Assembly: GCA_029392475.1 (NCBI GenBank)
Contig: CP113940.1
Coordinates: 310,001-374,000 of the forward strand
Length of the DNA: 64,000 nucleotides
Source of the DNA: Streptococcaceae bacterium ESL0687
GTDB taxonomy: Bacteria; Bacillota; Bacilli; Lactobacillales; Streptococcaceae
Reading direction: 5' to 3'
Below are positions 1-64,000 of this stretch, one piece after another (the stretch's first letter is position 1; each line of letters begins with the position of its first letter). The translations under genes and the position numbers were made by a program. The notes under the pieces are model-generated. The model saw only the letters and a program-made list of their open reading frames with translations, was not told the origin of the DNA and did not search any database.

Positions 1-465
1 GAAATGAAACTTCGAATTGAAGATGCCCTTAATGCAACTAGGGCTGCAGTTGAAGAAGGAATTGTAAGTGGTGGGGGAACAGCTCTTGTATCTGTTATTC
101 CAGCAGTTGCCGAACTTGAGCTAGTTGGTGATGAAGCAACAGGGCGTAATATCGTTCTTCGTGCCCTTGAAGAGCCGGTGCGTCAAATTGCTATAAATGC
201 TGGTTATGAAGGTAGTGTTATCATTGACCGCCTTAAAAATAGCGAAGGTACTACAGGTTTCAATGCTGCCACAGGTGAATGGGTTGATATGCTTGAAGCA
301 GGGATTGTTGACCCTGCTAAGGTAACACGTTCTGCCCTTCAAAATGCAGCAAGTGTTGCCAGTCTAATTCTTACAACTGAAGCAGTTGTTGCCAATAAAC
401 CAGAACCTGAAATGCCAAATCCTGCTATGGGAATGGATCCATCAATGATGGGTGGTATGATGTAA
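1..465 (+). CDS. groEL: Chaperonin GroEL, C-terminal part (5' end outside window)
   Basis: The last 154 residues of the 60 kDa chaperonin that folds proteins inside a double heptameric ring with GroES and ATP. The reading frame is open from base 1, so the gene starts upstream of the window; the ATG at base 4 is internal. The segment covers the end of the intermediate and equatorial domains ([11 protein letters not shown], then the [10 protein letters not shown] stretch) and ends in the Gly/Met-rich flexible tail [12 protein letters not shown] that lines the folding cavity. A strong hairpin terminator follows. groES and the promoter lie outside the window, so heat-shock control (CIRCE, HrcA) cannot be judged here. 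Confidence 0.97.
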
Positions 466-502
466 CCCCTAACTGGTTTGAAGTTAATCGGTAGTTGAAA
501 AT

Positions 503-546
503 AAAAATCCTGCAATCAAGATTGATTATTGCAGGATTTTTTATTT
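503..546 (+). terminator. Rho-independent terminator of groEL
   Basis: A 14-bp stem (AAAAATCCTGCAAT with its complement ATTGCAGGATTTTT) closes an 11-nt loop and runs into a T-rich tail. It ends the groE transcript before the pepS promoter. Confidence 0.9.
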
Positions 547-628
547 ATTTTAAAAAGTTAGTGTTCTAGTGATAAAAAGGGTAATAAAGTCCCTAAATTT
601 GGATATTAGATTTATAAGTTGATGATAT

Positions 629-636
629 GTTATAAT
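629..636 (+). promoter_or_regulatory. Extended -10 promoter of pepS
   Basis: TATAAT at 631-636 lies one base after TG (628-629), an extended -10 element. No good -35 box is seen. It is 26 bp before the chosen pepS start. Confidence 0.55.
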
Positions 637-661
637 TATATTATCAGAATTGGAGGATATT

Positions 662-1885
662 ATGGCTACATTTGAAGAAAATTTAAAAAAATATGCAGAA
701 TTAATTGTTAAAATCGGAGTAAACGTAGGAGATGACCACACAGTTGTCCTAAATATTTCGGTAGAACAAGCACCTCTAGCAAGATTAATTGTAAAAGAAG
801 CTTACCGTCAAGGGGCCCGTGAGGTTATAGTAAGATGGTCGGATGAAGTTGTTAATAGGGAACGTTTGATTTCAGCTAAAAATCTAGATGAAATTAAAGA
901 ATCGACAAGTAAGATGTTTGATGAATGGATTGAATCAGGAGCTAGCCGTATTAGTATTGTTTCAGATGACCCAGCAGCTTATGAGGGTGTTGATCCAGAA
1001 AGAATTGCCCTTGCCCAGGCTACAAATGGTAAGGCTAGTAGAAAATTAGGGGCAGCCCTTCAGGCCAACAAATTTTCATGGCTTGTAGCTGCAGCAGCTA
1101 GTCCAGCTTGGGCCCATGAGGTATTCCCAGATTTAGATCCTGAAGAAGCAACAAGTAAATTATGGGATGAAATTTTTAAGGCAACTAGAACAAATCTTGA
1201 AAATCCAGTAGAAGCTTGGGATGCACACGATAAACTTTTAACATCAAAGGCTAAGTGGCTAAATGAACAAAAATTTGATAAATTCCATTATAAAGCTCCA
1301 GGTACTGACTTGGTTGTTGGACTACCAAAGAACTATGTTTTTGAAGGACCAAGTAGTGCTAACTCTCGCGGAGAAAAATTCATAGCCAATATGCCAACAG
1401 AAGAGGTTTTCTCAGCGCCTGATAAAAGACGGGTTGACGGTGTTGTATCAAGTACTAGACCTTTAAGCTATGCTGGAACAATTATTGACGGCATTAAATT
1501 AACTCTTGAAAATGGGCGCATCACAGAAGTTTATGCTGAAAAAGGACAAGAAGTTTTAGAAAAATTAGTCGCAACAGATGAAGGTAGTCACTACTTCGGT
1601 GAAATTGCCCTAGTTCCTAATTCAAGTCCAATTTCAGCTAGTGGAATTACCTTCTTTGAAACACTTTTTGATGAAAATGCTTCAAATCATATTGCCATTG
1701 GTCAGGCCTATGCCTTTAGTGTTGAAGGTGGTACTGAAATGAGTCAAGAGGAGTTGGACCAAGCAGGTCTCAATAGAAGTGATGTCCATGTTGACTTTAT
1801 GATTGGTAGCTCTCAAATGGATATTGATGGTATTAAAGAAGATGGAAGCCTTGTTCCAATATTTAGAAAGGGTGAGTGGGCATGA
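662..1885 (+). CDS. pepS: Aminopeptidase PepS, M29 family
   Basis: Cytoplasmic metallo-aminopeptidase of family M29 (PepS, AmpS, thermophilic aminopeptidase T), releasing N-terminal residues from short peptides during amino-acid supply. The product is about 407 residues, the normal family length. The family signature is visible in the C-terminal half: EGSHYFGEIALVPNSSPIS, followed by FDENASNHIAIGQAY and HVDFMIGSSQMDIDG, which hold the Glu, His and Asp metal ligands. I start at ATG 662 because GGAGG at 652-656 sits 5 bases before it; the TTG at 650 overlaps that ribosome site and is not a start. The next gene overlaps its stop by 4 bases, so the two are translationally coupled. Confidence 0.95.
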   Translation: MATFEENLKKYAELIVKIGVNVGDDHTVVLNISVEQAPLARLIVKEAYRQGAREVIVRWSDEVVNRERLISAKNLDEIKESTSKMFDEWIESGASRISIVSDDPAAYEGVDPERIALAQATNGKASRKLGAALQANKFSWLVAAAASPAWAHEVFPDLDPEEATSKLWDEIFKATRTNLENPVEAWDAHDKLLTSKAKWLNEQKFDKFHYKAPGTDLVVGLPKNYVFEGPSSANSRGEKFIANMPTEEVFSAPDKRRVDGVVSSTRPLSYAGTIIDGIKLTLENGRITEVYAEKGQEVLEKLVATDEGSHYFGEIALVPNSSPISASGITFFETLFDENASNHIAIGQAYAFSVEGGTEMSQEELDQAGLNRSDVHVDFMIGSSQMDIDGIKEDGSLVPIFRKGEWA

Positions 1886-2769
1886 GTGAACAAACCTTAA
1901 AAAATGAATTTCTAACCCTAGTTGTTAAAAGCAAGGGTGCGGAACTTCAAAGTATTAAATCTAAGGACGGGGTAGAGTACCTGTGGCAGGGAGATAAAGA
2001 ATTTTGGGGTCGCCGTGCCCCCATCCTCTTTCCTATTGTTGGCCGCCTAAAGAATGAAAGTTATAACTATGAGGGTAAAAATTATCAACTTTCAGGTCAT
2101 GGTTTTGCAAGGGATAAAGAATTCAAACTTGAACACAAGCTTTTTGATAGTTTAAAAAATCAACTTGAATATGAGTTGAAATATGATGATGAGACCTTAG
2201 CAGTCTATCCTTTTAAATTTTCTTTAAAGATTATTTACCGTCTTGTTGACAATCAAATTGAAGTTAAATATATTGTTAAAAATTTAGATGACAAACCAAT
2301 GTTCTTTGGAATAGGAGCACACCCAGCCTTTAATATCCCGGTGGTTCAAGGAAATTTTGAAGACTATATGGTTACTATTTTGCCAGAAGAAAAAAGAGCA
2401 AGAATTCCTTTAGATGTTAAGGAAGGAACGCTTCATTTGGATCAAGAATTTACAAGTGATCAGTCTGAATATCCTCTAACTAGGGAGTTATTCTCCAAGG
2501 ATGCCCTTATCTTTAGGACACCAGATCCAACAGATGTTATAATTTCTAACAGATTTGATGAAAGAAGGGTGAAGGTTTCTTATCAAGGCATGCCTTATCT
2601 GGGAATTTGGAGTCCGTATCCTAAAGAAGCTCCCTTTGTTTGCTTGGAACCTTGGTGTGGTCTTGCTGACGATGATCAAACAGATGGTGATATTATGAAT
2701 AAATACGCCGTTAATGAGCTTCTAGCTGACCAAAAATTTGAATGTAAATATACGATTGAGATTGATTAA
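1882..2769 (+). CDS. Aldose 1-epimerase family protein (LacX-like)
   Basis: Galactose-mutarotase superfamily protein of about 295 residues, closest in layout to LacX of lactic acid bacteria. The family interconverts alpha and beta anomers of free or phosphorylated aldoses in the cytoplasm. Visible features are RAPILFPIVGRL near the N terminus, the catalytic His in GIGAHPAFN, and the catalytic-base Glu region CLEPWCGLADD. ATG 1882 overlaps the pepS stop (ATGA) and follows AAAGGGTGAG; the in-frame GTG at 1876 is less likely. The true sugar substrate is unknown, and the pairing with an aminopeptidase gives no clue. A terminator follows at once. Confidence 0.85.
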   Translation: MSEQTLKNEFLTLVVKSKGAELQSIKSKDGVEYLWQGDKEFWGRRAPILFPIVGRLKNESYNYEGKNYQLSGHGFARDKEFKLEHKLFDSLKNQLEYELKYDDETLAVYPFKFSLKIIYRLVDNQIEVKYIVKNLDDKPMFFGIGAHPAFNIPVVQGNFEDYMVTILPEEKRARIPLDVKEGTLHLDQEFTSDQSEYPLTRELFSKDALIFRTPDPTDVIISNRFDERRVKVSYQGMPYLGIWSPYPKEAPFVCLEPWCGLADDDQTDGDIMNKYAVNELLADQKFECKYTIEID

Positions 2770-2797
2770 AGGGTGCTCTTTGTAGCACCTTTTTTTA
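2770..2797 (+). terminator. Terminator of pepS-epimerase operon
   Basis: Stem GGTGCT/AGCACC (2772-2777 and 2784-2789) with a 6-nt loop, followed by seven T. Confidence 0.85.
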
Positions 2798-2813
2798 TAT
2801 TATGGGTTTATTT

Positions 2814-2842
2814 TTGCAATCCTCAAGTTCTTATGTTATATT
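2814..2842 (+). promoter_or_regulatory. amtB promoter
   Basis: TTGCAA (2814-2819), a 17-bp spacer and TATATT (2837-2842). The -10 hexamer lies inside the GlnR box, so GlnR binding should exclude RNA polymerase. Confidence 0.75.
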
Positions 2843-2856
2843 TTATAACATAAGAA
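2828..2856 (+). promoter_or_regulatory. GlnR operator (glnRA box) on the amtB promoter
   Basis: A perfect 13-bp inverted repeat around a TTT centre. Its core TGTTATATTTTATAACA (2834-2850) matches the GlnR/TnrA consensus TGTNA-N7-TNACA exactly. GlnR of lactococci and streptococci represses amtB-glnK when glutamine is abundant; here the site covers the -10 box, as expected for a repressor. Confidence 0.9.
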
Positions 2857-2883
2857 ATGGAAATTTAGGGGGATTTAGTTTTT

Positions 2884-4122
2884 ATGGACGGAGCAAGCAC
2901 GGTTTTTATAATTATTTGTGCAGCTATGGTATTTTTAATGACACCGGCTTTGGCTTTCTTTTACGGAGGTCTTGAACGGCGTAAAAATGTATTGAACACG
3001 ATGATGATGGCGGTGGTGTCTTTGGCTCTGGCCTCGCTCATGTGGTTTGTAGTAGGTTATAGCTTATCCTTTAGTGGAGACGGCTTATTCTTTGGAAATT
3101 TAAAGCATGTCTTCTTGGATAATGTGAGTATGTTTGACAACAATCTTCATTCTCTGAAAATTCCTGATGGTTTGTTTGCTGGTTTTCAAATGATGTTTTC
3201 AATAATCACTGTAGGGATTTTAACCGGGTCAGTTACTGGAAGAATGCGAATGCAGGCCTTACTGCTCTTTATTCCCCTTTGGCTTCTTCTGGTCTACTAT
3301 CCTTTGGCACACATGGTGTGGGGCGGTGGTTTCCTCGAGGAAATTCATTCAATTGATTTTGCAGGAGGAAATGTGGTTCATATATCAAGTGGTGTATCTG
3401 GACTGGTACTTGCTTTAATTCTTGGTAAGCGTAGGGAATATAATCACCTGGAATACCGTCCTCACAATGTTCCCTTTGTTCTTTTAGGAGCAGGTTTGTT
3501 ATGGTTTGGTTGGTTTGGTTTTAATGCAGGTAGTGCCCTTGAAGCTAGTGGCCTTGCTGTTCACGCCTTTATGACCACTCACTTAGCGGCAGCGGCAGCC
3601 ATGTTTTCGTGGATTGTCATTGAATTGATTTTAATCAAAAAACCAACTCTTGTTGGGGCATCAACTGGCCTTGTTGTAGGTTTAGTTGGAATAACTCCAG
3701 GAGCTGGCTTTGTCCCTCTTTGGGCAGCTGTCGTTATTGGACTCCTGGTAAGTCCAATTTGCTACTTTGCTATCTCTAAGGTAAAACAGGTATTTTCTTA
3801 TGATGATTCCTTGGACGCCTTTGGTTGCCATGCAATCGGTGGTATCTTCGGCGGGCTAGCAACTGGATTATTTACAAGTAAAGCTCTAAGCCCGGAAGAA
3901 GGCTATCATGGACTGGTCTTTGGTGATATCAAATTATTTCTGGCCCAGTTTGAAGCCATTGTTTTCACCATTATTTTATCAGTTGCCATGACCTGGATAA
4001 TCGCGAAATTTATAAGCTTTTTTGTTAAACTTCGCGTTGAAGATAGGGCAGAGGCAATTGGTTTAGATGATAGTGAGCATGATGAAACTGCATATCCAAC
4101 ATTTATGGGATTAGATAGTTAG
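2884..4122 (+). CDS. amtB: Ammonium transporter AmtB
   Basis: Membrane channel for ammonia/ammonium, about 412 residues with roughly 11 membrane helices, the normal Amt size. The signature region begins MTPALAFFYGGLERRKNVL, the N-terminal helices of Amt. Two pore His residues are expected in the GNVVHISSGVSGLVLAL segment and in the GCHAIGGIFGGLATGLF segment near the end. The C-terminal tail after the last helix (KLRVEDRAEAIGLDDSEH) is the conserved PII-contacting region. It is the first gene of an operon with glnK, 12 bp apart, driven by a GlnR-controlled promoter, so it should be induced when nitrogen is short. Confidence 0.97.
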   Translation: MDGASTVFIIICAAMVFLMTPALAFFYGGLERRKNVLNTMMMAVVSLALASLMWFVVGYSLSFSGDGLFFGNLKHVFLDNVSMFDNNLHSLKIPDGLFAGFQMMFSIITVGILTGSVTGRMRMQALLLFIPLWLLLVYYPLAHMVWGGGFLEEIHSIDFAGGNVVHISSGVSGLVLALILGKRREYNHLEYRPHNVPFVLLGAGLLWFGWFGFNAGSALEASGLAVHAFMTTHLAAAAAMFSWIVIELILIKKPTLVGASTGLVVGLVGITPGAGFVPLWAAVVIGLLVSPICYFAISKVKQVFSYDDSLDAFGCHAIGGIFGGLATGLFTSKALSPEEGYHGLVFGDIKLFLAQFEAIVFTIILSVAMTWIIAKFISFFVKLRVEDRAEAIGLDDSEHDETAYPTFMGLDS

Positions 4123-4134
4123 AAGAGGGGATAA

Positions 4135-4470
4135 ATGAAGAAGATAGAAGCGGTTATTCGAACTGAAAAACTGGAGGACCTTAAAGTTAAGTGGGCTGAC
4201 AATAGTCATATAACAGGAATGACTGTTAGTCAGGTGCTTGGCTTTGGGGAACAAAAGGGCTTTAAGGAATACATTCGTGGTAAGGCCATTCAACCCATGC
4301 TCCTTGCTAGAGTAAAGGTGGAAATTATCTGCGCTGATAATCTAGTAGATCAAATAGTTGAAGAAATTTGCCAGGCTGTTTATACCGGTGAAGCAGGTGA
4401 TGGAAAGATATTTGTTTCACCTGTTGAAAAAGTTATCAAAATTCGAACTGGCCAGGAAGAAAAAGACTAA
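4135..4470 (+). CDS. glnK: Nitrogen regulatory PII protein GlnK
   Basis: Trimeric PII signal protein, 111 residues, that binds ATP/ADP and 2-oxoglutarate and blocks AmtB when nitrogen is plentiful. The PII fold is clear: [17 protein letters not shown] before the T-loop, [22 protein letters not shown] at the B- and C-loops (nucleotide site). In the T-loop the residue aligned with the uridylylated Tyr51 of enterobacterial GlnB is Ile52 and no other Tyr is near the tip, so control by uridylylation is unlikely. Start ATG 4135 follows AGAAGAGGGG. A terminator closes the operon. Confidence 0.96.
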
Positions 4471-4473
4471 GAA

Positions 4474-4512
4474 GGCAAAAAGAAGGGGGAGACTCCTTTT
4501 TTTGCTTAATTT
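4474..4512 (+). terminator. Terminator of amtB-glnK
   Basis: A hairpin formed by GCAAAAAGAAGGGG and CTCCTTTTTTTGC ending in a T-rich run (to 4513). Confidence 0.75.
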
Positions 4513-4574
4513 TATATTTGTGTGGCAGGCTTATTAAAAGACGGTGATTTACCTTTTAAATTATCATGAAAAAC

Positions 4575-4603
4575 TTGAAAAAACCTATCAAAAAAAGTAA
4601 ACT
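4575..4603 (+). promoter_or_regulatory. Possible murD promoter
   Basis: TTGAAA (4575-4580), 17-bp spacer, TAAACT (4598-4603). The -10 match is only moderate, but it is the best candidate between the glnK terminator and murD. Confidence 0.4.
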
Positions 4604-4637
4604 CGTATATAGTAAGAGAAAGCGGTGGATGGTTACC

Positions 4638-5996
4638 ATGAAAAAAATTTCAAAATTTCAAAATGAAAAAGTTTTGGTTTTAGGACTTGCCAAAAGTGGT
4701 GCAAGTGCAGCAAAAGTTCTTAATAGTTTAGGAGCCTTTGTCACAGTTAATGACGGTAAGAAAATTGATGAAAATGTTGAAGGGCAAGAGCTGCTAGAAA
4801 AAGGAATTAGAGTGATAAGCGGCAGTCATCCCCTTGAACTTCTTGATGAAGATTTTTCTCTAGTCGTGAAAAATCCAGGGATTCCTTATGAGAATCCAAT
4901 GGTAGAAAAGGCTCTTTCTAAGGGTATTCCCGTTATAACTGAGGTTGAACTTGCCTATTTAATCAGCCAAGCAGATATAATTGGAATTACTGGATCAAAT
5001 GGTAAGACTACAACCACCACCATGATTGCAGATATTTTAAACGCAGCAGGCCAGTCGGCCAAATTATCAGGAAATATTGGTTTCCCGGCTAGTGATGTGG
5101 CTTCTAAAGCTGAAAGTACAGATACTCTGGTTATGGAATTATCAAGTTTTCAGTTAATGGGCATAGATGAGTTTCATCCTCATATTGCATTAATTACTAA
5201 TATTTTTTCTGCCCATTTGGACTATCATGGTAGCCAGGAAAATTATGAGGCCGCTAAGTGGCGGATTCAAAAAAATATGGATCAGGATGATTATTTGGTC
5301 CTAAATCATAATCAAAAACTTTTGAGAGACTTGGCGCAAAAGACAAAAGCTCAGGTTGTTTTCTTTTCTAGTACCGAAAAGGTTGACGGAGCTTATGCTC
5401 AAGAAGGAAAGATTTTTTACCGGGATGAGTATGTCATGGATGCGGCTGAACTTTCCCTTCCTGGGGAGCATAATCTTGAGAATGCTCTAGCGGCAATAGC
5501 TGTTACTAAATTAAAGGGTGCTTCAAATGCAGCTATCAAGGAAGTTTTATCTCATTTTTCTGGTGTAAAGCACCGTTTACAGTTTGTTGGAAGTATCAAC
5601 GATATCAAATTTTATAACGATAGTAAGGCAACTAATATTTTAGCAACCCAAAAGGCCTTAAGTGGTTTTGCAAATGATAAACTATGGTTACTTGCTGGAG
5701 GACTTGACCGAGGCAATGGTTTTGAAGAATTAATTCCTGACGTTAAAGATCTAAAGGGAATGATTGTTTTTGGCCAAACTGCTCCTAAGTTAAAAGAACT
5801 TGCCGAGAATCAGGGTATTTTCTTACTGGAAACTAAGGATGTAGCTGAAGCAGTTAAGGTAGCCTATGACCATGCTCAAGCCGGTGATACCGTTCTTCTT
5901 AGTCCTGCCAATGCTAGTTGGGATCAATATCCTAATTTTGAAATTCGTGGAGATATTTTCATTAAAGAGGTCGAAAAGATAAAGGAAAATTTATGA
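4638..5996 (+). CDS. murD: UDP-N-acetylmuramoyl-L-alanine--D-glutamate ligase MurD
   Basis: Cytoplasmic ligase that adds D-glutamate to UDP-MurNAc-L-Ala in peptidoglycan precursor synthesis. About 452 residues, as usual. Domain 1 begins [18 protein letters not shown]; the ATP loop is [15 protein letters not shown]; the central Mur-ligase motifs [12 protein letters not shown] and [12 protein letters not shown] carry the Mg-binding Glu and His; the C-terminal domain has [10 protein letters not shown] and [12 protein letters not shown] choose ATG 4638 (MKKISKF) after a GGTGGA site, because the product then begins where other lactococcal MurD proteins begin; an in-frame ATG at 4566 would add 24 poorly conserved basic residues. 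The gene overlaps murG by 4 bases. Confidence 0.96.
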
Positions 5997-7084
5997 AAAT
6001 AGTAGTAACTGGTGGAGGTACAGGAGGTCACATCTATCCAGCTTTAGCTTTTATTAGATATTTAAAAAACGTGGAATCTGAGCTTGAGGTCTTATATGTT
6101 GGAACCAAGCATGGTCTTGAAAGTAAATTGGTTCCTGAGGTTGGGATTGATTTTGAAACTGTAGATGTTCAGGCCTTTAAAAGAAGTTTTGATGTCTCTA
6201 ACTTAAAAACTGCCTATAAATTTGTTAAATCGATTGGTGAGGCCAAGGGTATCTTAAAGGACTTCAATCCTGACATTGTACTAGGTATGGGTGGCTACGC
6301 TTCTGCACCGATTGTCTATGCGGCAGCCCAACTTGCTATTCCTACTGTCCTGCATGAACAAGATAGTATTCCAGGGCTGACCAATAAATTTTTAAGTGGT
6401 TCAGCTCGAAAGATTGCCTTAGGCTTCCAAGGAACAGCCCAGTACTTTCCAGAGGATAAGGCAGTTTACACTGGAAATCCTAGGGCTCAAGAGGTTGCTG
6501 ATCTCTACGCACCAGGTGCTTTAGGGGTTTTTAACATGTCGACTGAGAGAAAGACCGTTTTAATCTTTGGTGGCTCAAGGGGTGCTTTCACAATAAATGA
6601 AGCCATGCTTGATGTTCTACCGAAATTCATAGGCAAAAGCTATCAGGTTGTTTATGTGGCTGGTGAAACTTATTACCGGGAATTTGAACAGGCCTTTAAG
6701 GAGTATGAGGAAGAGGACAATATTGCAGTTGTTCCTTATATTTCAAATATGTCAGAAATTATGTCAAATGTTGATCTTTTAGTAAGTCGGGCCGGAGCAA
6801 CAACTATTGCCGAAGCTACGGCTTTAGGTCTTCCGTCAATCTTAATCCCAAGCCCACATGATCCAGGTAACCACCAGGAGAAAAATGCTGAAACTTTAGA
6901 AAAAACAGGAGCAGCAGAGGTTATTTTGGATTCAGAGCTTACAGGGGATAGAATTTTATTAGAAGTTGAAAAAATATTTTCTAATGAATCAGTTTACAGA
7001 AAGATGTCTGAGGCATCGCTTAGAGAAGGAGTACCAGACTCAAATATTCGCTTACACCAAGTGATTAAAAGTTGTTTAGTATAA
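5993..7084 (+). CDS. murG: UDP-GlcNAc:lipid I GlcNAc transferase MurG
   Basis: Peripheral membrane GT28 glycosyltransferase that turns lipid I into lipid II. It has 363 residues. The N-terminal Gly-rich loop [15 protein letters not shown] and the second Gly-rich loop [10 protein letters not shown] bind the lipid substrate; the C-terminal domain has [11 protein letters not shown] and the UDP-sugar site [17 protein letters not shown] with HQEKNAETL. It overlaps murD (ATGA), so the two steps are coupled, and lies 9 bp before divIB. This murD-murG-divIB order is normal for lactococci and streptococci. Confidence 0.97.
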
Positions 7085-7093
7085 AATAAAAAT

Positions 7094-8230
7094 ATGTCAA
7101 AAAAAAGAAATAAAAAAGAAGAAAATAAAGAAACTGAAGAGAGTAAAGAATTAAGTCCCTGGCAGCAGAAGCATTTGGAATATGAAGCTGAGCAAAGGGA
7201 AAAAAATAAATTGTTGGAAGAAGAAGCTTTAGCAGCAGCTGAAAAAATGGCAAAAGAGGCTGAGGCAGTAGTCCAAACTTCGGATGAAGATTCTATTGAA
7301 GCTAGTGAAGAGCAGTCAGATCAATCCGTTGAAGATTTGGAAGGTCAGGAAGAAATTGTAGATGATTTGCTATCTCCTACTCCTAAGGAAAAAAGAGATA
7401 AAATCTTTCCGGTCTTTAAAAAGATGTGGGGCTTTTTTCTAGTCTTCTTCCTAATTTTTGGGGCAAGTATTTATTTTGCTAGCCCTTATAGTAAGGTTGG
7501 AAAATTTCAAGTTAAGGGTGAGGCAAGTGAGAGCGTAGAAGCCTTGGCTGAGGCCTCTGGAATTCGGTTGAATGACAAGATAATTCATATTTATGCCCAT
7601 AGAAGTCGCATTGAACAAGCTATTTCAAAAAGTTTTCCAAGAGTTGAATCAACAAAGCTTACTGTAGCCTTTCCCAACAAGGTTTTGGTATCAGTCAAGG
7701 AATATCCAGTTATTGCCTATGTTAAGCACGGAGATGACTACTATCCTGTTCTTTCAAGTGGTTCTTACCTTACAACCGATAAACTCACAGAAGATAAGAT
7801 TGATAAAAAATTTCCTTTACTTGTTGAAATAACAGATGAAACTGAGGTTAAGCAGTTTGTAAAAGCTTATACTGGTTTAACAGAGGAAATCAGTAGTCAA
7901 ATTGCCCGAGTTGAAAAAACACCAACCAAGGCAACCTCAGATTTACTAACGATTGATTTGAGAGATGGAAATAGAATCCTTGTTCCTCTAAGTGAAATGA
8001 GCCTTAAACTTCCCTATTATCCAAGTGTTAAGGAAAGTTTAACAGAGGTGAGTGATATCGATATGGAAGCTGGAATATTTTCTTACGCTAAGGGTAATCC
8101 ACCAGCAAAAGAAAGCAGTGATGAAAAAACTACTGAGGATAAAACAAATCAAGATACAAGTAATGAAGGTAACAACACAGAAAATCATTCAGAAACGAGT
8201 GAAAGTCAAACCCAATCTTCAGACCATTAA
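7094..8230 (+). CDS. divIB: Cell division protein DivIB/FtsQ
   Basis: Bitopic divisome protein of 378 residues that works with FtsL and DivIC outside the membrane. A long charged cytoplasmic head (residues 1 to about 110, Lys/Glu-rich and probably disordered) is followed by one membrane helix (WGFFLVFFLIFGASIYFAS), then the POTRA domain (VGKFQVKGEASESVEALA) and the beta domain. The last 50 residues after FSYAKGNPPAKES are a Ser/Thr/Glu/Asn-rich tail of low complexity. No clear Shine-Dalgarno site is seen; it is 9 bp after murG and probably coupled to it. A terminator follows. Confidence 0.93.
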   Translation: MSKKRNKKEENKETEESKELSPWQQKHLEYEAEQREKNKLLEEEALAAAEKMAKEAEAVVQTSDEDSIEASEEQSDQSVEDLEGQEEIVDDLLSPTPKEKRDKIFPVFKKMWGFFLVFFLIFGASIYFASPYSKVGKFQVKGEASESVEALAEASGIRLNDKIIHIYAHRSRIEQAISKSFPRVESTKLTVAFPNKVLVSVKEYPVIAYVKHGDDYYPVLSSGSYLTTDKLTEDKIDKKFPLLVEITDETEVKQFVKAYTGLTEEISSQIARVEKTPTKATSDLLTIDLRDGNRILVPLSEMSLKLPYYPSVKESLTEVSDIDMEAGIFSYAKGNPPAKESSDEKTTEDKTNQDTSNEGNNTENHSETSESQTQSSDH

Positions 8231-8243
8231 TATAAATAAGCCA

Positions 8244-8270
8244 GGGAGATAGATTTTATCTCCCTTTTTT
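8244..8270 (+). terminator. Terminator of murD-murG-divIB
   Basis: Stem GGGAGATA/TATCTCCC (8244-8251, 8257-8264), 5-nt loop, then six T. Confidence 0.9.
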
Positions 8271-8319
8271 AATTTAATTTGGATAAAAATTTCCCTAACT
8301 AGTAAGACAGGATATTTTT

Positions 8320-8328
8320 TGGTAAAAT
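8320..8328 (+). promoter_or_regulatory. Extended -10 promoter of pnp
   Basis: TGGTAAAAT at 8320-8328 is an extended -10 (TG at 8320-8321, TAAAAT at 8323-8328). No convincing -35. It would give a leader of about 85 nt that contains the hairpin at 8346-8390. Confidence 0.5.
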
Positions 8329-8345
8329 GTAACTTGCGTCTGATT

Positions 8346-8390
8346 CTAAGCAAAGTTGAGCTCATTTTTAATGGGTTGACCTTTGTCTAG
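8346..8390 (+). promoter_or_regulatory. Long imperfect stem-loop in the pnp leader
   Basis: CTAAGCAAAG (8346-8355) pairs with CTTTGTCTAG (8381-8390) with one mismatch and one G-T pair; after a short internal loop AGCTCATT (8359-8366) pairs with AATGGGTT (8370-8377) around a TTT loop. No T run follows, so it is not a terminator. By analogy with the enterobacterial pnp leader it could be a processing or autoregulation site. Confidence 0.55.
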
Positions 8391-8421
8391 AAAGGCGTAG
8401 ATAAAGAAAAAAGGTGAAAAA

Positions 8422-10530
8422 ATGTCAAAAAAAGTTTTTGAAACAGAATTTTACGGACGCCCTCTAATCGTCGAAGTTGGTCAAGTTGCCAAGCAGGCAA
8501 ATGGGGCTGCAGTGATTCGCTACGGGGAAACAACAGTTCTAACAGCAGCGACCATGAGCAAGGAGATGAAGGACGGTGGTTTCTTCCCGCTTCAGGTCAA
8601 CTATGAGGAAAAGATGTATGCTGCTGGGAAAATCCCAGGAGGATTTAACAAGCGTGAAGGACGTGCTTCAACAGATGCTACCCTTAATGCCCGTCTGATT
8701 GACCGTCCAATCCGTCCAATGTTTGCTGAAGGTTTCCGCAATGAGGTTCAGGTTATCAACACTGTCCTTTCATACGACGAGAATGCTACAGCTGCCATGA
8801 CTGCCATGTTTGGGTCAAGTCTTGCCTTATCAATTTCAGACATCCCATTCAACGGCCCAATCGCTGGAGTTGAGGTCGGCTACATTGATGGTGAGATTAT
8901 CATCAACCCAACTGAGGCCCAAAAAGAAGTAAGTCTTCTAGACCTTTCAGTAGCCGGAAACCGCGATGCCATCAACATGGTTGAGTCGGGTGCCAAAGAG
9001 CTATCTGAAGAAATCATGCTTGAAGCTCTTCTTCGTGGTCATGAGGCTGTAATTGAACTTATCGAATTCCAGGATAAGATTGTCGCTGAAGTTGGAAAAG
9101 TTAAAGCTGAAGTTGAACTTCTTCAAGTTGATGCAGACCTTCAGGCTGAAATCGTTGAAAAATACAATGCAGACCTCCAAGCAGCTGTTCAAGTTGAAGA
9201 AAAACTGGCCCGTGAAGATGCTACAAACGAAGTACGCGACCGTGTAATCGCTGAATACGAGGAAAAATTCGCTGAAGATGAAAACTTCACCCGCATCATG
9301 CGCGAGGTTAATGAAATCCTTGAAATCATGGAGCACACTGAGGTTCGCCGTCTAATCACTGAAGACAAGGTTCGTCCTGACGGTCGTAAGATTGACGAAA
9401 TCCGTCCTCTTGACGCTGAAATTGACTTCCTACCTAAGGTTCACGGATCAGGTCTATTCACCCGTGGACAAACTCAGGCCCTTTCAGTCCTAACACTTGC
9501 CCCAATGAGTGAAGCTCAAGTAATTGACGGACTTGGTGAAGAGTACAAAAAACGTTTCATGCACCACTATAACTTCCCTCAATATTCAGTTGGATCAACA
9601 GGACGTTACGGGGCTCCAGGACGCCGTGAAATCGGTCACGGGGCTCTTGGTGAACGTGCTCTTGAGCAGGTTATGCCTTCAGTTGAAGACTTCCCATATG
9701 CCATCCGTCTGGTGGCTGAGGTCCTTGAATCAAATGGATCAAGCTCACAGGCTTCAATCTGTGCCGGAACTCTTGCCCTTATGGCAGGTGGAGTGCCAAT
9801 CAAGGCACCAGTTGCAGGGATTGCCATGGGTCTAATCTCTGACGGTGAAAACTACACAGTTCTTACAGATATCCAGGGTCTTGAAGACCATTTTGGGGAC
9901 ATGGACTTCAAGGTCGCTGGAACCCGCGATGGAATTACAGCCCTTCAAATGGATATCAAGATTGACGGAATCACTCCGCAAATCCTGACAGAGGCCCTTG
10001 AACAGGCTAAACGTGCCCGCTTTGAAATTCTCGATGTAATTGAAAATACAATTGCTGCCCCTCGTCCAGAACTGGCGCCAACTGCTCCAAAAATTGAAAC
10101 CATGCAGATCGACGTTGACAAGATTAAACTTGTTATCGGTAAGGGTGGGGAAACAATCGACAAGATTATCGCTGAAACTGGTGTTAAAATCGACATCGAT
10201 GAAGACGGACTCGTTGCCATTTTCTCAAGTGACGCGGCTGCCATCAAACGTGCCATGGAAATCATCGAGGCAATCGTCAAGGTGGCAAAAGTTGGCGACA
10301 TCTACGATGCCAAGGTTACAAGAATCGAGAAATTCGGAGCCTTCGTTAATTTATTTGGATCGACAAATGCCCTCCTTCACATTTCAGAACTTGACTGGGC
10401 TAAAACAGACAAGGTCGAAGACGTGGTGAATATTGGTGAAACAATCAAGGTTAAGGTTACTAAGCTTGATGACCGTGGAAGAATTGACGTTAGCCACAAG
10501 GTTCTTATCCCACGCGCAGATGAAGACTAG
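8422..10530 (+). CDS. pnp: Polyribonucleotide nucleotidyltransferase (PNPase)
   Basis: Phosphorolytic 3'-5' exoribonuclease of RNA decay, trimeric and cytoplasmic, 702 residues. Two RNase PH cores are seen: the first from about residue 10 to 230 ([20 protein letters not shown], then PIRPMF), the second from about 315 to 545 ([50 protein letters not shown], the catalytic [18 protein letters not shown]), joined by an all-helical linker. A KH domain ([14 protein letters not shown]) and an S1 domain ([20 protein letters not shown]) close the protein. Codons are strongly biased to C-ending forms compared with neighbours, suggesting high expression. Single gene with its own promoter, leader and terminator. 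Confidence 0.97.
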
Positions 10531-10537
10531 TTAAGAG

Positions 10538-10571
10538 AGTAAAAGAAAATGAAAGTTTTCTTTTACTTTTT
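10538..10571 (+). terminator. Terminator of pnp
   Basis: A perfect 12-bp stem (AGTAAAAGAAAA and TTTTCTTTTACT), 6-nt loop, followed by five T. Confidence 0.9.
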
Positions 10572-10584
10572 CGTATCTGAGGAG

Positions 10585-10616
10585 TTTTTGGGGTCTGGGC
10601 TTGACCCCTCAAAAAA
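10585..10616. promoter_or_regulatory. Hairpin between pnp and cysS
   Basis: TTTTTGGGGTC pairs with GACCCC and, after a two-base bulge, AAAAA, around a 7-nt loop. GAGG at 10579-10582 could alternatively pair with CCTC at 10607-10610. On the minus strand it ends in a T run and would read as a weak terminator; on the plus strand it lies in the cysS upstream region. Confidence 0.45.
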
Positions 10617-10642
10617 GATTTTAGAGAACAAGAGAGATTGAT

Positions 10643-12007
10643 ATGATTAAACTTTACAATACAATGACCCGTGAAAAGGAAGAGTTCAAACCGCTTGAAG
10701 ATGGCAAGGTTAAGATGTATGTTTGTGGGCCAACAGTTTATAATTACATTCACATTGGGAATGCCAGAAGCGTGGTTGCCTTTGACACCATCAGGAAGTA
10801 TCTGGAGTATCGCGGTTTTGAGGTTGACTACATCTCAAACTTCACAGACGTTGACGACAAGATTATCAATGCTGCCCGTGAAGCTGGTATTGACATCAAG
10901 GATTTAACTGATAATTTTATTGATGCCTTCTTTAAGGATGTGGCAAGTCTTGGAGTCAAAAAGGCCAACCAGCATCCGAGGGTTATGGACTTTATGGATG
11001 AAATCCTAGGCTTCGTTTCAGAGCTGATTACCAAGGGTTTTGCCTATGAATCAGATGGAGATGTCTACTTTAGGGTCCGTAAATTCCCAAATTACGGGGC
11101 CCTAGCTGGAAAAAATCTTGACGAGCTTGAAGAGGGAGCCAGCGGCCGAGTTTCAGCTGACTCTCTAAAAGAAGATCCATTGGACTTTGCCCTTTGGAAG
11201 TCAGCAAGTGATGATGAACCTGCCTGGGAAAGCCCGTGGGGTCTAGGACGTCCTGGGTGGCACATTGAATGTTCGGTCATGGCGACAGAACTTCTTGGTG
11301 ACACAATAGACATCCACGGGGGTGGTCAGGACCTTGAGTTTCCTCATCACACCAATGAAATTGCCCAGTCTGAAAGCAAGACTGGTAAAACCTTTGCCAA
11401 CTACTGGCTGCACAATGGATTTGTGACCACAGCCACTGGGGAGAAGATGAGTAAGTCTCTGGGTAACTTTAAGACAGTCCATGACATGCTTGATATTGTG
11501 GATCCGCAGGTTCTAAGATTTTTCTTAACCACAACCCACTATCGACGTCCCCTTCTCTTTTCAGACAGCAGCATCCAGGATGCAGAGAACAATTTTGCCA
11601 AAATCAAGACAGCCTATGAGAACATGGAGTTTGACCTTTCAAAGGGCAACTCAGTCCAAAATGAGAAAGAGATTGATCACTTCAGAAAGATCTTTACCGA
11701 GGCCATGGATGATGACTTCAATATCGCAAATGGCCTAACTGTTTTCTATGACTTTATCCGTTTTGTCAACTCTGGTAATGCAAGTCTTGCTGCCCTTGCC
11801 TTTTTCGATGAGGTGCTGACAATCCTTGGCCTTGAATTCACATCTCCAGGACTTTTGGACTCAGATATTGATGCAAAAATTGAGGAGCGCGAGCTTGCGC
11901 GCAAGAACCGTGACTTTGCTTTGGCGGACAAGATCCGTGACGAGCTCCGTGAGGAGGGAATCATTCTCGAAGATACTAAAGAAGGTGTGAGGTGGCGTCG
12001 TGGCTAA
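10643..12007 (+). CDS. cysS: Cysteine--tRNA ligase
   Basis: Class I aminoacyl-tRNA synthetase, 454 residues, that charges tRNA-Cys in the cytoplasm. The HIGH motif appears as HIGN in [13 protein letters not shown] and the KMSKS loop as [11 protein letters not shown]. Zinc ligands are expected at Cys of MYVCGPT, Cys of HIECSVMAT and the HHTNE site. Start ATG 10643 gives the conserved MIKLYNT beginning; the ribosome site (AGAGAG) is weak. No T-box is found upstream, unlike ileS in this window. It overlaps mrnC by 8 bases, a pair conserved in Bacillota. Confidence 0.97.
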
Positions 12008-12410
12008 GGTTGACGTTAAATTAATAAACGGGATTGCTCTAGCCTATGCAGGAGATGCAATCTATGAGGTCTATGTGCGTGATTACTTGATTCATCAGGG
12101 ATTGACTAAACCAAATCGGCTACATAAATCGGCTACCAAATTTGTTTCAGCCAAGGCCCAGGCTTGGTTAATCAGCCAGATGGAAGAGGAGAATCTTCTG
12201 ACTGAAGAAGAGTGGACCTACTTTAAACGGGGCAGAAACGCCAACAGTAAGACCAAGGCCAAGAATGCAGACATTTTAACCTACCGGGTTTCGACAGGTT
12301 TTGAAGCAGTGCTTGGCTATCTGCACCTGACTGGTCAAGACATCCGTCTGACTGAAGTTATTGATTGGTGCATTAATCGTGTTGAAAGTCAGGAAAATCA
12401 AGCGAATTAG
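12000..12410 (+). CDS. mrnC: Mini-ribonuclease 3 (MrnC)
   Basis: A 136-residue RNase III-like enzyme lacking the dsRNA-binding domain; the family matures the ends of 23S rRNA. The catalytic signature is [18 protein letters not shown] at about residues 14-31, with Asp19 the likely metal ligand, and the basic motif [11 protein letters not shown] follows. The start is GTG 12000, inside the end of cysS, with GAGG at 11989-11992 seven bases before it. The cysS-mrnC-rlmB-rae1 order matches Bacillus and supports the call. Confidence 0.93.
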
Positions 12411-12437
12411 CTAGAAATTATATCAAATAAAATCTTG

Positions 12438-12446
12438 TGCTATAAT
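12438..12446 (+). promoter_or_regulatory. Extended -10 promoter of rlmB
   Basis: TGCTATAAT (12438-12446) is a perfect extended -10 with TTATAT as a weak -35 (12418-12423). It separates rlmB-rae1 from cysS-mrnC. Confidence 0.7.
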
Positions 12447-12485
12447 AGGGCATAGGATTTTATTTATTTACAGACAGGAAAAACA

Positions 12486-13397
12486 ATGAAAAAAAATAAC
12501 AGTAATAGAAATGATCGCAAGAGCAATTATCAGGGAAAATCAAATTCCCGAGGCCCTAAAAAGTCTTTTGACCGTAAGAATTCAAGTGGTCCTAAAAGAG
12601 ACTATGACAACTATAAAAAACCAGTCGATAACCGTAGGGCCGACTATGAAGAAGTAGTCGTTGAAGAAACACCAAATGACATGGTTTACGGGGTTCATGC
12701 AGTTCGTGAAGCCTTAAATGCAGGAACTGGAAATAAACTTTATATTCAGGCCGACCTAAAGGGGAAAAATCTAGAAGAAATGAAGGCCTTGGCTGGGGAC
12801 AAGAAGGTTTCAATCTCCTTTGAGAAAAAAGCTGATTTAGATAAGATGACTGACCGCGGTGTCCACCAAGGTTTTGTCCTAAAGACTAGTGCCTATGCCT
12901 ATGCTGAACTTTCTGATCTTTTGGAAAAGGCAGCAGGAGAAGATAATCCCTTCATCCTGATTCTTGACGGCCTAACTGATCCCCATAATTTAGGATCAAT
13001 TCTTAGGACAGCTGATGCTACAGGAGTTACTGGAATTGTCATTCCAAAGCACCGGGCAGTTGGAATCACACCGACTGCTGTTAAGGCTAGTACGGGGGCT
13101 GTTGAACATGTGCCAGTAGCCCGTGTTACCAACCTAAGTCAAACTCTTGATAAATTAAAGGAAGCTGGTTTTTGGATTTTTGGTACCGATATGAAGGGGA
13201 CAAATTACACCAAATGGAATACAGCAGGGAAAATTGCTCTGATTATCGGTAGTGAAGGTAAGGGAGTTTCTGCTGGAATTAAGAAGCAGGTGGATGAGAT
13301 GGTGACCATCCCAATGACCGGTCATGTTCAAAGTTTAAATGCTGGTGTAGCTAGTGCTATACTTATGTATGAGGTGGCAAGAAAAAGAGGATTTTAA
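12486..13397 (+). CDS. rlmB: 23S rRNA 2'-O-methyltransferase RlmB (TrmH/SpoU family)
   Basis: SPOUT-class methyltransferase of 303 residues that methylates a ribose of 23S rRNA (G2251 in E. coli) using S-adenosylmethionine. The first 55 residues are an unusual Lys/Arg/Asn/Ser-rich tail, probably disordered and RNA-binding. A substrate-binding domain starts at MVYGVHAVREAL; the SPOUT knot has LDGLTDPHNLGSILRTAD, IIGSEGKGV and IPMTGHVQSLNAGVASAIL. The stop overlaps the next start by one base (TAATG). The exact target nucleotide is inferred from the family. Confidence 0.92.
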   Translation: MKKNNSNRNDRKSNYQGKSNSRGPKKSFDRKNSSGPKRDYDNYKKPVDNRRADYEEVVVEETPNDMVYGVHAVREALNAGTGNKLYIQADLKGKNLEEMKALAGDKKVSISFEKKADLDKMTDRGVHQGFVLKTSAYAYAELSDLLEKAAGEDNPFILILDGLTDPHNLGSILRTADATGVTGIVIPKHRAVGITPTAVKASTGAVEHVPVARVTNLSQTLDKLKEAGFWIFGTDMKGTNYTKWNTAGKIALIIGSEGKGVSAGIKKQVDEMVTIPMTGHVQSLNAGVASAILMYEVARKRGF

Positions 13398-13912
13398 TGA
13401 AAAAACAACTACTAATTGTTGATGGTTACAACATGATTGGAGCCTGGAAAAAGACTAGGCAAGCCTTTCAACATAATCGCCTAGAAGAAGCCAGAGATTA
13501 CCTGCTGGAAAAGTTATCTGAATATGCTAATTTTGAGGGGATTGAAGTAGTTTGTGTTTTTGATGCCCAATATGTCCCAGGTGTACGGACCTCTTTTAAA
13601 AAATATAATGTTTTAGTTATTTTTACCGAGGAGGATGAGACGGCAGATTCTTATATTGAACGTTTGGCGGGCGAATGCAATGATATCTTGACCCAGGTTT
13701 ATGTGGCTACCAGTGATTTAGCTGAACAATGGGTTGTTTTTAGTCAGGGGGCAGCTCGTATTTCTGCTCGCGAACTTGAAAAACTCGTAAGTGTTGGGAA
13801 AAGTGAGTTGAAAAATTATACAAATTCTTTGGTTGAAACAAAGCCTAGGGCTAATCAGTGGACAGATGAACAGATTAGTCAATTAAAGGATTTGATGAAT
13901 AATTTAGAGTAA
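13397..13912 (+). CDS. rae1: Rae1/YacP, ribosome-dependent NYN endoribonuclease
   Basis: A 171-residue NYN (PIN-like) domain protein, the same length as Bacillus Rae1 (YacP), which enters the ribosomal A site and cuts mRNA during translation. Acidic active-site motifs are visible: LLIVDGYNMIGAW near the start, VVCVFDAQYVPG, TEEDETADSYIERLA and VYVATSDLAEQ. It is coupled to rlmB by a one-base overlap. Function is taken from the family and gene order. No terminator is obvious after it before the ftsA promoter. Confidence 0.88.
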   Translation: MKKQLLIVDGYNMIGAWKKTRQAFQHNRLEEARDYLLEKLSEYANFEGIEVVCVFDAQYVPGVRTSFKKYNVLVIFTEEDETADSYIERLAGECNDILTQVYVATSDLAEQWVVFSQGAARISARELEKLVSVGKSELKNYTNSLVETKPRANQWTDEQISQLKDLMNNLE

Positions 13913-13987
13913 TTAATTAGCTCAAAGTAAACAAATTTTTATGTAAGAGGTTAGTGAAAATAATATTTAGAAAAACAGGGTAAGTTA

Positions 13988-14015
13988 TTGCTTTACTGGC
14001 TCAGTATGTTAAAAT
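13988..14015 (+). promoter_or_regulatory. Promoter of the ftsA operon
   Basis: TTGCTT (13988-13993), 16-bp spacer, TAAAAT (14010-14015) preceded by TGT (extended -10). A 7-bp inverted repeat TCAGTAT/ATACTGA (14001-14020) surrounds the -10. Confidence 0.7.
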
Positions 14016-14107
14016 ACTGAATGAGTGTTAATATCTTAGACTAGGAATATTATCTACTTTACTAACTAAAAAATGTAACTTTAATGAAGAGGAAAGGAGT
14101 CACTTTG

Positions 14108-15463
14108 ATGGCCAAAAGTGGACTTTTTACGGGTATTGATATTGGAACCAACACAATTAAGGTGTTAGTTGCCGAATATATCCGTGGTGATATGAATATA
14201 ATTGGTGTGGGTAATGCCAAAAGTGAAGGTTTGAAAAATGGAATTATAGTTGACATTGATAAGGTGTCAGAATCTATTAAAAAAGCAGTCGAAGCAGCTG
14301 AAGAACGCTCAGGTGTGAAGATTACAGGGGTAAATGTTGGACTTCCTGCTAATATGCTAGAAGTTGATTTCTGCCAAGGAATGATTCCAATTTCAAATGG
14401 TTCAAAGGAAATAACAGATAAAGATGTAGAACAGGTTGTTGACAATGCGCTTTTACGCAGCGTTTTACCTGAAAGAGAGATTGTTGCTGTACTTCCTAAA
14501 GAATTTACAGTTGATGGATTTGAAGGGATTACAGATCCTCGTGGTATGTTTGGGGTTCGCCTTGAAATGAAGGGCCTCCTTTATACAGGACCAAGAACCA
14601 TTATTCATAATCTTCGTAAATCGATTGAACGTGCTGGCCTATTTGTAGAAAACATTGTAATAAGTCCATTATCTCTTACAAGTTATGTTCTTAGTGAGGG
14701 CGAACGCGAATTTGGTACTACAATTGTTGACCTTGGAGCGGGACAAACTTCAATTATGAGCATCAAAGATCAAAACCTACAGTATCTTGATGTGAGTCCT
14801 GAAGGGGGCGACTACGCTACCAAAGATATTTCGACTGTTTTAAATACAACTGTTGAAATTGCTGAAGACTTAAAAGTTAACTACGGTGAAGCAAGTACAA
14901 GTCGTGCAAGTAAAGATGAGCGTTTCCTAGTTGATGTAGTTGGAAAAAATGAACCTGAGGCCATTGATGAATACTACCTATCACAAATTCTTGAAGCTCG
15001 TTTAACTCAAATTTTTGATAGAGTGAAAAGAAACCTTAAGGATAATCATGTAAATGAATATCCAGGCGGGATTGTTCTACTTGGTGGCGGTGCTGCTATG
15101 CCAGGTATTGTTGAATTGGCAAGCCAAGTACTAGGTACTAATGTTCGTTTATTTGTACCAGCTGAAATGGGATTAAGAAATCCAATCTTTGCTAATGTAT
15201 TAAGTATCGTTGATTATGTTGGTAGTAGAAGTGATATTGACAGTTTAGTCCAGGCTTCAGTTGTGAAGCAAGAAACCTATACAGAAGACCTTTCAATGGT
15301 CGGTCAAGATAAGGTATTTCTTGACAGTTCTGACTTGGAAGAAGAATATACTGAACCAGTGGCTACTGATTTTGAAGAGTCAGTTCAGGAAGAAAAACAT
15401 AATAAAAAAGATGGTGGATTAGTTCACCGGTTAAAAGACATGTTTTCTAGCATGTTTGATTAA
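14108..15463 (+). CDS. ftsA: Cell division protein FtsA
   Basis: Actin-like ATPase that anchors FtsZ to the membrane, about 451 residues. Motifs: phosphate-1 [15 protein letters not shown], the inserted 1C domain, phosphate-2 [13 protein letters not shown], adenosine motif [13 protein letters not shown], and a C-terminal amphipathic helix ([16 protein letters not shown]) that binds the membrane. ATG 14108 follows AGGAAAGGAG (14090s) at normal distance; the ATG at 14084 precedes that site and is unlikely. First gene of the division operon; ftsZ starts 14 bp after its stop. Confidence 0.96.
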
Positions 15464-15477
15464 GAGGAGAGATAAAC

Positions 15478-16737
15478 ATGGAATTTTTATTTGATGGTGA
15501 TCAACAAGGTGCAGTAATCAAGGTTATTGGTGTTGGTGGAGGTGGTGGTAACGCCATCAACCGCATGGTCGAAGAACAAGTTGGTGGTGTAGAATTCATC
15601 GCAGCAAACACAGACGTTCAAGCTCTACGTTCTTCAAAGGCTGACACTGTTATCCAAATCGGTCCAAAACTTACTCGTGGACTTGGTGCTGGAGCTGTTC
15701 CTGAGGTTGGAAGAAAAGCTGCTGAAGAAAGTGAAGAAGTAATTGAAGAAGCTCTTGCTGGAAGTGATATGGTCTTTATCACTGCTGGTATGGGTGGTGG
15801 AACTGGTACAGGTGCTGCACCGGTTATCGCTGGAATCGCAAAACGCTTAGGTGCACTTACTGTTGGTGTTGTAACTCGTCCGTTTGGTTTTGAAGGATCA
15901 AAACGTGGTTACCATGCCGCTGAAGGTATTGCTGAACTTAAAGAGAATGTTGATACTCTACTTATCATTTCAAACAACAACCTGCTTGAAATCGTTGACA
16001 AGAAGACTCCGCTTACAGAAGCTCTTCGCGAAGCAGATAACGTTCTTCGTCAAGGTGTTCAAGGGATTACTGACCTTATTACAAGCCCAGGTATGATTAA
16101 CCTTGACTTTGCTGACGTTAAAACAGTAATGGCAAACAAAGGTGATGCTCTTATGGGTATTGGGATTGCTGAAGGTGACGACCGTGTTATCGAGGCTACT
16201 CGTCAAGCCATTTACTCACCACTACTTGAAACAACAATTGATGGAGCTGAAAATGTTCTTCTAAACGTTACAGGTGGTCTTGATATGTCTCTATCTGAAG
16301 CACAAGATGCATCAGAAATCGTTATCCAAGCAGCAGGTCATGATGTAAATATCTTACTTGGAACTGCCATTGACGATAGTCTCCAAGGTGAAATTCGTGT
16401 TACAGTTGTAGCAACTGGTGTTGACAAGGAAGAAGTTAAACGTGTTGTTAACCAAAAAGCAGAACAACCACGTCGCCGTGTTCTAGGAACTTCTGCAGGA
16501 GACAACTCAGCAAGTAACGATGTTCGTCGTAAAGAAACTAAGGTTGTTAGCCAAAACCAAAATCAAAAATCAGCTTTTGGTGAATGGGACTTACGTCGTG
16601 ATTCAAACCAATCACGTCCAAACCAAGCAACTGGTCGTGATGAACAGACATCAATCAGCAAATTTAATGTACCAAATCAAACCACTCAAACTGAGGAAGA
16701 TAATTTGGATACACCACCATTTTTCCGTAATAAATAA
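15478..16737 (+). CDS. ftsZ: Cell division protein FtsZ
   Basis: Tubulin-like GTPase that forms the Z ring, 419 residues. The tubulin signature GGGTGTGA is at residues 106-113 and the T7 loop is in [12 protein letters not shown] polar Asn/Gln-rich linker of roughly 75 residues leads to the conserved C-terminal peptide DTPPFFRNK, which binds FtsA, SepF and other partners. Strong RBS GAGGAGAG before ATG 15478. The codon bias is that of a highly expressed gene. Confidence 0.98.
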
Positions 16738-16739
16738 TT

Positions 16740-17420
16740 ATGACAATAGCGGAGAATGTGCAAGCTGTTCTCTGTAAACTGAAAAAAATCGAAAATCAAG
16801 CAGGTCGTGCAGAGGGTTCAGTAACAGTAGTCGGAGTGACTAAATATGTAGATGAATCCGCTGCACGACAACTTGTAGATGCTGGAATTAATAATTTAGC
16901 GGAAAATCGAGTTGATTTATTTCTTGATAAATATCAATCTTTGAAAGATTTAGATATAACCTGGCATCTGATTGGAAGTTTACAAAGACGAAAAGTAAAA
17001 GATGTCATAAACTATGTTGATTACTTTCATGCCTTGGACTCAGTAAAACTTGCTAGGGAGATTTCAAAAAGGGCGCACCACCCGGTAAACTGCTTCCTAC
17101 AGGTTAATGTATCTGAAGAAGAAAGTAAGCATGGTTTTCTAGTTAATGAGGTAGAAAAGGCTATCCTTGAGATAAATGATCTACCAAATGTTAGGATAGT
17201 TGGTCTTATGACCATGGCACCCTTTAGTGCTACAAAAGAGGAGCTTGATTTAATTTTTTCCAAGACGCAAGCTCTTCAGCAGGCTATCAGCAGTTTAAAT
17301 CTGGAAAATGTGCCCTGTACTGAATTAAGTATGGGAATGAGTAGAGATTATCAAGAAGCAGTTGAAAATGGTGCAACTTTTATTAGAATTGGGAGTGAGT
17401 TTTTTAAGGGACTAAATTGA
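16740..17420 (+). CDS. ylmE: YggS/YlmE, PLP homeostasis protein
   Basis: Cytoplasmic PLP-binding protein (COG0325, PROSC family) of 226 residues with an alanine-racemase-like barrel; it buffers pyridoxal phosphate and has no known catalytic reaction. The PLP lysine lies in VTVVGVTKYVDE, followed by LAENRVDLFLDKY and WHLIGSLQRRK; MGMSRDYQEAVENGATFIRIGS near the end holds the phosphate. It starts 2 bp after ftsZ and touches sepF, in the classical dcw-distal cluster. Confidence 0.93.
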   Translation: MTIAENVQAVLCKLKKIENQAGRAEGSVTVVGVTKYVDESAARQLVDAGINNLAENRVDLFLDKYQSLKDLDITWHLIGSLQRRKVKDVINYVDYFHALDSVKLAREISKRAHHPVNCFLQVNVSEEESKHGFLVNEVEKAILEINDLPNVRIVGLMTMAPFSATKEELDLIFSKTQALQQAISSLNLENVPCTELSMGMSRDYQEAVENGATFIRIGSEFFKGLN

Positions 17421-18091
17421 TTATGGATAATGTAAAAGATATATTTGAAAAAATGAAATCATTCTTTCTTGGAGAAGATGGAGAGGATTATAGTGAAGAA
17501 AACAATAGTGAGAAACCTGTTCAATCTGAGGATAAATCTCTTCTAAGTATTAAACAGAATCAATCTAAAAAAACTTCACAACAATCTAATAAAAATTACC
17601 AAAAATCTGACCAAAGAGAAGGTCATAAAAAATCAGCTTATTCTTATGAAGCTCAAAAAGATTTGAGGGAACAAAGATCGACATCTGTTAGAAATCAAGC
17701 TTCAAACTCTTCAAAGAGTATGAACCGTGAATCTCGGATGAATGATTTTAAAGATAGCAAATCAGAAGAGAAGGGCCGTTTTTTAAATATGACCAGGGAT
17801 GAAAAAATTTCAAAGATTGCAATTAGAGAACCTCGTGTTTACGGGGATGTTATGGATATTGCAACTCTTGTAAAAGATGACGAAAGTGTAATAGTTAACT
17901 TTAAGTTAATGGATGACGCTCAGGCCAGACGTAGTATCGACTTCTTCACAGGTGTGGTTTACACCCTAGAGGGTGACATTCAAAATGTTGGTGGACAAAT
18001 CTTCCTTTTGACACCTGCTAGTGTTTCTGTAGAAGCAAGTGCTGAAATGAGTCTACTGGCCCGTCAAAATTATGATGAGTTCAATTTGTAG
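17417..18091 (+). CDS. sepF: Cell division protein SepF
   Basis: Membrane-binding division protein that bundles FtsZ. It has about 224 residues, long for SepF because of a Ser/Gln/Lys-rich linker (about residues 25-130). The amphipathic N-terminal helix (DNVKDIFEKMKSFFLG) and the C-terminal SepF core (KISKIAIREPRVYGDV, NFKLMDDAQARRSIDFFTG) are clear. The start is uncertain: TTG 17417 has an AAGGGA site 5 bases upstream and overlaps the ylmE stop; ATG 17423 has the better codon but a long 11-base spacing. Confidence 0.92.
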   Translation: MIMDNVKDIFEKMKSFFLGEDGEDYSEENNSEKPVQSEDKSLLSIKQNQSKKTSQQSNKNYQKSDQREGHKKSAYSYEAQKDLREQRSTSVRNQASNSSKSMNRESRMNDFKDSKSEEKGRFLNMTRDEKISKIAIREPRVYGDVMDIATLVKDDESVIVNFKLMDDAQARRSIDFFTGVVYTLEGDIQNVGGQIFLLTPASVSVEASAEMSLLARQNYDEFNL

Positions 18092-18100
18092 AGGAAATTA

Positions 18101-18346
18101 ATGATTATAAATTTATTATATAGGCTGATAAGTATCTATTCGATGATCCTAATAGTTTACGCTATCATGAGCTGGATTCCTGGACTTCGTGATAGTAAAC
18201 TTGGAGAGGTCATTGCTGATCTGTCTATGCCTTACTTAAATCTTTTTAGAAATTTAAATCTTACCTTTGGAACTTTTGATTTTACCGTATGGGTTGCTGT
18301 TTTATCGCTTCAACTCCTACAAAAATTATTGATAATTCTTTTTTAA
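18101..18346 (+). CDS. YggT family membrane protein
   Basis: Small integral membrane protein of 81 residues with two predicted helices (LISIYSMILIVYAIMSWIPG and a C-terminal WVAVLSLQLLQKLLIILF) around the family motif WIPGLRDSKLG and PYLNLFRNL. Members sit beside sepF in most Gram-positives and are thought to help division or envelope processes; the mechanism is unknown. GAGGAAATTA precedes the ATG and ylmH begins 1 bp after its stop. Confidence 0.9.
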   Translation: MIINLLYRLISIYSMILIVYAIMSWIPGLRDSKLGEVIADLSMPYLNLFRNLNLTFGTFDFTVWVAVLSLQLLQKLLIILF

Positions 18347-18347
18347 G

Positions 18348-19139
18348 ATGAAGGATGTATATCAACATTTTAGGCCGGAGGAGAGGGAGTTTATTGATAG
18401 ACTCCAAGATAAAATTGACCGGGTAAGCTTTAATTATGAAATTGTAACTAGTGATTTCTTAAATCCCAGGGAATATAAGATTTTAGAAAGTTTAGCTAAT
18501 GCTAGTGGTATTAAACTATACTCAAGTTCAGATCTTATTGATTCTGAAATGGTTAGGGTAATCCTGGCACCAGATTTTTATGTTTTTGATCCTAGTGATT
18601 TTGATTTGGCTCTAGTTGAGATAAACTTTCCCAGTAAATTTGCTAAAATAAGTCATTCGCAGATTCTTGGTACCTTGCTTGGTCAAACAGGTTTAAGCAG
18701 GTCTAAGATTGGTGACATTTTGGTAACTGGTACTCGCGCCCAGTTTTTCATTGATTCTAATTTTCTTAGCTTTGTTGAGGAAAATATTAGTAAAATTGGG
18801 AAATTAGGTGTAAAATTACAAGGAATACCTCTCTCGAAATTGATGAAATCTGACAATGAAGATAAACCTTCAAAAAATAAGATTTTATCGGTTTCTAGTT
18901 TACGTTTAGATAAGCTTGTGGCTAGTTCCTTTAATATTTCAAGGAAGACCGCTTCTGATTTGATTGAAAAAGGGCTGGTTAAGTTAAATTATTCTGTCGA
19001 GGACAAGAAGGAGAAACTTCTTGAAATTGGTGATTTAATAAGCGTTAGGGGATATGGAAGAATTACCCTGATTGACGAGCTTTCTTTAAGCAAAAAAGAT
19101 AAGTTGAGAGTTGAAGTTGCAATTACAAAAAATAAATAA
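18348..19139 (+). CDS. ylmH: YlmH, S4-domain RNA-binding protein
   Basis: 263-residue protein with the YlmH N-terminal region and a C-terminal S4 RNA-binding domain (LRLDKLVASSFNISRKTASDLIEKGLV at about residues 186-212; note KLNYSVEDKKEKLLEIGD after it). Bacillus YlmH has been linked to rescue of stalled ribosomes; the older view is a division-cluster gene. Residue layout HFRPEEREFIDRL at the N terminus fits the family. It lies tightly between yggT and divIVA. Confidence 0.9.
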   Translation: MKDVYQHFRPEEREFIDRLQDKIDRVSFNYEIVTSDFLNPREYKILESLANASGIKLYSSSDLIDSEMVRVILAPDFYVFDPSDFDLALVEINFPSKFAKISHSQILGTLLGQTGLSRSKIGDILVTGTRAQFFIDSNFLSFVEENISKIGKLGVKLQGIPLSKLMKSDNEDKPSKNKILSVSSLRLDKLVASSFNISRKTASDLIEKGLVKLNYSVEDKKEKLLEIGDLISVRGYGRITLIDELSLSKKDKLRVEVAITKNK

Positions 19140-19157
19140 TATCCTAGGGGAGGTTAT

Positions 19158-19805
19158 ATGGTTTTAAATAGTTTAGATATTCAAAATAAAGATTTTTCAT
19201 CGCAAATGCGTGGTTACAATAAAAAGGAAGTGGAAGATTTCTTTGATATTATTGTTCGCGATTACGATTACTATGCTCAAAAGGTTAAGGATTTAGAACG
19301 TGAGAATAAGAATCTGGCTGAGAAGGTAGAATACTTTGAAGAGATGAAAGATTCTCTTAACAAGTCTTTAATTATCGCTCAGGATACTTCTGATAATGTT
19401 CGCGCTCAGGCTGATAATGAAGCAGAAAATATTTTGACAGATGCCCGTCAAAAGGCTAATGCCATCATAACAGCTTCTAAAAATGAAGGACAAATCATTC
19501 TTGATACAGCCCGTAACGACGCAGTTCGTTTGGTTAGGGAAACTGATGAACTTAAGAGAAATCTTCGTTCATACCACCAAAGAATTCAAATGACAGTTCA
19601 GGCACAACTTGATAGTATTAACGATGCTGAGTGGGATGAAATCTTTAGACCAGTATCAACATACATTCCAAATCAAGATGAAGTTCTTAGAAAAATTGTT
19701 GAAGAAACATTTGAAGGTGAGCAGTACACTTCAAGGGTACCTCTAGCAGAAATTGCTGAGGCACTTGAACAGGTTTCTCAAGAAGAAGAGCAAGAAGAAA
19801 AATAA
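19158..19805 (+). CDS. divIVA: Cell division initiation protein DivIVA
   Basis: Coiled-coil scaffold that recognises curved membrane at poles and septa, 215 residues. The N-terminal lipid-binding domain is DIQNKDFSSQMRGYNKKEVEDF, followed by two coiled-coil segments (KVKDLERENKNLAEKVEYFEE and the ARQKANAIITASKNEG to DELKRNLRSYHQR stretch) and an acidic Glu/Gln-rich tail. RBS AGGGGAGG. No terminator is obvious between it and the ileS T-box, so the division operon may read into the riboswitch. Confidence 0.95.
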   Translation: MVLNSLDIQNKDFSSQMRGYNKKEVEDFFDIIVRDYDYYAQKVKDLERENKNLAEKVEYFEEMKDSLNKSLIIAQDTSDNVRAQADNEAENILTDARQKANAIITASKNEGQIILDTARNDAVRLVRETDELKRNLRSYHQRIQMTVQAQLDSINDAEWDEIFRPVSTYIPNQDEVLRKIVEETFEGEQYTSRVPLAEIAEALEQVSQEEEQEEK

Positions 19806-19821
19806 ATAAAAAATTCAGGAC

Positions 19822-20033
19822 AGGAAAAGACATCTAAATTTACAGCGAGTGGGGAAATGGTGGAAGCCCCGTAATCACTGGATGTGTTTTTATCACCTAT
19901 TTTATCTTTACTGAAGGAGGGCTTAAGCTATCTATTAAGTAAAGACGTTCCTCGCGTTAAGAGTTAAGATACGGCCTTGGCCGTAAATTAGGGTGGTACC
20001 ACGGCTTTTCGTCCCTTGACGAGGAGCCTTTTT
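19822..20033 (+). promoter_or_regulatory. T-box riboswitch of ileS (tRNA-Ile)
   Basis: The T-box sequence AGGGTGGTACCACG is at 19990-20003. Stem I contains ACATC pairing with GATGT (19881-19885) and an ATC isoleucine codon at 19892-19894 followed by A, in the place of the specifier loop. The terminator (20003-20033) has an 11-bp stem GGCTTTTCGTC/GACGAGGAGCC and a T5 tail and shares bases with the antiterminator. Uncharged tRNA-Ile should stabilise the antiterminator and allow ileS transcription. No distinct promoter was found between divIVA and the T-box. Confidence 0.93.
20003..20033 (+). terminator. T-box leader terminator
   Basis: The 11-bp stem (two G-T pairs) with a CCTT loop and five T directly before the ileS ribosome site; conditional, part of the riboswitch. 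Confidence 0.9.
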
Positions 20034-20059
20034 ATATTTTTAAGAGAAGGATTAACAAA

Positions 20060-22852
20060 ATGAAAGTAAAAGATACATTAAATCTTGGTAAGACTGGTTT
20101 TCCAATGCGTGCTGGTCTTCCAACTAAGGAACCAGTTTGGCAAGAAGGTTGGGATGAAGCAGACCTTTACAATGCCCGTCTAAAACAGAATGAAGATAAA
20201 CCATCATTCATGCTCCACGATGGACCTCCGTACGCCAATGGGAACATCCACGTAGGACATGCCCTCAACAAAATTTCTAAAGATATCATCGTTCGTTATA
20301 AGAACATGACTGGCTTCCGTGCTCCACTTGTTCCTGGATGGGACACTCACGGGCTACCAATCGAACAAGTTCTTGCTAAAAAAGGAATCAAACGCAAGGA
20401 AATGGACCTTCTTGATTATTTAGAAGAGTGCCGTAAGTATGCCCTTAGCCAGGTTGATACTCAACGTGCAGACTTTAAACGTCTAGGTGTTATGGCTGAC
20501 TGGAATCACCCATATGTGACTTTAGATCCATCATACGAGGCAGCACAAATCCACGTCTTTGGAAAAATGGCTGAAAAAGGCTACATCTACAAGGGACAAA
20601 AACCAATCTACTGGTCACCATCAAGTGAATCAAGTCTAGCTGAAGCTGAGATTGAATACCAAGACGTTCGTTCTGCATCAATCTTTGTAGCCTTCAAGGC
20701 AGTAGACACTAAAGGACTGCTTCCAGAAGACACTGAATTTGTTATCTGGACAACAACTCCTTGGACAATTCCATCTAACCTTGGAATCTTTGCCCACCCT
20801 GACTATGAATACGTGCTAGTTTCAACAGGAGGTCGCAAGTTCCTAGTAGCATCTGAGCTTGTGGATTCAGTAGCTAAGGAAGTTGGTTGGGAAGAATTTG
20901 AAATCATCCAAACAATCAAGGGATCTGAGCTTGATAACATGGTAGCCCGTCACCCATTTTATGATCGTGACTCACTAGTGATGAATGCTGAATATGTAAC
21001 CCTTGATTCAGGTACAGGACTAGTACACACAGCACCAGGACACGGGGAAGACGACTACTTCTTCAGCCGCAAGTACAAGCTTGACGTCCTAAGCCCAATC
21101 GATGACCGTGGTTACTATACAGAAGAAGCACCAGGGTTTGAAGGACTCTTCTACGACGAGGGTAACAAAAAAGTTAGCCAAATGCTTGAAGAATCAGGAG
21201 CCCTTCTAAAACTTAACTTCTTCACCCACAGCTACCCACACGACTGGCGTACTAAAAAACCAGTTATCTTCCGTGCGACTCCACAGTGGTTTGCCTCAAT
21301 CGACAAGTTCCGTGGTGACATTTTAGATGCCATTGAAGGTGTTAACTGGATCATGCCTTGGGGTAAAACACGTCTCTACAACATGGTTCGCGACCGTGGT
21401 GACTGGGTAATTTCCCGTCAACGTGCCTGGGGTGTTCCACTTCCAATCTTCTATGCGGAAAATGGGGAAGCAATCATCACTCCAGAAACTACAAACCACA
21501 TCTCAGACCTATTCCGTGAGCACGGATCTAAGGTTTGGTGGGAACGTGATGCCAAAGACCTATTACCAGAAGGGTTCACTCACCCTGGTTCACCTAATGG
21601 GATCTTCACCAAAGAAAAAGATATCATGGACGTTTGGTTTGACTCAGGATCTTCTCACGAAGCAGTCCTAAGACAGCGCCCTGAGCTATCATTCCCAGCT
21701 GATTTATATCTTGAAGGATCTGACCAATACCGTGGATGGTTCAACTCAAGTATCACAACAAGTGTTGCCATCAATGAAGAGTCACCTTACCGCGCTGTCC
21801 TTTCTCAAGGATTCGTTCTTGACGGAGAAGGCCGTAAGATGAGTAAGTCTCTAGGAAATGTCATCACTCCAGGTACAGTTGTTAAACAATACGGGGCAGA
21901 CATCCTCCGCCTTTGGGTAGCAAGTGTCGACACTGAAAGTGATGTTCGTGTATCAATGGATATCCTAGGTCAGGTTTCTGAAACCTACCGTAAGATCCGT
22001 AACACCCTACGTTTCCTTATCGCAAACTCAAGCGACTACAAGAAATCCGTTAACGAAGTTGCCTACACAGACCTTCAACCGTCTGACAAGTACATCCTTA
22101 ACCGCCTGAACGAGGTAGTTGAGTCTTCACTTAAATCATACGAAGAGTACGACTTCATGAATGTTTACAAGACAGTCTTCAACTTCCTGACAAATGACCT
22201 GTCTTCATTCTACCTGGACTTCGCTAAAGACGTGGTTTACATCGATGCAGCAGATAGTCTTGCTCGTCGCAGCATGCAAACAGTCTTCTATGAAATCCTT
22301 GTAAAACTTACAAAACTTCTAGTTCCAATCCTTCCTCACACTGCTGAAGAGATCTGGACCTACCTAGAAGACGAAGAAGCAGAATACGCTTATCTTGCTG
22401 AAATGCCAGAAGTCCAGTCTTACACAAACATTGAAGAACTTACTGACACTTGGTCAGCCTTCATGGACTTCCGTGACAAGGTGCTTAAGGCCCTTGAAGT
22501 AGCCCGTGATGAAAAAATTATCGGTAAGTCTCTAGAGGCTGCAGTTACTGTTTACCCAGATGAAGTAACAGCTACTCTACTTGCTTCAATGAACGAAGAT
22601 ATCGCAAAACTTCTGATTGTTTCTGACTTTACTGTATCAAGTGATGCAGCTCCAGAAAACGCTCAAGAGTTTGAAGGGGTATCAATCCTTGTTGAACATG
22701 CAAAAGGTGAAGTTTGTGACCGTTGCCGTCGTTTAGATGAGACTGTAGGAACCAACGAAAATGAAAATCTACAAAATCTATGTAACCGTTGTGCCACAAT
22801 CGTAACTGAGGAATTCCCTGAAGTCCTAGTTGAAGGTTTTGAAACCAAATAA
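20060..22852 (+). CDS. ileS: Isoleucine--tRNA ligase
   Basis: Class I synthetase of 930 residues that charges tRNA-Ile and edits valine. HIGH motif as [16 protein letters not shown] loop as [10 protein letters not shown], the editing CP1 insert includes [13 protein letters not shown], and the C-terminal zinc knuckle shows CDRCRR and CNRC (four Cys). Start ATG 20060 follows AAGAGAAGGA. Expression is controlled by the upstream T-box. Strong C-ending codon bias indicates high expression. Confidence 0.98.
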
Positions 22853-22856
22853 ATAA

Positions 22857-22884
22857 AAGGTCAAGCATTTGCTTGGCTTTTTTA
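22857..22884 (+). terminator. Terminator of ileS
   Basis: GTCAAGC/GCTTGGC stem with an ATTT loop followed by a T run. Confidence 0.85.
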
Positions 22885-22923
22885 ATTCCATAAATAATTT
22901 TTTTGAATTTTACTGGACCAACC

Positions 22924-22952
22924 TTGCTTTTTTCTGTAAAAAAAGATATTCT
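22924..22952 (+). promoter_or_regulatory. Probable add promoter
   Basis: TTGCTT (22924-22929), 17-bp spacer, TATTCT (22947-22952), about 28 bp before the GTG start. Confidence 0.5.
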
Positions 22953-22980
22953 ATAAAGAAAATCTTTTTTGGAGGCAAAC

Positions 22981-24009
22981 GTGTTAACATCTGACATAAT
23001 TGAAAACTTACCTAAAACAGAACTTCACTGTCATCTAGATGGCTCATTATCAATGGATTTAATAAGAGAGCTGGCCCAGAAATCACAGCTTGAAATTCCT
23101 CAAAATGATGATGTTTTAAGGACAAAGATTCATGCCTCAGAGCAGGTTAAATCTTTGGCAGACTACCTGCTTTGTTTTGATTTTGTTTTGCCCCTATTAC
23201 AGACCGCAGAAAATTTAAGCCTGGCCTCTTATGATCTTGCCAGGCAGGCTAATTTAGATAAGGTTAAGTACATGGAAATTCGCTTTGCACCGAGACTTCA
23301 TACAAGAGAAGGACTAAGCCTTAAGCAGGTGGTTGAAGCCGTCTGTCTTGGGTTTGAAAGGGCTGAAGCCGATTTTGATATTAAAATGGGTGGAATAATA
23401 TGTGGCCTTCGTCATGAGAGTCCGGAGGATCTTCTTGATCTTTTAGATCTTTTTACCCAAAAGGGACTTTCTTCTAAATATATAAACGGCTTTGACTTGG
23501 CTGGTGATGAAAAAAACTTTCCACCAGGTCTATTCACTGATCTCTTAGCTAAAATCAAGAAACAGGAAATTAATCTGACCCTCCATGCCGGGGAATGCGG
23601 CTGTGGTCAAAATGTTCTTGAATCTATTGAGCTTGGAGCAACAAGGATTGGTCACGGGGTGGCTATTGGGGAGCTGCCGCAGGAATTTTCTAATCTAGCC
23701 AAGCAGGGGATTGTTTTTGAAATGGCACCAACCAGTAATTTTCAAACCAGGGCAATTGACAGCCTCGAAAATTACCCCTTTAAAAAATTATATGAGGCTG
23801 GTGTTCTAGTAACAATAAATACGGACAATAGGACTGTCAGTAATACCAATTTAAACAAGGAATATCAAAAGATTGCGGACTGGTATGACTTTGAACCAAA
23901 GGACTTTTTAAAGGTTAATTTAAATGCCCTTGAAGGAGCCTTTATTAATCAGGAAGAAAAAGATCAGTTAAGGGAAGAATTCATTAGTAGTTATCAGGAC
24001 TTTCTCTAA
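22981..24009 (+). CDS. add: Adenosine deaminase
   Basis: Zinc hydrolase converting adenosine to inosine in purine salvage, about 342 residues. Metal and catalytic motifs are complete: HCHLDGSL (HxH), LTLHAGECG, TRIGHGVAI and TINTDNRTVS with the catalytic Asp. The start is GTG 22981, because GGAGG (22971-22975) lies 5 bases before it; the TTG at 22969 overlaps that ribosome site. It is a single gene with its own promoter. Substrate could also include deoxyadenosine; the longer adenine deaminase family is excluded by motif pattern only provisionally. Confidence 0.92.
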   Translation: MLTSDIIENLPKTELHCHLDGSLSMDLIRELAQKSQLEIPQNDDVLRTKIHASEQVKSLADYLLCFDFVLPLLQTAENLSLASYDLARQANLDKVKYMEIRFAPRLHTREGLSLKQVVEAVCLGFERAEADFDIKMGGIICGLRHESPEDLLDLLDLFTQKGLSSKYINGFDLAGDEKNFPPGLFTDLLAKIKKQEINLTLHAGECGCGQNVLESIELGATRIGHGVAIGELPQEFSNLAKQGIVFEMAPTSNFQTRAIDSLENYPFKKLYEAGVLVTINTDNRTVSNTNLNKEYQKIADWYDFEPKDFLKVNLNALEGAFINQEEKDQLREEFISSYQDFL

Positions 24010-24041
24010 TCATGATCAGAGGGGAAAATTTTTTTAAAATA

Positions 24042-24050
24042 TGTTAGAAT
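24042..24050 (+). promoter_or_regulatory. Extended -10 promoter of the glycosyltransferase gene
   Basis: TGTTAGAAT at 24042-24050; no good -35. It is about 52 bp before the ATG at 24102. Confidence 0.5.
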
Positions 24051-24101
24051 GCTTAACATATATGACAAAGAAATTTACTTTTGTGGGAGTGGGAGAGTTT
24101 A

Positions 24102-25040
24102 ATGAAAATATCAGTGGTTGTTCCTTGCTATAATGAAGAAGAGGTCCTTCCCATTTTTTTCAAGGAAATGGAAAAAATTAGTAGGGAGGGTAAGCTTGAA
24201 TTTGAGTATCTTTTTGTAAATGATGGAAGTAAGGACTCTACCTTGAATATTTTAAGGGACCTCTCTTTTAGACATCCAAATGTTAGATACCTGTCCTTTT
24301 CAAGAAATTTTGGTAAGGAGTCAGCCCTTTATGCGGGGCTCAAAGCTTCTTCAGGAGATTATGTAACCGTAATGGATGCTGACCTTCAAGATCCACCAGT
24401 CCTTCTTTTAGAGATGTACGATAAGATTCAAGATCCTGATGTGGACTGTGTGGGATGTAGGAGGACCACCAGGAAGGGAGAACCCGTCATTCGGTCAATC
24501 TTTGCCCACGTCTTTTATAAGTTGATTAATATGATAGGTGAAACTGAGATAGTTGACGGGGCACGAGATTTTCGTCTAATGACCAGGCAGATGGTTGATG
24601 CCATCCTTGAGCTTCATGAATACAATCGTTTTTCTAAGGGAATTTTTACCTGGGTTGGTTTTAATACCATTTACTTGGAATATGAGAACAGGGAGCGAGT
24701 GGCAGGAAAAAGTAGTTGGAATTTTTGGAGCCTTCTTAGCTATTCATTAAAGGGAATTATTAATTTTTCAGAAGTGCCACTCAATATTGCTACTTACGGG
24801 GGAATCTTGTCAGTTTTCATCTCTCTTATTGGGGCAATCTTTATTATTATAAAAACCTTAGCCTTTGGGGATAAAACCCAGGGCTGGCCCTCTCTTGTGG
24901 TAATTATTTTATTTTGCAGTGGGGTGAACCTACTAATGCTTGGAATTATTGGCAAATACATAAGTAAAATTTTTATGGAAACCAAAAAACGGCCCATTTA
25001 TATTGTCAGGGAAACTGATGCTGATTTGAAGGTAAAATAA
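24102..25040 (+). CDS. Family 2 glycosyltransferase, CsbB/GtrB type
   Basis: Membrane glycosyltransferase of about 312 residues. The GT2 catalytic domain has ISVVVPCYNEEEVLP, VNDGSKDST, the metal-binding MDADLQDPP, and RDFRLM; two C-terminal membrane helices (YGGILSVFISLIGAIFIIIK and LVVIILFCSGVNLLMLGIIG) match undecaprenyl-phosphate glucosyl/GlcNAc transferases such as CsbB and GtrB. These load a sugar onto the lipid carrier for later transfer outside, for example to lipoteichoic acid by a YfhO-type enzyme, which is not in this window. ATG 24102 follows GGGAGAG; the earlier TTG at 24081 is rejected. Confidence 0.88.
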   Translation: MKISVVVPCYNEEEVLPIFFKEMEKISREGKLEFEYLFVNDGSKDSTLNILRDLSFRHPNVRYLSFSRNFGKESALYAGLKASSGDYVTVMDADLQDPPVLLLEMYDKIQDPDVDCVGCRRTTRKGEPVIRSIFAHVFYKLINMIGETEIVDGARDFRLMTRQMVDAILELHEYNRFSKGIFTWVGFNTIYLEYENRERVAGKSSWNFWSLLSYSLKGIINFSEVPLNIATYGGILSVFISLIGAIFIIIKTLAFGDKTQGWPSLVVIILFCSGVNLLMLGIIGKYISKIFMETKKRPIYIVRETDADLKVK

Positions 25041-25066
25041 AAAGGAAGCCTAAGCTTCCTTTTTAT
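25039..25066. terminator. Bidirectional terminator between the glycosyltransferase gene and pepX
   Basis: Perfect 11-bp stem AAAAAGGAAGC/GCTTCCTTTTT with a CTAA loop; A run and T run on both sides. It overlaps the pepX stop codon. Confidence 0.9.
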
Positions 25067-27345
25067 TTTGTATAAGGAATAGAGAGAGAAGAGTTTTCTA
25101 GATCAATTTCATAGGTGACCTGTCTGTTATCCCTAATCGTTAATTCAAAGTCAGTAGAATAGAGGGCGATTCTTATTGTATCACCTGCTTTTAACTGATA
25201 GATGGTTGGTTGTAAATCAAGTTTTACGTCCATCCAGGTATCTTTAGGGACTTCTGTTATTTTCAAAAGATCCTCCCTATTTTGTAAGTTCATTAGAGAT
25301 TTACTGATTAATTTATAGGGACTGTCTGCTAGTTTTAATTCCTTCAAATCATCATAGATAAAGTTATGTCCTAGATCGATGGCTTTAGGCTCAAGGACAC
25401 TAGCCAGGCTATTCAATCTTTTTTTCTGACCTAGTTCAATGATCTGAGCAGAAAGTAGTCCCTTGCTATCATTAAGTTTGATTCTGACATTGAGGGTCAT
25501 TTTTCCATTTACAAGAAGGTCCTGGTCGATTTTTAGGTCAATATAGCTGGCATTAGCCTCGCCTTCATACAGGTCCTTAATAAAGTTCTTGTAATTTTGA
25601 CTGTAGCTGGTAAATTTATCTTGAGGATAGCTATTTTCAAATTTACTAATTTCATGACCTAGTTTAAAGTTTTTTCTAGTCGCCTCACCAAAATTTTCAA
25701 GCTCTTTGAAGTGTCCTTCAACATTGTTTTCCTGCCAGATTACTTTTGGAAGTTTTAAATTAAGTTTTCTTCCCAATAATTTTCCAGTAAAGTAGGTATT
25801 TATGGTTTCAGAAAAATCAAGGCTTTGGAAGTTATTGATGTAGATATGTTCTCCTTGATGAAGGAAACTGTGGCTTACAAGGTGTTCAGGGAGACCATTT
25901 ACATATTCATAGGCATGCTTAGGCTTGACATTCCAGTCTTGAAGACCGTGAACGGCAAGAACATCTGCCCTAACCTTATCCAGATGGGGAAGATAATTTC
26001 TATCATGCCAGTACTGGTTGTAATCACCAGACTTCCGGTCAATTTCAGCTGTCATTTTATCAAGTTCACCTTCATAAAAACTATTATTTTTAAGATAGTC
26101 AGCTCCGTCTAAATTTTTAGAATAGGTAAGGGCCGCAAGGACGTCTAAATCTTCTCCAGGGAAACCACCAGGACTTGAAATTGCTCCATTGTCTCTATAA
26201 TAGTCATACCAGCTTGAAATCCCAGCTTCAGCAAGGATTACCTCAAGGCCTTGGACCCCTGTTGTTGCTGCCCCGTAGGCCAGGGTTCCCAGGTAAGATT
26301 TACCGGTCATAGCTACTAGGCCGTTAGCCCAGGCAGCTTCAACAAGTTCTTTTCTTGCGTGACTTGAATAGGCAGGTCGTCTTCCATTTAACCAGTCGAT
26401 AACTGCTGTAACACTTGCTACCTGTTGGTAGTCTCCTGAGGTCATAAATCCATCTGAACCACGGGTACCTATTCCAGCTACATAGATTGAAGCAAAACCG
26501 CGAGCTAGCAGGTAGTCGTTTAAGGTATAGGTCCATCCGTGGGTAAATTTTTCAGTTTCATCAGTAAGGGGTAAATCATCTGCAGAAGGAGTGATTTTTA
26601 AAATGTCAGAAAAATCCTGATTAATAAGCTCAATTGATTTTTCTTCCTTTTGAATTAAGTCAGCTTCCATAGGGTGGAGGCGGTCGTCATTTGCCTTAGT
26701 ATTAACACCCAGGTGGTAAGGACTGGCCGTCATAACACTGGGAAGTTTTCCTTCATATTTTGGTCTAATAATTTGAACTTTTATGAGATCCTTTTTACCG
26801 TCAAAATTACTATCAACTGAACTTTCAACATAGACAACTTCTTTGATTAAATTTTTCGTATCAAAGGTGGCTAAACTTTTATCATTAAAGAAATGATACT
26901 TATTATCCATAGGAAGAAAATCATCTGCTACAAATTTTTCGATTAAAATTGATCCCTCTTTGCTTCTGGTTAGGAGAAGAAGGTACCAGGCTTCAATCAG
27001 AGTCTCTGCCGAGAGTTCTCCTTCTAGAACATTTATTCCAAGGTCACTTGCAAATTCAAGTGATTGTTCGGGAGAAAAGTCAAAGAAGGCTGTAAATCCT
27101 AATAGCTGTAGGCCAATAGTATAAAATACGTCCCAAGAAAGTTTACTTGAGCTGGCTAAAAAGTCCAGGTAACTTTCCTTGTTGCTAGCTAGTAGAGTTG
27201 ATAAGTCATAGGGAATTTTGGCTAAAAAAGAGCTAAAAAGTTCTTTATTGTCTGCTTGAAGACTAGTATCAAATCCTAATTCTTTTAGTTCGTTAATTTT
27301 TTCTTCCATGCTTTTTTCAACAATGGAAAATTGGTTAAATTTCAT
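25063..27345 (-). CDS. pepX: X-prolyl dipeptidyl aminopeptidase PepX
   Basis: Cytoplasmic serine peptidase of family S15 that removes X-Pro dipeptides, important for casein-type peptide use; 760 residues, the normal length. An N-terminal helical dimerisation domain (to about residue 150) precedes the alpha/beta-hydrolase domain with the nucleophile Ser in TGKSYLGTLAYG (about residue 350); the Asp and His sites are expected in VHGLQDWNVKPKH and FLHQGEHIYI; a beta-sandwich domain ends the protein. RBS AAAGG before the ATG at 27345. A promoter TTACCA-17-TATAAT and a cre-like site lie upstream. Confidence 0.97.
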   Translation of the reverse strand: MKFNQFSIVEKSMEEKINELKELGFDTSLQADNKELFSSFLAKIPYDLSTLLASNKESYLDFLASSSKLSWDVFYTIGLQLLGFTAFFDFSPEQSLEFASDLGINVLEGELSAETLIEAWYLLLLTRSKEGSILIEKFVADDFLPMDNKYHFFNDKSLATFDTKNLIKEVVYVESSVDSNFDGKKDLIKVQIIRPKYEGKLPSVMTASPYHLGVNTKANDDRLHPMEADLIQKEEKSIELINQDFSDILKITPSADDLPLTDETEKFTHGWTYTLNDYLLARGFASIYVAGIGTRGSDGFMTSGDYQQVASVTAVIDWLNGRRPAYSSHARKELVEAAWANGLVAMTGKSYLGTLAYGAATTGVQGLEVILAEAGISSWYDYYRDNGAISSPGGFPGEDLDVLAALTYSKNLDGADYLKNNSFYEGELDKMTAEIDRKSGDYNQYWHDRNYLPHLDKVRADVLAVHGLQDWNVKPKHAYEYVNGLPEHLVSHSFLHQGEHIYINNFQSLDFSETINTYFTGKLLGRKLNLKLPKVIWQENNVEGHFKELENFGEATRKNFKLGHEISKFENSYPQDKFTSYSQNYKNFIKDLYEGEANASYIDLKIDQDLLVNGKMTLNVRIKLNDSKGLLSAQIIELGQKKRLNSLASVLEPKAIDLGHNFIYDDLKELKLADSPYKLISKSLMNLQNREDLLKITEVPKDTWMDVKLDLQPTIYQLKAGDTIRIALYSTDFELTIRDNRQVTYEIDLENSSLSIPYTK

Positions 27346-27377
27346 TTACTTACCTTTCTTTTGTAAAGATTAAGATG

Positions 27378-27406
27378 ATTATAACATAGCTAAAAATAAT
27401 TGGTAA
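27378..27406 (-). promoter_or_regulatory. pepX promoter
   Basis: On the minus strand TTACCA (27406-27401), 17-bp spacer, TATAAT (27383-27378) with TGT before it (extended -10). Confidence 0.75.
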
Positions 27407-27407
27407 A

Positions 27408-27421
27408 ATTAAGCGTTTACA
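27408..27421. promoter_or_regulatory. cre-like site (CcpA) between pepX and gla
   Basis: On the minus strand TGTAAACGCTTAAT matches 12 of 14 positions of TGWAANCGNTNWCA. It abuts the pepX -35 box (one base away) and lies 13 bp upstream of the gla -35 box, so CcpA could act on either gene. Confidence 0.6.
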
Positions 27422-27434
27422 ATCCTGATAATGC

Positions 27435-27463
27435 TTTACAAATGTATTTTAACTTGTTAGAAT
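27435..27463 (+). promoter_or_regulatory. gla promoter
   Basis: TTTACA (27435-27440), 17-bp spacer, TAGAAT (27458-27463) with TGT before it. Confidence 0.75.
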
Positions 27464-27498
27464 AACTTGAATTTAAAAATTTTTGGAGGTTTTTTTTT

Positions 27499-28383
27499 AT
27501 GGATGTAACATGGACAGTCAAGTACATCACTGAGTTCATTGGTACTGCTTTACTTATTATTTTAGGTAACGGAGCAGTAGCTAACGTGGACCTTAAAGGT
27601 ACTAAAGGTTTTGCTTCAGGTTGGATGACTATCGCTTGGGGATACGGTATGGGTGTAATGATCCCAGCACTTATGTTTGGTAACGTTTCAGGTAACCACA
27701 TTAACCCAGCTTTCACACTTGGTTTAGCAGTATCTGGCTTCTTCCCATGGGCACACGTTTTACCATACATCGTAGCTCAAGTTTTTGGTGCTATGTTCGG
27801 ACAACTTGTACTAGTTTCAGTATACCGTCCTTACTTCCTTAAGACTGAGAACTCAAACCACGTTCTAGGAACATTCTCAACTATTGATAACCTAGATAAC
27901 GGTACTGTTGAATCTCGTCGTCCAGCACTTATTAACGGTTTCCTAAATGAGTTTGTTGGATCATTTGTTCTTTTCTTTGGAGCAATGGGTCTTACTAAAA
28001 ACTTCTTTGGAGCTGAAGTTACTAAATCAGTAACAGGTTTAATCGAAGCTCAAGGTCAAAAACTAAGCGAAATGAGCATCGACCAACAAGTACAATCAGG
28101 TATCGCAACTATCTTAGGTGGCGGACACGGTTCTGTAGCAGTAGCCCACATGGGACTTGGATTCCTAGTTATGGCTCTAGTAGCAGCTCTTGGAGGACCT
28201 ACTGGACCTGGACTTAACCCAGCGCGTGACTTTGGACCTCGTTTGGTTCACTTCCTACTACCAAAATCAATCCTTGGTGAAGCTAAGGCTGATAGCAAAT
28301 GGTGGTATGCATGGGCTCCAGTTGTAGCACCAATTCTTGCAAGTATCGCTGCAGTAGCATTATTCAAAATTCTATATATCTAA
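27499..28383 (+). CDS. gla: Aquaglyceroporin (GlpF/Gla family)
   Basis: Major intrinsic protein of 294 residues, a channel for glycerol and water. Both pore NPA motifs are present: GNHINPAFTLG and GLNPARDFGPR, the second with the selectivity-filter Arg. The protein is long for the family, with an extended loop (about residues 165-220, KNFFGAEVTKSVTG to SGIATILGGG). A MIP gene divergent from pepX is known in Lactococcus lactis (Gla), which supports the call and taxon. RBS GGAGG. Codon use is strongly biased, indicating high expression. Two terminators follow. Confidence 0.95.
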   Translation: MDVTWTVKYITEFIGTALLIILGNGAVANVDLKGTKGFASGWMTIAWGYGMGVMIPALMFGNVSGNHINPAFTLGLAVSGFFPWAHVLPYIVAQVFGAMFGQLVLVSVYRPYFLKTENSNHVLGTFSTIDNLDNGTVESRRPALINGFLNEFVGSFVLFFGAMGLTKNFFGAEVTKSVTGLIEAQGQKLSEMSIDQQVQSGIATILGGGHGSVAVAHMGLGFLVMALVAALGGPTGPGLNPARDFGPRLVHFLLPKSILGEAKADSKWWYAWAPVVAPILASIAAVALFKILYI

Positions 28384-28390
28384 TGAATTT

Positions 28391-28416
28391 TAGCCAATCT
28401 TAGGATTGGCTTTTTT
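28391..28416 (+). terminator. Terminator of gla
   Basis: AGCCAATC/GATTGGCT stem (28392-28399, 28404-28411), TTAG loop, T run. Confidence 0.9.
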
Positions 28417-28421
28417 GCATC

Positions 28422-28450
28422 AAAAAAACTCCTAAATTTAGGAGTTTTTA
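28422..28450 (-). terminator. Terminator of the CPBP protease gene
   Basis: Perfect 13-bp palindrome AAAAACTCCTAAA/TTTAGGAGTTTTT (28424-28449). It serves the minus-strand gene and could also act on the plus strand. Confidence 0.8.
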
Positions 28451-29098
28451 GTTTATATACAAGAGAGTCAGAAGTGTAACCATTGTATTCCATAAGGCAT
28501 GGACACTCATATTGACATAGAAATTTCGGTACTCATAATAAAGCATGGTTAGCACAATTGACATTGAAAGGTAAATAAGTAAACTTCCAAGATCAGTCGG
28601 TCCGTGCATGAGGGCAAAGACTGCAATTGCTAAAAGGGCTGCGATTTTAGGGTGCTTGGGTGATAGAAGTTCAAAAATACCAACCCTAAAAACTAATTCT
28701 TCAAAGAAACCAGCTGAAATGGTACAGATGGCAAAAATAATTGCAGGTGAGCTAGCCATAAGAGAATTTAAATCTGTTTGATTAGCAGTTTCAGATGTTC
28801 CTAGTTGGCTGGCTAAACTATTGGCAATCATTGAAACAACGAAGAGACAGGCAAAACCAATTCCAATTTTTTTAAAATCCAGATATGATTTGGAGAATTT
28901 TGGAATAATTTTAAGTCCCCTTGCATAAAAGTAGGTTACAAAAAATAAAAGACCAAAGGCTGCAAAAAAGATTAGGTAGTCAAGGCTATCATATTTGGCC
29001 TGCTTGCGGATTTCAGGAATTAAAATCATAAGCGGCAGAGGTACCTGACTTAGGATAAATAAAGGTATCCAATTTAATTTTTTTAAAAACATTTTCAT
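28448..29098 (-). CDS. CPBP family intramembrane glutamic endopeptidase (Abi/CAAX-like)
   Basis: Membrane protein of 216 residues with about six helices. The CPBP signature is present: FFEELVFRVGIFEL (EExxxR), VFALMHGPTDLG with the catalytic-type His, and VHALWNTM (HxxxN). Members in lactic acid bacteria include bacteriocin-immunity and signalling proteases; the substrate here is unknown and no bacteriocin gene is nearby. Start choices are ATG 29098 or ATG 29092; GGAG lies just before. The promoter -10 (TAGAAT on the minus strand, 29110-29105) is only 6 bases from the first ATG, so the mRNA may be leaderless. Confidence 0.88.
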   Translation of the reverse strand: MKMFLKKLNWIPLFILSQVPLPLMILIPEIRKQAKYDSLDYLIFFAAFGLLFFVTYFYARGLKIIPKFSKSYLDFKKIGIGFACLFVVSMIANSLASQLGTSETANQTDLNSLMASSPAIIFAICTISAGFFEELVFRVGIFELLSPKHPKIAALLAIAVFALMHGPTDLGSLLIYLSMSIVLTMLYYEYRNFYVNMSVHALWNTMVTLLTLLYIN

Positions 29099-29104
29099 TG
29101 CTCC

Positions 29105-29133
29105 ATTCTATCAGAGATTCCTTTTTTTGTACA
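29105..29133 (-). promoter_or_regulatory. Promoter of the CPBP protease gene
   Basis: On the minus strand TGTACA (29133-29128), 17-bp spacer, TAGAAT (29110-29105) with TGA before it (extended -10). Confidence 0.55.
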
Positions 29134-29244
29134 TAAAAAAGGGAATTAGATGAAAAAATAGGGGTAAATTATTATATTATCTAAATTTACTGATAATAGA
29201 AATATTTAGAAATATAATGTAAAACAAAAAATACATTAATTTCT

Positions 29245-29273
29245 TTGACAAAATGATTATTTATACATACAAT
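29245..29273 (+). promoter_or_regulatory. cppA promoter
   Basis: TTGACA (29245-29250), 17-bp spacer, TACAAT (29268-29273); close to consensus. Confidence 0.85.
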
Positions 29274-29279
29274 GTATAA
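29261..29279 (+). promoter_or_regulatory. Palindrome on the cppA -10 box (possible operator)
   Basis: TTATACATACAATGTATAA is a perfect 8-bp inverted repeat around ACA; its centre and right arm cover the -10 box. The regulator is not known. Confidence 0.55.
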
Positions 29280-29336
29280 GGTATTTGTGTGCTTCTGCAC
29301 ATTTAATAGGCTTTAACCGAACAATGAGGAGACATG

Positions 29337-30143
29337 ATGAATAAAATAATAGAGGAAATTAAAAATTTTATCCCTAGCGTGCGAGTGAACAATCGGGACT
29401 TAAATATTGAATTTTACCGCCAGGTTTTTGGGTTAAAGAATTTATATGAAGAAAATTCAATTGCGGTATTTGGGGGACATGTAAACAAGAGTGAAAAATT
29501 TATTCTTGAAGAGTCACCAGCAACACGTACTAGGGCAGTTTCAGATGGTATTAAAAAATTAAAGAGATTAGTGATTAAGGCTGATCCTTGTGAAATTACA
29601 GAACTTATAAAATTAAATTCAAAAAAATTATCAAAGATTTACAAGGGTGAAAAAGGCTATGCTTTTGAAGCAATCTCTCCGGAAAATGATTTAGTTTTAA
29701 TCCACGGAGAAGATGATTCTAAAAAATTAGAAGAAATTGATTTACAGCTTGAAAGCCTAGAATCTCTTAAAGATGATTTTAAGGGCCTATCTGATTATGA
29801 AATCGCTGAAATAGATATTAATGTTTTAAATGTATCTGAGGCTATGGATTTTTACAGTCATGTCTTTGGAGTTAACGGCCAAGAAAATACTATAGAATTA
29901 CCCTTTATTAAACTTAATTTCTTTGAAGCAGAAGGCAAAGATTTACAGGCTGAATTTGATCAAACATGGGATTTAGAAATATTTGAATTTAAGGTTCCAA
30001 CTGACTTTGATTTAAGGGAAGCAGCTGAACGCTTTGAGGAAATGGGTTATGATTGTCATGTTAACAAGCAGGAAAGAATTTTAACCATGACTGACAAATC
30101 AGGCATTGAAAACTGGATCATGAAGGACAAAGTGAAGGTTTAA
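29337..30143 (+). CDS. cppA: CppA family protein (VOC/glyoxalase fold)
   Basis: About 269 residues with two vicinal-oxygen-chelate-type halves: NNRDLNIEFYRQVFGLKN near the start and NVSEAMDFYSHVFGVNG near residue 170, the typical paired repeats of this fold. Homologues are annotated CppA from a streptococcal protein reported to degrade complement C3; in a non-pathogen that role is doubtful and the natural activity is unknown. GAGGAG (29326-29331) is 5 bases from ATG 29337 and 2 from ATG 29334, so I prefer 29337. The strong promoter carries a palindrome. The serine hydrolase gene follows after 1 bp. Confidence 0.85.
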   Translation: MNKIIEEIKNFIPSVRVNNRDLNIEFYRQVFGLKNLYEENSIAVFGGHVNKSEKFILEESPATRTRAVSDGIKKLKRLVIKADPCEITELIKLNSKKLSKIYKGEKGYAFEAISPENDLVLIHGEDDSKKLEEIDLQLESLESLKDDFKGLSDYEIAEIDINVLNVSEAMDFYSHVFGVNGQENTIELPFIKLNFFEAEGKDLQAEFDQTWDLEIFEFKVPTDFDLREAAERFEEMGYDCHVNKQERILTMTDKSGIENWIMKDKVKV

Positions 30144-30144
30144 G

Positions 30145-31098
30145 ATGAAAGAAACCATCAAATTAATTAAAGAATATATAGCGTCTGGCGTTTTTCCAGG
30201 CGCTTCTTTTGCAACTATCAACAAGGGTCAAATTCATAATTACTATCTGGGCCTCCAACAAAATTTCCCCTATCCCAAGCTTACCAGAAAAAATCTTCTT
30301 TATGATTTAGCAAGCGTCAGTAAGGTCCTAGGTGTTGGAACAATTCTCATTAGGGATTATCTGACAGGATCAATTGATATTGATAGACCCCTAAAAGACT
30401 ATTATCCGGCCTTTCATGAAGGAAGCCTTACAGTCAGAGAATTTTTAACCCATACAACAGGAGTTAACCCCTTTATTAAAAATAGGGACCAGCTGGATGC
30501 GGCTGAACTTAAGGAAGCCATGAATAATATTGAGCTTACAGATGATAAATCATTTAAATATACTGATGTAAACTTTATCCTTTTGGGCTTTATGTTAGAA
30601 GAAATTTATAAAAAAGACCTTGATGAATTAATTAATCAAGAAGTTTTTGAAAAATTTTCCATGCCAACTGCTAGTTTTTTTCCAGCTGCTAAAAATCAAG
30701 TAGTACTAACTGATAAGGATACTCCCAGAGGAATTGTTCATGATCCCAAGGCTAGGCTTTTGAAAGGTCATGCAGGAAGTGCAGGTATCTTTGCAAGCCT
30801 TGTTGATTTAGAAGAATTCATTAAAAATTACCTTTATAACCAAGAATATTTTTCAAATAAAATCGAACTCCTAGATAAAAATTTTGCCGCGGAAAAAGGA
30901 AGAAGGAGTCTTGCTTGGGATTTACTAGGCGACTGGTTGATTCATACGGGCTATACAGGAACCTTTATTTTGATTAACCTTAAAGAAGAGAAGGGGATTA
31001 TCTTTTTAAGTAACCGGGTGCACTTGAAGGATGAACGAAGCCAGTGGATTGAAGACCGTAATATTTTGATTAATCTCATGATTAAAGAATTTTCATAA
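30145..31098 (+). CDS. Serine hydrolase, beta-lactamase/class C PBP-like family
   Basis: A 317-residue protein without signal peptide, so probably cytoplasmic. Family motifs: SxxK as LASVSKVLG (about residue 60), the YxN position as YTDVNFILLG (Tyr-Thr-Asp, so Asp replaces Asn), and a third motif HTG in LIHTGYTGTF. This pattern fits esterases and D-aminopeptidases of the class C beta-lactamase superfamily rather than true beta-lactamases. It shares an operon with cppA, so the two may act on one substrate, which is not known. A bidirectional terminator follows. Confidence 0.85.
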   Translation: MKETIKLIKEYIASGVFPGASFATINKGQIHNYYLGLQQNFPYPKLTRKNLLYDLASVSKVLGVGTILIRDYLTGSIDIDRPLKDYYPAFHEGSLTVREFLTHTTGVNPFIKNRDQLDAAELKEAMNNIELTDDKSFKYTDVNFILLGFMLEEIYKKDLDELINQEVFEKFSMPTASFFPAAKNQVVLTDKDTPRGIVHDPKARLLKGHAGSAGIFASLVDLEEFIKNYLYNQEYFSNKIELLDKNFAAEKGRRSLAWDLLGDWLIHTGYTGTFILINLKEEKGIIFLSNRVHLKDERSQWIEDRNILINLMIKEFS

Positions 31099-31102
31099 AA
31101 AT

Positions 31103-31132
31103 AAAAAAGCTAGATTAGTCGTCTAGCTTTTT
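31103..31132. terminator. Bidirectional terminator between the serine hydrolase and orf95
   Basis: Stem AAAAAGCTAGA/TCTAGCTTTTT with a 7-nt loop, A and T runs on both sides; it overlaps the stop of the minus-strand gene. Confidence 0.9.
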
Positions 31133-31402
31133 GATATTCTCTTTTAACTGATTAACAGTATTTCTAAGTCTCTTTTGGCTATCTTTCATATCCTTTAAAT
31201 CACCCTGGATACTCTCAGAGTAAAGCTTATAATCTCTTTTGATTTGAAGACCAGCTACCTGGGCATCAAAGATTTCCTTTTTGATCTTTCTTTTATTATG
31301 GCGTAAATCCTTTTGATCCTTGAATAAATCCCTGCTGTCTTTTGACATGCTTGAAAGATCGTCAATGAAATTAGTAATTATTTTTTTTAAGGTCGAATGC
31401 AT
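31115..31402 (-). CDS. Small coiled-coil protein of unknown function
   Basis: I do not recognise this 95-residue protein. It is highly charged (many Lys, Asp and Arg), has no Cys or Trp, no signal peptide and no membrane helix, and is predicted helical through most of its length with heptad-like spacing (LKDMKDSQKRLRNTVNQLKENIKKL at the C terminus, written here only to show the pattern of Leu/Val). A good RBS (GGGGGAAG) precedes ATG 31402. It starts 22 bp after hit and is probably co-transcribed with it. A scaffold or nucleic-acid-binding role is possible but not shown. Confidence 0.75.
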   Translation of the reverse strand: MHSTLKKIITNFIDDLSSMSKDSRDLFKDQKDLRHNKRKIKKEIFDAQVAGLQIKRDYKLYSESIQGDLKDMKDSQKRLRNTVNQLKENIKKLDD

Positions 31403-31424
31403 AGTCTTCCCCCTGGTTCATTAG

Positions 31425-31850
31425 CTAAATTATTGAATCTTCTTGGTCGTAAAGGAGTTCTCCAGCTAGTTCTTGTAGGTCATAGCTATCCATATTATTA
31501 GTAAATGAAATTGTTAGGCCATCATCATCTTGATAACGAGGAATCAAGTGAACATGGGTATGAAAAACGGTTTGACCAGCCACCTCTTCGTTATTTTGTA
31601 GGATATTCATCCCGCTTGCTCCAAGTTTATCCTTAAGGTGCCTTGCAATTTTTGGAATCCTCTTAAAGAGCTCTGATGCCTCGTCTTCTTCCATGGCAAG
31701 TAAATTACGGCTGTGTTTTTTAGGAACAATTAAAGTATGTCCCTTGGTTGTCTGGGTGATATCTAGGAAGGCTAAAACCTCTTCATCCTCATAAACCTTA
31801 AATGAAGGAATATCACCACTAATTATTTTACAGAAAATACAATCATTCAT
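31425..31850 (-). CDS. hit: HIT family nucleotide hydrolase/transferase
   Basis: A 141-residue histidine-triad protein of the Hint/Fhit superfamily, which hydrolyses nucleoside phosphoramidates or dinucleotides. It starts with DCIFCKIISGDIPS, holds the zinc-type Cys pair, and ends with the triad HTHVHLIPR. GGGGAGAAAG precedes ATG 31850. In streptococci and lactococci hit is divergent from ecsAB, as here. The physiological substrate is not known. Confidence 0.93.
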   Translation of the reverse strand: MNDCIFCKIISGDIPSFKVYEDEEVLAFLDITQTTKGHTLIVPKKHSRNLLAMEEDEASELFKRIPKIARHLKDKLGASGMNILQNNEEVAGQTVFHTHVHLIPRYQDDDGLTISFTNNMDSYDLQELAGELLYDQEDSII

Positions 31851-31867
31851 ATCTTTCTCCCCGAATT

Positions 31868-31888
31868 TGTTATAATCATATTATAACA
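31868..31888. promoter_or_regulatory. Mirror-image -10 boxes of hit and ecsA (21-bp palindrome)
   Basis: A perfect 9-bp inverted repeat TGTTATAAT/ATTATAACA around CAT. Each strand carries TGTTATAAT, a full extended -10, reading away from each other, with the two boxes 3 bp apart. Confidence 0.7.
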
Positions 31889-31908
31889 GAAGCCACAAGA
31901 TAAGTCTT

Positions 31909-31933
31909 GGTAGGAGAGGAGATACCTTCTACC
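31909..31933 (+). promoter_or_regulatory. Stem-loop in the ecsA leader
   Basis: GGTAGGAG (31909-31916) pairs with CTTCTACC (31926-31933) around a 9-nt loop; no T run. Function unknown. Confidence 0.35.
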
Positions 31934-32013
31934 TATGTTTGTTAGTAAAAACTTATGCTTGAACTTTAAACTAGTAAGATATTCTGTCGTTAGGCAGAAG
32001 AAAGGATGGAAGT

Positions 32014-32754
32014 ATGACTTTAAAGGTTGATAATGTATCAGGTGGGTATTTTGGTTCCAAGGTTTTAAAAGATGTGAGTTTCCAAGTAGGAAATGGACAA
32101 TTGGTTGGCCTGATTGGCTTAAACGGTGCGGGTAAATCAACAACCATCCAGGAGATTATGGGTCTTTTGGTTCCTTACGCAGGAAGCATTGAAATAAATG
32201 ATAAAAGTATTCGTGAAGGGGTCGACAGCTACCGCAAGCAAATTGGTTTCATTCCTGAAACTCCTTCCCTTTATGAGGAATTAACTTTAAGAGAGCACAT
32301 TGAAATCACTGCCATGGCCTACGATATCCCCCTTGATTTAGCCATGAACCGGGCAGAAAAACTACTGGAAACCTTCCGCCTAAAGGATAAGCTTGAATGG
32401 TTTCCTAAAAATTTCTCCAAGGGGATGAAACAGAAGGTTATGATTATCTGTGCCTTTTTAACTAATCCCAGCCTTTACATCATTGATGAACCCTTTTTAG
32501 GGCTTGATCCTTTGGCCATACAAGATTTGATAGATCTCATGTATGAAATGAAAAAACAGGGGGCAGCGATTTTGATGAGTACCCACATTCTTTCGACAGC
32601 AGAAAAATTTTGCGACAAGTTTATCGTCCTTCATGACGGGCGAGTTGTTGCGGACGGAACGATTGATGATTTGAGGCTTAAGTTTAAAATGCCCCAGGCA
32701 AGCCTTGATGACATTTACATAGCCTTAACGAAAGGTGATGCAAGTTATGAATAA
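32014..32754 (+). CDS. ecsA: ABC transporter ATP-binding protein EcsA
   Basis: A 246-residue ATPase: Walker A GLNGAGKSTT, signature region NFSKGMKQKVMIICAFLTNP (the signature is FSKGMKQK), Walker B LYIIDEPFLGLD and the H-loop MSTHILS. It forms the Ecs exporter with EcsB, which in Bacillus supports regulated membrane proteolysis, secretion and competence; the cargo may be small peptide remains or pheromones. Its start is ATG 32014 after AAAGGATGGAA. It overlaps ecsB by 8 bases. Confidence 0.93.
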   Translation: MTLKVDNVSGGYFGSKVLKDVSFQVGNGQLVGLIGLNGAGKSTTIQEIMGLLVPYAGSIEINDKSIREGVDSYRKQIGFIPETPSLYEELTLREHIEITAMAYDIPLDLAMNRAEKLLETFRLKDKLEWFPKNFSKGMKQKVMIICAFLTNPSLYIIDEPFLGLDPLAIQDLIDLMYEMKKQGAAILMSTHILSTAEKFCDKFIVLHDGRVVADGTIDDLRLKFKMPQASLDDIYIALTKGDASYE

Positions 32755-33811
32755 GCTTAGTCAGGTTTTTGAAGGTCGAAGGCGCAACTTCCACCAGAAA
32801 AATGGAAAATATCTTAAATATGTCTTTAATGACCATTTTGTCATTATTATCTTCCTTCTTCTTGGATTTTTAATGATCCAATATTCCCAGCTGGTAAAAG
32901 AAGTACCTGATAATTGGAATCTAGGAAAGGTTCTTGTTCTTCTGGTATCATTAGCTAGTTTATTCCTTGGACGGCTGGCTACATTTTTTGAAGAGGCAGA
33001 CCGTCTCTTCCTCTTAGCCAAGGAAGAAGAGCTGCAGGGTCAATTGAATATTTCCTTGAAAAAATCCCTCCTTTTTCCTCTGCTAACCTTTAGTTTGCTA
33101 TCTTTAATTCTCTATCCTTTAACTGCCAAATCTTTTATGGTGGGTCTTTGGGTTCTGCCCTTGCAAGTAGGTCTTCTTTTTCTAGTTAAAATTTTACTAA
33201 TGAAAAAAGAGATTGCTTCCTACTATGAGAATGGTCTTTTTTCCTGGGATAAGGCTATTTCTAAGGAGGAGAGGAGGCAGGCTAGTATTTTAAAAATCTA
33301 TAGTCAGTTTGTTGATATTCCAGGCTTAAAACCTGCCGTTAAAAGGCGAAAATACCTAGATGGTCTATTAAATTTGGTGAAAAAAGAACACAAGTTTACC
33401 TATTCTAACCTTTACCTAAGACATTTTTTAAGAACTGGTGATTATTTGGGCCTCTACCTGCGCCTTAGTTTAATTTCCTTTGCTCTAATAATTCTTATAA
33501 AGAGTCAGACGCTAGTCCTTCCTTTAGTTCTCCTTTTAAATTTCATTCTAATTTTTCAGCTGATTACCCTTAAAACTTCCTATGACTACCAGCTATTAAG
33601 TAGAATTTACCCGGTAAGTCCTGAAATCAAAAGCAAAAATCTCTATGGTCTTTTAAAATACCTTCTTTTGATTGTTACTTGCTGCCAAACTGTCCTTGCC
33701 CTTCTTGTTTTTTCAAATAAATTAATGGTTCTTTTAATACCTCTAGGAAGTCTCCTTATTTTGTCTCTTTATGTAAGAAGCAAGGTTGACTCAAAGGATT
33801 TAAAAAGGTAG
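32747..33811 (+). CDS. ecsB: ABC transporter permease EcsB
   Basis: Integral membrane partner of EcsA, about 354 residues with around 8-10 hydrophobic helices (for example FVIIIFLLLGFLMIQY and ALIILIKSQTLVLPLVLLLN) and a basic N terminus, RRRNFHQK. The ATG at 32747 follows GGTGAT (32734-32739) at 7 bases; GTG 32735 and ATG 32738 overlap that ribosome site. It is followed by a 60-bp gap before ccrZ. Confidence 0.9.
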   Translation: MNKLSQVFEGRRRNFHQKNGKYLKYVFNDHFVIIIFLLLGFLMIQYSQLVKEVPDNWNLGKVLVLLVSLASLFLGRLATFFEEADRLFLLAKEEELQGQLNISLKKSLLFPLLTFSLLSLILYPLTAKSFMVGLWVLPLQVGLLFLVKILLMKKEIASYYENGLFSWDKAISKEERRQASILKIYSQFVDIPGLKPAVKRRKYLDGLLNLVKKEHKFTYSNLYLRHFLRTGDYLGLYLRLSLISFALIILIKSQTLVLPLVLLLNFILIFQLITLKTSYDYQLLSRIYPVSPEIKSKNLYGLLKYLLLIVTCCQTVLALLVFSNKLMVLLIPLGSLLILSLYVRSKVDSKDLKR

Positions 33812-33873
33812 AATAGTAAGAACTAGGTTAATTTTTAAATTAGCCATATCATGAGAATCTAGGAAGTTTTTGT

Positions 33874-34659
33874 ATGTTACAAACTGATGAAAATTGGCAG
33901 TTGATACCGATAAAAGGATCGACTGGTAATACTTTTTACGGCACTCTTGGATCTCAAAGGGCCTTTATAAAACGGAACTCTACCCCTCTTTTGGTGGCCG
34001 TAGCAAAAGAGGAGATAGCTCCGAGACTTTTGTGGAGCAGAAGAACCCCTACAGGAGACACAATGAGTGCTCAGGAGTGGATAAATGGTGGGGTTTTAGC
34101 TGCTAAAGAGATGAAAGACAGGCAAATAAATCTTGTTTTAAGTAATCTTCACCGAAATAAAAGCTTGGTTGAGACCTTTTTTAAGATGGGAAAAGTCGCT
34201 TATGGACCAGATGATTTACTAAATGAGTGTATGAAGCTTAAGCTAGGAGACGATGCCTCTAATCAATTTTTAAGGACCATTCTTGAAGGTATGGAACAAG
34301 AGATTCCAAGCTTTGACAAGGCTCAGGCTTTTGTAGTCCACGGGGACATTAATCATAAAAATTGGGTTCGATCAGATACTGGAAAAATTTATTTGGTTGA
34401 TTGGGAGACAGCTATGCTTACTAGTCCCCTAGTTGATATAGCCCATATTTTATCCCATTATATTCCTGTTTCAGACTGGGAGGAGTGGCTCCTTTATTCA
34501 GGTTATAAGCCTAGTGATGATTTATTTAAAGATATTTTATGGTATGGTAAGCTATCATTTCTTCGTCAGATTATGATCTATGAGGCCGAAGGACTTGATA
34601 AGAGGGTTGACCGTGAAATTGATGGTTTAAGAGAATTTATTAAAAATTTCAATAATTAA
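33874..34659 (+). CDS. ccrZ: CcrZ-type phosphotransferase, cell cycle regulator
   Basis: A 261-residue aminoglycoside-phosphotransferase-fold protein resembling CcrZ of streptococci, which links division to DNA replication start through FtsZ and DnaA and may phosphorylate a small sugar-like substrate. Visible: RAFIKRNSTPLL with the ATP Lys, LLWSRRTPTGDTMSAQEWI, the catalytic loop VVHGDINHKNWV with its Asp and Asn, and the metal site LVDWETAM. The trmB gene follows, the same neighbour as in streptococci. Start ATG 33874 is preceded by TAGGAAG. Confidence 0.88.
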   Translation: MLQTDENWQLIPIKGSTGNTFYGTLGSQRAFIKRNSTPLLVAVAKEEIAPRLLWSRRTPTGDTMSAQEWINGGVLAAKEMKDRQINLVLSNLHRNKSLVETFFKMGKVAYGPDDLLNECMKLKLGDDASNQFLRTILEGMEQEIPSFDKAQAFVVHGDINHKNWVRSDTGKIYLVDWETAMLTSPLVDIAHILSHYIPVSDWEEWLLYSGYKPSDDLFKDILWYGKLSFLRQIMIYEAEGLDKRVDREIDGLREFIKNFNN

Positions 34660-34677
34660 AGTTAAGAGGAAGTAAAC

Positions 34678-35316
34678 ATGCGTGTACGTAACCGTAAGGG
34701 TAGTGCAGAATATATCGAAAATAACCCCCAATTTGTGGTAGCAGATCCTAAGTCTTTTAAAGGTCGCTGGCATGAACGTTTTGGAAATGATAACCCAATC
34801 CATATTGAAGTTGGATCAGGAAAAGGTGCCTTTGTTACCGGCATGGCAGCTCAAAATCCAAATATCAACTACATAGGTATTGATATCCAGTTGAGCGTTT
34901 TAAGCTATGCTCTTGATAAGGTGCTTGAGGCTAATTTGCCAAATGTCCAATTATTACGGGTTGATGGAAGTGATTTGACTGATTATTTTGAGGACGGTGA
35001 GGTCGATCTTCTTTACCTGAATTTCTCAGATCCTTGGCCAAAAACACGCCATGAGAAAAGAAGGCTTACCTACAAGTCATTCATTAAAACCTTTGAGCAG
35101 ATTCTTGTTGATAAGGGACAGATTCACTTTAAGACTGATAACCGTGGACTTTTTGAATATAGTCTTTCAAGTATGAGCCAATACGGTATGGTTTTAAATC
35201 AGGTTTGGCTTGACCTTCATGCATCAGATTATGAGGGAAATGTCATGACTGAATATGAAGCTAAGTTTTCTTCTAAGGGTCAGGTTATCTACCGTTTAGA
35301 AGCTCAATTTAAATAA
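34678..35316 (+). CDS. trmB: tRNA (guanine-N7-)-methyltransferase TrmB
   Basis: A 212-residue Rossmann-fold enzyme making m7G46 in tRNA from S-adenosylmethionine. Motif I is [14 protein letters not shown], motif for the acidic SAM contact [10 protein letters not shown], and the catalytic region [16 protein letters not shown] is typical. RBS GAGGAAG lies before ATG 34678. It is 18 bp after ccrZ. Confidence 0.95.
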
Positions 35317-35371
35317 TAATAAGCAAATAAGATAGAGAAGGTTGTGCTTGTCACGTAAAAGGTCTACTATT

Positions 35372-35845
35372 ATGCGTTGTCCAAGATGCCAACATGAAAG
35401 TTCTAAAGTTATTGATTCTAGGCAGGCTGAAGATGGAAGAGCCATCCGCCGCCGGAGGGAATGTGAAAACTGTGGTAATCGTTTTACCACCTTTGAAAGA
35501 ATTGAGGAGATGCCTCTTTTGGTTGTTAAAAAAGATAACAGCCGGGAGGTCTTTAATCGCGATAAGATTTTAACTGGAATTATCCGTTCAGCCCAGAAAC
35601 GTCCTGTCTCAATTGAAGATATGGAAAATGCAGTTGAGCGCGTGGAACAAAAGGTTCGCCTACTTGGTGAAAATGAGGTTAAAACTGATATCATCGGAGG
35701 TTATGTAATGGATGAGCTTGCAGACCTTGATGAGATAACCTATGTCCGCTTTGCAAGTGTTTATAGAAGCTTTAAGGACGTAAGTGAACTTGAAGAATTG
35801 CTTAGAAACATAACCAATAAGGGACTTGGGTCCGACAAATTATAG
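35372..35845 (+). CDS. nrdR: Transcriptional repressor NrdR
   Basis: ATP/dATP-sensing repressor of ribonucleotide reductase genes, 157 residues. The zinc ribbon is [11 protein letters not shown] with Cys3, Cys6, Cys31 and Cys34; an ATP-cone domain follows ([20 protein letters not shown]). ATG 35372 follows AAAAGG at 9 bases; the upstream in-frame ATG-like start at 35342 would put residues before the Cys motif and is rejected. No nrd gene is in the window. It begins the nrdR-dnaB-dnaI cluster, a common order in Bacillota. Confidence 0.95.
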
Positions 35846-35855
35846 GGAGGGAAGT

Positions 35856-37049
35856 ATGCATCTTAGGCCAGTTGAACAGTTTACTTTGATTAATAAGAAT
35901 CGCTTATCCTGGTCAGCAGATCTTTTAGTGCGCTTTTACCTTCCCATAGTTGGTCATACAGCGATTGTCCTTTACCAATATTTAACAACATCTGACTCCA
36001 ACCGTGTTTCAGATGTTTTAAATCACTTGAATATAGGTGTCGTTGACTTTAATGATTCCCTAGATAAACTTTCAGCCATGGGACTTTTGGACATCTATAG
36101 TGATAAGAAAACCTATCAACTTGAATTTAAAAGTCCTAAAAATCCGTCTGATTTTTTAGCGGATGAATTTTATTCTCGCCTTCTTTTAAGCAGGATTGGG
36201 GAGCAAGCCTTTGAGCGTCTGGCAAAATTAGAGGATAGGTTTGAAAATAAACTATCTAAAAAATTCTCAGAAGTCTTCCGGGTTAATTTCAGTGGTGACT
36301 TTGAATCTTTAGCTGAACAAGCTTCATCAGAGCAATTTGATTTGACAAGTTTTAAAAATATTATGAAACAGCAGAAAATAAGCTTTACCAATGAAAATAC
36401 TGAAGTTTTAAGACTTTATGAGATTGCTGAAAAATATAATTACAATTGGTATGAGCTCTTCAAGCTGGCCGAAAAGACCATTAACCCCAATCGAACTTTA
36501 AATCTTGAAGGGTTAATTGCAAGTCTTAGTCCCCAAAATCAAGATAAAATTGACATGGAGTCCTTTACCAGTGATGAAAAAAGTTTGGTCCTAATTGCCA
36601 AATCAATGACCTCCCTTGAATTTTTAACTGCCTTAAAAAATCAAGAAAATCTCTTTATAACTAACGATGAGAGAAAGCTTTTAATTGATTTATCACGTAA
36701 TGGTACTCCAGATGAGGTTCAAAATATCCTCATTCATTATTCCTTAATCCAAAGCAATTTGGCCAGTCTTAATGAGAAATTTTTAGAAAAGGTTTTAGCT
36801 GATTGGAACAAGCACCGGGTTACTAGTGCTGAAGGTGCCATGAGGCGAATCATTGACTTTAAAAATGAAAATCTTGAGCGGGCTAATAATTCTAAAGGTC
36901 ATGACAAAACAAAATCAAGCGCTAAGGTGCCTGATTGGCACGAGGCACCCAAAGAGAAGGTCTATAGTGAAGAGCAGGTTGAAAAACTTAAAAAGCTAGA
37001 AGAATTGCGGCAGGAAGCTTTAAGACGTAAAGGGGAGGCTGGAAACTGA
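35856..37049 (+). CDS. dnaB: Replication initiation/membrane attachment protein DnaB
   Basis: Gram-positive DnaB (not the helicase), about 397 residues, which with DnaD and DnaI loads the replicative helicase at the origin and restart sites. The N-terminal part (LINKNRLSWSADLLVRFYLPIVGHTA) and the two DnaB/DnaD domains are as expected; the C terminus is charged and ends in KKLEELRQEALRRKGE. ATG 35856 follows GGGAGGG; the TTG at 35826 lies inside nrdR and is rejected. It shares one base with dnaI (TGATG). Confidence 0.9.
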   Translation: MHLRPVEQFTLINKNRLSWSADLLVRFYLPIVGHTAIVLYQYLTTSDSNRVSDVLNHLNIGVVDFNDSLDKLSAMGLLDIYSDKKTYQLEFKSPKNPSDFLADEFYSRLLLSRIGEQAFERLAKLEDRFENKLSKKFSEVFRVNFSGDFESLAEQASSEQFDLTSFKNIMKQQKISFTNENTEVLRLYEIAEKYNYNWYELFKLAEKTINPNRTLNLEGLIASLSPQNQDKIDMESFTSDEKSLVLIAKSMTSLEFLTALKNQENLFITNDERKLLIDLSRNGTPDEVQNILIHYSLIQSNLASLNEKFLEKVLADWNKHRVTSAEGAMRRIIDFKNENLERANNSKGHDKTKSSAKVPDWHEAPKEKVYSEEQVEKLKKLEELRQEALRRKGEAGN

Positions 37050-37942
37050 TGGAAAAAATCGGCAATATTATAGACGAAAATCCAAAGATGCGGGCCAACT
37101 ATGAACGCCTGGTTGAGGATCTTATGAAGAATGAGGAAATTAAATCTTTTATTCTAAAACATAAGATGACCCCCCAGGAGGTTTCTAGGTCTTATTCAAA
37201 CTTTTATAAATACCTCAAGGAGATAGCTGATTTTAGAGCAGGCAATTCAAACTATGCTTCAAAGGGTTATGAGCCCATATTGATCATGAATTACGGTTAT
37301 GCTGATATCTCTTATAAACCTACAGCTGAACTTGAAAGTAGAAAAAAAGAAGCCAGTCTCAAGAGAAGGGTTAAATTAGTTGGTCTTCCAAGGTCATTTA
37401 AGAATCTGGAGTGGGCTGATGTAAGCCTTGATCTTGACCGTGTTGACTGCCTAATGGTTCTTAATGACTATATTAATAACTTTACCTCCCATTCAAAAGG
37501 TTACTATATTTACGGTGACTTTGGGGTTGGAAAATCATATATGATGGCAGCTATGGCTTGTGAGCTGGCTAAAAAAGGTGTAGCAACAACCATTATCCAT
37601 TATCCAACCTTTGCCATTGATATAAGAAATTCCATCAAAACAGATGGGGTTAAGGCCATGCTTGATGAAACTAAAAAAGCTGACGTCCTAGTTATTGATG
37701 ACATCGGAGCAGAACAAGCAAGTTCTTGGTTGAGGGATGAAGTCTTACAAGTCATCCTCCAGTATAGGATGCAGGAGGATTTACCGACCTTCTTTACCTC
37801 AAATCTTGATTATTCCGGTCTTGAAAAACATTTGGCTGAAACAAAAAATGCCAATGAGGTTTGGCCGGCTAAAAGAGTGATGGAGCGAGTTCGTTATTTA
37901 ACTAGTGAACTGAGACTTGAGGGAGAAAATAGGCGATACTAA
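37049..37942 (+). CDS. dnaI: Primosomal protein DnaI, helicase loader
   Basis: AAA+ ATPase of 297 residues that loads the replicative helicase. Walker A GDFGVGKSYMMAAMA and Walker B VLVIDDIGAEQASSWLRDE are clear, with the sensor-1 Asn in FFTSNLD. The first 120 residues hold the helicase-binding part. It is coupled to dnaB. Confidence 0.94.
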   Translation: MEKIGNIIDENPKMRANYERLVEDLMKNEEIKSFILKHKMTPQEVSRSYSNFYKYLKEIADFRAGNSNYASKGYEPILIMNYGYADISYKPTAELESRKKEASLKRRVKLVGLPRSFKNLEWADVSLDLDRVDCLMVLNDYINNFTSHSKGYYIYGDFGVGKSYMMAAMACELAKKGVATTIIHYPTFAIDIRNSIKTDGVKAMLDETKKADVLVIDDIGAEQASSWLRDEVLQVILQYRMQEDLPTFFTSNLDYSGLEKHLAETKNANEVWPAKRVMERVRYLTSELRLEGENRRY

Positions 37943-38047
37943 AAACTTTGCCTATCATAAATTAGTAATAGCTGCGTAGTTGGCTAACAGCTGTGCATAA
38001 ATTTTATTTCAGAAATGAAATACTTAGTAGATATAAGGAGGGTAAGA

Positions 38048-39358
38048 ATGTCTTTACCTACAGTAGCCATCGTTGGGCGCCCAAATGTTGGGAAATCGAC
38101 GATTTTCAACCGTATCGCAGGTGAGCGTATCTCAATTGTTGAGGACACACCAGGAGTAACTCGTGACCGTATTTATGCAGTCGGTGAGTGGTTGAACAAA
38201 AAATTCTCTCTAATCGATACAGGGGGGATTGAACTTTCAAACGAGCCTTTTATGACTCAGATTAAAGCCCAAGCTGAAATCGCCATGGATGAAGCGGACG
38301 TTATCATCCACGTAGTTGACGGAGAAGCTGGTGTTACTGACGCTGACGAATATGTCGCTCAAATTCTTTACAGAACCGACAAGCCAGTAATCCTTGTGGT
38401 AAATAAGGTTGATAATCCAGAGCGTCGTCTCGATATCTTTGACTTTTATTCACTTGGTTTGGGTGATCCTTATCCAGTATCAGCATCCCACGGGATTGGT
38501 ACAGGGGACGTTTTAGATGCTATCGTTGAAAATCTTCCAGTTGAAGAAGAGGAAGAAAATGAAGATGTAATCAAATTCTCCCTTATTGGACGTCCAAATG
38601 TTGGTAAATCAAGCTTGATTAATGCCATTCTAGGTGAAGAGCGTGTTATCGCAAGCCCTGTTGCAGGAACAACAAGGGATGCAATCGATACTCATTTTGT
38701 TGATCCAGAAGGTCAAGAGTACCTAATGATTGATACTGCAGGGATGCGTAAGAGTGGTAAAGTTTATGAATCAACTGAAAAATACTCTGTAATGCGTGCC
38801 ATGCGTGCCATTGACCGGAGCGACATCGTTCTTATGGTCCTAAATGCTGAAGAGGGGATTCGTGAGTACGACAAACGTATTGCAGGATTTGCCCATGAGG
38901 CCGGAAAAGGTGTGATTATTGTTGTTAACAAGTGGGATACCCTTGAAAAAGACAATAAAACCCTACAAAATTTTGAGGCAGATATTAGAGATCAGTTCCA
39001 ATATCTATCATATGCTCCAATTGTTTTTGTATCAGCCAAGACCAAACAACGTCTGCACAAATTGCCTGAAATGATTAAAGAAGTTTCAGCTTCACAAAAC
39101 TTACGTATCCCATCATCTGTTTTAAATGATGTAATCATGGATGCTATAGCAATCAATCCGACTCCTACAGACAAGGGACGTCGTCTGAAAATCTTCTACG
39201 GAACTCAGGTGGCTATTAAGCCACCAACATTTGTAATCTTTGTAAACGAGGAAGAACTTATGCACTTCTCATATGCTCGTTTCCTAGAAAACCAAATTCG
39301 TAAGGCTTTTGTCTTTGAGGGAACTCCGATTAAGATTATTGCCCGTAAACGTAAATAA
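38048..39358 (+). CDS. der: Ribosome assembly GTPase Der (EngA)
   Basis: Essential GTPase with two tandem G domains, about 436 residues, needed for 50S assembly. G1 motifs [11 protein letters not shown] and [12 protein letters not shown]3 DTGGIE and DTAGMR; G4 NKVDN and NKWDT. A KH-like domain closes the C terminus ([20 protein letters not shown]). ATG 38048 follows AAGGAGGG at 5 bases, so the earlier ATG at 38015 is not used. No terminator is clear after the stop; a structured stretch follows. Confidence 0.97.
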
Positions 39359-39362
39359 GCTT

Positions 39363-39404
39363 TCTGCCTTTTAGACTTAGTTTAATTTAGTTTAATAAGG
39401 CAGA
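39363..39404. repeat. Inverted repeat TCTGCCTT/AAGGCAGA after der
   Basis: Perfect 8-bp arms (39363-39370 and 39397-39404) enclose a 26-nt A/T-rich loop that contains AGTTTAAT twice, 10 bp apart. No T run follows. Confidence 0.45.
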
Positions 39405-39419
39405 GTAAAAATTTAAACC

Positions 39420-39485
39420 TAGTAGCTAAGTAATCAGTAGTAATGAATTATTAGAAATTTATTACTACTAGTTGCTTGGCTATTA
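39420..39485. repeat. 66-nt near-perfect hairpin in the der-eamA gap
   Basis: Arms 39420-39448 and 39457-39485 pair at 28 of 29 positions (five G-T pairs, one C/A mismatch) around the 8-nt loop TATTAGAA. It lies in a 228-bp gene-free stretch together with the inverted repeat at 39363-39404. No T run follows directly, so it is not a plain terminator; seven T occur 25 bp later. Its role is unknown (RNA element, processed 3' end or short mobile remnant). Confidence 0.7.
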
Positions 39486-39586
39486 TTGATTTTGGCCTTT
39501 ATTTATCGGTTTTTTTAATGATTCAATAAATAAGACCTATCTATATAGTTAATAGAATAAAATAGAAATACAAAGGATTTGATATT

Positions 39587-40492
39587 ATGGAAAATAAAAA
39601 ATGGCTGGGTCTACTACTAGTCATCAGTGGAGCAATTCTTTGGGGAACATCAGGCCCTGTTGCTGAGTATATGTTTTCTACTCAGAATGTTTCTCCTTTA
39701 TGGGTGGTTTGTATCCGTCTCTCGGTTGCAGGAGCTTTATTATTAGTTAATTACAGGCTAGCTAATAAGGAATCAATCTTCTCAATATGGTCTAATCCTT
39801 CTTTTAGAAGGCAGCTTTTGTTATTTAGCTTCTTTGGGATGATGCCCATACAGTTGCTTTATTTTTTAGCAATTAAGTTTTCTAATGCTTCAACAGCAAC
39901 AGTCCTGCAGTTTACAAGTCCAGTCTTTATTATCTTATATTTAGCTGTCAAAAATCATAAATTGCCTAGTAGGTTTGCAGTATTTTCAGTGGCGCTTGCC
40001 ATGCTAGGAACCTTTCTTCTAGCTACAGGAGGAAATATTAATAGTCTTTCGATTTCACTAGCAGGTCTACTTTTTGGATTATCTTGTGGATTGGTTAGTG
40101 CCTTTTATACCCTACTTCCTGTTCAACTTCTCAAGCACTATGATGCTAAATTAGTTTGTGGTTGGGGTATGCTTATTGGTAGCCTTCCCTTAATGCCTAC
40201 TCTGGTTTTAAATCATCCGCAAGCTATTGACCATAGTTTTCTTGCAGAGCTTGTCTATATTGTCATTATTGGGACCATGCTTGCTCACTTATTTTATGTT
40301 ACCAGCCTAAATTATCTTAAACCTGAGGTTACTAACGTTTCAGGTTCCTTTGAGCCACTAACGGCCACCCTTTTGTCTGTTATGTTCTTACATTTAAGAC
40401 TAAATCTACCAGAAATTATTGGGATTGTTTTAATTTTAATTATGGCGATCTTACAATCTCTTCCCCAAAAATACAAGGGACAGGGTAGTTAG
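39587..40492 (+). CDS. EamA/DMT superfamily permease
   Basis: A 301-residue membrane protein with about ten helices in two EamA repeats (for example LGLLLVISGAILWGTSGP at the start and LNYLKPEVTNVSGSFEPLTA in the second half, the family repeat motif). Members export amino acids, metabolites or drugs; the substrate here is unknown. RBS AAAGGA lies before ATG 39587. It appears to be a single gene; a weak -10 (TAGAAT at 39553-39558) is upstream. Confidence 0.9.
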   Translation: MENKKWLGLLLVISGAILWGTSGPVAEYMFSTQNVSPLWVVCIRLSVAGALLLVNYRLANKESIFSIWSNPSFRRQLLLFSFFGMMPIQLLYFLAIKFSNASTATVLQFTSPVFIILYLAVKNHKLPSRFAVFSVALAMLGTFLLATGGNINSLSISLAGLLFGLSCGLVSAFYTLLPVQLLKHYDAKLVCGWGMLIGSLPLMPTLVLNHPQAIDHSFLAELVYIVIIGTMLAHLFYVTSLNYLKPEVTNVSGSFEPLTATLLSVMFLHLRLNLPEIIGIVLILIMAILQSLPQKYKGQGS

Positions 40493-40547
40493 ATAAAAAT
40501 TGAGGCAAGTAGGGATATATAAAGACCTTATAATTCATCTGGAATAT

Positions 40548-40576
40548 TTGCTAAAAAAAATATTTTGTGGTACTAT
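40548..40576 (+). promoter_or_regulatory. Promoter of the rimP-nusA-infB operon
   Basis: TTGCTA (40548-40553), 17-bp spacer, TACTAT (40571-40576) with TGG before it (extended -10). Confidence 0.75.
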
Positions 40577-40592
40577 GTAATAAAATACATGA

Positions 40593-40617
40593 AAGGAGCG
40601 AACTTGTTTCGCTCTTT
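40593..40617 (+). promoter_or_regulatory. Leader hairpin of rimP
   Basis: AAGGAGCGAA (40593-40602) pairs with TTCGCTCTTT (40608-40617) around CTTGT (one G-T pair). It sits about 20 nt after the -10 in the leader and is followed by TGTGTTTATTTTTTC, a loose T tract, so it could be an attenuator. Confidence 0.55.
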
Positions 40618-40656
40618 GTGTTTATTTTTTCACTTTTTTAAAGAAAAGGAGGTATT

Positions 40657-41127
40657 ATGTTAGAAATTATTGATATTGTGAGTAACCATATCACACCCCT
40701 TCTTCCTGAACCTTATGAACTTGTAGACGTCGAGTGGGAAAAATTAGGACAAGATTTTGTTCTACGTGTCCTGGTTGACAAACCTGGAGGGATTGCCCTT
40801 CAAGATACGGTTGATATGACGGAAATTATTAGCCCAGCCCTTGATGAAATTAAACCAGACCCCTTCCCATCAGAGTATATGCTTGAAGTGGCAAGTCCTG
40901 GTGCAGAGCGTCCACTTAAAAAAGCTTCTGATTTTGCAGGAGCTGTTGGCAAGTACATTTTTGTAAGCCTTTATGCCAAAGTTGACAAGGAAAAAGAATT
41001 TGTTGGTGATTTAGTAGCCTTTGATGGTGAAAAATTAACAATTGATTACTTAAACAAGGGTCAACACAAAACTGTAGAAATTGATGTGAAAAATATCGCT
41101 AAAGCTCGTACATCTGTAAAGTTTTAG
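40657..41127 (+). CDS. rimP: Ribosome maturation factor RimP
   Basis: A 156-residue 30S maturation factor. The N-terminal domain shows [22 protein letters not shown], the middle [21 protein letters not shown] is the family signature, and the C-terminal Sm-like part follows. RBS AAAGGAGG. First gene of the rimP-nusA-rnpM-ylxQ-infB-rbfA operon. Confidence 0.95.
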
Positions 41128-41148
41128 GATACCAGAAAGGAAAAAAAG

Positions 41149-42249
41149 TTGAGCAAGGAAATGCTAAGTGCCCTGACTATTCTTGAAGAAGAAAAGGGAA
41201 TTAAAAGAGAAGTAGTCGTTGAAGCAATTGAACAGGCTTTGACAGCTGCCTACAAAAAACAATTTGGACAATCGCAGAGTGTTGAAGTTGATTTTGATGA
41301 GAAAAAAGGAGACTTCCAAGTCTTTACAGTTCGTGAAGTAGTTGATGAGGTTTTTGACAGTCGTCTTGAAATTTCATTAGAAGATGCTTTACTTCTAAAC
41401 CCTCACTATGAGATTGGTGACCGTCTTCGTTTTGAAGAAAAAACTGCAGATTTTGCCCGAACTGCTGCAGGAGCTGCTAAACAGGTAATCATGCAAAAGA
41501 TGCGCGAAGAAGAGCGCACAATCATCTACAATGAGTACTCACGCTATGAAAATGAAATCATGACTGGTACTGTAGAACGCTTTGACAACCGCTTTATCTT
41601 TGTTAACCTTGGAAAAATTGAAGCGCAACTTTCAAAACGCGACCAAATCCCAGGGGAAAAATATGAGGCACACGACCGGATTAAAGTTTATGTCTACAAG
41701 GTTGAGATGACTTCAAAAGGAACTCAAGTATTTGTAAGCCGTAGCCACCCAGAACTTCTTAAACGCTTGTTTGAACAAGAAATTCCTGAAGTATATGATG
41801 GAACTGTTGAAATCATGGGCATCGCTCGTGAAGCTGGAGACCGTGCTAAAGTTGTGGTTCGCAGCAACCAGGAAAATGTTGACGCCATCGGTACTATCGT
41901 AGGTGTTGGTGGAGCCCGTATCCAAGAGGTTGTTAAAGAGCTTCACGGAGAAAACATGGACATTATTGAGTGGGATGAATCACCTGAGGTCCTAATTGCA
42001 AATGCTCTTAAACCAGCAACAGTTGACCAAGTTATCCTTGATCCAGAAAATCCAAAACAGGCAGTAGTAGTTGTTCCAGATGATCAATTAAGTCTTGCCA
42101 TTGGTAAACGCGGACAAAACGTGCGTCTTGCAGCCCACGTTACAAACCACAAACTAGATATTAAATCAGTAAGTGACTTTGAAGCAGCTGCTGAGGAAGT
42201 TCTAGCAGAAGAAGCCATTGAAGATTTAGATAATGAAGTTCTAGACTAA
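41149..42249 (+). CDS. nusA: Transcription elongation/termination factor NusA
   Basis: RNA-polymerase-binding factor of 366 residues: N-terminal domain to about residue 125, S1 domain (EIMTGTVERFDNRFIFVNLG), then two KH domains (VSRSHPELLKRLFEQEIPE and LSLAIGKRGQNVRLAAHV). It lacks the C-terminal acidic repeats of enterobacterial NusA, normal for Bacillota. The start is TTG 41149, with AAAGG 8 bases before it; this gives MSKEMLSAL, where family proteins begin. A later ATG (41161) would lose four residues. Confidence 0.95.
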   Translation: MSKEMLSALTILEEEKGIKREVVVEAIEQALTAAYKKQFGQSQSVEVDFDEKKGDFQVFTVREVVDEVFDSRLEISLEDALLLNPHYEIGDRLRFEEKTADFARTAAGAAKQVIMQKMREEERTIIYNEYSRYENEIMTGTVERFDNRFIFVNLGKIEAQLSKRDQIPGEKYEAHDRIKVYVYKVEMTSKGTQVFVSRSHPELLKRLFEQEIPEVYDGTVEIMGIAREAGDRAKVVVRSNQENVDAIGTIVGVGGARIQEVVKELHGENMDIIEWDESPEVLIANALKPATVDQVILDPENPKQAVVVVPDDQLSLAIGKRGQNVRLAAHVTNHKLDIKSVSDFEAAAEEVLAEEAIEDLDNEVLD

Positions 42250-42258
42250 GGAGTTCAC

Positions 42259-42552
42259 ATGAAGACACGTAAGGTACCAATGAGAAAATCAGTTGTTTCC
42301 AATGAGCAGTTTCCTAAGAAAGATCTTTTAAGAATTGCCTTTGACAAAGAGGGTAATATTTCAATTGATCCGACAGGGAAGGCTCACGGACGAGGGGCCT
42401 ATCTTGCCCTTTCAAATGAGGAAGCAGCGATGGCTAAGAAAAAAAGAGTTTTTGACCGTGTTTTTCAGACCAGCCTTTCAGATGACTTTTATGAAGAACT
42501 CATTAAATATGTTGATCATAGGGTTGCCCGCCGTGATCTAGGACTCGAATAA
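42259..42552 (+). CDS. rnpM: RNase P modulator RnpM (YlxR)
   Basis: A 97-residue basic RNA-binding protein (DUF448) that binds RNase P RNA in Bacillus. The motif KVPMRKSVVSNEQFPKKDLL has Ser where many family members have Cys; the signature DPTGKAHGRGAYL is intact. RBS AAGGAG precedes ATG 42259; only 1 bp separates it from ylxQ. Confidence 0.92.
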   Translation: MKTRKVPMRKSVVSNEQFPKKDLLRIAFDKEGNISIDPTGKAHGRGAYLALSNEEAAMAKKKRVFDRVFQTSLSDDFYEELIKYVDHRVARRDLGLE

Positions 42553-42553
42553 A

Positions 42554-42853
42554 ATGAATAATAAAGTATTAAACCTATTAGGACTTGCCAAGAGAGCTGG
42601 AAAGCTTACAAGTGGTGAGGACCTAGTAGTAAAAAGCATCCAAAATGGTAAGGCAAAACTTGTCTTTTTAGGCCATGATGCTTCAAAGAATTTAATCAAA
42701 AAAATAACAGATAAAACTAACTATTACGAAGTAAGCATGACAGATATTTTTAGTACCCTTGAACTTAGTCAGGCAGTGGGTGAACCACGCAAGGTTATTG
42801 CTGTGACTGATAAGGGATTTGCTAAAAAGATGGGAGAACTTATGGAGAAATAG
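42554..42853 (+). CDS. ylxQ: YlxQ, L7Ae-like RNA-binding protein
   Basis: A 99-residue L7Ae/L30e-fold protein that binds kink-turn RNA. The family motif LGLAKRAGKLTSGEDLVVKSI is at the N terminus and the following lines show the usual GHDASKNLIKKITDK segment. It sits between rnpM and infB as in most Bacillota. Its cellular target is unknown. Confidence 0.93.
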   Translation: MNNKVLNLLGLAKRAGKLTSGEDLVVKSIQNGKAKLVFLGHDASKNLIKKITDKTNYYEVSMTDIFSTLELSQAVGEPRKVIAVTDKGFAKKMGELMEK

Positions 42854-42916
42854 AGATAAGCTAGATGACAAGCTAGATTGAACTACCTTGCCATCAGTTA
42901 GTTAGGAGGACACGAT

Positions 42917-45310
42917 TTGTCTAATAAAAAACGTATCAATGAAATAGCCCGTGAAAGTGGGTTAGCTAATAAGGATTTGGTCGAACATGCTAAAAAATTA
43001 GGCTTTGATGTAAAGACACACTCAAGCAGTGTAGATTCAGAACAAGAAAAGAAACTTCTAGCAAGTTTTAAAGCGAACTCAAAAGGTTCAGGTTCTAATC
43101 AAGCAAAGCCACAGGCCAAAAAAGTTGATAACAATAGCAAAGCTCACGGGGGAGAAGGACCTAAAAAAGGTAACCAGTCTACTCAAGCTCACCAAGGGAA
43201 TAAAAAACAAAATCATTTGAATACTAAGACACAAAACAACCAATCAAACAATCAAGGTCAAAAACCTACTACTAACCGCAATGGGCAAAAGCCTACTACT
43301 AACCGCAATGGGCAAAAGCCTACTACTAACCGCAATGGGCAAAAGCCTAACAACAATAACAACAACCAAAACCGTCAAGGTAACGGAGGCGGCCAAGGAT
43401 TTGGCGGCAACAATAATAACCGTAACCGTAACAACGGTGGACGTAACCAGGTTCGTAATGCCCGCAACAGTAACTGGAACTCTAAGAAAAAAGGTAAACG
43501 TAACGGCCAAACTCAGGCTGCTCCAGTACCACAACGTAAGTTCCATGAACTACCAGAAACTCTTGTCTACACAGACGGAATGACTATTGCAGACATCGCT
43601 AAAAAAATCAAACGCGAACCAGCTGAAATTGTTAAAAAACTGTTCATGATGGGTATTATGGCTACTCAGAATCAGTCACTTGATGCTGATACGATTGAAC
43701 TTCTTCTTATGGACTACGGAATTGCTCCGGAGAAAAAAGTTGAAGTCGATACAGCTGACATCGAACGTCTATTCATCGAAGAAGATTACCTGGATCCAAC
43801 TAAGCTTGAAGAGCGTCCACCAGTTGTAACAATCATGGGGCACGTTGACCATGGTAAAACTACCCTTCTTGATACCCTTCGTAATTCACGTGTAACAAGC
43901 GGAGAAGCTGGAGGAATTACTCAGCATATCGGAGCTTATCAAATCGAAGCTGAAGGTAAGAAGATTACCTTCCTTGATACACCAGGACACGAAGCCTTCA
44001 CTAGCATGCGTGCACGTGGGGCATCTGTAACAGATATTACAATCCTAGTCGTTGCAGCTGATGACGGAGTTATGCCACAAACAATTGAGGCCATCAACCA
44101 CTCTAAAGCCGCAGGTGTTCCAATCATCGTAGCCATCAACAAGATTGATAAACCAGGAGCAAACCCTGACCGTGTTATCCAAGAACTTGCTGAACACAAC
44201 GTTATGTCAACAGCCTGGGGTGGAGAATCTGAGTTTGTTCAAATCTCAGCTAAATTCAACCAAAATATCGATGAACTACTCGAAACTGTCCTTTTAGTTG
44301 CTGAAATGCAAGAACTGCAGGCAGATCCAACAGTTAAGGCTATCGGTACTGTAGTTGAAGCCCGTCTGGACAAAGGAAAAGGGGCAATCGCTACCCTTCT
44401 AGTTCAACAGGGAACCCTTCACCAACAAGATCCAATCGTAGTTGGTAACACCTTCGGGCGTGTTCGTACAATGGTTAACGACCTTGGCCGCCGTCAAAAA
44501 GAAGCTGGACCAAGCTCACCAGTTGAGATCACAGGTCTTAATGATGTTCCTCAAGCTGGAGACCACTTCGCAGTATTCGAAGATGAAAAATCAGCCCGTG
44601 CAGTTGGTGAAGAACGTGCTAAACGTGCTCAACTAGCTCAACGTCAAAATTCACAACGTGTAAGCCTTGAAAATCTATTTGATACCCTTAAAGAAGGACA
44701 AGTTAAGTCAGTTAACTTAATCATCAAGGCTGACGTTCAAGGTAGTGCAGAAGCTCTAGCAGCAAGCCTACAAAAAATCGATGTTGAAGGTGTTAAAATT
44801 GATATCGTCCACTCTGCTGTTGGTGCCATCAGCGAATCAGACGTATCTCTTGCTGAAGCAAGTAACGCAATCATCATTGGATTTAACGTTCGTCCTACAC
44901 CACTTGCCCGTGTACAAGCTGAACAAGATGACGTGGACATCCGCCTACACAGCATTATCTATAACGTAATCGATGAAGTGGAAACTGCAATGAAAGGTCT
45001 TCTTGATCCTGAATTCGAAGAAAAAGTTATCGGTGAAGCTATGGTTCGTGAAACATTCGTGGTATCAAAAATTGGTACAATTGCAGGATTCATGGTAGTA
45101 TCAGGTACTGTTAAACGCGGGGCAAGCATTCGTGTTATCCGCGGTGGGGTTGTAATCCATGATGGTCAAATCGCAAGCCTTAAACACCTTAAAGACGACG
45201 TTAAAGAAGTCAAAAAAGGTAATGAAGGTGGACTTATGATCGAAAACTTTAATGATATTAAAGTTGATGACGTATTTGAAATCTACGAAATGGTTGAAAT
45301 CAAACGCTAG
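42917..45310 (+). CDS. infB: Translation initiation factor IF-2
   Basis: GTPase that brings fMet-tRNA to the 30S subunit, 797 residues. The first 50 residues form the IF2N domain; residues about 55-205 are a polar Asn/Gln/Gly/Lys linker with three perfect 27-bp repeats coding NGQKPTTNR; the G domain begins near residue 305 ([12 protein letters not shown], then DTPGHEAF and NKIDK); domains II-IV follow. It starts with TTG 42917 after TAGGAGGA. The mid-to-C-terminal region shows strong codon bias; the linker less so. Confidence 0.97.
43265..43345 (+). repeat. Three perfect 27-bp tandem repeats inside infB
   Basis: Copies at 43265-43291, 43292-43318 and 43319-43345 are identical and code for NGQKPTTNR-type units; a partial copy precedes and follows. 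The length is a multiple of three, so changes in copy number keep the frame. Confidence 0.9.
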
Positions 45311-45330
45311 TCGTTTGGTGAGGAGGAAAT

Positions 45331-45678
45331 ATGGCAAACTTTCGTTCGGACAGAGTCTCAACAGAAATTAAACGTGATATCAATGATATCATGCGCAATA
45401 AAATCCGTGACCCAAGACTCGAAGATGTAAACATCACTGACGTAAAAGTCACAGGAGATCTTAGCCAGGCAACTGTCTACTACACCCTCCTAAGTGATCT
45501 TGCCAGTGATAATGAAAAGGCCCAAAAAGGTCTTAAAAAAGCAAGTGGACTTATCAGAAGTGAACTTGCCCGTCGCATGACCATGTTTAAGGTTCCAGAA
45601 CTTATCTTTGTCAAAGATGAGTCTGTTGAATACGGAAACAAGATCGATGAGCTGTTAAGAAATCTTAACAAAAACTAA
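45331..45678 (+). CDS. rbfA: Ribosome-binding factor A
   Basis: A 115-residue 30S maturation factor with a single KH-like domain (RIEI-type region: [20 protein letters not shown], then [20 protein letters not shown]). GAGGAGG precedes ATG 45331, 20 bp after infB. Last gene of the operon; a terminator follows. Confidence 0.95.
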
Positions 45679-45679
45679 G

Positions 45680-45711
45680 AAAAAGACTTCCCTGCAGGGA
45701 AGTCTTTTTTA
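45680..45711. terminator. Bidirectional terminator after rbfA and the deacetylase gene
   Basis: Perfect 13-bp stem AAAAAGACTTCCC/GGGAAGTCTTTTT with TGCA loop. It serves both converging genes. Confidence 0.9.
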
Positions 45712-46593
45712 TTCGCTAATTAAATTTAAGAAGCTTTGGCTGTCATGACCATAAGCCACACGTACCCTATTTAGGGTAAAAATTCCATCATCAATACTTG
45801 CAAGTCCTGGGTTGGTTGTAAGTCCCATTTTATAGCCAGCATCTTTTGCAAGAATTCCAGTATCATCATTGTAGCGCCCTGATGGGTAGCAAATGACACT
45901 TGTGTCTTGATTCAAGAGTTTATCAAGTCCTTTTTTCGACTCAACTAATTGATAGCTTGCTTCCTCATCACTAGCCTGTCCTAGGTCAATATGGTCAACC
46001 GTATGACTCTCAATAGTAATTAGAGGATCCTTGTTAATTTGAAGCAACTGGTCATCTGTCATTTTATCAAGACCATCTTTCATATTCCAAATGGACATAA
46101 TAGTTGCTTTCATCTTAAGTTTATCAAGGACGGGTTGGGCATTTTTCATATTATCAACATAACCATCATCAAGGGTCACCCAAACAATCTTGTCAGCGGG
46201 TTTTTCATTTTTAGTTAAAACCCTATAGGCTTCATCAGGACTTAAGGTGTAGTAGCCTGCATCCTTGAGAGTCTTCATCTCCATCTCAAATTCAGCTGGT
46301 GGGACAAATAAGGTATTTCCGTCTACAACTTCTGAGATATGATGGTACATAAGGATGGGAAACTTGATAGTGGTATCAGATTTTTTCCAACTTACCTTGC
46401 TTGTAGTCTCGTCACTTGATTGAGAAGAAGAGCTTTCCTTACTGGTCGTCCCTTCCTGGCTGCTTGTTTGACTGCTGTCACTTGTCTGAACATGGCTTTT
46501 TGAGCTTGAATTAAATTTTTGGTAACCAAAACCAATGATTAGACCGACTGCTAGTCCTAGTAGTACATACTTAAAAAGTTTTCTTATTTTCAT
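45709..46593 (-). CDS. Polysaccharide deacetylase family protein (NodB domain)
   Basis: Secreted or membrane-anchored deacetylase of 294 residues: an N-terminal signal anchor (YVLLGLAVGLIIGFGY), a Ser/Thr/Gln-rich linker to about residue 70, then a NodB domain with PILMYHHIS, the catalytic TLDDGY (D and metal Asp) and SHTVDH (metal His). It may remove acetyl groups from peptidoglycan or another surface glycan, as PgdA/xynD-type proteins do in lactococci; the substrate is not shown. No Shine-Dalgarno is visible: an extended -10 (TGCTATAAT) ends 6 bases before the ATG, so the mRNA may be leaderless. Confidence 0.88.
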   Translation of the reverse strand: MKIRKLFKYVLLGLAVGLIIGFGYQKFNSSSKSHVQTSDSSQTSSQEGTTSKESSSSQSSDETTSKVSWKKSDTTIKFPILMYHHISEVVDGNTLFVPPAEFEMEMKTLKDAGYYTLSPDEAYRVLTKNEKPADKIVWVTLDDGYVDNMKNAQPVLDKLKMKATIMSIWNMKDGLDKMTDDQLLQINKDPLITIESHTVDHIDLGQASDEEASYQLVESKKGLDKLLNQDTSVICYPSGRYNDDTGILAKDAGYKMGLTTNPGLASIDDGIFTLNRVRVAYGHDSQSFLNLISE

Positions 46594-46599
46594 AGATGT

Positions 46600-46628
46600 A
46601 TTATAGCATTAAAAAGTTTAAATATTAA
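46600..46628 (-). promoter_or_regulatory. Promoter of the deacetylase gene (possibly leaderless)
   Basis: On the minus strand TTAATA (46628-46623), 17-bp spacer, TATAAT (46605-46600) with TGC before it. The start ATG is at 46593. Confidence 0.7.
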
Positions 46629-46675
46629 GTATTTTTGTAGGGCCTGTAGTAAAATGAACTTAGGTGAATGAATAT

Positions 46676-46939
46676 ATGAAAAATTTATTATTAAAAATGG
46701 TCTATTTTTATCAGCGGAGGATTTCTCCCTTAACAGGACCGACTTGCAGATACCACCCCACTTGTTCAAACTACATGATTGATGCCATTAAAATTCACGG
46801 AGCATTTTTAGGTACTATCATGGGTCTGGCAAGAATTTTAAGGTGTAATCCCCTTGTAAAAGGTGGAATTGATTATGTGCCTGAGAAATTTACCTTGAGG
46901 CGCAATAAGGATTCGAGGCAAATAAAAAACAAAAATTGA
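46676..46939 (+). CDS. yidD: Membrane protein insertion efficiency factor YidD
   Basis: An 87-residue protein that aids YidC-dependent membrane insertion. The signature [31 protein letters not shown] (two Cys) is complete but I quote only the family positions: [10 protein letters not shown] at about residues 22-31. AGGTGA (46662-46667) is 8 bases before ATG 46676; GTG 46664 overlaps it and is rejected. Confidence 0.93.
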
Positions 46940-47005
46940 AAATTTTATAATCAGTCTTTAAATTTATCATCAAAGTGTCTATTAATTTATCGAATTAAGT
47001 AAATA

Positions 47006-47014
47006 TGATATAAT
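47006..47014 (+). promoter_or_regulatory. Extended -10 promoter of uvrA
   Basis: TGATATAAT at 47006-47014 with TTTATC (46986-46991) as a weak -35. I find no LexA or HdiR-type box nearby. Confidence 0.6.
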
Positions 47015-47047
47015 CAGTTAATTCTTAATTGAGAACAGGAGGCACTT

Positions 47048-49888
47048 ATGGCCCAGGAAAATATTGTTGTACGCGGAGCACGTGTGCATAATTTAAAAAA
47101 TATAGATGTCACCATGCCAAGGAATAAGCTTGTAGTAGTAACAGGACTTTCAGGTTCAGGAAAGTCCAGTCTTGCCTTTGATACCATCTATGCTGAAGGA
47201 CAGAGGAGATATGTCGAAAGCCTTTCAGCCTATGCCAGACAATTTTTAGGAAATATGGATAAGCCTGATGTTGACAGCATTGATGGACTTAGTCCAGCCA
47301 TTTCAATTGATCAGAAGACGACCAGTAAAAATCCCAGGTCAACGGTTGGGACAGTAACTGAAATTAATGACTACCTGCGCCTTCTTTATGCCAGGGTTGG
47401 TATACCCATGTGTCCAAATGGTCATGGTCCAATCACAGCCCAATCACCAGAGCAGATTGTTGATCATGTTTTGGAACTTCCAGAAAGATCTAGGCTGCAA
47501 ATTCTAGCTCCAGTTGTCAGGGACAAAAAAGGGCAGCATAAAAAGACCTTTGAAAAAATTCAAAAGGAAGGGTATGTCCGCCTGAGAATCGATGGTGAGG
47601 TTTATGATATTGATCAGCTACCTGAACTAGATAAGAACAAGAAGCATAAGATTGAAATTATTGTTGACAGAATTGTTCTTAAAGAGGGTATTAGGGGCCG
47701 CTTGTTTGAGTCAGTCGAAAGTGCTCTCCATCTAGCTGAAGGTTACGTGATTATTGATAAGATGGACGGAACTGAGCTTCTCTTTAGTGAGCATTATGCC
47801 TGCCCGGTATGTGGCTTTACCGTTCCAGAACTTGAACCGAGATTATTCTCTTTCAATGCACCTTTTGGGTCTTGCCCTGACTGTGACGGTCTTGGAATTA
47901 AGCTTGAGGTGGATATTGACTTAGTAGTTCCTGATGAGACAAAGACCCTAAGAGAAGGAGCTCTTCTTCCTTGGAATCCAATTTCTTCAAACTATTATCC
48001 GCAAATGCTTGAGCAGGCCATGGATGTTTTTGAGATTGATATGGATCTTCCCTTTGAGGCTCTAGGTGAGGACCAAAAGAAGCTTATTCTTTATGGATCA
48101 GAGGGTGAAACCTTCCATTTCCACTATAAAAATGAGTTTAATGGGGTTCGTGACATCGATATTCCCTTTGAAGGTATAATCAATAACATCGAACGACGTT
48201 ACCGTGAGACAAATAGTGATTTTACCAGGGAGCAAATGAAGGGTTATATGACAGAGCTACCTTGTGCTAGCTGTCACGGATTAAGGTTAAACCCTCAGGC
48301 CCTATCTGTTGAAATCGATGGAAAAAATATCGGCGAATTGTCAAAATTGTCTATTGGAGATCATCTGACCTTTATAAACAGTCTCATTTTAAGTGAGAAT
48401 AGAGAGAAGATAGCAGGTCCTATCGTAAAAGAAATAAGTGACCGCTTGAGTTTCCTAAATAATGTGGGCCTTGACTATCTTACCCTTTCACGGGCTTCTG
48501 CCACCTTGTCAGGTGGAGAAAGTCAAAGGATTAGGCTAGCCACCCAGATTGGATCTAATCTAAGCGGGGTTCTTTATGTTTTAGATGAACCTTCCATTGG
48601 GCTTCACCAAAGGGATAATGACCGTTTGATTGATAGCTTAAAGAAGATGCGAGATCTGGGTAACACCCTAATTGTTGTTGAGCATGATGAGGATACCATG
48701 ATGGCAGCCGACTATTTGATTGATGTGGGTCCTGGAGCAGGTAGCTTAGGTGGGGAAATCATTGCCAGCGGGACACCAAAGCAGGTGGCCAGAAGTCGAA
48801 AATCAATAACCGGTCAATATCTGTCAGGCAAAAAGAAAATCCCTCTACCAGAAAAACGTCGTCCTTTTGATAAGGACCGTGTAATTGAGGTCAGAGGAGC
48901 CTCTGAGAATAACCTTAAGGATATCGATGTAGATTTTCCTTTGGGTGTTATGACAGCTGTAACTGGTGTATCCGGATCAGGAAAATCAACCTTGGTTAAT
49001 CAAATTCTTAAGAAGGCTTTAGCCCAAAAGATAAATAAAAATTCGGCCAAGCCAGGAAAACACAAGTCAGTTTCAGGATATGAGGGAATTGAAAAATTAA
49101 TTGATATTGACCAAAGCCCAATTGGTAGAACACCTAGATCAAATCCGGCTACTTATACTAGTGTTTTTGATGACATAAGGGATTTATTTGCCCAAACCAA
49201 CGAAGCCAAGATTCGTGGCTACAAGAAGGGCCGTTTCTCCTTTAATGTCAAAGGTGGCCGCTGTGAGAATTGTAAGGGTGATGGGATTATAAAAATTGAG
49301 ATGCACTTCTTGCCTGATGTTTATGTAGCCTGTGAGGTTTGTAGGGGCAGAAGGTATAATAGTGAGACCCTTGAGGTTCACTATAAGGATAAAAATATTT
49401 CAGAAATCCTTGATATGCGCGTGTCAGACGCCCTTGAATTCTTCCGTCATATTCCAAAGATTGAAAGGAAGCTTCAGACCATAGTGGATGTGGGTCTTGG
49501 CTATGTTACCTTGGGACAACCTGCTACTACCTTATCAGGGGGAGAGGCGCAAAGGATGAAGCTTGCCAGTGAACTTCAAAAACGCTCAACAGGTAAGAAT
49601 ATTTATATCCTTGATGAACCAACAACAGGACTTCATACAGAAGATATTTATCATCTTTTAAAAGTTTTAGACAGGCTGGCTGATGCAGGCAATACAATTA
49701 TTGTCATTGAACATAACTTAGATGTTATAAAGACAGCAGACTATGTTATTGATTTGGGCCCTGAAGGTGGTGCAAAAGGTGGTAATCTCTTATGCGCAGG
49801 AACGCCTGAGGAAATTGCAGCCTGTGACTTAAGCTATACAGGAAAATATTTGAAAGGAAAACTAGAAAATGAACCAAAATCAAAATAA
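47048..49888 (+). CDS. uvrA: Excinuclease ABC subunit UvrA
   Basis: DNA damage sensor of nucleotide excision repair, 946 residues, a dimer with two ABC ATPase modules. Walker [11 protein letters not shown] near residue 35 and [10 protein letters not shown] near 645, signatures [12 protein letters not shown] and [12 protein letters not shown], and two zinc modules (CPVCGF with [16 protein letters not shown] with [10 protein letters not shown]). RBS AACAGGAGG before ATG 47048. Its last 20 bases overlap the small repeat-protein gene. Confidence 0.97.
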
Positions 49889-50123
49889 AGAAGAATTAAT
49901 TGAAAAATTACAAGAAAAAGGGACAACTAATGTTCCAACAGATCTTGATTCTAAGGATGATCTAGTCCACGGAACAACAAATATTGGAGATGATTCAGAA
50001 CCAAAAAATTATATTGACCGAGGAACAACAAATATTCCAACAGAAGAAGGAATTGAAGCAGACCTTGAAGAAGAAAAAGCTCGAACAACTAATGTTCCAG
50101 AAGATTTAGCACAAGATAAATAA
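49869..50123 (+). CDS. Small acidic TTN-repeat protein, unknown function
   Basis: I do not recognise this 84-residue protein. It carries the motif [G/R]TTN[V/I] four times, at residues 18-22, 35-39, 52-56 and 72-76; the spacings are 17, 17 and 20 residues. It is rich in Glu, Asp, Asn, Thr and Lys, acidic, without Cys or Trp, and likely disordered. It starts with ATG 49869 inside the end of uvrA, preceded by GAAAGGAAAA, and is followed after 8 bp by pepP, so it is probably translated within the operon. DNA copies of the repeat are still similar (GGAACAACAAATATT twice), pointing to recent duplication. Confidence 0.8.
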
Positions 50124-50131
50124 AGGGGGTT

Positions 50132-51193
50132 ATGGTGAAAAGAATTGATAGATTAAGAAATTTGATGAAGGAGAAGGAAGTTAGTGCCTTATTGGTTAAT
50201 AACCTTAAAAACATTTACTACCTTTCTAATTTTTCAGGGACTGAGGCAACTATCCTTGTGACAGAAAAAAATCAGTATTTTTTCACTGATGCTAGGTATA
50301 CCTTAATAGCCAAAAATCTTGTTAAGGATTTTGAAATTATTGAGAGCCGCACACCCTTAAAAGAAGTTTCTGCTATCCTTGCTTCCGAAGGAATAAAGGA
50401 CCTACAATTTGAAAGTCAAATATCTTATGGTCAATTTTTAGCCATGGAAGAAGAACTTAGGAATATAAATCTTAAGGCTTCTGACAACCTGATTGAAGAG
50501 CTCAGAACTATTAAGGATGCTGAAGAAATTAAGACCATCCGCAAGGCTTGTTCGATTTCAGACAAGGCCTTCGATGAACTTTTGAACTATGTTAAACCCG
50601 GACTTAGTGAACTTGAGCTGGCAAACTTTCTTGATTTTAAAATGAGAGAATTTGGAGCTTCATCCGTAAGTTTTGAAACAATTGTGGCAAGTGGTGCTAG
50701 ATCAAGCATGCCCCACGGGGTTGCTTCTAATAAGATTATAGAGGCAGGAGATACCATAACTTTTGATTTTGGCTGCTATTACAATCACTATGTTAGTGAT
50801 ATGACTAGAACCATCTTCCTAGGTCAGCCAAGTGATAAGATGATTGAAATCTATAATACAGTCCTTGATAGCAATAACACCTTGATTTCTGAAACAAGAG
50901 CGGGTCTAGCCTATTCTGACTATGATTTAATTGCTAGAAAAGTTATCGAAGAAGCAGGTTACGGAGACAATTTTACCCACGGAATTGGTCATGGAATTGG
51001 TTTAGATATTCATGAGGACCCCTTCTTTGGTAAAAATTCAAAAGGTCACATTAAGGCTGGGATGACCATTACTGATGAACCTGGAATTTATATCGATAAC
51101 TATGGTGGCGTTCGAATTGAGGATGATTTACTTGTTACAGAAGAAGGTTGTGAACTTTTAACGCTTGCTAGCAAGGATTTAATAATTCTTTAG
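50132..51193 (+). CDS. pepP: Xaa-Pro aminopeptidase PepP
   Basis: Cytoplasmic metallopeptidase of family M24B that removes the N-terminal residue before proline, 353 residues, like lactococcal PepP. Metal ligands are seen in DFGCYYNHYVSDMTRT (two Asp), GIGHGIGLDIHEDP (His), TDEPGIYIDN (Glu) and RIEDDLLV (Glu). AAAGGGGG precedes ATG 50132 and GTG 50135, either of which could be used. The efp gene is downstream, the same pairing as in related species. Confidence 0.94.
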   Translation: MVKRIDRLRNLMKEKEVSALLVNNLKNIYYLSNFSGTEATILVTEKNQYFFTDARYTLIAKNLVKDFEIIESRTPLKEVSAILASEGIKDLQFESQISYGQFLAMEEELRNINLKASDNLIEELRTIKDAEEIKTIRKACSISDKAFDELLNYVKPGLSELELANFLDFKMREFGASSVSFETIVASGARSSMPHGVASNKIIEAGDTITFDFGCYYNHYVSDMTRTIFLGQPSDKMIEIYNTVLDSNNTLISETRAGLAYSDYDLIARKVIEEAGYGDNFTHGIGHGIGLDIHEDPFFGKNSKGHIKAGMTITDEPGIYIDNYGGVRIEDDLLVTEEGCELLTLASKDLIIL

Positions 51194-51246
51194 CTAATAT
51201 GCTTTAAATCCTCTTTGATAAAAGGGGTGCTAAAAGCCTATAAATA

Positions 51247-51255
51247 TGTTAAAAT
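51247..51255 (+). promoter_or_regulatory. Extended -10 promoter of efp
   Basis: TGTTAAAAT at 51247-51255. CCTCTTT/AAAGGGG at 51210-51227 forms a 7-bp hairpin just upstream but has no T tail. Confidence 0.55.
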
Positions 51256-51290
51256 ATGAAAGAAATTTAGATTAGGAGATTTTTAATAAA

Positions 51291-51851
51291 ATGGTAGCAG
51301 CAAATGAATTAAAAGCAGGAATGACCTTTGAATCAGACGGTAAACTTCTGCGCGTTATTGAAGCAAGTCACCACAAACCAGGTAAAGGGAACACAATCAT
51401 GCGTATGAAACTTCGTGATGTTCGTACTGGTGCAACAACTGAAACATCATTCCGTCCAGAGGAAAAATTTGAACAAGCGATTATTGAAACTCGCCCAGCT
51501 CAATACCTTTACCAAATGGATGATACAGCCTTCTTCATGGATGTTGAAACTTTCGACCAATATGAAATTCCAGTTGCTCAAGTTGCTGAGGAACTTAAAT
51601 ATGTTCTTGAAAATGAAGAAATCAAAATTCAATTCTTCGGTACAGAAGTTATTGGACTTACACTTCCAACAACAGTAGTTCTTACAGTTGCTGAAACTCA
51701 ACCATCAATCAAGGGAGCAACAGTTACTGGATCAGGTAAACCTGCAACTATGGAAACAGGACTTGTTGTTAACGTTCCAGATTTCATTGAAGCTGGTGAA
51801 AAACTAGAAATCAATACTCAAACTGGTGCCTACCTAAAACGTGCTAACTAA
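51291..51851 (+). CDS. efp: Elongation factor P
   Basis: A 186-residue three-domain factor that rescues ribosomes stalled at polyproline. The tip residue is Lys32 in HHKPGKGNT, which in Bacillota may carry a modification. The domain II and III OB folds follow. Strong codon bias; RBS AGGAG. It heads efp-asp23-nusB. Confidence 0.97.
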
Positions 51852-51887
51852 TTTAGCTTAAGTTTTTAGGCCTAAGAAGGGATTAAT

Positions 51888-52292
51888 ATGAAGGATATAC
51901 ATGTTGAAAACCTAGGAACAGTAGTTATTTCACCTAGGGTCATTGAAACAATTGTAAATATCACAGCCTCACACATCGAAGGACTTTACTCTCTAAGAAA
52001 CAAGAGTTTTTCTGATATTTTAGGGAAAAAGGCTGAAGGACGTGGGGTCTATATTAGCCAGGACGAACAAGGTTTGGTTGATGTTGATATTTATGCATTC
52101 ATGATTTACGGAGTGAATGTTCCAAATGTTGCAATGCAAATGCAAAAAGAGGTTAAGGAAGTCGTTTATAACATGACAGGTATTGAAATCCACGATATCA
52201 ATATCCATGTTTCAGGAATTGTACCTGAGAAGACTCCAAAACCAAAACGTACAGATTTATTTGATGGGGGAGATTTTCTAGATGGCGAATAA
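51888..52292 (+). CDS. Asp23/Gls24 family envelope stress protein (YqhY-like)
   Basis: A 134-residue protein of the Asp23 family (DUF322), starting with DIHVENLGTVVISPRVIETIVNI and holding ASHIEGLYSL. In Bacillus the accBC-yqhY-nusB neighbourhood ties this family to acetyl-CoA carboxylase control; here no acc gene is next to it, but nusB follows with an 11-base overlap. The exact function is unknown. Confidence 0.9.
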   Translation: MKDIHVENLGTVVISPRVIETIVNITASHIEGLYSLRNKSFSDILGKKAEGRGVYISQDEQGLVDVDIYAFMIYGVNVPNVAMQMQKEVKEVVYNMTGIEIHDINIHVSGIVPEKTPKPKRTDLFDGGDFLDGE

Positions 52293-52689
52293 AAAGATGA
52301 GTCAGCATGAGATTCGTATGAGTGCTGTACAAGCTCTTTATTCTCTAGAACTGCAAGAAGAAGCATCGGTTAGTGATGTGATGGATTTTGTCATGTCATA
52401 CGATGAATTTCCAGAGAGCACTCCAAAATATTTGGAAACCTTAGTCCGCGGGGTACAGATAAATAAACACACGCTTGATGAAAAGATAGCTGAATTTATC
52501 AAAAGTCCTTGGTCAATTGAGAGGCTTACAAATATTGAACGTGTGATTTTACGTCTTGGAGCTTATGAAATTTTATACACTGAAACACCAAATGTTGTTG
52601 CAGTTAATGAAGCAATTGAACTTGCAAAAGATTTCAATGATGAAAAGGCAGCTAAATTCATAAACGGAGTACTAACCAATTTAGTATAG
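52282..52689 (+). CDS. nusB: Transcription antitermination factor NusB
   Basis: A 135-residue all-helical RNA-binding factor acting with NusE (S10) in rRNA antitermination. Typical: HEIRMSAVQALYSLEL at the start and the conserved VVAVNEAIELAKDFNDEKAAKFINGVL at the end (first 20: VVAVNEAIELAKDFNDEKAA). It overlaps the asp23 gene. A terminator follows directly. Confidence 0.95.
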   Translation: MANKKMSQHEIRMSAVQALYSLELQEEASVSDVMDFVMSYDEFPESTPKYLETLVRGVQINKHTLDEKIAEFIKSPWSIERLTNIERVILRLGAYEILYTETPNVVAVNEAIELAKDFNDEKAAKFINGVLTNLV

Positions 52690-52691
52690 CA

Positions 52692-52718
52692 AGAAGACGG
52701 TTTTTATCGTCTTTTTTT
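52692..52718 (+). terminator. Terminator of efp-asp23-nusB
   Basis: AAGACG/CGTCTT stem with an 8-nt loop and seven T. Confidence 0.8.
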
Positions 52719-52726
52719 GTTATAAT
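52718..52726 (+). promoter_or_regulatory. Extended -10 promoter of rapZ
   Basis: TGTTATAAT (52718-52726) begins in the T run of the previous terminator. Confidence 0.65.
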
Positions 52727-52782
52727 TAAAGGCAACATGGGACCCTTATTGATTTACTAGCAAGAAAAAAAGGAGAATGAAG

Positions 52783-53667
52783 ATGCTTGATTTAGTTATC
52801 GTTACAGGAATGAGCGGAGCTGGCAAAACAGTTGCTATCCAGTCCTTTGAGGACATGGGTTACTTTACAATCGATAATATGCCGCCTAATCTCATTGAGA
52901 AGTTTATCGGCCTACTTTCTACTGATGAAGAGGCAAGTATTAACAAACTTGCCATGGTAGTTGATATGAGATCACGCAGCTTTTTTGATGAGCTTCAAGA
53001 GGTTGTTAATGATTTAAGCGATTTGCCTTTAGTTAATTTTCGAATCTTATTTTTAGATGCCAGTGATACAGAACTTGTGGCCCGCTACAAGGAAACTAGA
53101 AGGAGTCATCCCCTAGCTAGTGATGGACGAGTTTTGGACGGTATTTTAAAGGAGCGTGAACTGTTAGCCCCTCTAAAATCATTTGCTCAAAATGTGGTTG
53201 ATACAACCAACATGTCACCAAGGAATTTACGCAGCCAGATTCTTGCAGACTTTTCTGATGATACGGTTCAATCATTTAGGATAGAAGTTATGAGTTTTGG
53301 CTTTAAATATGGCCTTCCCCTTGATGCAGATTTGGTCTTTGATGTTCGTTTTCTACCTAATCCCCATTATGTTCCTGACTTGCGTAATAAAACAGGAATG
53401 GATGAGGAGGTCTATGATTATGTCATGGCCTCTCAGGAATCAGATGATTTCTTTAAAAATCTCGAAAACTTACTTTTACCAATCATTCCAGGCTACGAAA
53501 GGGAAGGAAAATCAGTCCTTACTATTGCTGTTGGCTGTACTGGAGGCCAACATAGATCAGTTTCATTTGCTAGAAGGCTTGCGGCCAGTTTAAAAAATGC
53601 TGGCTGGAAGGTAAATGAGGTTCACAGAGACATGGATAAGAGAAAAGAGACAGTAAATAGATCATGA
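52783..53667 (+). CDS. rapZ: RNase adapter protein RapZ/YvcJ family
   Basis: A 294-residue nucleotide-binding protein. Walker [13 protein letters not shown] and the C-terminal [16 protein letters not shown] are family marks. In enterobacteria RapZ controls glucosamine-6-phosphate synthesis; in Bacillota YvcJ acts in competence and cell-wall control. AGGAG (52771-52775) is 7 bases before ATG 52783, which gives MLDLVIV; ATG 52777 is too close. It overlaps yvcK by 4 bases. Confidence 0.93.
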
Positions 53668-54641
53668 GGAAAAGAAAGGTTGTAATAATTGGTGGAGGGA
53701 CTGGAATTCCTGTCCTTCTCCGTAGTTTAAGAAATGAGAATGTTGACCTTACTGCCATTGTGACCGTTGCTGACGATGGGGGGAGTAGTGGTCAGATAAT
53801 TAATGCCATTGGAATGGCACCACCTGGAGATTTAAGGAATGTTTTGGTTGCCATGAGTGACATGCCCAAGTTCTATGAGCGTGTATTTCAATACCGTTTT
53901 AAGGAGACAGATGGCTCTCTTGCCGGGCATCCTTTGGGTAATTTAATTATTGCAGGAATTAGTGAAATGCAGGGTTCAACCTATAATGCCATTCAGATTC
54001 TTGCTAAATTTCTTCATATTGATGGAAATGTTTTCCCGTCCAGTGAGCAGGGTCTTACCCTTCATGCGGTTTTTGAAGATGGTCATGAGGTGGTCGGAGA
54101 AAGTAACATTGCAGGTTATAAGGGGCAAATTGATCATGTCTACGTGACCAATACCTGTAACGGTGAAAAACCAAAGGCCAGTCGTAAGGTAGTCAAGGCC
54201 ATAATGGAAGCTGATACTATTGTTGTTGGACCTGGAAGTCTATTTACCAGTATCTTGCCTAATATGGTAATTGATGAAATTGGCCAGGCCCTTCTTGAAA
54301 CCAAGGCACAAATTGTTTATGTCTGCAACATAATGACCCAAAGGGGCGAAACAGAGCATTTTACAGATGCAGAGCACGTCCGGGTCCTTCATAAGCATCT
54401 TGGTCAAAGATTTATCGATACCGTTTTGGTTAATATTGAAGAGGTTCCAAAGGAATACATGAATACCCATAAGTTTGATGAGTACCTTGTTCAGGTTGAT
54501 CATGACTTTAAGGGTTTGAACCAGGAGGTTGGAAGAATTATCTCTGCTAACTTCTTAAAGCTTGAAAATGGAGGGGCCTTCCATGACGGGGACCGTATTG
54601 CCAAGGAGATTTTGAGGATTAGTGAAAGGGTACTGCCATGA
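53664..54641 (+). CDS. yvcK: Gluconeogenesis factor YvcK/MgfK family
   Basis: A 325-residue protein that binds UDP-sugars (UDP-GlcNAc) and links carbon state to cell shape and peptidoglycan synthesis. The Rossmann-like start [14 protein letters not shown] and [14 protein letters not shown] are typical. It is coupled to rapZ and whiA by 4-base overlaps, the standard rapZ-yvcK-whiA block. Confidence 0.93.
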
Positions 54642-55561
54642 GTTTTTCAACTGAAGTAAAAAAGGAATTAACCTCTTTGGATGAGAGCCCAGTTGTCTTA
54701 ATGGCCCTAATTAGAATGAACGGCTCCCTTGGACTAGCAAGGGAGCTTACGCTTTCTATTAGTACGGAAAATGCGACAACGGCTCGTTATACCTATAATC
54801 TTCTGATGAAACTCTACCAGATTAAATCAGAGATTAAAACCCAGCAGAAGACAACCCTCTCTAAAAATCGGATTTATACTGTTTATATAGATAAAAATGT
54901 AAACCGTCTTCTGGATGATTTAGACCTAGCTGATGGCCTTCTTCTTGATAACGGGATTCCAGGATCAATTAAATATGATGACAAAAAAAGTGTTCTTTAT
55001 CTGAGGGGTGTTTTTTTATCAAGCGGGAATATTAGTGACCCTGAAAGTGGTAAATACCATTTGGAACTTGCCTCAGTCTATCAGGATCATGCCCAGGATT
55101 TAAAGGAAGTCCTTGAAAATCTAGGTTTTAATGCCCGGGTCCTTGAGAGGAAAAATCGCTATATTGTATATCTAACAAATTCAGAACAGATTATGGATTT
55201 TTTAACTATGATTGGGGCCATGAATGCAAGGCTTAAATATGAAAATGCTAAAATTATCAAGGAAATGAGAAATCAGGCTAATAGGCGGGCTAATTTTGAA
55301 ACAGCAAATCTTGGAAAGACCGTCAATGCTTCCTATGATATGATTGAAAAAATTAAACTTCTTGATGAGAAGTTGGGCCTTGACCAGCTACCTGAAAATC
55401 TATCGGAGATTGCAAGAATTAGGCTCAAAAATCCTGATTTGACCATTAAGGAACTAGGAGAGACTATGTCACCTCCTTTGGGGAAAAGTGGGGTCAACCA
55501 TAGGTTACGTAAACTTAGTCAGCTGGCTCAAAGCTATATTGAGGATGGTAAAAATAGTTAA
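54638..55561 (+). CDS. whiA: DNA-binding protein WhiA
   Basis: A 307-residue protein with an N-terminal LAGLIDADG-like domain and a C-terminal helix-turn-helix (LTIKELGETMSPPLGKSGVN). In Bacillus it affects division and chromosome segregation. No transposase or nuclease motif is seen. Last gene of the block; no clear terminator before the fru promoter. Confidence 0.93.
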   Translation: MSFSTEVKKELTSLDESPVVLMALIRMNGSLGLARELTLSISTENATTARYTYNLLMKLYQIKSEIKTQQKTTLSKNRIYTVYIDKNVNRLLDDLDLADGLLLDNGIPGSIKYDDKKSVLYLRGVFLSSGNISDPESGKYHLELASVYQDHAQDLKEVLENLGFNARVLERKNRYIVYLTNSEQIMDFLTMIGAMNARLKYENAKIIKEMRNQANRRANFETANLGKTVNASYDMIEKIKLLDEKLGLDQLPENLSEIARIRLKNPDLTIKELGETMSPPLGKSGVNHRLRKLSQLAQSYIEDGKNS

Positions 55562-55601
55562 TTTTAAAGTAGTAAAAAGTGCGAGTTATGATTTTTTTTG
55601 A

Positions 55602-55629
55602 TTGACTTTGAACGATTATGGTGTATAAT
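55602..55629 (+). promoter_or_regulatory. Promoter of fruR-fruK-fruA
   Basis: TTGACT (55602-55607), 16-bp spacer, TATAAT (55624-55629). Confidence 0.8.
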
Positions 55630-55634
55630 TAAGA

Positions 55635-55649
55635 TGGAAACGGTTTCCA
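55635..55649 (+). promoter_or_regulatory. cre site (CcpA) in the fru promoter
   Basis: TGGAAACGGTTTCCA is a perfect 7-bp inverted repeat around one G and a classical cre. It covers the predicted transcription start, so CcpA with HPr-Ser-P should block the operon when glucose is present. Confidence 0.85.
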
Positions 55650-55661
55650 CAAGGAGAATAT

Positions 55662-56357
55662 ATGCTTGCGAATGATCGAAAAAAAATAATCCTATCAGAG
55701 CTAAGTTACAGGGGAAGCGTCACCATTGAATATCTATGTGGACTTACTAATGCTTCTGTTTCAACTCTAAGACGGGATTTGACTGACCTTGAAAAACAGG
55801 GAAAACTTTCACGAGTTCATGGGGGCGCTGAACCTGCTAAAAATTTATCAGGAGAGGCAAGTATCAGTGAAAAAACGTTCAAAAACGTTCAAGAAAAGAA
55901 ACTGATTGCTCAGAATGCCCTAAGTCATGTTAGTGATGGTGATGTTATTTTTTTGGATGCCGGTACAACGACTGGAATGATGATTGAAGGACTTCAAAAA
56001 TTTAGTGGCAGTCTAACAATTGTGACCAGTAGTGTTAGTCATGCTTCAAGGTTAATCAAAGACAATATAACTGTCTATATCTTAGGTGGTTTTATAAAAA
56101 ATTTAACCGAGGCAGTTATTGGTTCTGATGCTGTTCAACAGATTGAACAATTTAATTTTACCAAGGCCTTTTTAGGGGCAAATGCCATAGGGGAGGAATA
56201 TGTGAGTACTCCTGACATGGAAGAGGCAAATATTAAACAAGCAGCATCCAAACAAGCACAAGAAACCTACATACTAGCTGATAGGAGCAAGTTTAACAAG
56301 TTGAATTTGATAAACTTTGCAAAAATATCAGAGGTAATAATATTAACTAATAGCTAG
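55662..56357 (+). CDS. fruR: DeoR-family fructose operon regulator FruR
   Basis: A 231-residue regulator with an N-terminal winged HTH (LSYRGSVTIEYLCGLTNASV, LRRDLTDLEKQGKL) and a sugar-phosphate sensing C-terminal domain (DVIFLDAGTTTGMMIEGL). Fructose-1-phosphate is the usual effector. RBS AAGGAG is 5 bases before ATG 55662. It controls the operon it heads. Confidence 0.93.
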   Translation: MLANDRKKIILSELSYRGSVTIEYLCGLTNASVSTLRRDLTDLEKQGKLSRVHGGAEPAKNLSGEASISEKTFKNVQEKKLIAQNALSHVSDGDVIFLDAGTTTGMMIEGLQKFSGSLTIVTSSVSHASRLIKDNITVYILGGFIKNLTEAVIGSDAVQQIEQFNFTKAFLGANAIGEEYVSTPDMEEANIKQAASKQAQETYILADRSKFNKLNLINFAKISEVIILTNS

Positions 56358-56366
56358 GAGATTAAA

Positions 56367-57278
56367 ATGATTTATACAGTAACTTTAAATCCTTCTATCG
56401 ATTACATTGTCCGCCTACCAGAAGTTGTAGTCGGCGAGGTTAATCGTATGGACAGCGACGACAAATATGCTGGAGGAAAAGGAATTAATGTTAGTCGAGT
56501 TTTAGCAAGACTTTCAAAAAATTCAACAGCTCTAGGTTTTCTAGGAGGATTTACGGGAGAATTTATTGAAAAAACTCTTCTAGAAGAAAAAATCAGCACA
56601 GCCTTTGTTGCTGTCGACCAAGATACTCGTATCAATGTAAAAATTAAGGCAGACCAAGAAACTGAGATCAACGGACAAGGTCCTGAGATTACAAGTGAAC
56701 AGCTTGATGAGCTGATTGGTGGTCTTGCAAAATTAACTGATCAAGATACAGTTGTTTTTGCAGGTAGTGCCCCAGCATCCCTAGGCAATGAAGTTTACAA
56801 AAAGTTAATTTCAACTGCCAAACAAGCAGGAGCAGAAGTTGTTTGTGACTTTGAAGGACAAACTCTTTTAGATGCATTAGAACACAGCCCTCTTCTTGTT
56901 AAGCCAAACAACCATGAACTTGGTGCAATCTTTGGCGTTAAATTTGAATCAACTGAAGAAATTATTCCTTATGCTCAAAAGGTTCTTGAAATGGGTGCTC
57001 AAAATGTAATCATTTCAATGGCTGGAGATGGTGCCCTTCTTGTAAATAATGAAGGAAGTTATTTTGCTAAACCAATCAAGGGAGTGGTTAAAAACTCAGT
57101 TGGTGCTGGAGATTCAATGGTTGCTGGATTTACTGGTAAGTACGAAGAAAGCAAAAATGCAGTTGAAGCCTTCGCCCTCGGAGTGGCGTGTGGAACTGCA
57201 ACAGCCTTTTCAGACGACTTAGCAACAGCTGATTTTATTGAAGAAACACTGAAAAAAGTAGAAATTACAAAATTATAG
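56367..57278 (+). CDS. fruK: 1-phosphofructokinase
   Basis: PfkB-family kinase of 303 residues that turns fructose-1-phosphate into fructose-1,6-bisphosphate. Family signatures: GGKGINVSRVLARL and KNSVGAGDSMVAGF (catalytic Asp). In lactococci this gene is also called fruC. It lies 9 bp after fruR and 10 bp before fruA. Confidence 0.95.
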   Translation: MIYTVTLNPSIDYIVRLPEVVVGEVNRMDSDDKYAGGKGINVSRVLARLSKNSTALGFLGGFTGEFIEKTLLEEKISTAFVAVDQDTRINVKIKADQETEINGQGPEITSEQLDELIGGLAKLTDQDTVVFAGSAPASLGNEVYKKLISTAKQAGAEVVCDFEGQTLLDALEHSPLLVKPNNHELGAIFGVKFESTEEIIPYAQKVLEMGAQNVIISMAGDGALLVNNEGSYFAKPIKGVVKNSVGAGDSMVAGFTGKYEESKNAVEAFALGVACGTATAFSDDLATADFIEETLKKVEITKL

Positions 57279-57288
57279 GAGATAAATG

Positions 57289-59247
57289 ATGGAAATTACA
57301 GACTTACTTGTAAAAAATGCCATGATCATGGACCTTCAAGCTACTGATAAGCTTGGAGTAATTGATGAAATGGTCAACAAACTTTACGAAACTGGCCGTA
57401 TCACTGATAAGGAAGTTTTCAAGCAAGGTATCTTAAACCGTGAAGCTCAAACTTCAACAGGTCTTGGAGACGGTGTGGCAATGCCTCACGCGAAAAATGA
57501 AGCAGTAAAAGAAGCTACTATTCTTTTTGCTAAATCAAACAAGGGTGTTGACTATGAAGCACTCGACGGACAACCTACTTACGTCTTCTTCATGATCGCA
57601 GCCCCAGCTGGTGCAAATGATACTCACTTAGCAGCTCTTGCAAGCCTTTCTAAATATCTAATGCAGCCAGGATTTATCGACAAGCTTCGTCAAACTACTA
57701 CTCCTGATCAAGTAATTGACCTATTCAAAAAAGAAGGTGAAGAAGTTAAGTCTGAAGCAGCTGAAGAGTCTAAAGAAGACAAGGCTCCATCAACAGGAAA
57801 ATTTGTTGTAGCTGTTACAGCTTGTACAACTGGTATCGCCCACACTTACATGGCAGAAGAAGCCCTTAAGAAAAAAGCAGCTGAAATGGGTGTTGGAATC
57901 AAGGTTGAAACAAACGGAGCATCTGGTGTTGGTAACAAACTTACTGCTGAAGACATCAAACGTGCTGACGGTGTAATCATTGCAGCTGATAAGGCTGTTG
58001 ATATGGGACGTTTTGACGGAAAACCTTTAATCAGCCGTCCAGTTAAAGACGGAATCACTAACTCTGAAGGATTAATCGAAGAAGCAGCAAGTGGTAATCT
58101 TCCAATCTACCATGCAACTGACGGTGGTAATTCAAGCGAAGATTCAGCTGAAGAAATGAGCCTTGGTAAGAAATTCTACAAACACCTTATGAGTGGGGTT
58201 TCAACAATGCTTCCATTCGTAATCGGTGGAGGGATTGCCATTGCCATTGCCTTCTTACTTGATAATGCTATTGGTGTTCCAAAAGATCAACTAGCAAACC
58301 TTGGTACTTACAATGAAATCGCAAGTCTCTTCAAACATATTGGTGGAGCAGCCTTTGACTTCATGTTACCAGTTTTAGCTGGATACATTGCTTACTCAAT
58401 TGCTGAAAAACCAGGTATGGTTGCAGGTTTTGTAGCTGGATACATCGCTCAATCAGGTCTTGCTTGGGGACACGTGCCTTATGCTCTTAATTCATCAGTT
58501 GAAGCTGGAGTTCCTTCAGGATTCCTTGGAGCTTTAGTTGGTGGTTTCGTAGCCGGTGGAGTTATCCTTCTTCTTAAGAAAGCTCTAGTGATTCTTCCAC
58601 GTGCCCTTGATGGTATCAAAGCAATCCTTCTTTACCCAGTACTTGGTGTAATCATCACAGGATTTGCAATGCTTCTAATCAACATTCCAATGAGTGCAAT
58701 CAATACAGGACTTAATGACTTCCTAACTCACATGAGCGGAACTTCAGCAGTCCTAATGGGAGCTCTAGTTGGTGGAATGATGTCAGTAGATATGGGTGGA
58801 CCAGTTAACAAGGCAGCTTACGTCTTTGCAACAGGAACACTTGCAGCAACAGTTGCTACTGGTGGTAGCGAAGTAATGGCCGCTACAATGGCTGGTGGTA
58901 TGGTTCCACCTCTTGCAGTATTTGTAGCAACTATGCTCTTCAAAGATAAATTTACTAAAGATGAACGTCAAGCAGGTGTTACAAACATCGTAACTGGTCT
59001 TTCATTCATCACAGAAGGAGCTATTCCATTTGGAGCAGCTGACCCAGCTCGCGCAATCCCATCATTTGTTGTTGGATCTGCAATTACTGGTGCTTTAGTT
59101 GGATTCTCACACATCAAACTTATGGCTCCTCACGGAGGAATCTTCGTTCTTGCCCTTACAAGTAACCCACTTCTTTACCTACTATACATTGCAATTGGTG
59201 CAGTTATCGCAGGTGTACTATTTGGAGCACTTCGTAAGAAAAAATAA
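57289..59247 (+). CDS. fruA: PTS fructose transporter, fused IIABC
   Basis: Phosphotransferase permease of 652 residues that imports fructose as fructose-1-phosphate. IIA domain (residues 1 to about 150) with the phospho-His67 in AMPHAKN; IIB domain (about 170-270) with Cys179 in VTACTTGIAHTYMAEEAL; IIC domain (about 300-652) with about eight to ten helices and the EGAIPFGAADPARA substrate region. AGGAG is 7 bases before ATG 57289 and 4 before ATG 57286. High-expression codon bias in IIC. A terminator follows. Confidence 0.96.
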   Translation: MEITDLLVKNAMIMDLQATDKLGVIDEMVNKLYETGRITDKEVFKQGILNREAQTSTGLGDGVAMPHAKNEAVKEATILFAKSNKGVDYEALDGQPTYVFFMIAAPAGANDTHLAALASLSKYLMQPGFIDKLRQTTTPDQVIDLFKKEGEEVKSEAAEESKEDKAPSTGKFVVAVTACTTGIAHTYMAEEALKKKAAEMGVGIKVETNGASGVGNKLTAEDIKRADGVIIAADKAVDMGRFDGKPLISRPVKDGITNSEGLIEEAASGNLPIYHATDGGNSSEDSAEEMSLGKKFYKHLMSGVSTMLPFVIGGGIAIAIAFLLDNAIGVPKDQLANLGTYNEIASLFKHIGGAAFDFMLPVLAGYIAYSIAEKPGMVAGFVAGYIAQSGLAWGHVPYALNSSVEAGVPSGFLGALVGGFVAGGVILLLKKALVILPRALDGIKAILLYPVLGVIITGFAMLLINIPMSAINTGLNDFLTHMSGTSAVLMGALVGGMMSVDMGGPVNKAAYVFATGTLAATVATGGSEVMAATMAGGMVPPLAVFVATMLFKDKFTKDERQAGVTNIVTGLSFITEGAIPFGAADPARAIPSFVVGSAITGALVGFSHIKLMAPHGGIFVLALTSNPLLYLLYIAIGAVIAGVLFGALRKKK

Positions 59248-59258
59248 TTTTTAAAAGG

Positions 59259-59287
59259 AAAGAGTAAACTTGGTTTACTCTTTTTTC
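59259..59287 (+). terminator. Terminator of the fru operon
   Basis: Perfect 11-bp stem AAAGAGTAAAC/GTTTACTCTTT with a TTG loop and T run. Confidence 0.9.
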
Positions 59288-59341
59288 TTTGAGAAAAATA
59301 TTACATTTGAATTACATTTTTGGTTTTTAGGGCTTAGAACA

Positions 59342-59350
59342 TGCTATAAT
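59342..59350 (+). promoter_or_regulatory. Extended -10 promoter of gmk
   Basis: TGCTATAAT at 59342-59350; about 67 bp before the gmk start. Confidence 0.65.
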
Positions 59351-59407
59351 GAATTATCTTATTTGAACTTGATAAAGAAATTCAATAAAGAAGATTAATA
59401 TTTTTAA

Positions 59408-60025
<618 letters not shown>

Positions 60026-60046
60026 GACTAAAGGAGAAATAATAAT

Positions 60047-60367
60047 ATGATGTTAAAACCATCTATCGACAAGCTACTAGACAAGGTCGATTCAAAATAT
60101 TCACTAGTAATTCTTGAAAGCAAACGTGCTCATGAATTAAATGAGGGAGCTCAGGCTACAATTGAATTCAAGTCAGTTAAGCCAACTCTTGAAGCTTTGG
60201 AAGAAATTGAAGCTGGAACTGTAACAATTCATCCAGATCCAGAAGGTAAAAGAGAAGCACGTAGGCTTGCAGCAGAAGCTGAGGTAGCACGCCTGCAAGA
60301 AGAAGAAAGACAGATTAAAGAGCGCATCGCACAAGAGCATGAAGTTGAAGCTAATAAAGGTAAATAA
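60047..60367 (+). CDS. rpoZ: RNA polymerase omega subunit
   Basis: A 106-residue polymerase assembly subunit. [20 protein letters not shown] and the [10 protein letters not shown] motif (residues 25-34) match the omega family; the C terminus is a charged, probably helical extension (about residues 65-106). AAGGAG lies 10 bases before ATG 60047. Confidence 0.94.
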
Positions 60368-60386
60368 GTTCTAGATATGCGGAATG

Positions 60387-60420
60387 GAGATTGGGAGATT
60401 CCCAGTCTCTAATTTTATTT
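60387..60420 (+). terminator. Hairpin between rpoZ and priA (terminator or attenuator)
   Basis: GAGATTGGGA/TCCCAGTCTC forms a 10-bp stem with a GAT loop, followed by an interrupted T tract (TAATTTTATTTT). Partial read-through into priA is likely because I see no separate promoter. Confidence 0.65.
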
Positions 60421-60434
60421 TAGAAAGGATTTCA

Positions 60435-62819
60435 ATGAAGATAGCTAAAGTAATTGTCGACATCCCCCTTATGCAAACAGACCATCCCTTTTCTTACCTG
60501 GTACCTACCAACTTAGAGGGACTTCTTGAAGTGGGAATGAGGGTCCATGTTCCATTTGGAAAGGCTGATCGACTTGTACAGGCCATTGTTATGGAGATAG
60601 TTGATGATTCAAGTTCAGAGGATGAACTCAAGGAAATTAAGGAACTCTTAGACTTTGAGCCAGTTCTTAACAAAGAGCAGTTAGCCCTAGCTGATGATAT
60701 GAGAAAGAGGGTCTTTTCCTATAAAATTACCTGCCTTAAGGCCATGCTGCCAAATCTTCTTAATTCCAACTATGATAAATATGTTATTCCCCTGGAAGAA
60801 ATTTCAGACAGCCAGAATGAAACCTTGATTTTTAAGCTGGGACAGAGGGTAAAATTTTCAAGTCTGTCAGAAGATGAGCAGGCTCAGATTTTAAGGTTTA
60901 AAAAAGAAGGCCTGATTAAGTTTGAATATGTAGCCAAAAGTCGTGAAAATATCAGCTATGAAAGCTTTGTTTATCCTGAGAACATGGATCAATTGGAAGC
61001 TTATGAACTTCCTTCACGGGCCAAGAAAAAGCAAGAACTTAAGAATTATCTTCTTGAGCATCCATTTAAAATCCCTCTCAAGGAATTAAATAAACAGTTT
61101 TCAAGAGCAATTATTAATTTTTTTATTGAGCAAAAATTTCTCAAATTAGAAAAAATTGAACTTAGAAGGACTAGAAAATTATTTGATAAAATTAAAAGGG
61201 ACCAACCCTTAATTTTAAATAGTGACCAAAAGAAGGCCTATGATCTTATCACAACAAGTAAAAACTCCAATCCTTTCTTACTGGAAGGGGTAACAGGAAG
61301 TGGTAAGACTGAACTTTACTTGCAGGTAATTTCTAAGGTTTTAGAAGAAGGGAAAACGGCCATCATGCTGGTACCTGAAATTTCTCTTACCCCGCAAATT
61401 ACCAATCGTTTTATTGCACGATTTGGCGATCAAGTGGCTATTATGCACAGTCGCCTGTCTGACGGAGAAAAGTATGATGAATGGCGCAGGGTTGAAGAAG
61501 GTAAGGCCCGGGTCGTTGTAGGTGCTCGCAGTGCAATTTTTGCTCCCCTTAAGGATATTGGGGTTATAATAATAGATGAGGAACATGAATCAAGCTACAA
61601 GCAGGATTCAAGTCCTAGGTACCACGCAAGGGATATAGCCCTCTTTAGAAGCGCTTGGCACGGAGCAAAACTTATTTTGGGAAGTGCAACCCCAAGCCTT
61701 GAATCAAGGGCTAGAGCTTCCAAGGGAGTTTATGAATTTATTGAACTTCCAAGACGGGCTAATCCTAAGGCTAAAATTCCTAAGGTTGAGATAGTTGATT
61801 TCAGAGAGAATATGAATCAGGAATCAGCCAACTTTACCCCTCCTCTTCTGGCTAAAATCAGGGAGAAGCTTGAACGCAAGGAGCAGGTAGTTTTAATGCT
61901 TAATCGTAGGGGCTATTCAAGCTTTATTATGTGCCGTGATTGCGGATATGTCGAAGAATGTAAAAATTGTGACATAAGTTTAACTTTACATATGGATACA
62001 AAAACCTTAGACTGTCATTATTGTGGGTTCAAAGAAGCCATACCTCGTTTTTGTCCAAGTTGTAGGAGTAAAAACTTTAGGTATTATGGTTCTGGAACTC
62101 AAAAAATCGAAGAAGAGCTTAAAGAATTAATCCCCCATGCTAAAATCCTTAGAATGGACGTTGATACAACCAAGAAGAAGGGAGCCCATGAAAGGATTTT
62201 AGACCAATTTGAAAATCAAGAAGCCGATATCCTTCTTGGTACCCAGATGATAGCAAAGGGATTAGATTTTCCAAATGTTACCCTAGTTGGGGTCATCAAT
62301 GCAGATACAGCCCTAAATTTACCTGATTTTAGAAGCAGTGAAAAAACCTTCCAACTTTTGACCCAGGTGGCAGGTCGTGCTGGGAGAGCTGACAAAGAAG
62401 GCGAGGTTATCATCCAAACCTTTAACCCAGATCACTATGTAATACAGCTTGCCAAAGAGCATGACTATGAAGGCTTTTATAAAAAGGAAATGGAGTATAG
62501 AAGGAGTCTAGGATACCCACCTTATTTCTATACAACTCAAATAATTCTTAGCCATAAGAAGGAAGATGAGGCTATTAAAAAGAGTTATGAGATTATGAGT
62601 CATTTATCTAAAAATTTATCCCAAGGAGCAATAATTTTAGGTCCGACTCCCAAGCCGATTGCCCGGACACATAACTTGTATCACTACCAAATTTTAATTA
62701 AATATCGTTTTGAGGATCACCTTACTCAAGCCCTAAATCAAGTTCTTGAAATGACTCAAGACAGAAGTAATAAGGATTTAAGGATTATTATAGATAGTGA
62801 ACCACAGAATTTTATATAG
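60435..62819 (+). CDS. priA: Primosomal helicase PriA
   Basis: Superfamily 2 helicase of about 794 residues that restarts stalled replication forks. Walker [19 protein letters not shown] box [13 protein letters not shown], and the eight-Cys zinc module ([13 protein letters not shown] to CHYCGF and CPSC) are complete. ATG 60435 follows AAAGGA; the ATG at 60384 lies in the hairpin region and is rejected. Confidence 0.96.
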
Positions 62820-62830
62820 GAGAGATGAAA

Positions 62831-63769
62831 TTGACAAAAATAATATTTATGGGAACCCCTGGATTTTCAGTTCCAGTTCTTGAAGGTTTAATTGCTGATG
62901 AACGCTATGAATTGTTAGCAGTTGTAACCCAGCCTGACCGTGCCGTTGGTCGTAAAAAAGAAATCAAGATGACTCCAGTTAAAGAAGCTGCTTTAAAGCA
63001 TGGACTTAAGGTTCTTCAACCTGAAAAAATATCAGGTAGTCCTGAGATGGATGAACTTTTAGCCATGGATGCAGATCTTATTGTGACAGCTGCCTTTGGT
63101 CAGTTTTTACCTGATAAACTTTTAAAGGGTATAGGAAAAGCTGTAAATGTTCACGCAAGCCTTCTACCTAAGTACCGAGGAGGTGCACCGGTCCACTATT
63201 CAATTATCAATGGAGACGCAAAAACTGGTGTAACCATTATGGAGATGGTTAAGAAAATGGATGCTGGAGATATTATTAGCCAGGTTGAGGTAGCAATCAC
63301 AGATGCTGATAATGTTGGGACCATGTTTGACAAACTTAGCCTTGCTGGTCGTGATCTTTTACTTGATACCCTTCCTGGTTACCTGGACGGAAGTATCCTA
63401 CCGCAGGCTCAAGATGAGGAGCTTGTGAGCTATAGTCCAAATATTAGTCCTGAGGAAGAAAAAATTGACTGGAACAAGTCAGCTCGTGCCATCTTCAATC
63501 AAGTCCGTGGTATGTATCCATGGCCTGTGGCTCACACCTTCTTAAATGGTAATCGTTTCAAGATTTATGAAGCAAAACCTATCGAAGGGTCAGGAAAGCC
63601 TGGTGAGGTTTTAAGTCGCACCAAGAACTCTCTTGTTGTTGGAACAGGTGAGGGAGCCCTTGAATTAATTACAGTTCAACCGGCTGGAAAACCTAAGATG
63701 AAGGTTAATGATTTCTTAAACGGGGTAGGACGAGAGATCAAAGAAGGAGATTACTTTGGCCAAGAATAA
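62831..63769 (+). CDS. fmt: Methionyl-tRNA formyltransferase
   Basis: A 312-residue enzyme that formylates Met-tRNA for initiation. Start region [19 protein letters not shown]; catalytic site [20 protein letters not shown] with the conserved Asn and His; the C-terminal OB domain ends with the usual [11 protein letters not shown] segment. TTG 62831 has GGAG (62819-62822) 8 bases upstream and gives MTKIIF, the usual family start; ATG 62825 is only 2 bases from it. It follows priA by 11 bp. Confidence 0.94.
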
Positions 63770-64000
63770 TAATCCAAGGGAATTAGCCCTACATGTCTTA
63801 AACCAAGTTTTTAATGAGGAGGCCTATGCTAATATTGCCTTAAATGAGGCCCTTAAAAACTCTCAGCTTTCAGCTCTTGATAAGGCTCTTGCAACCAATT
63901 TAGTTTACGGGACTATTAGCCACAAGTTAACCCTTGAATGGTATCTCAAACCTTTTGTTAAAAAGGCTAAAAAATGGGTCAAAAATCTGCTCATCCTTTC
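63756..64000 (+). CDS. rsmB: 16S rRNA (cytosine-967-C5)-methyltransferase RsmB, partial (3' end outside window)
   Basis: The first 81 codons of RsmB/Sun, which methylates C967 of 16S rRNA. The N-terminal NusB-like RNA-binding domain is visible: [20 protein letters not shown], then [20 protein letters not shown]. The start is TTG 63756, overlapping the end of fmt by 14 bases, with AAGGAG (63744-63749) 6 bases before it. The catalytic methyltransferase domain lies beyond the window. Confidence 0.88.

Follow-up and report, generated by a model that had tools for sequence, protein, structure and literature searches.

A long-armed hairpin between der and eamA of Streptococcaceae bacterium ESL0687 is probably a selected intercistronic RNA structure

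NusG-dependent intrinsic terminators have been described for Bacillus subtilis and are characterized by weak basal A-U and G-U pairs and by interrupted U tracts (PMC8060035). According to the values given in PMC12207403, median stem lengths of terminators are 20-28 nt in most species, 33 nt in E. faecalis and about 35 nt in a higher group. Intercistronic or protective RNA structures that set the stoichiometry of operons are also known (PMC5927463), and according to PMC8794818 RNA hairpins arise and are maintained through template switching. A long-armed hairpin between the genes der and eamA of Streptococcaceae bacterium ESL0687, here called SL2, has features in common with several of these systems. 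With weak NusA/NusG-assisted terminators inside operons (attenuators) it shares a base of A-U and G-U pairs, an interrupted U-rich tail, the position in a codirectional gap, and an organism without detectable Rho domains. In contrast to these, it has arms of 30 nt, which greatly exceed the usual length, its tail lacks the TTNTTT pause motif given for NusG terminators in PMC8060035, and termination would be a predicted activity at this site; with 58-60 nt, SL2 is long for a terminator when compared with the medians in PMC12207403. It resembles RNase III processing or mRNA-protecting stem-loops in being a long near-perfect stem between codirectional genes, but unlike them it has a U-rich tail, and cleavage or decay at the site is hypothetical. 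As in template-switch hairpins, both arms have changed in concert, some of the changes without a G-U intermediate, whereas the one-strand excess of G-U pairs in the class of hairpins to which SL2 belongs suggests RNA-level selection as well.

The window, i.e., the whole stretch of 64,000 nucleotides that was analysed, belongs to a genome of one contig with 1,465,505 bases (G000). The GTPase gene der (engA; 38015..39358, +; PF01926 in two stretches and a KH-like PF14714 domain), whose true start is probably at 38048, is followed by eamA, a gene for a transporter of the EamA/DMT family (39587..40492, +; PF00892, E 1.7e-34). The der stop codon ends at 39358 and the eamA ATG lies at 39587, leaving a gap of 228 nt. 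The claim of an earlier note on this DNA that the gap has no ORF holds, as the ORF list contains none of at least 50 amino acids there. All gene names other than der, eamA and rimP were read off the translations without a search; the resulting order around the locus, nrdR-dnaB-dnaI-der and rimP-nusA-ylxR-infB, is one that we take to fit the Streptococcaceae. A promoter-like site upstream of rimP (40548..40576, +; TTGCTA, 17 nt, TG, TACTAT) was used for comparison.

The first hairpin of the gap, SL1 (39363..39404, +), follows directly after the der stop codon and has no U tail. It is the second inverted repeat mentioned in the earlier note and is real: its 8 outer pairs are perfect, and the folded RNA extends it to about 16 pairs interrupted by one bulge. 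SL2 itself (39420..39485, +) was found by inverted-repeat search and by RNA folding and has arms of 30 nt each (39420-39449 and 39456-39485) around a loop of 6 nt. Watson-Crick pairs make up 80% of its stem, the 30 positions being divided into 24 Watson-Crick pairs, 5 G-U pairs and one A/C mismatch. The description in the earlier note, arms paired at 28 of 29 positions around an 8-nt loop, is true once G-U is counted as a pair. Between SL2 and eamA, the inverted-repeat search indicated a possible third stem (39494..39537, +), which in this extent is absent from the centroid fold and is part of the 105 nt by which the gap exceeds that of the sister species G002.

The RNA fold of 39340-39600 has a free energy of -65.4 kcal/mol. 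Dinucleotide shuffles averaged -42.6 (sd 4.18), and none of the 200 was as stable (z -5.45). SL2, which the earlier note called the largest unexplained structure of the window, is the top-scoring hairpin in the 64 kb with a score of 51.5 (ungapped arms, loop of 3-12 nt), followed by a hairpin with 37.0; the best hairpin over 6 shuffles of the whole window scored 32. With G-U and A/C scored alike, SL2 reaches 44 and still ranks first in the 264 kb of G000 that were examined, followed by a hairpin with 40. Under the same scoring, values of 48.5 and 48 were found in the samples from the relatives G056 and G002, respectively, so the score alone does not make SL2 unique. Among the 42 tandem post-stop hairpins in the G000 sample, SL2 is the only one with arms of at least 25 nt. 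Two other post-stop hairpins in tandem gaps of the window (10534-10571 and 12425-12465) have 3 G-U pairs and no A/C mismatch each, and hairpins of similar size are found in both corresponding gaps of G002.

The U-rich tail of SL2, TATTATTGATTTT (39481..39493, +), is interrupted; it shares positions with the basal A-U pairs because counting starts at the last G-C pair. The sequence after this pair, TATTATTGATTTTGG, has 5 T in its first 8 positions. The statement in the earlier note that there is no direct T tail is nearly correct: no T run longer than 2 occurs before the TTTT at positions 10-13, and the tail is U-rich with interruptions. Tandem post-stop hairpins in the G000 sample, a comparison set that was itself chosen by the hairpin score of the analysis, have a mean of 5.71 T in 8, and, counting SL2 itself, 11 of the 42 do not exceed its tail score. 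A general loss of U tails in G000, which had been suspected from the window alone, was rejected on the sampled stretches: among the tandem hairpins, a T run of at least 4 was present for 33 of 42 in G000, 37 of 44 in G002 (a sample that leaves out the der-eamA hairpin of G002), 25 of 38 in G056 and 26 of 35 in G006.

The comparison within the genus comprised four genomes, G000, G001, G002 and G003, and G002 is the only one of the other three with the order der-eamA. All 63 of 63 window genes map to G002, where all neighbouring pairs are likewise adjacent, and the proteins Der and EamA are 98% and 80% identical, respectively. The der-eamA gap of G002 has 123 nt and contains a short stem of different sequence at the place of SL1 and, at the place of SL2, a hairpin with a free energy of -32.6 kcal/mol versus -33.9 kcal/mol for SL2. 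The outer ends of this stem are as in SL2 (AGTAGC ... GGCTATT) and the inner arms differ; it consists of a 13-pair inner stem, a 10-pair outer stem and 4 weak basal pairs, and the 12-pair core of its inner stem has no G-U. In both species the shared outer stem ends beside a U-rich tail with 5 T in 8 positions, and few letters are common outside the stem ends.

Covariation in relatives, which the earlier note had named as a sign of RNA, is seen in the comparison with G002, where 22 pairs were compared in a structure-anchored alignment of these two species (stem ends and inner stem anchored): 12 pairs are identical, 7 have substitutions in both partners with pairing preserved, 2 have a substitution in one partner with pairing preserved, and 1 pair of G000 is broken in G002. 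The count leaves out 7 of the 29 pairs of G000, namely 3 at the end loop and 4 at the internal loop of G002. A G-U intermediate is impossible for 4 of the 7 double changes (T-A to A-T, G-C to C-G, G-C to T-A and T-A to G-C). These numbers rest on the anchoring of the stem ends, as an automatic alignment of the sequences alone places the 5' arms in another register. Because anchoring favours pairing, a control independent of alignment was run. After random substitution of 10, 20, 30 and 40% of the G000 hairpin, 69, 4, 1 and 0 of 2000 descendants, respectively, reached the stability of the G002 hairpin; in the reverse direction the numbers were 33, 2, 0 and 0 of 2000. Within the anchored pairs, G000 and G002 differ at 18 of the 44 positions (about 41%). 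As far as can be read from the two sequences, pairing has been kept or remade between G000 and G002, for which the control itself gives no cause.

Elsewhere the locus is built differently. In G001 and G003, der is followed by a hairpin with 14-nt arms and no T run and then by another gene. Among 26 further der loci of the family, viewed from 113 genomes with a match, 18 have an ordinary hairpin with a T run directly after der as judged by eye and 2 have no plain terminator of this kind; in the remaining 6 the gap was not properly displayed.

If DNA symmetry alone mattered, G-U pairs and A/C mismatches would be expected at a ratio of 1:1 on the coding strand. In sampled stretches of four genomes, with both mismatches scored alike, the hairpins of tandem gaps have G-U to A/C ratios of 31:7 in G000 (two-sided p 0.00012; 26:6 without SL2), 22:9 in G002 (p 0.029), 30:15 in G056 (p 0.036) and 39:7 in G006 (p 1.8e-6). 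On a per-hairpin basis, the ratios are 17:3 (p 0.0026), 11:4 (p 0.12), 14:7 and 21:2, respectively, and are significant in G000 and G006 only. Convergent gaps (5:5 and 7:9) are an unfair control, and their evenness is largely built in, because most of their hairpins were counted twice, once from each side (16 of 18 in G000 and 18 of 22 in G002). The ratio of 5:1 in SL2 itself is not significant, and the excess of G-U over A/C could also come from a mutational strand bias. The coding strand of SL2 folds to -33.9 kcal/mol and the reverse strand to -17.2 kcal/mol, whereas the strands of the G002 hairpin differ little (-32.6 versus -29.4 kcal/mol). The plus-strand RNA is the likely acting form of SL2. 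From sequence comparison, the main support for a role at the RNA level is the pairing kept in the sister species; the G-U excess in tandem gaps adds weaker support. SL2 is a genuine hairpin and, with its pairing evidence drawn from two species, probably a selected intercistronic RNA structure of known kind.

In G002, the eamA ATG follows the GGCTAT stem end after only 31 nt. A promoter scan of the G002 stretch found 4 promoter-like pairs with 9 of 12 positions, with 3.5 expected by chance. Those near the gap are one over the der stop codon and before the stem (L012, 1349-1378) and one that ends in the start codon (1475-1502), which is too late to serve the whole eamA gene. As G002 has no room for a promoter between the hairpin and eamA, transcription of eamA should come either from der or from a start upstream of the hairpin, placing the hairpin in the eamA message. 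In G000, a weak promoter-like pair (9 of 12) lies 3' of SL2 at 39492-39519; eamA may have a start of its own there, which counts against the preferred reading given below. A terminator scan of G000 listed none at SL2. The Rho domains PF07498 and PF07497 gave no match in any of the 6 genomes searched; 9 of 14 control genomes match in each search, Lactococcus lactis with PF07497 only. Since no Rho domains were detected, hairpins probably do most of the terminating.

The reading that is preferred, tentatively and at slightly less than even chances, is that SL2 is a selected intercistronic hairpin in a der-eamA message that acts as a leaky terminator or attenuator. SL2 would lie in the intercistronic spacer of a presumably shared message and would fold just behind RNA polymerase, in the nascent RNA. 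Given the weak A-U/G-U base and the interruptions in the U tail, part of the polymerases would then be released and the output of eamA would be a fraction of that of der, an outcome on which selection may act and for which it would maintain the pairing and not the letters. As expected of a terminator, SL2 is a stable hairpin 3' of a gene on the coding strand; the below-average U tail and arms far longer than a terminator needs are points against this reading. The stem would be long enough for RNase III too, and cutting and termination may both occur.

The main rival to a leaky terminator is that SL2 serves mainly as a processing or stability stem, where a cut by RNase III or a block to exonucleases would separate der and eamA mRNAs with differing lifetimes. 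This is possible, if on the unlikely side. SL2 folds with 29 pairs and one mismatch into the long near-perfect double-stranded RNA expected of an RNase III stem, and in G002 there are the 13-pair inner and 10-pair outer stems with the 4 weak basal pairs; RNase III (PF14622) is encoded in both genomes searched, G000 and G002, and the poor U tail of SL2 as well as the operon structures cited above (PMC5927463) point the same way. Pairing by itself, however, does not separate processing from termination, and the shared outer stem adjoins the U-rich tail in both species. It is also conceivable, but improbable, that template switching during replication (quasipalindrome correction) keeps the two arms matched and that the hairpin has little or no function. 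One-step copying of an arm would bypass G-U as 4 of the 7 double changes do, and would fit the G002 core without G-U and the hairpins described in PMC8794818; it does not predict the one-strand preference for G-U over A/C in tandem gaps, to which SL2 adds its own non-significant ratio, and the much weaker fold of the SL2 reverse strand also counts against it. Template switching and selection can act together, and a lineage-specific regulatory stem whose inner helix was replaced in concert by template switching, with its strength kept by RNA-level selection and der-eamA attenuation conserved in spite of the many altered letters of the inner stem, is likewise improbable.

A regulated leader of eamA, i.e., a riboswitch, a T-box or an attenuator bound by a protein, would agree with the presence of a hairpin in the probable eamA leader of both species and with a partial alternative pairing of 39375-39388 with 39410-39423, but is very unlikely. 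No Rfam 15 family reached the gathering threshold anywhere in the window, and the 8 matches with E up to 10 in 39300-39700 are all far below the gathering thresholds (7 microRNA models and one SAM_alpha with 11.2 bits against a gathering score of 36, E 6.2, minus strand, 39480-39534). The alignment of G000 and G002 revealed no conserved unpaired core. A strong hairpin was also rejected as a general feature of eamA, as none of 17 homologue loci in relatives (from 29 non-self loci, leaving out that of G002 and 11 others with second, split or weak matches) has a comparable one upstream, the maximum score being 37.5. The options in the earlier note (a small RNA, a double-stranded 3' end processed by RNase III, or a decayed short mobile repeat) are partly borne out, in that a role at the RNA level is supported; they did not include the leaky terminator or attenuator preferred here. 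A small RNA gene of its own would account for a stable isolated hairpin in a stretch without ORF, but the hairpin has no convincing promoter before it, belongs to no Rfam family and shares few letters with the sister outside the stem ends, and this option is scarcely credible. Equally hard to credit is a decayed mobile repeat similar to a MITE or to BOX or RUP elements. The RUP, BOX and MITE elements of streptococci are, like SL2, imperfect palindromes in gaps, and the long inverted repeat and the difference in gap length between G000 (228 nt) and its sister (123 nt) might suggest an insertion; unlike these elements, SL2 is single-copy and has a syntenic counterpart in the sister, and neither other copies nor an empty site were found in the genomes searched. 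Several copies would be expected of a mobile inverted repeat, but the 241-bp stretch gave one full match in G000, the other 19 matches covering only 14-29 nt. The G002 spacer likewise has one full match and matches its own opposite arm, and the rest are short and weak (E 0.1 or above); one of these, 22 nt at position 86457 with E 0.15 on one strand and 0.97 on the other, looks like a short palindrome. The pattern GTAGCYA-25..55-TGGCTAT occurs once each in G000 and G002, where it is found by construction as it was built from both stem ends, nowhere else in these genomes, and not in G001 or G003; a reversed control pattern had 4 matches across the four genus genomes. The closest other match, near 1455000, was dismissed as an ordinary terminator-like palindrome, a short match near 1007346 lies inside a coding ORF, and a phage origin of the hairpin stretch was rejected, as a phage collection contained no match.

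Further hairpins were observed elsewhere in the window. A hairpin with 23-nt arms (8344-8392) lies in the leader of the gene at 8422, presumably encoding PNPase according to its translation, and has a counterpart of equal score in G002 (341398-341446). It recalls the pnp leader of E. coli, which is cut by RNase III. The gap before the large gene at 20060 (19806-20059) has 254 nt compared with 163 nt in G002 and contains a hairpin with a TTTTT tail (20003-20028); Rfam reported no T-box there at gathering score. The leader of rimP, downstream of the promoter-like site, contains a hairpin (40582-40628) that G002 has as well. In the stretch from eamA to this site (40493-40581), the hairpin search found no terminator-like hairpin, and the eamA message may therefore run into rimP-nusA.

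The odd-looking palindrome between der and eamA is thus probably no remnant of a mobile element but an RNA structure that has been maintained. It would offer a small example of transcription being apportioned between der and a transporter gene in a bacterium with no detectable Rho domains. Its two arms, which changed together between closely related species, are a useful example in the debate on how long stems stay paired.
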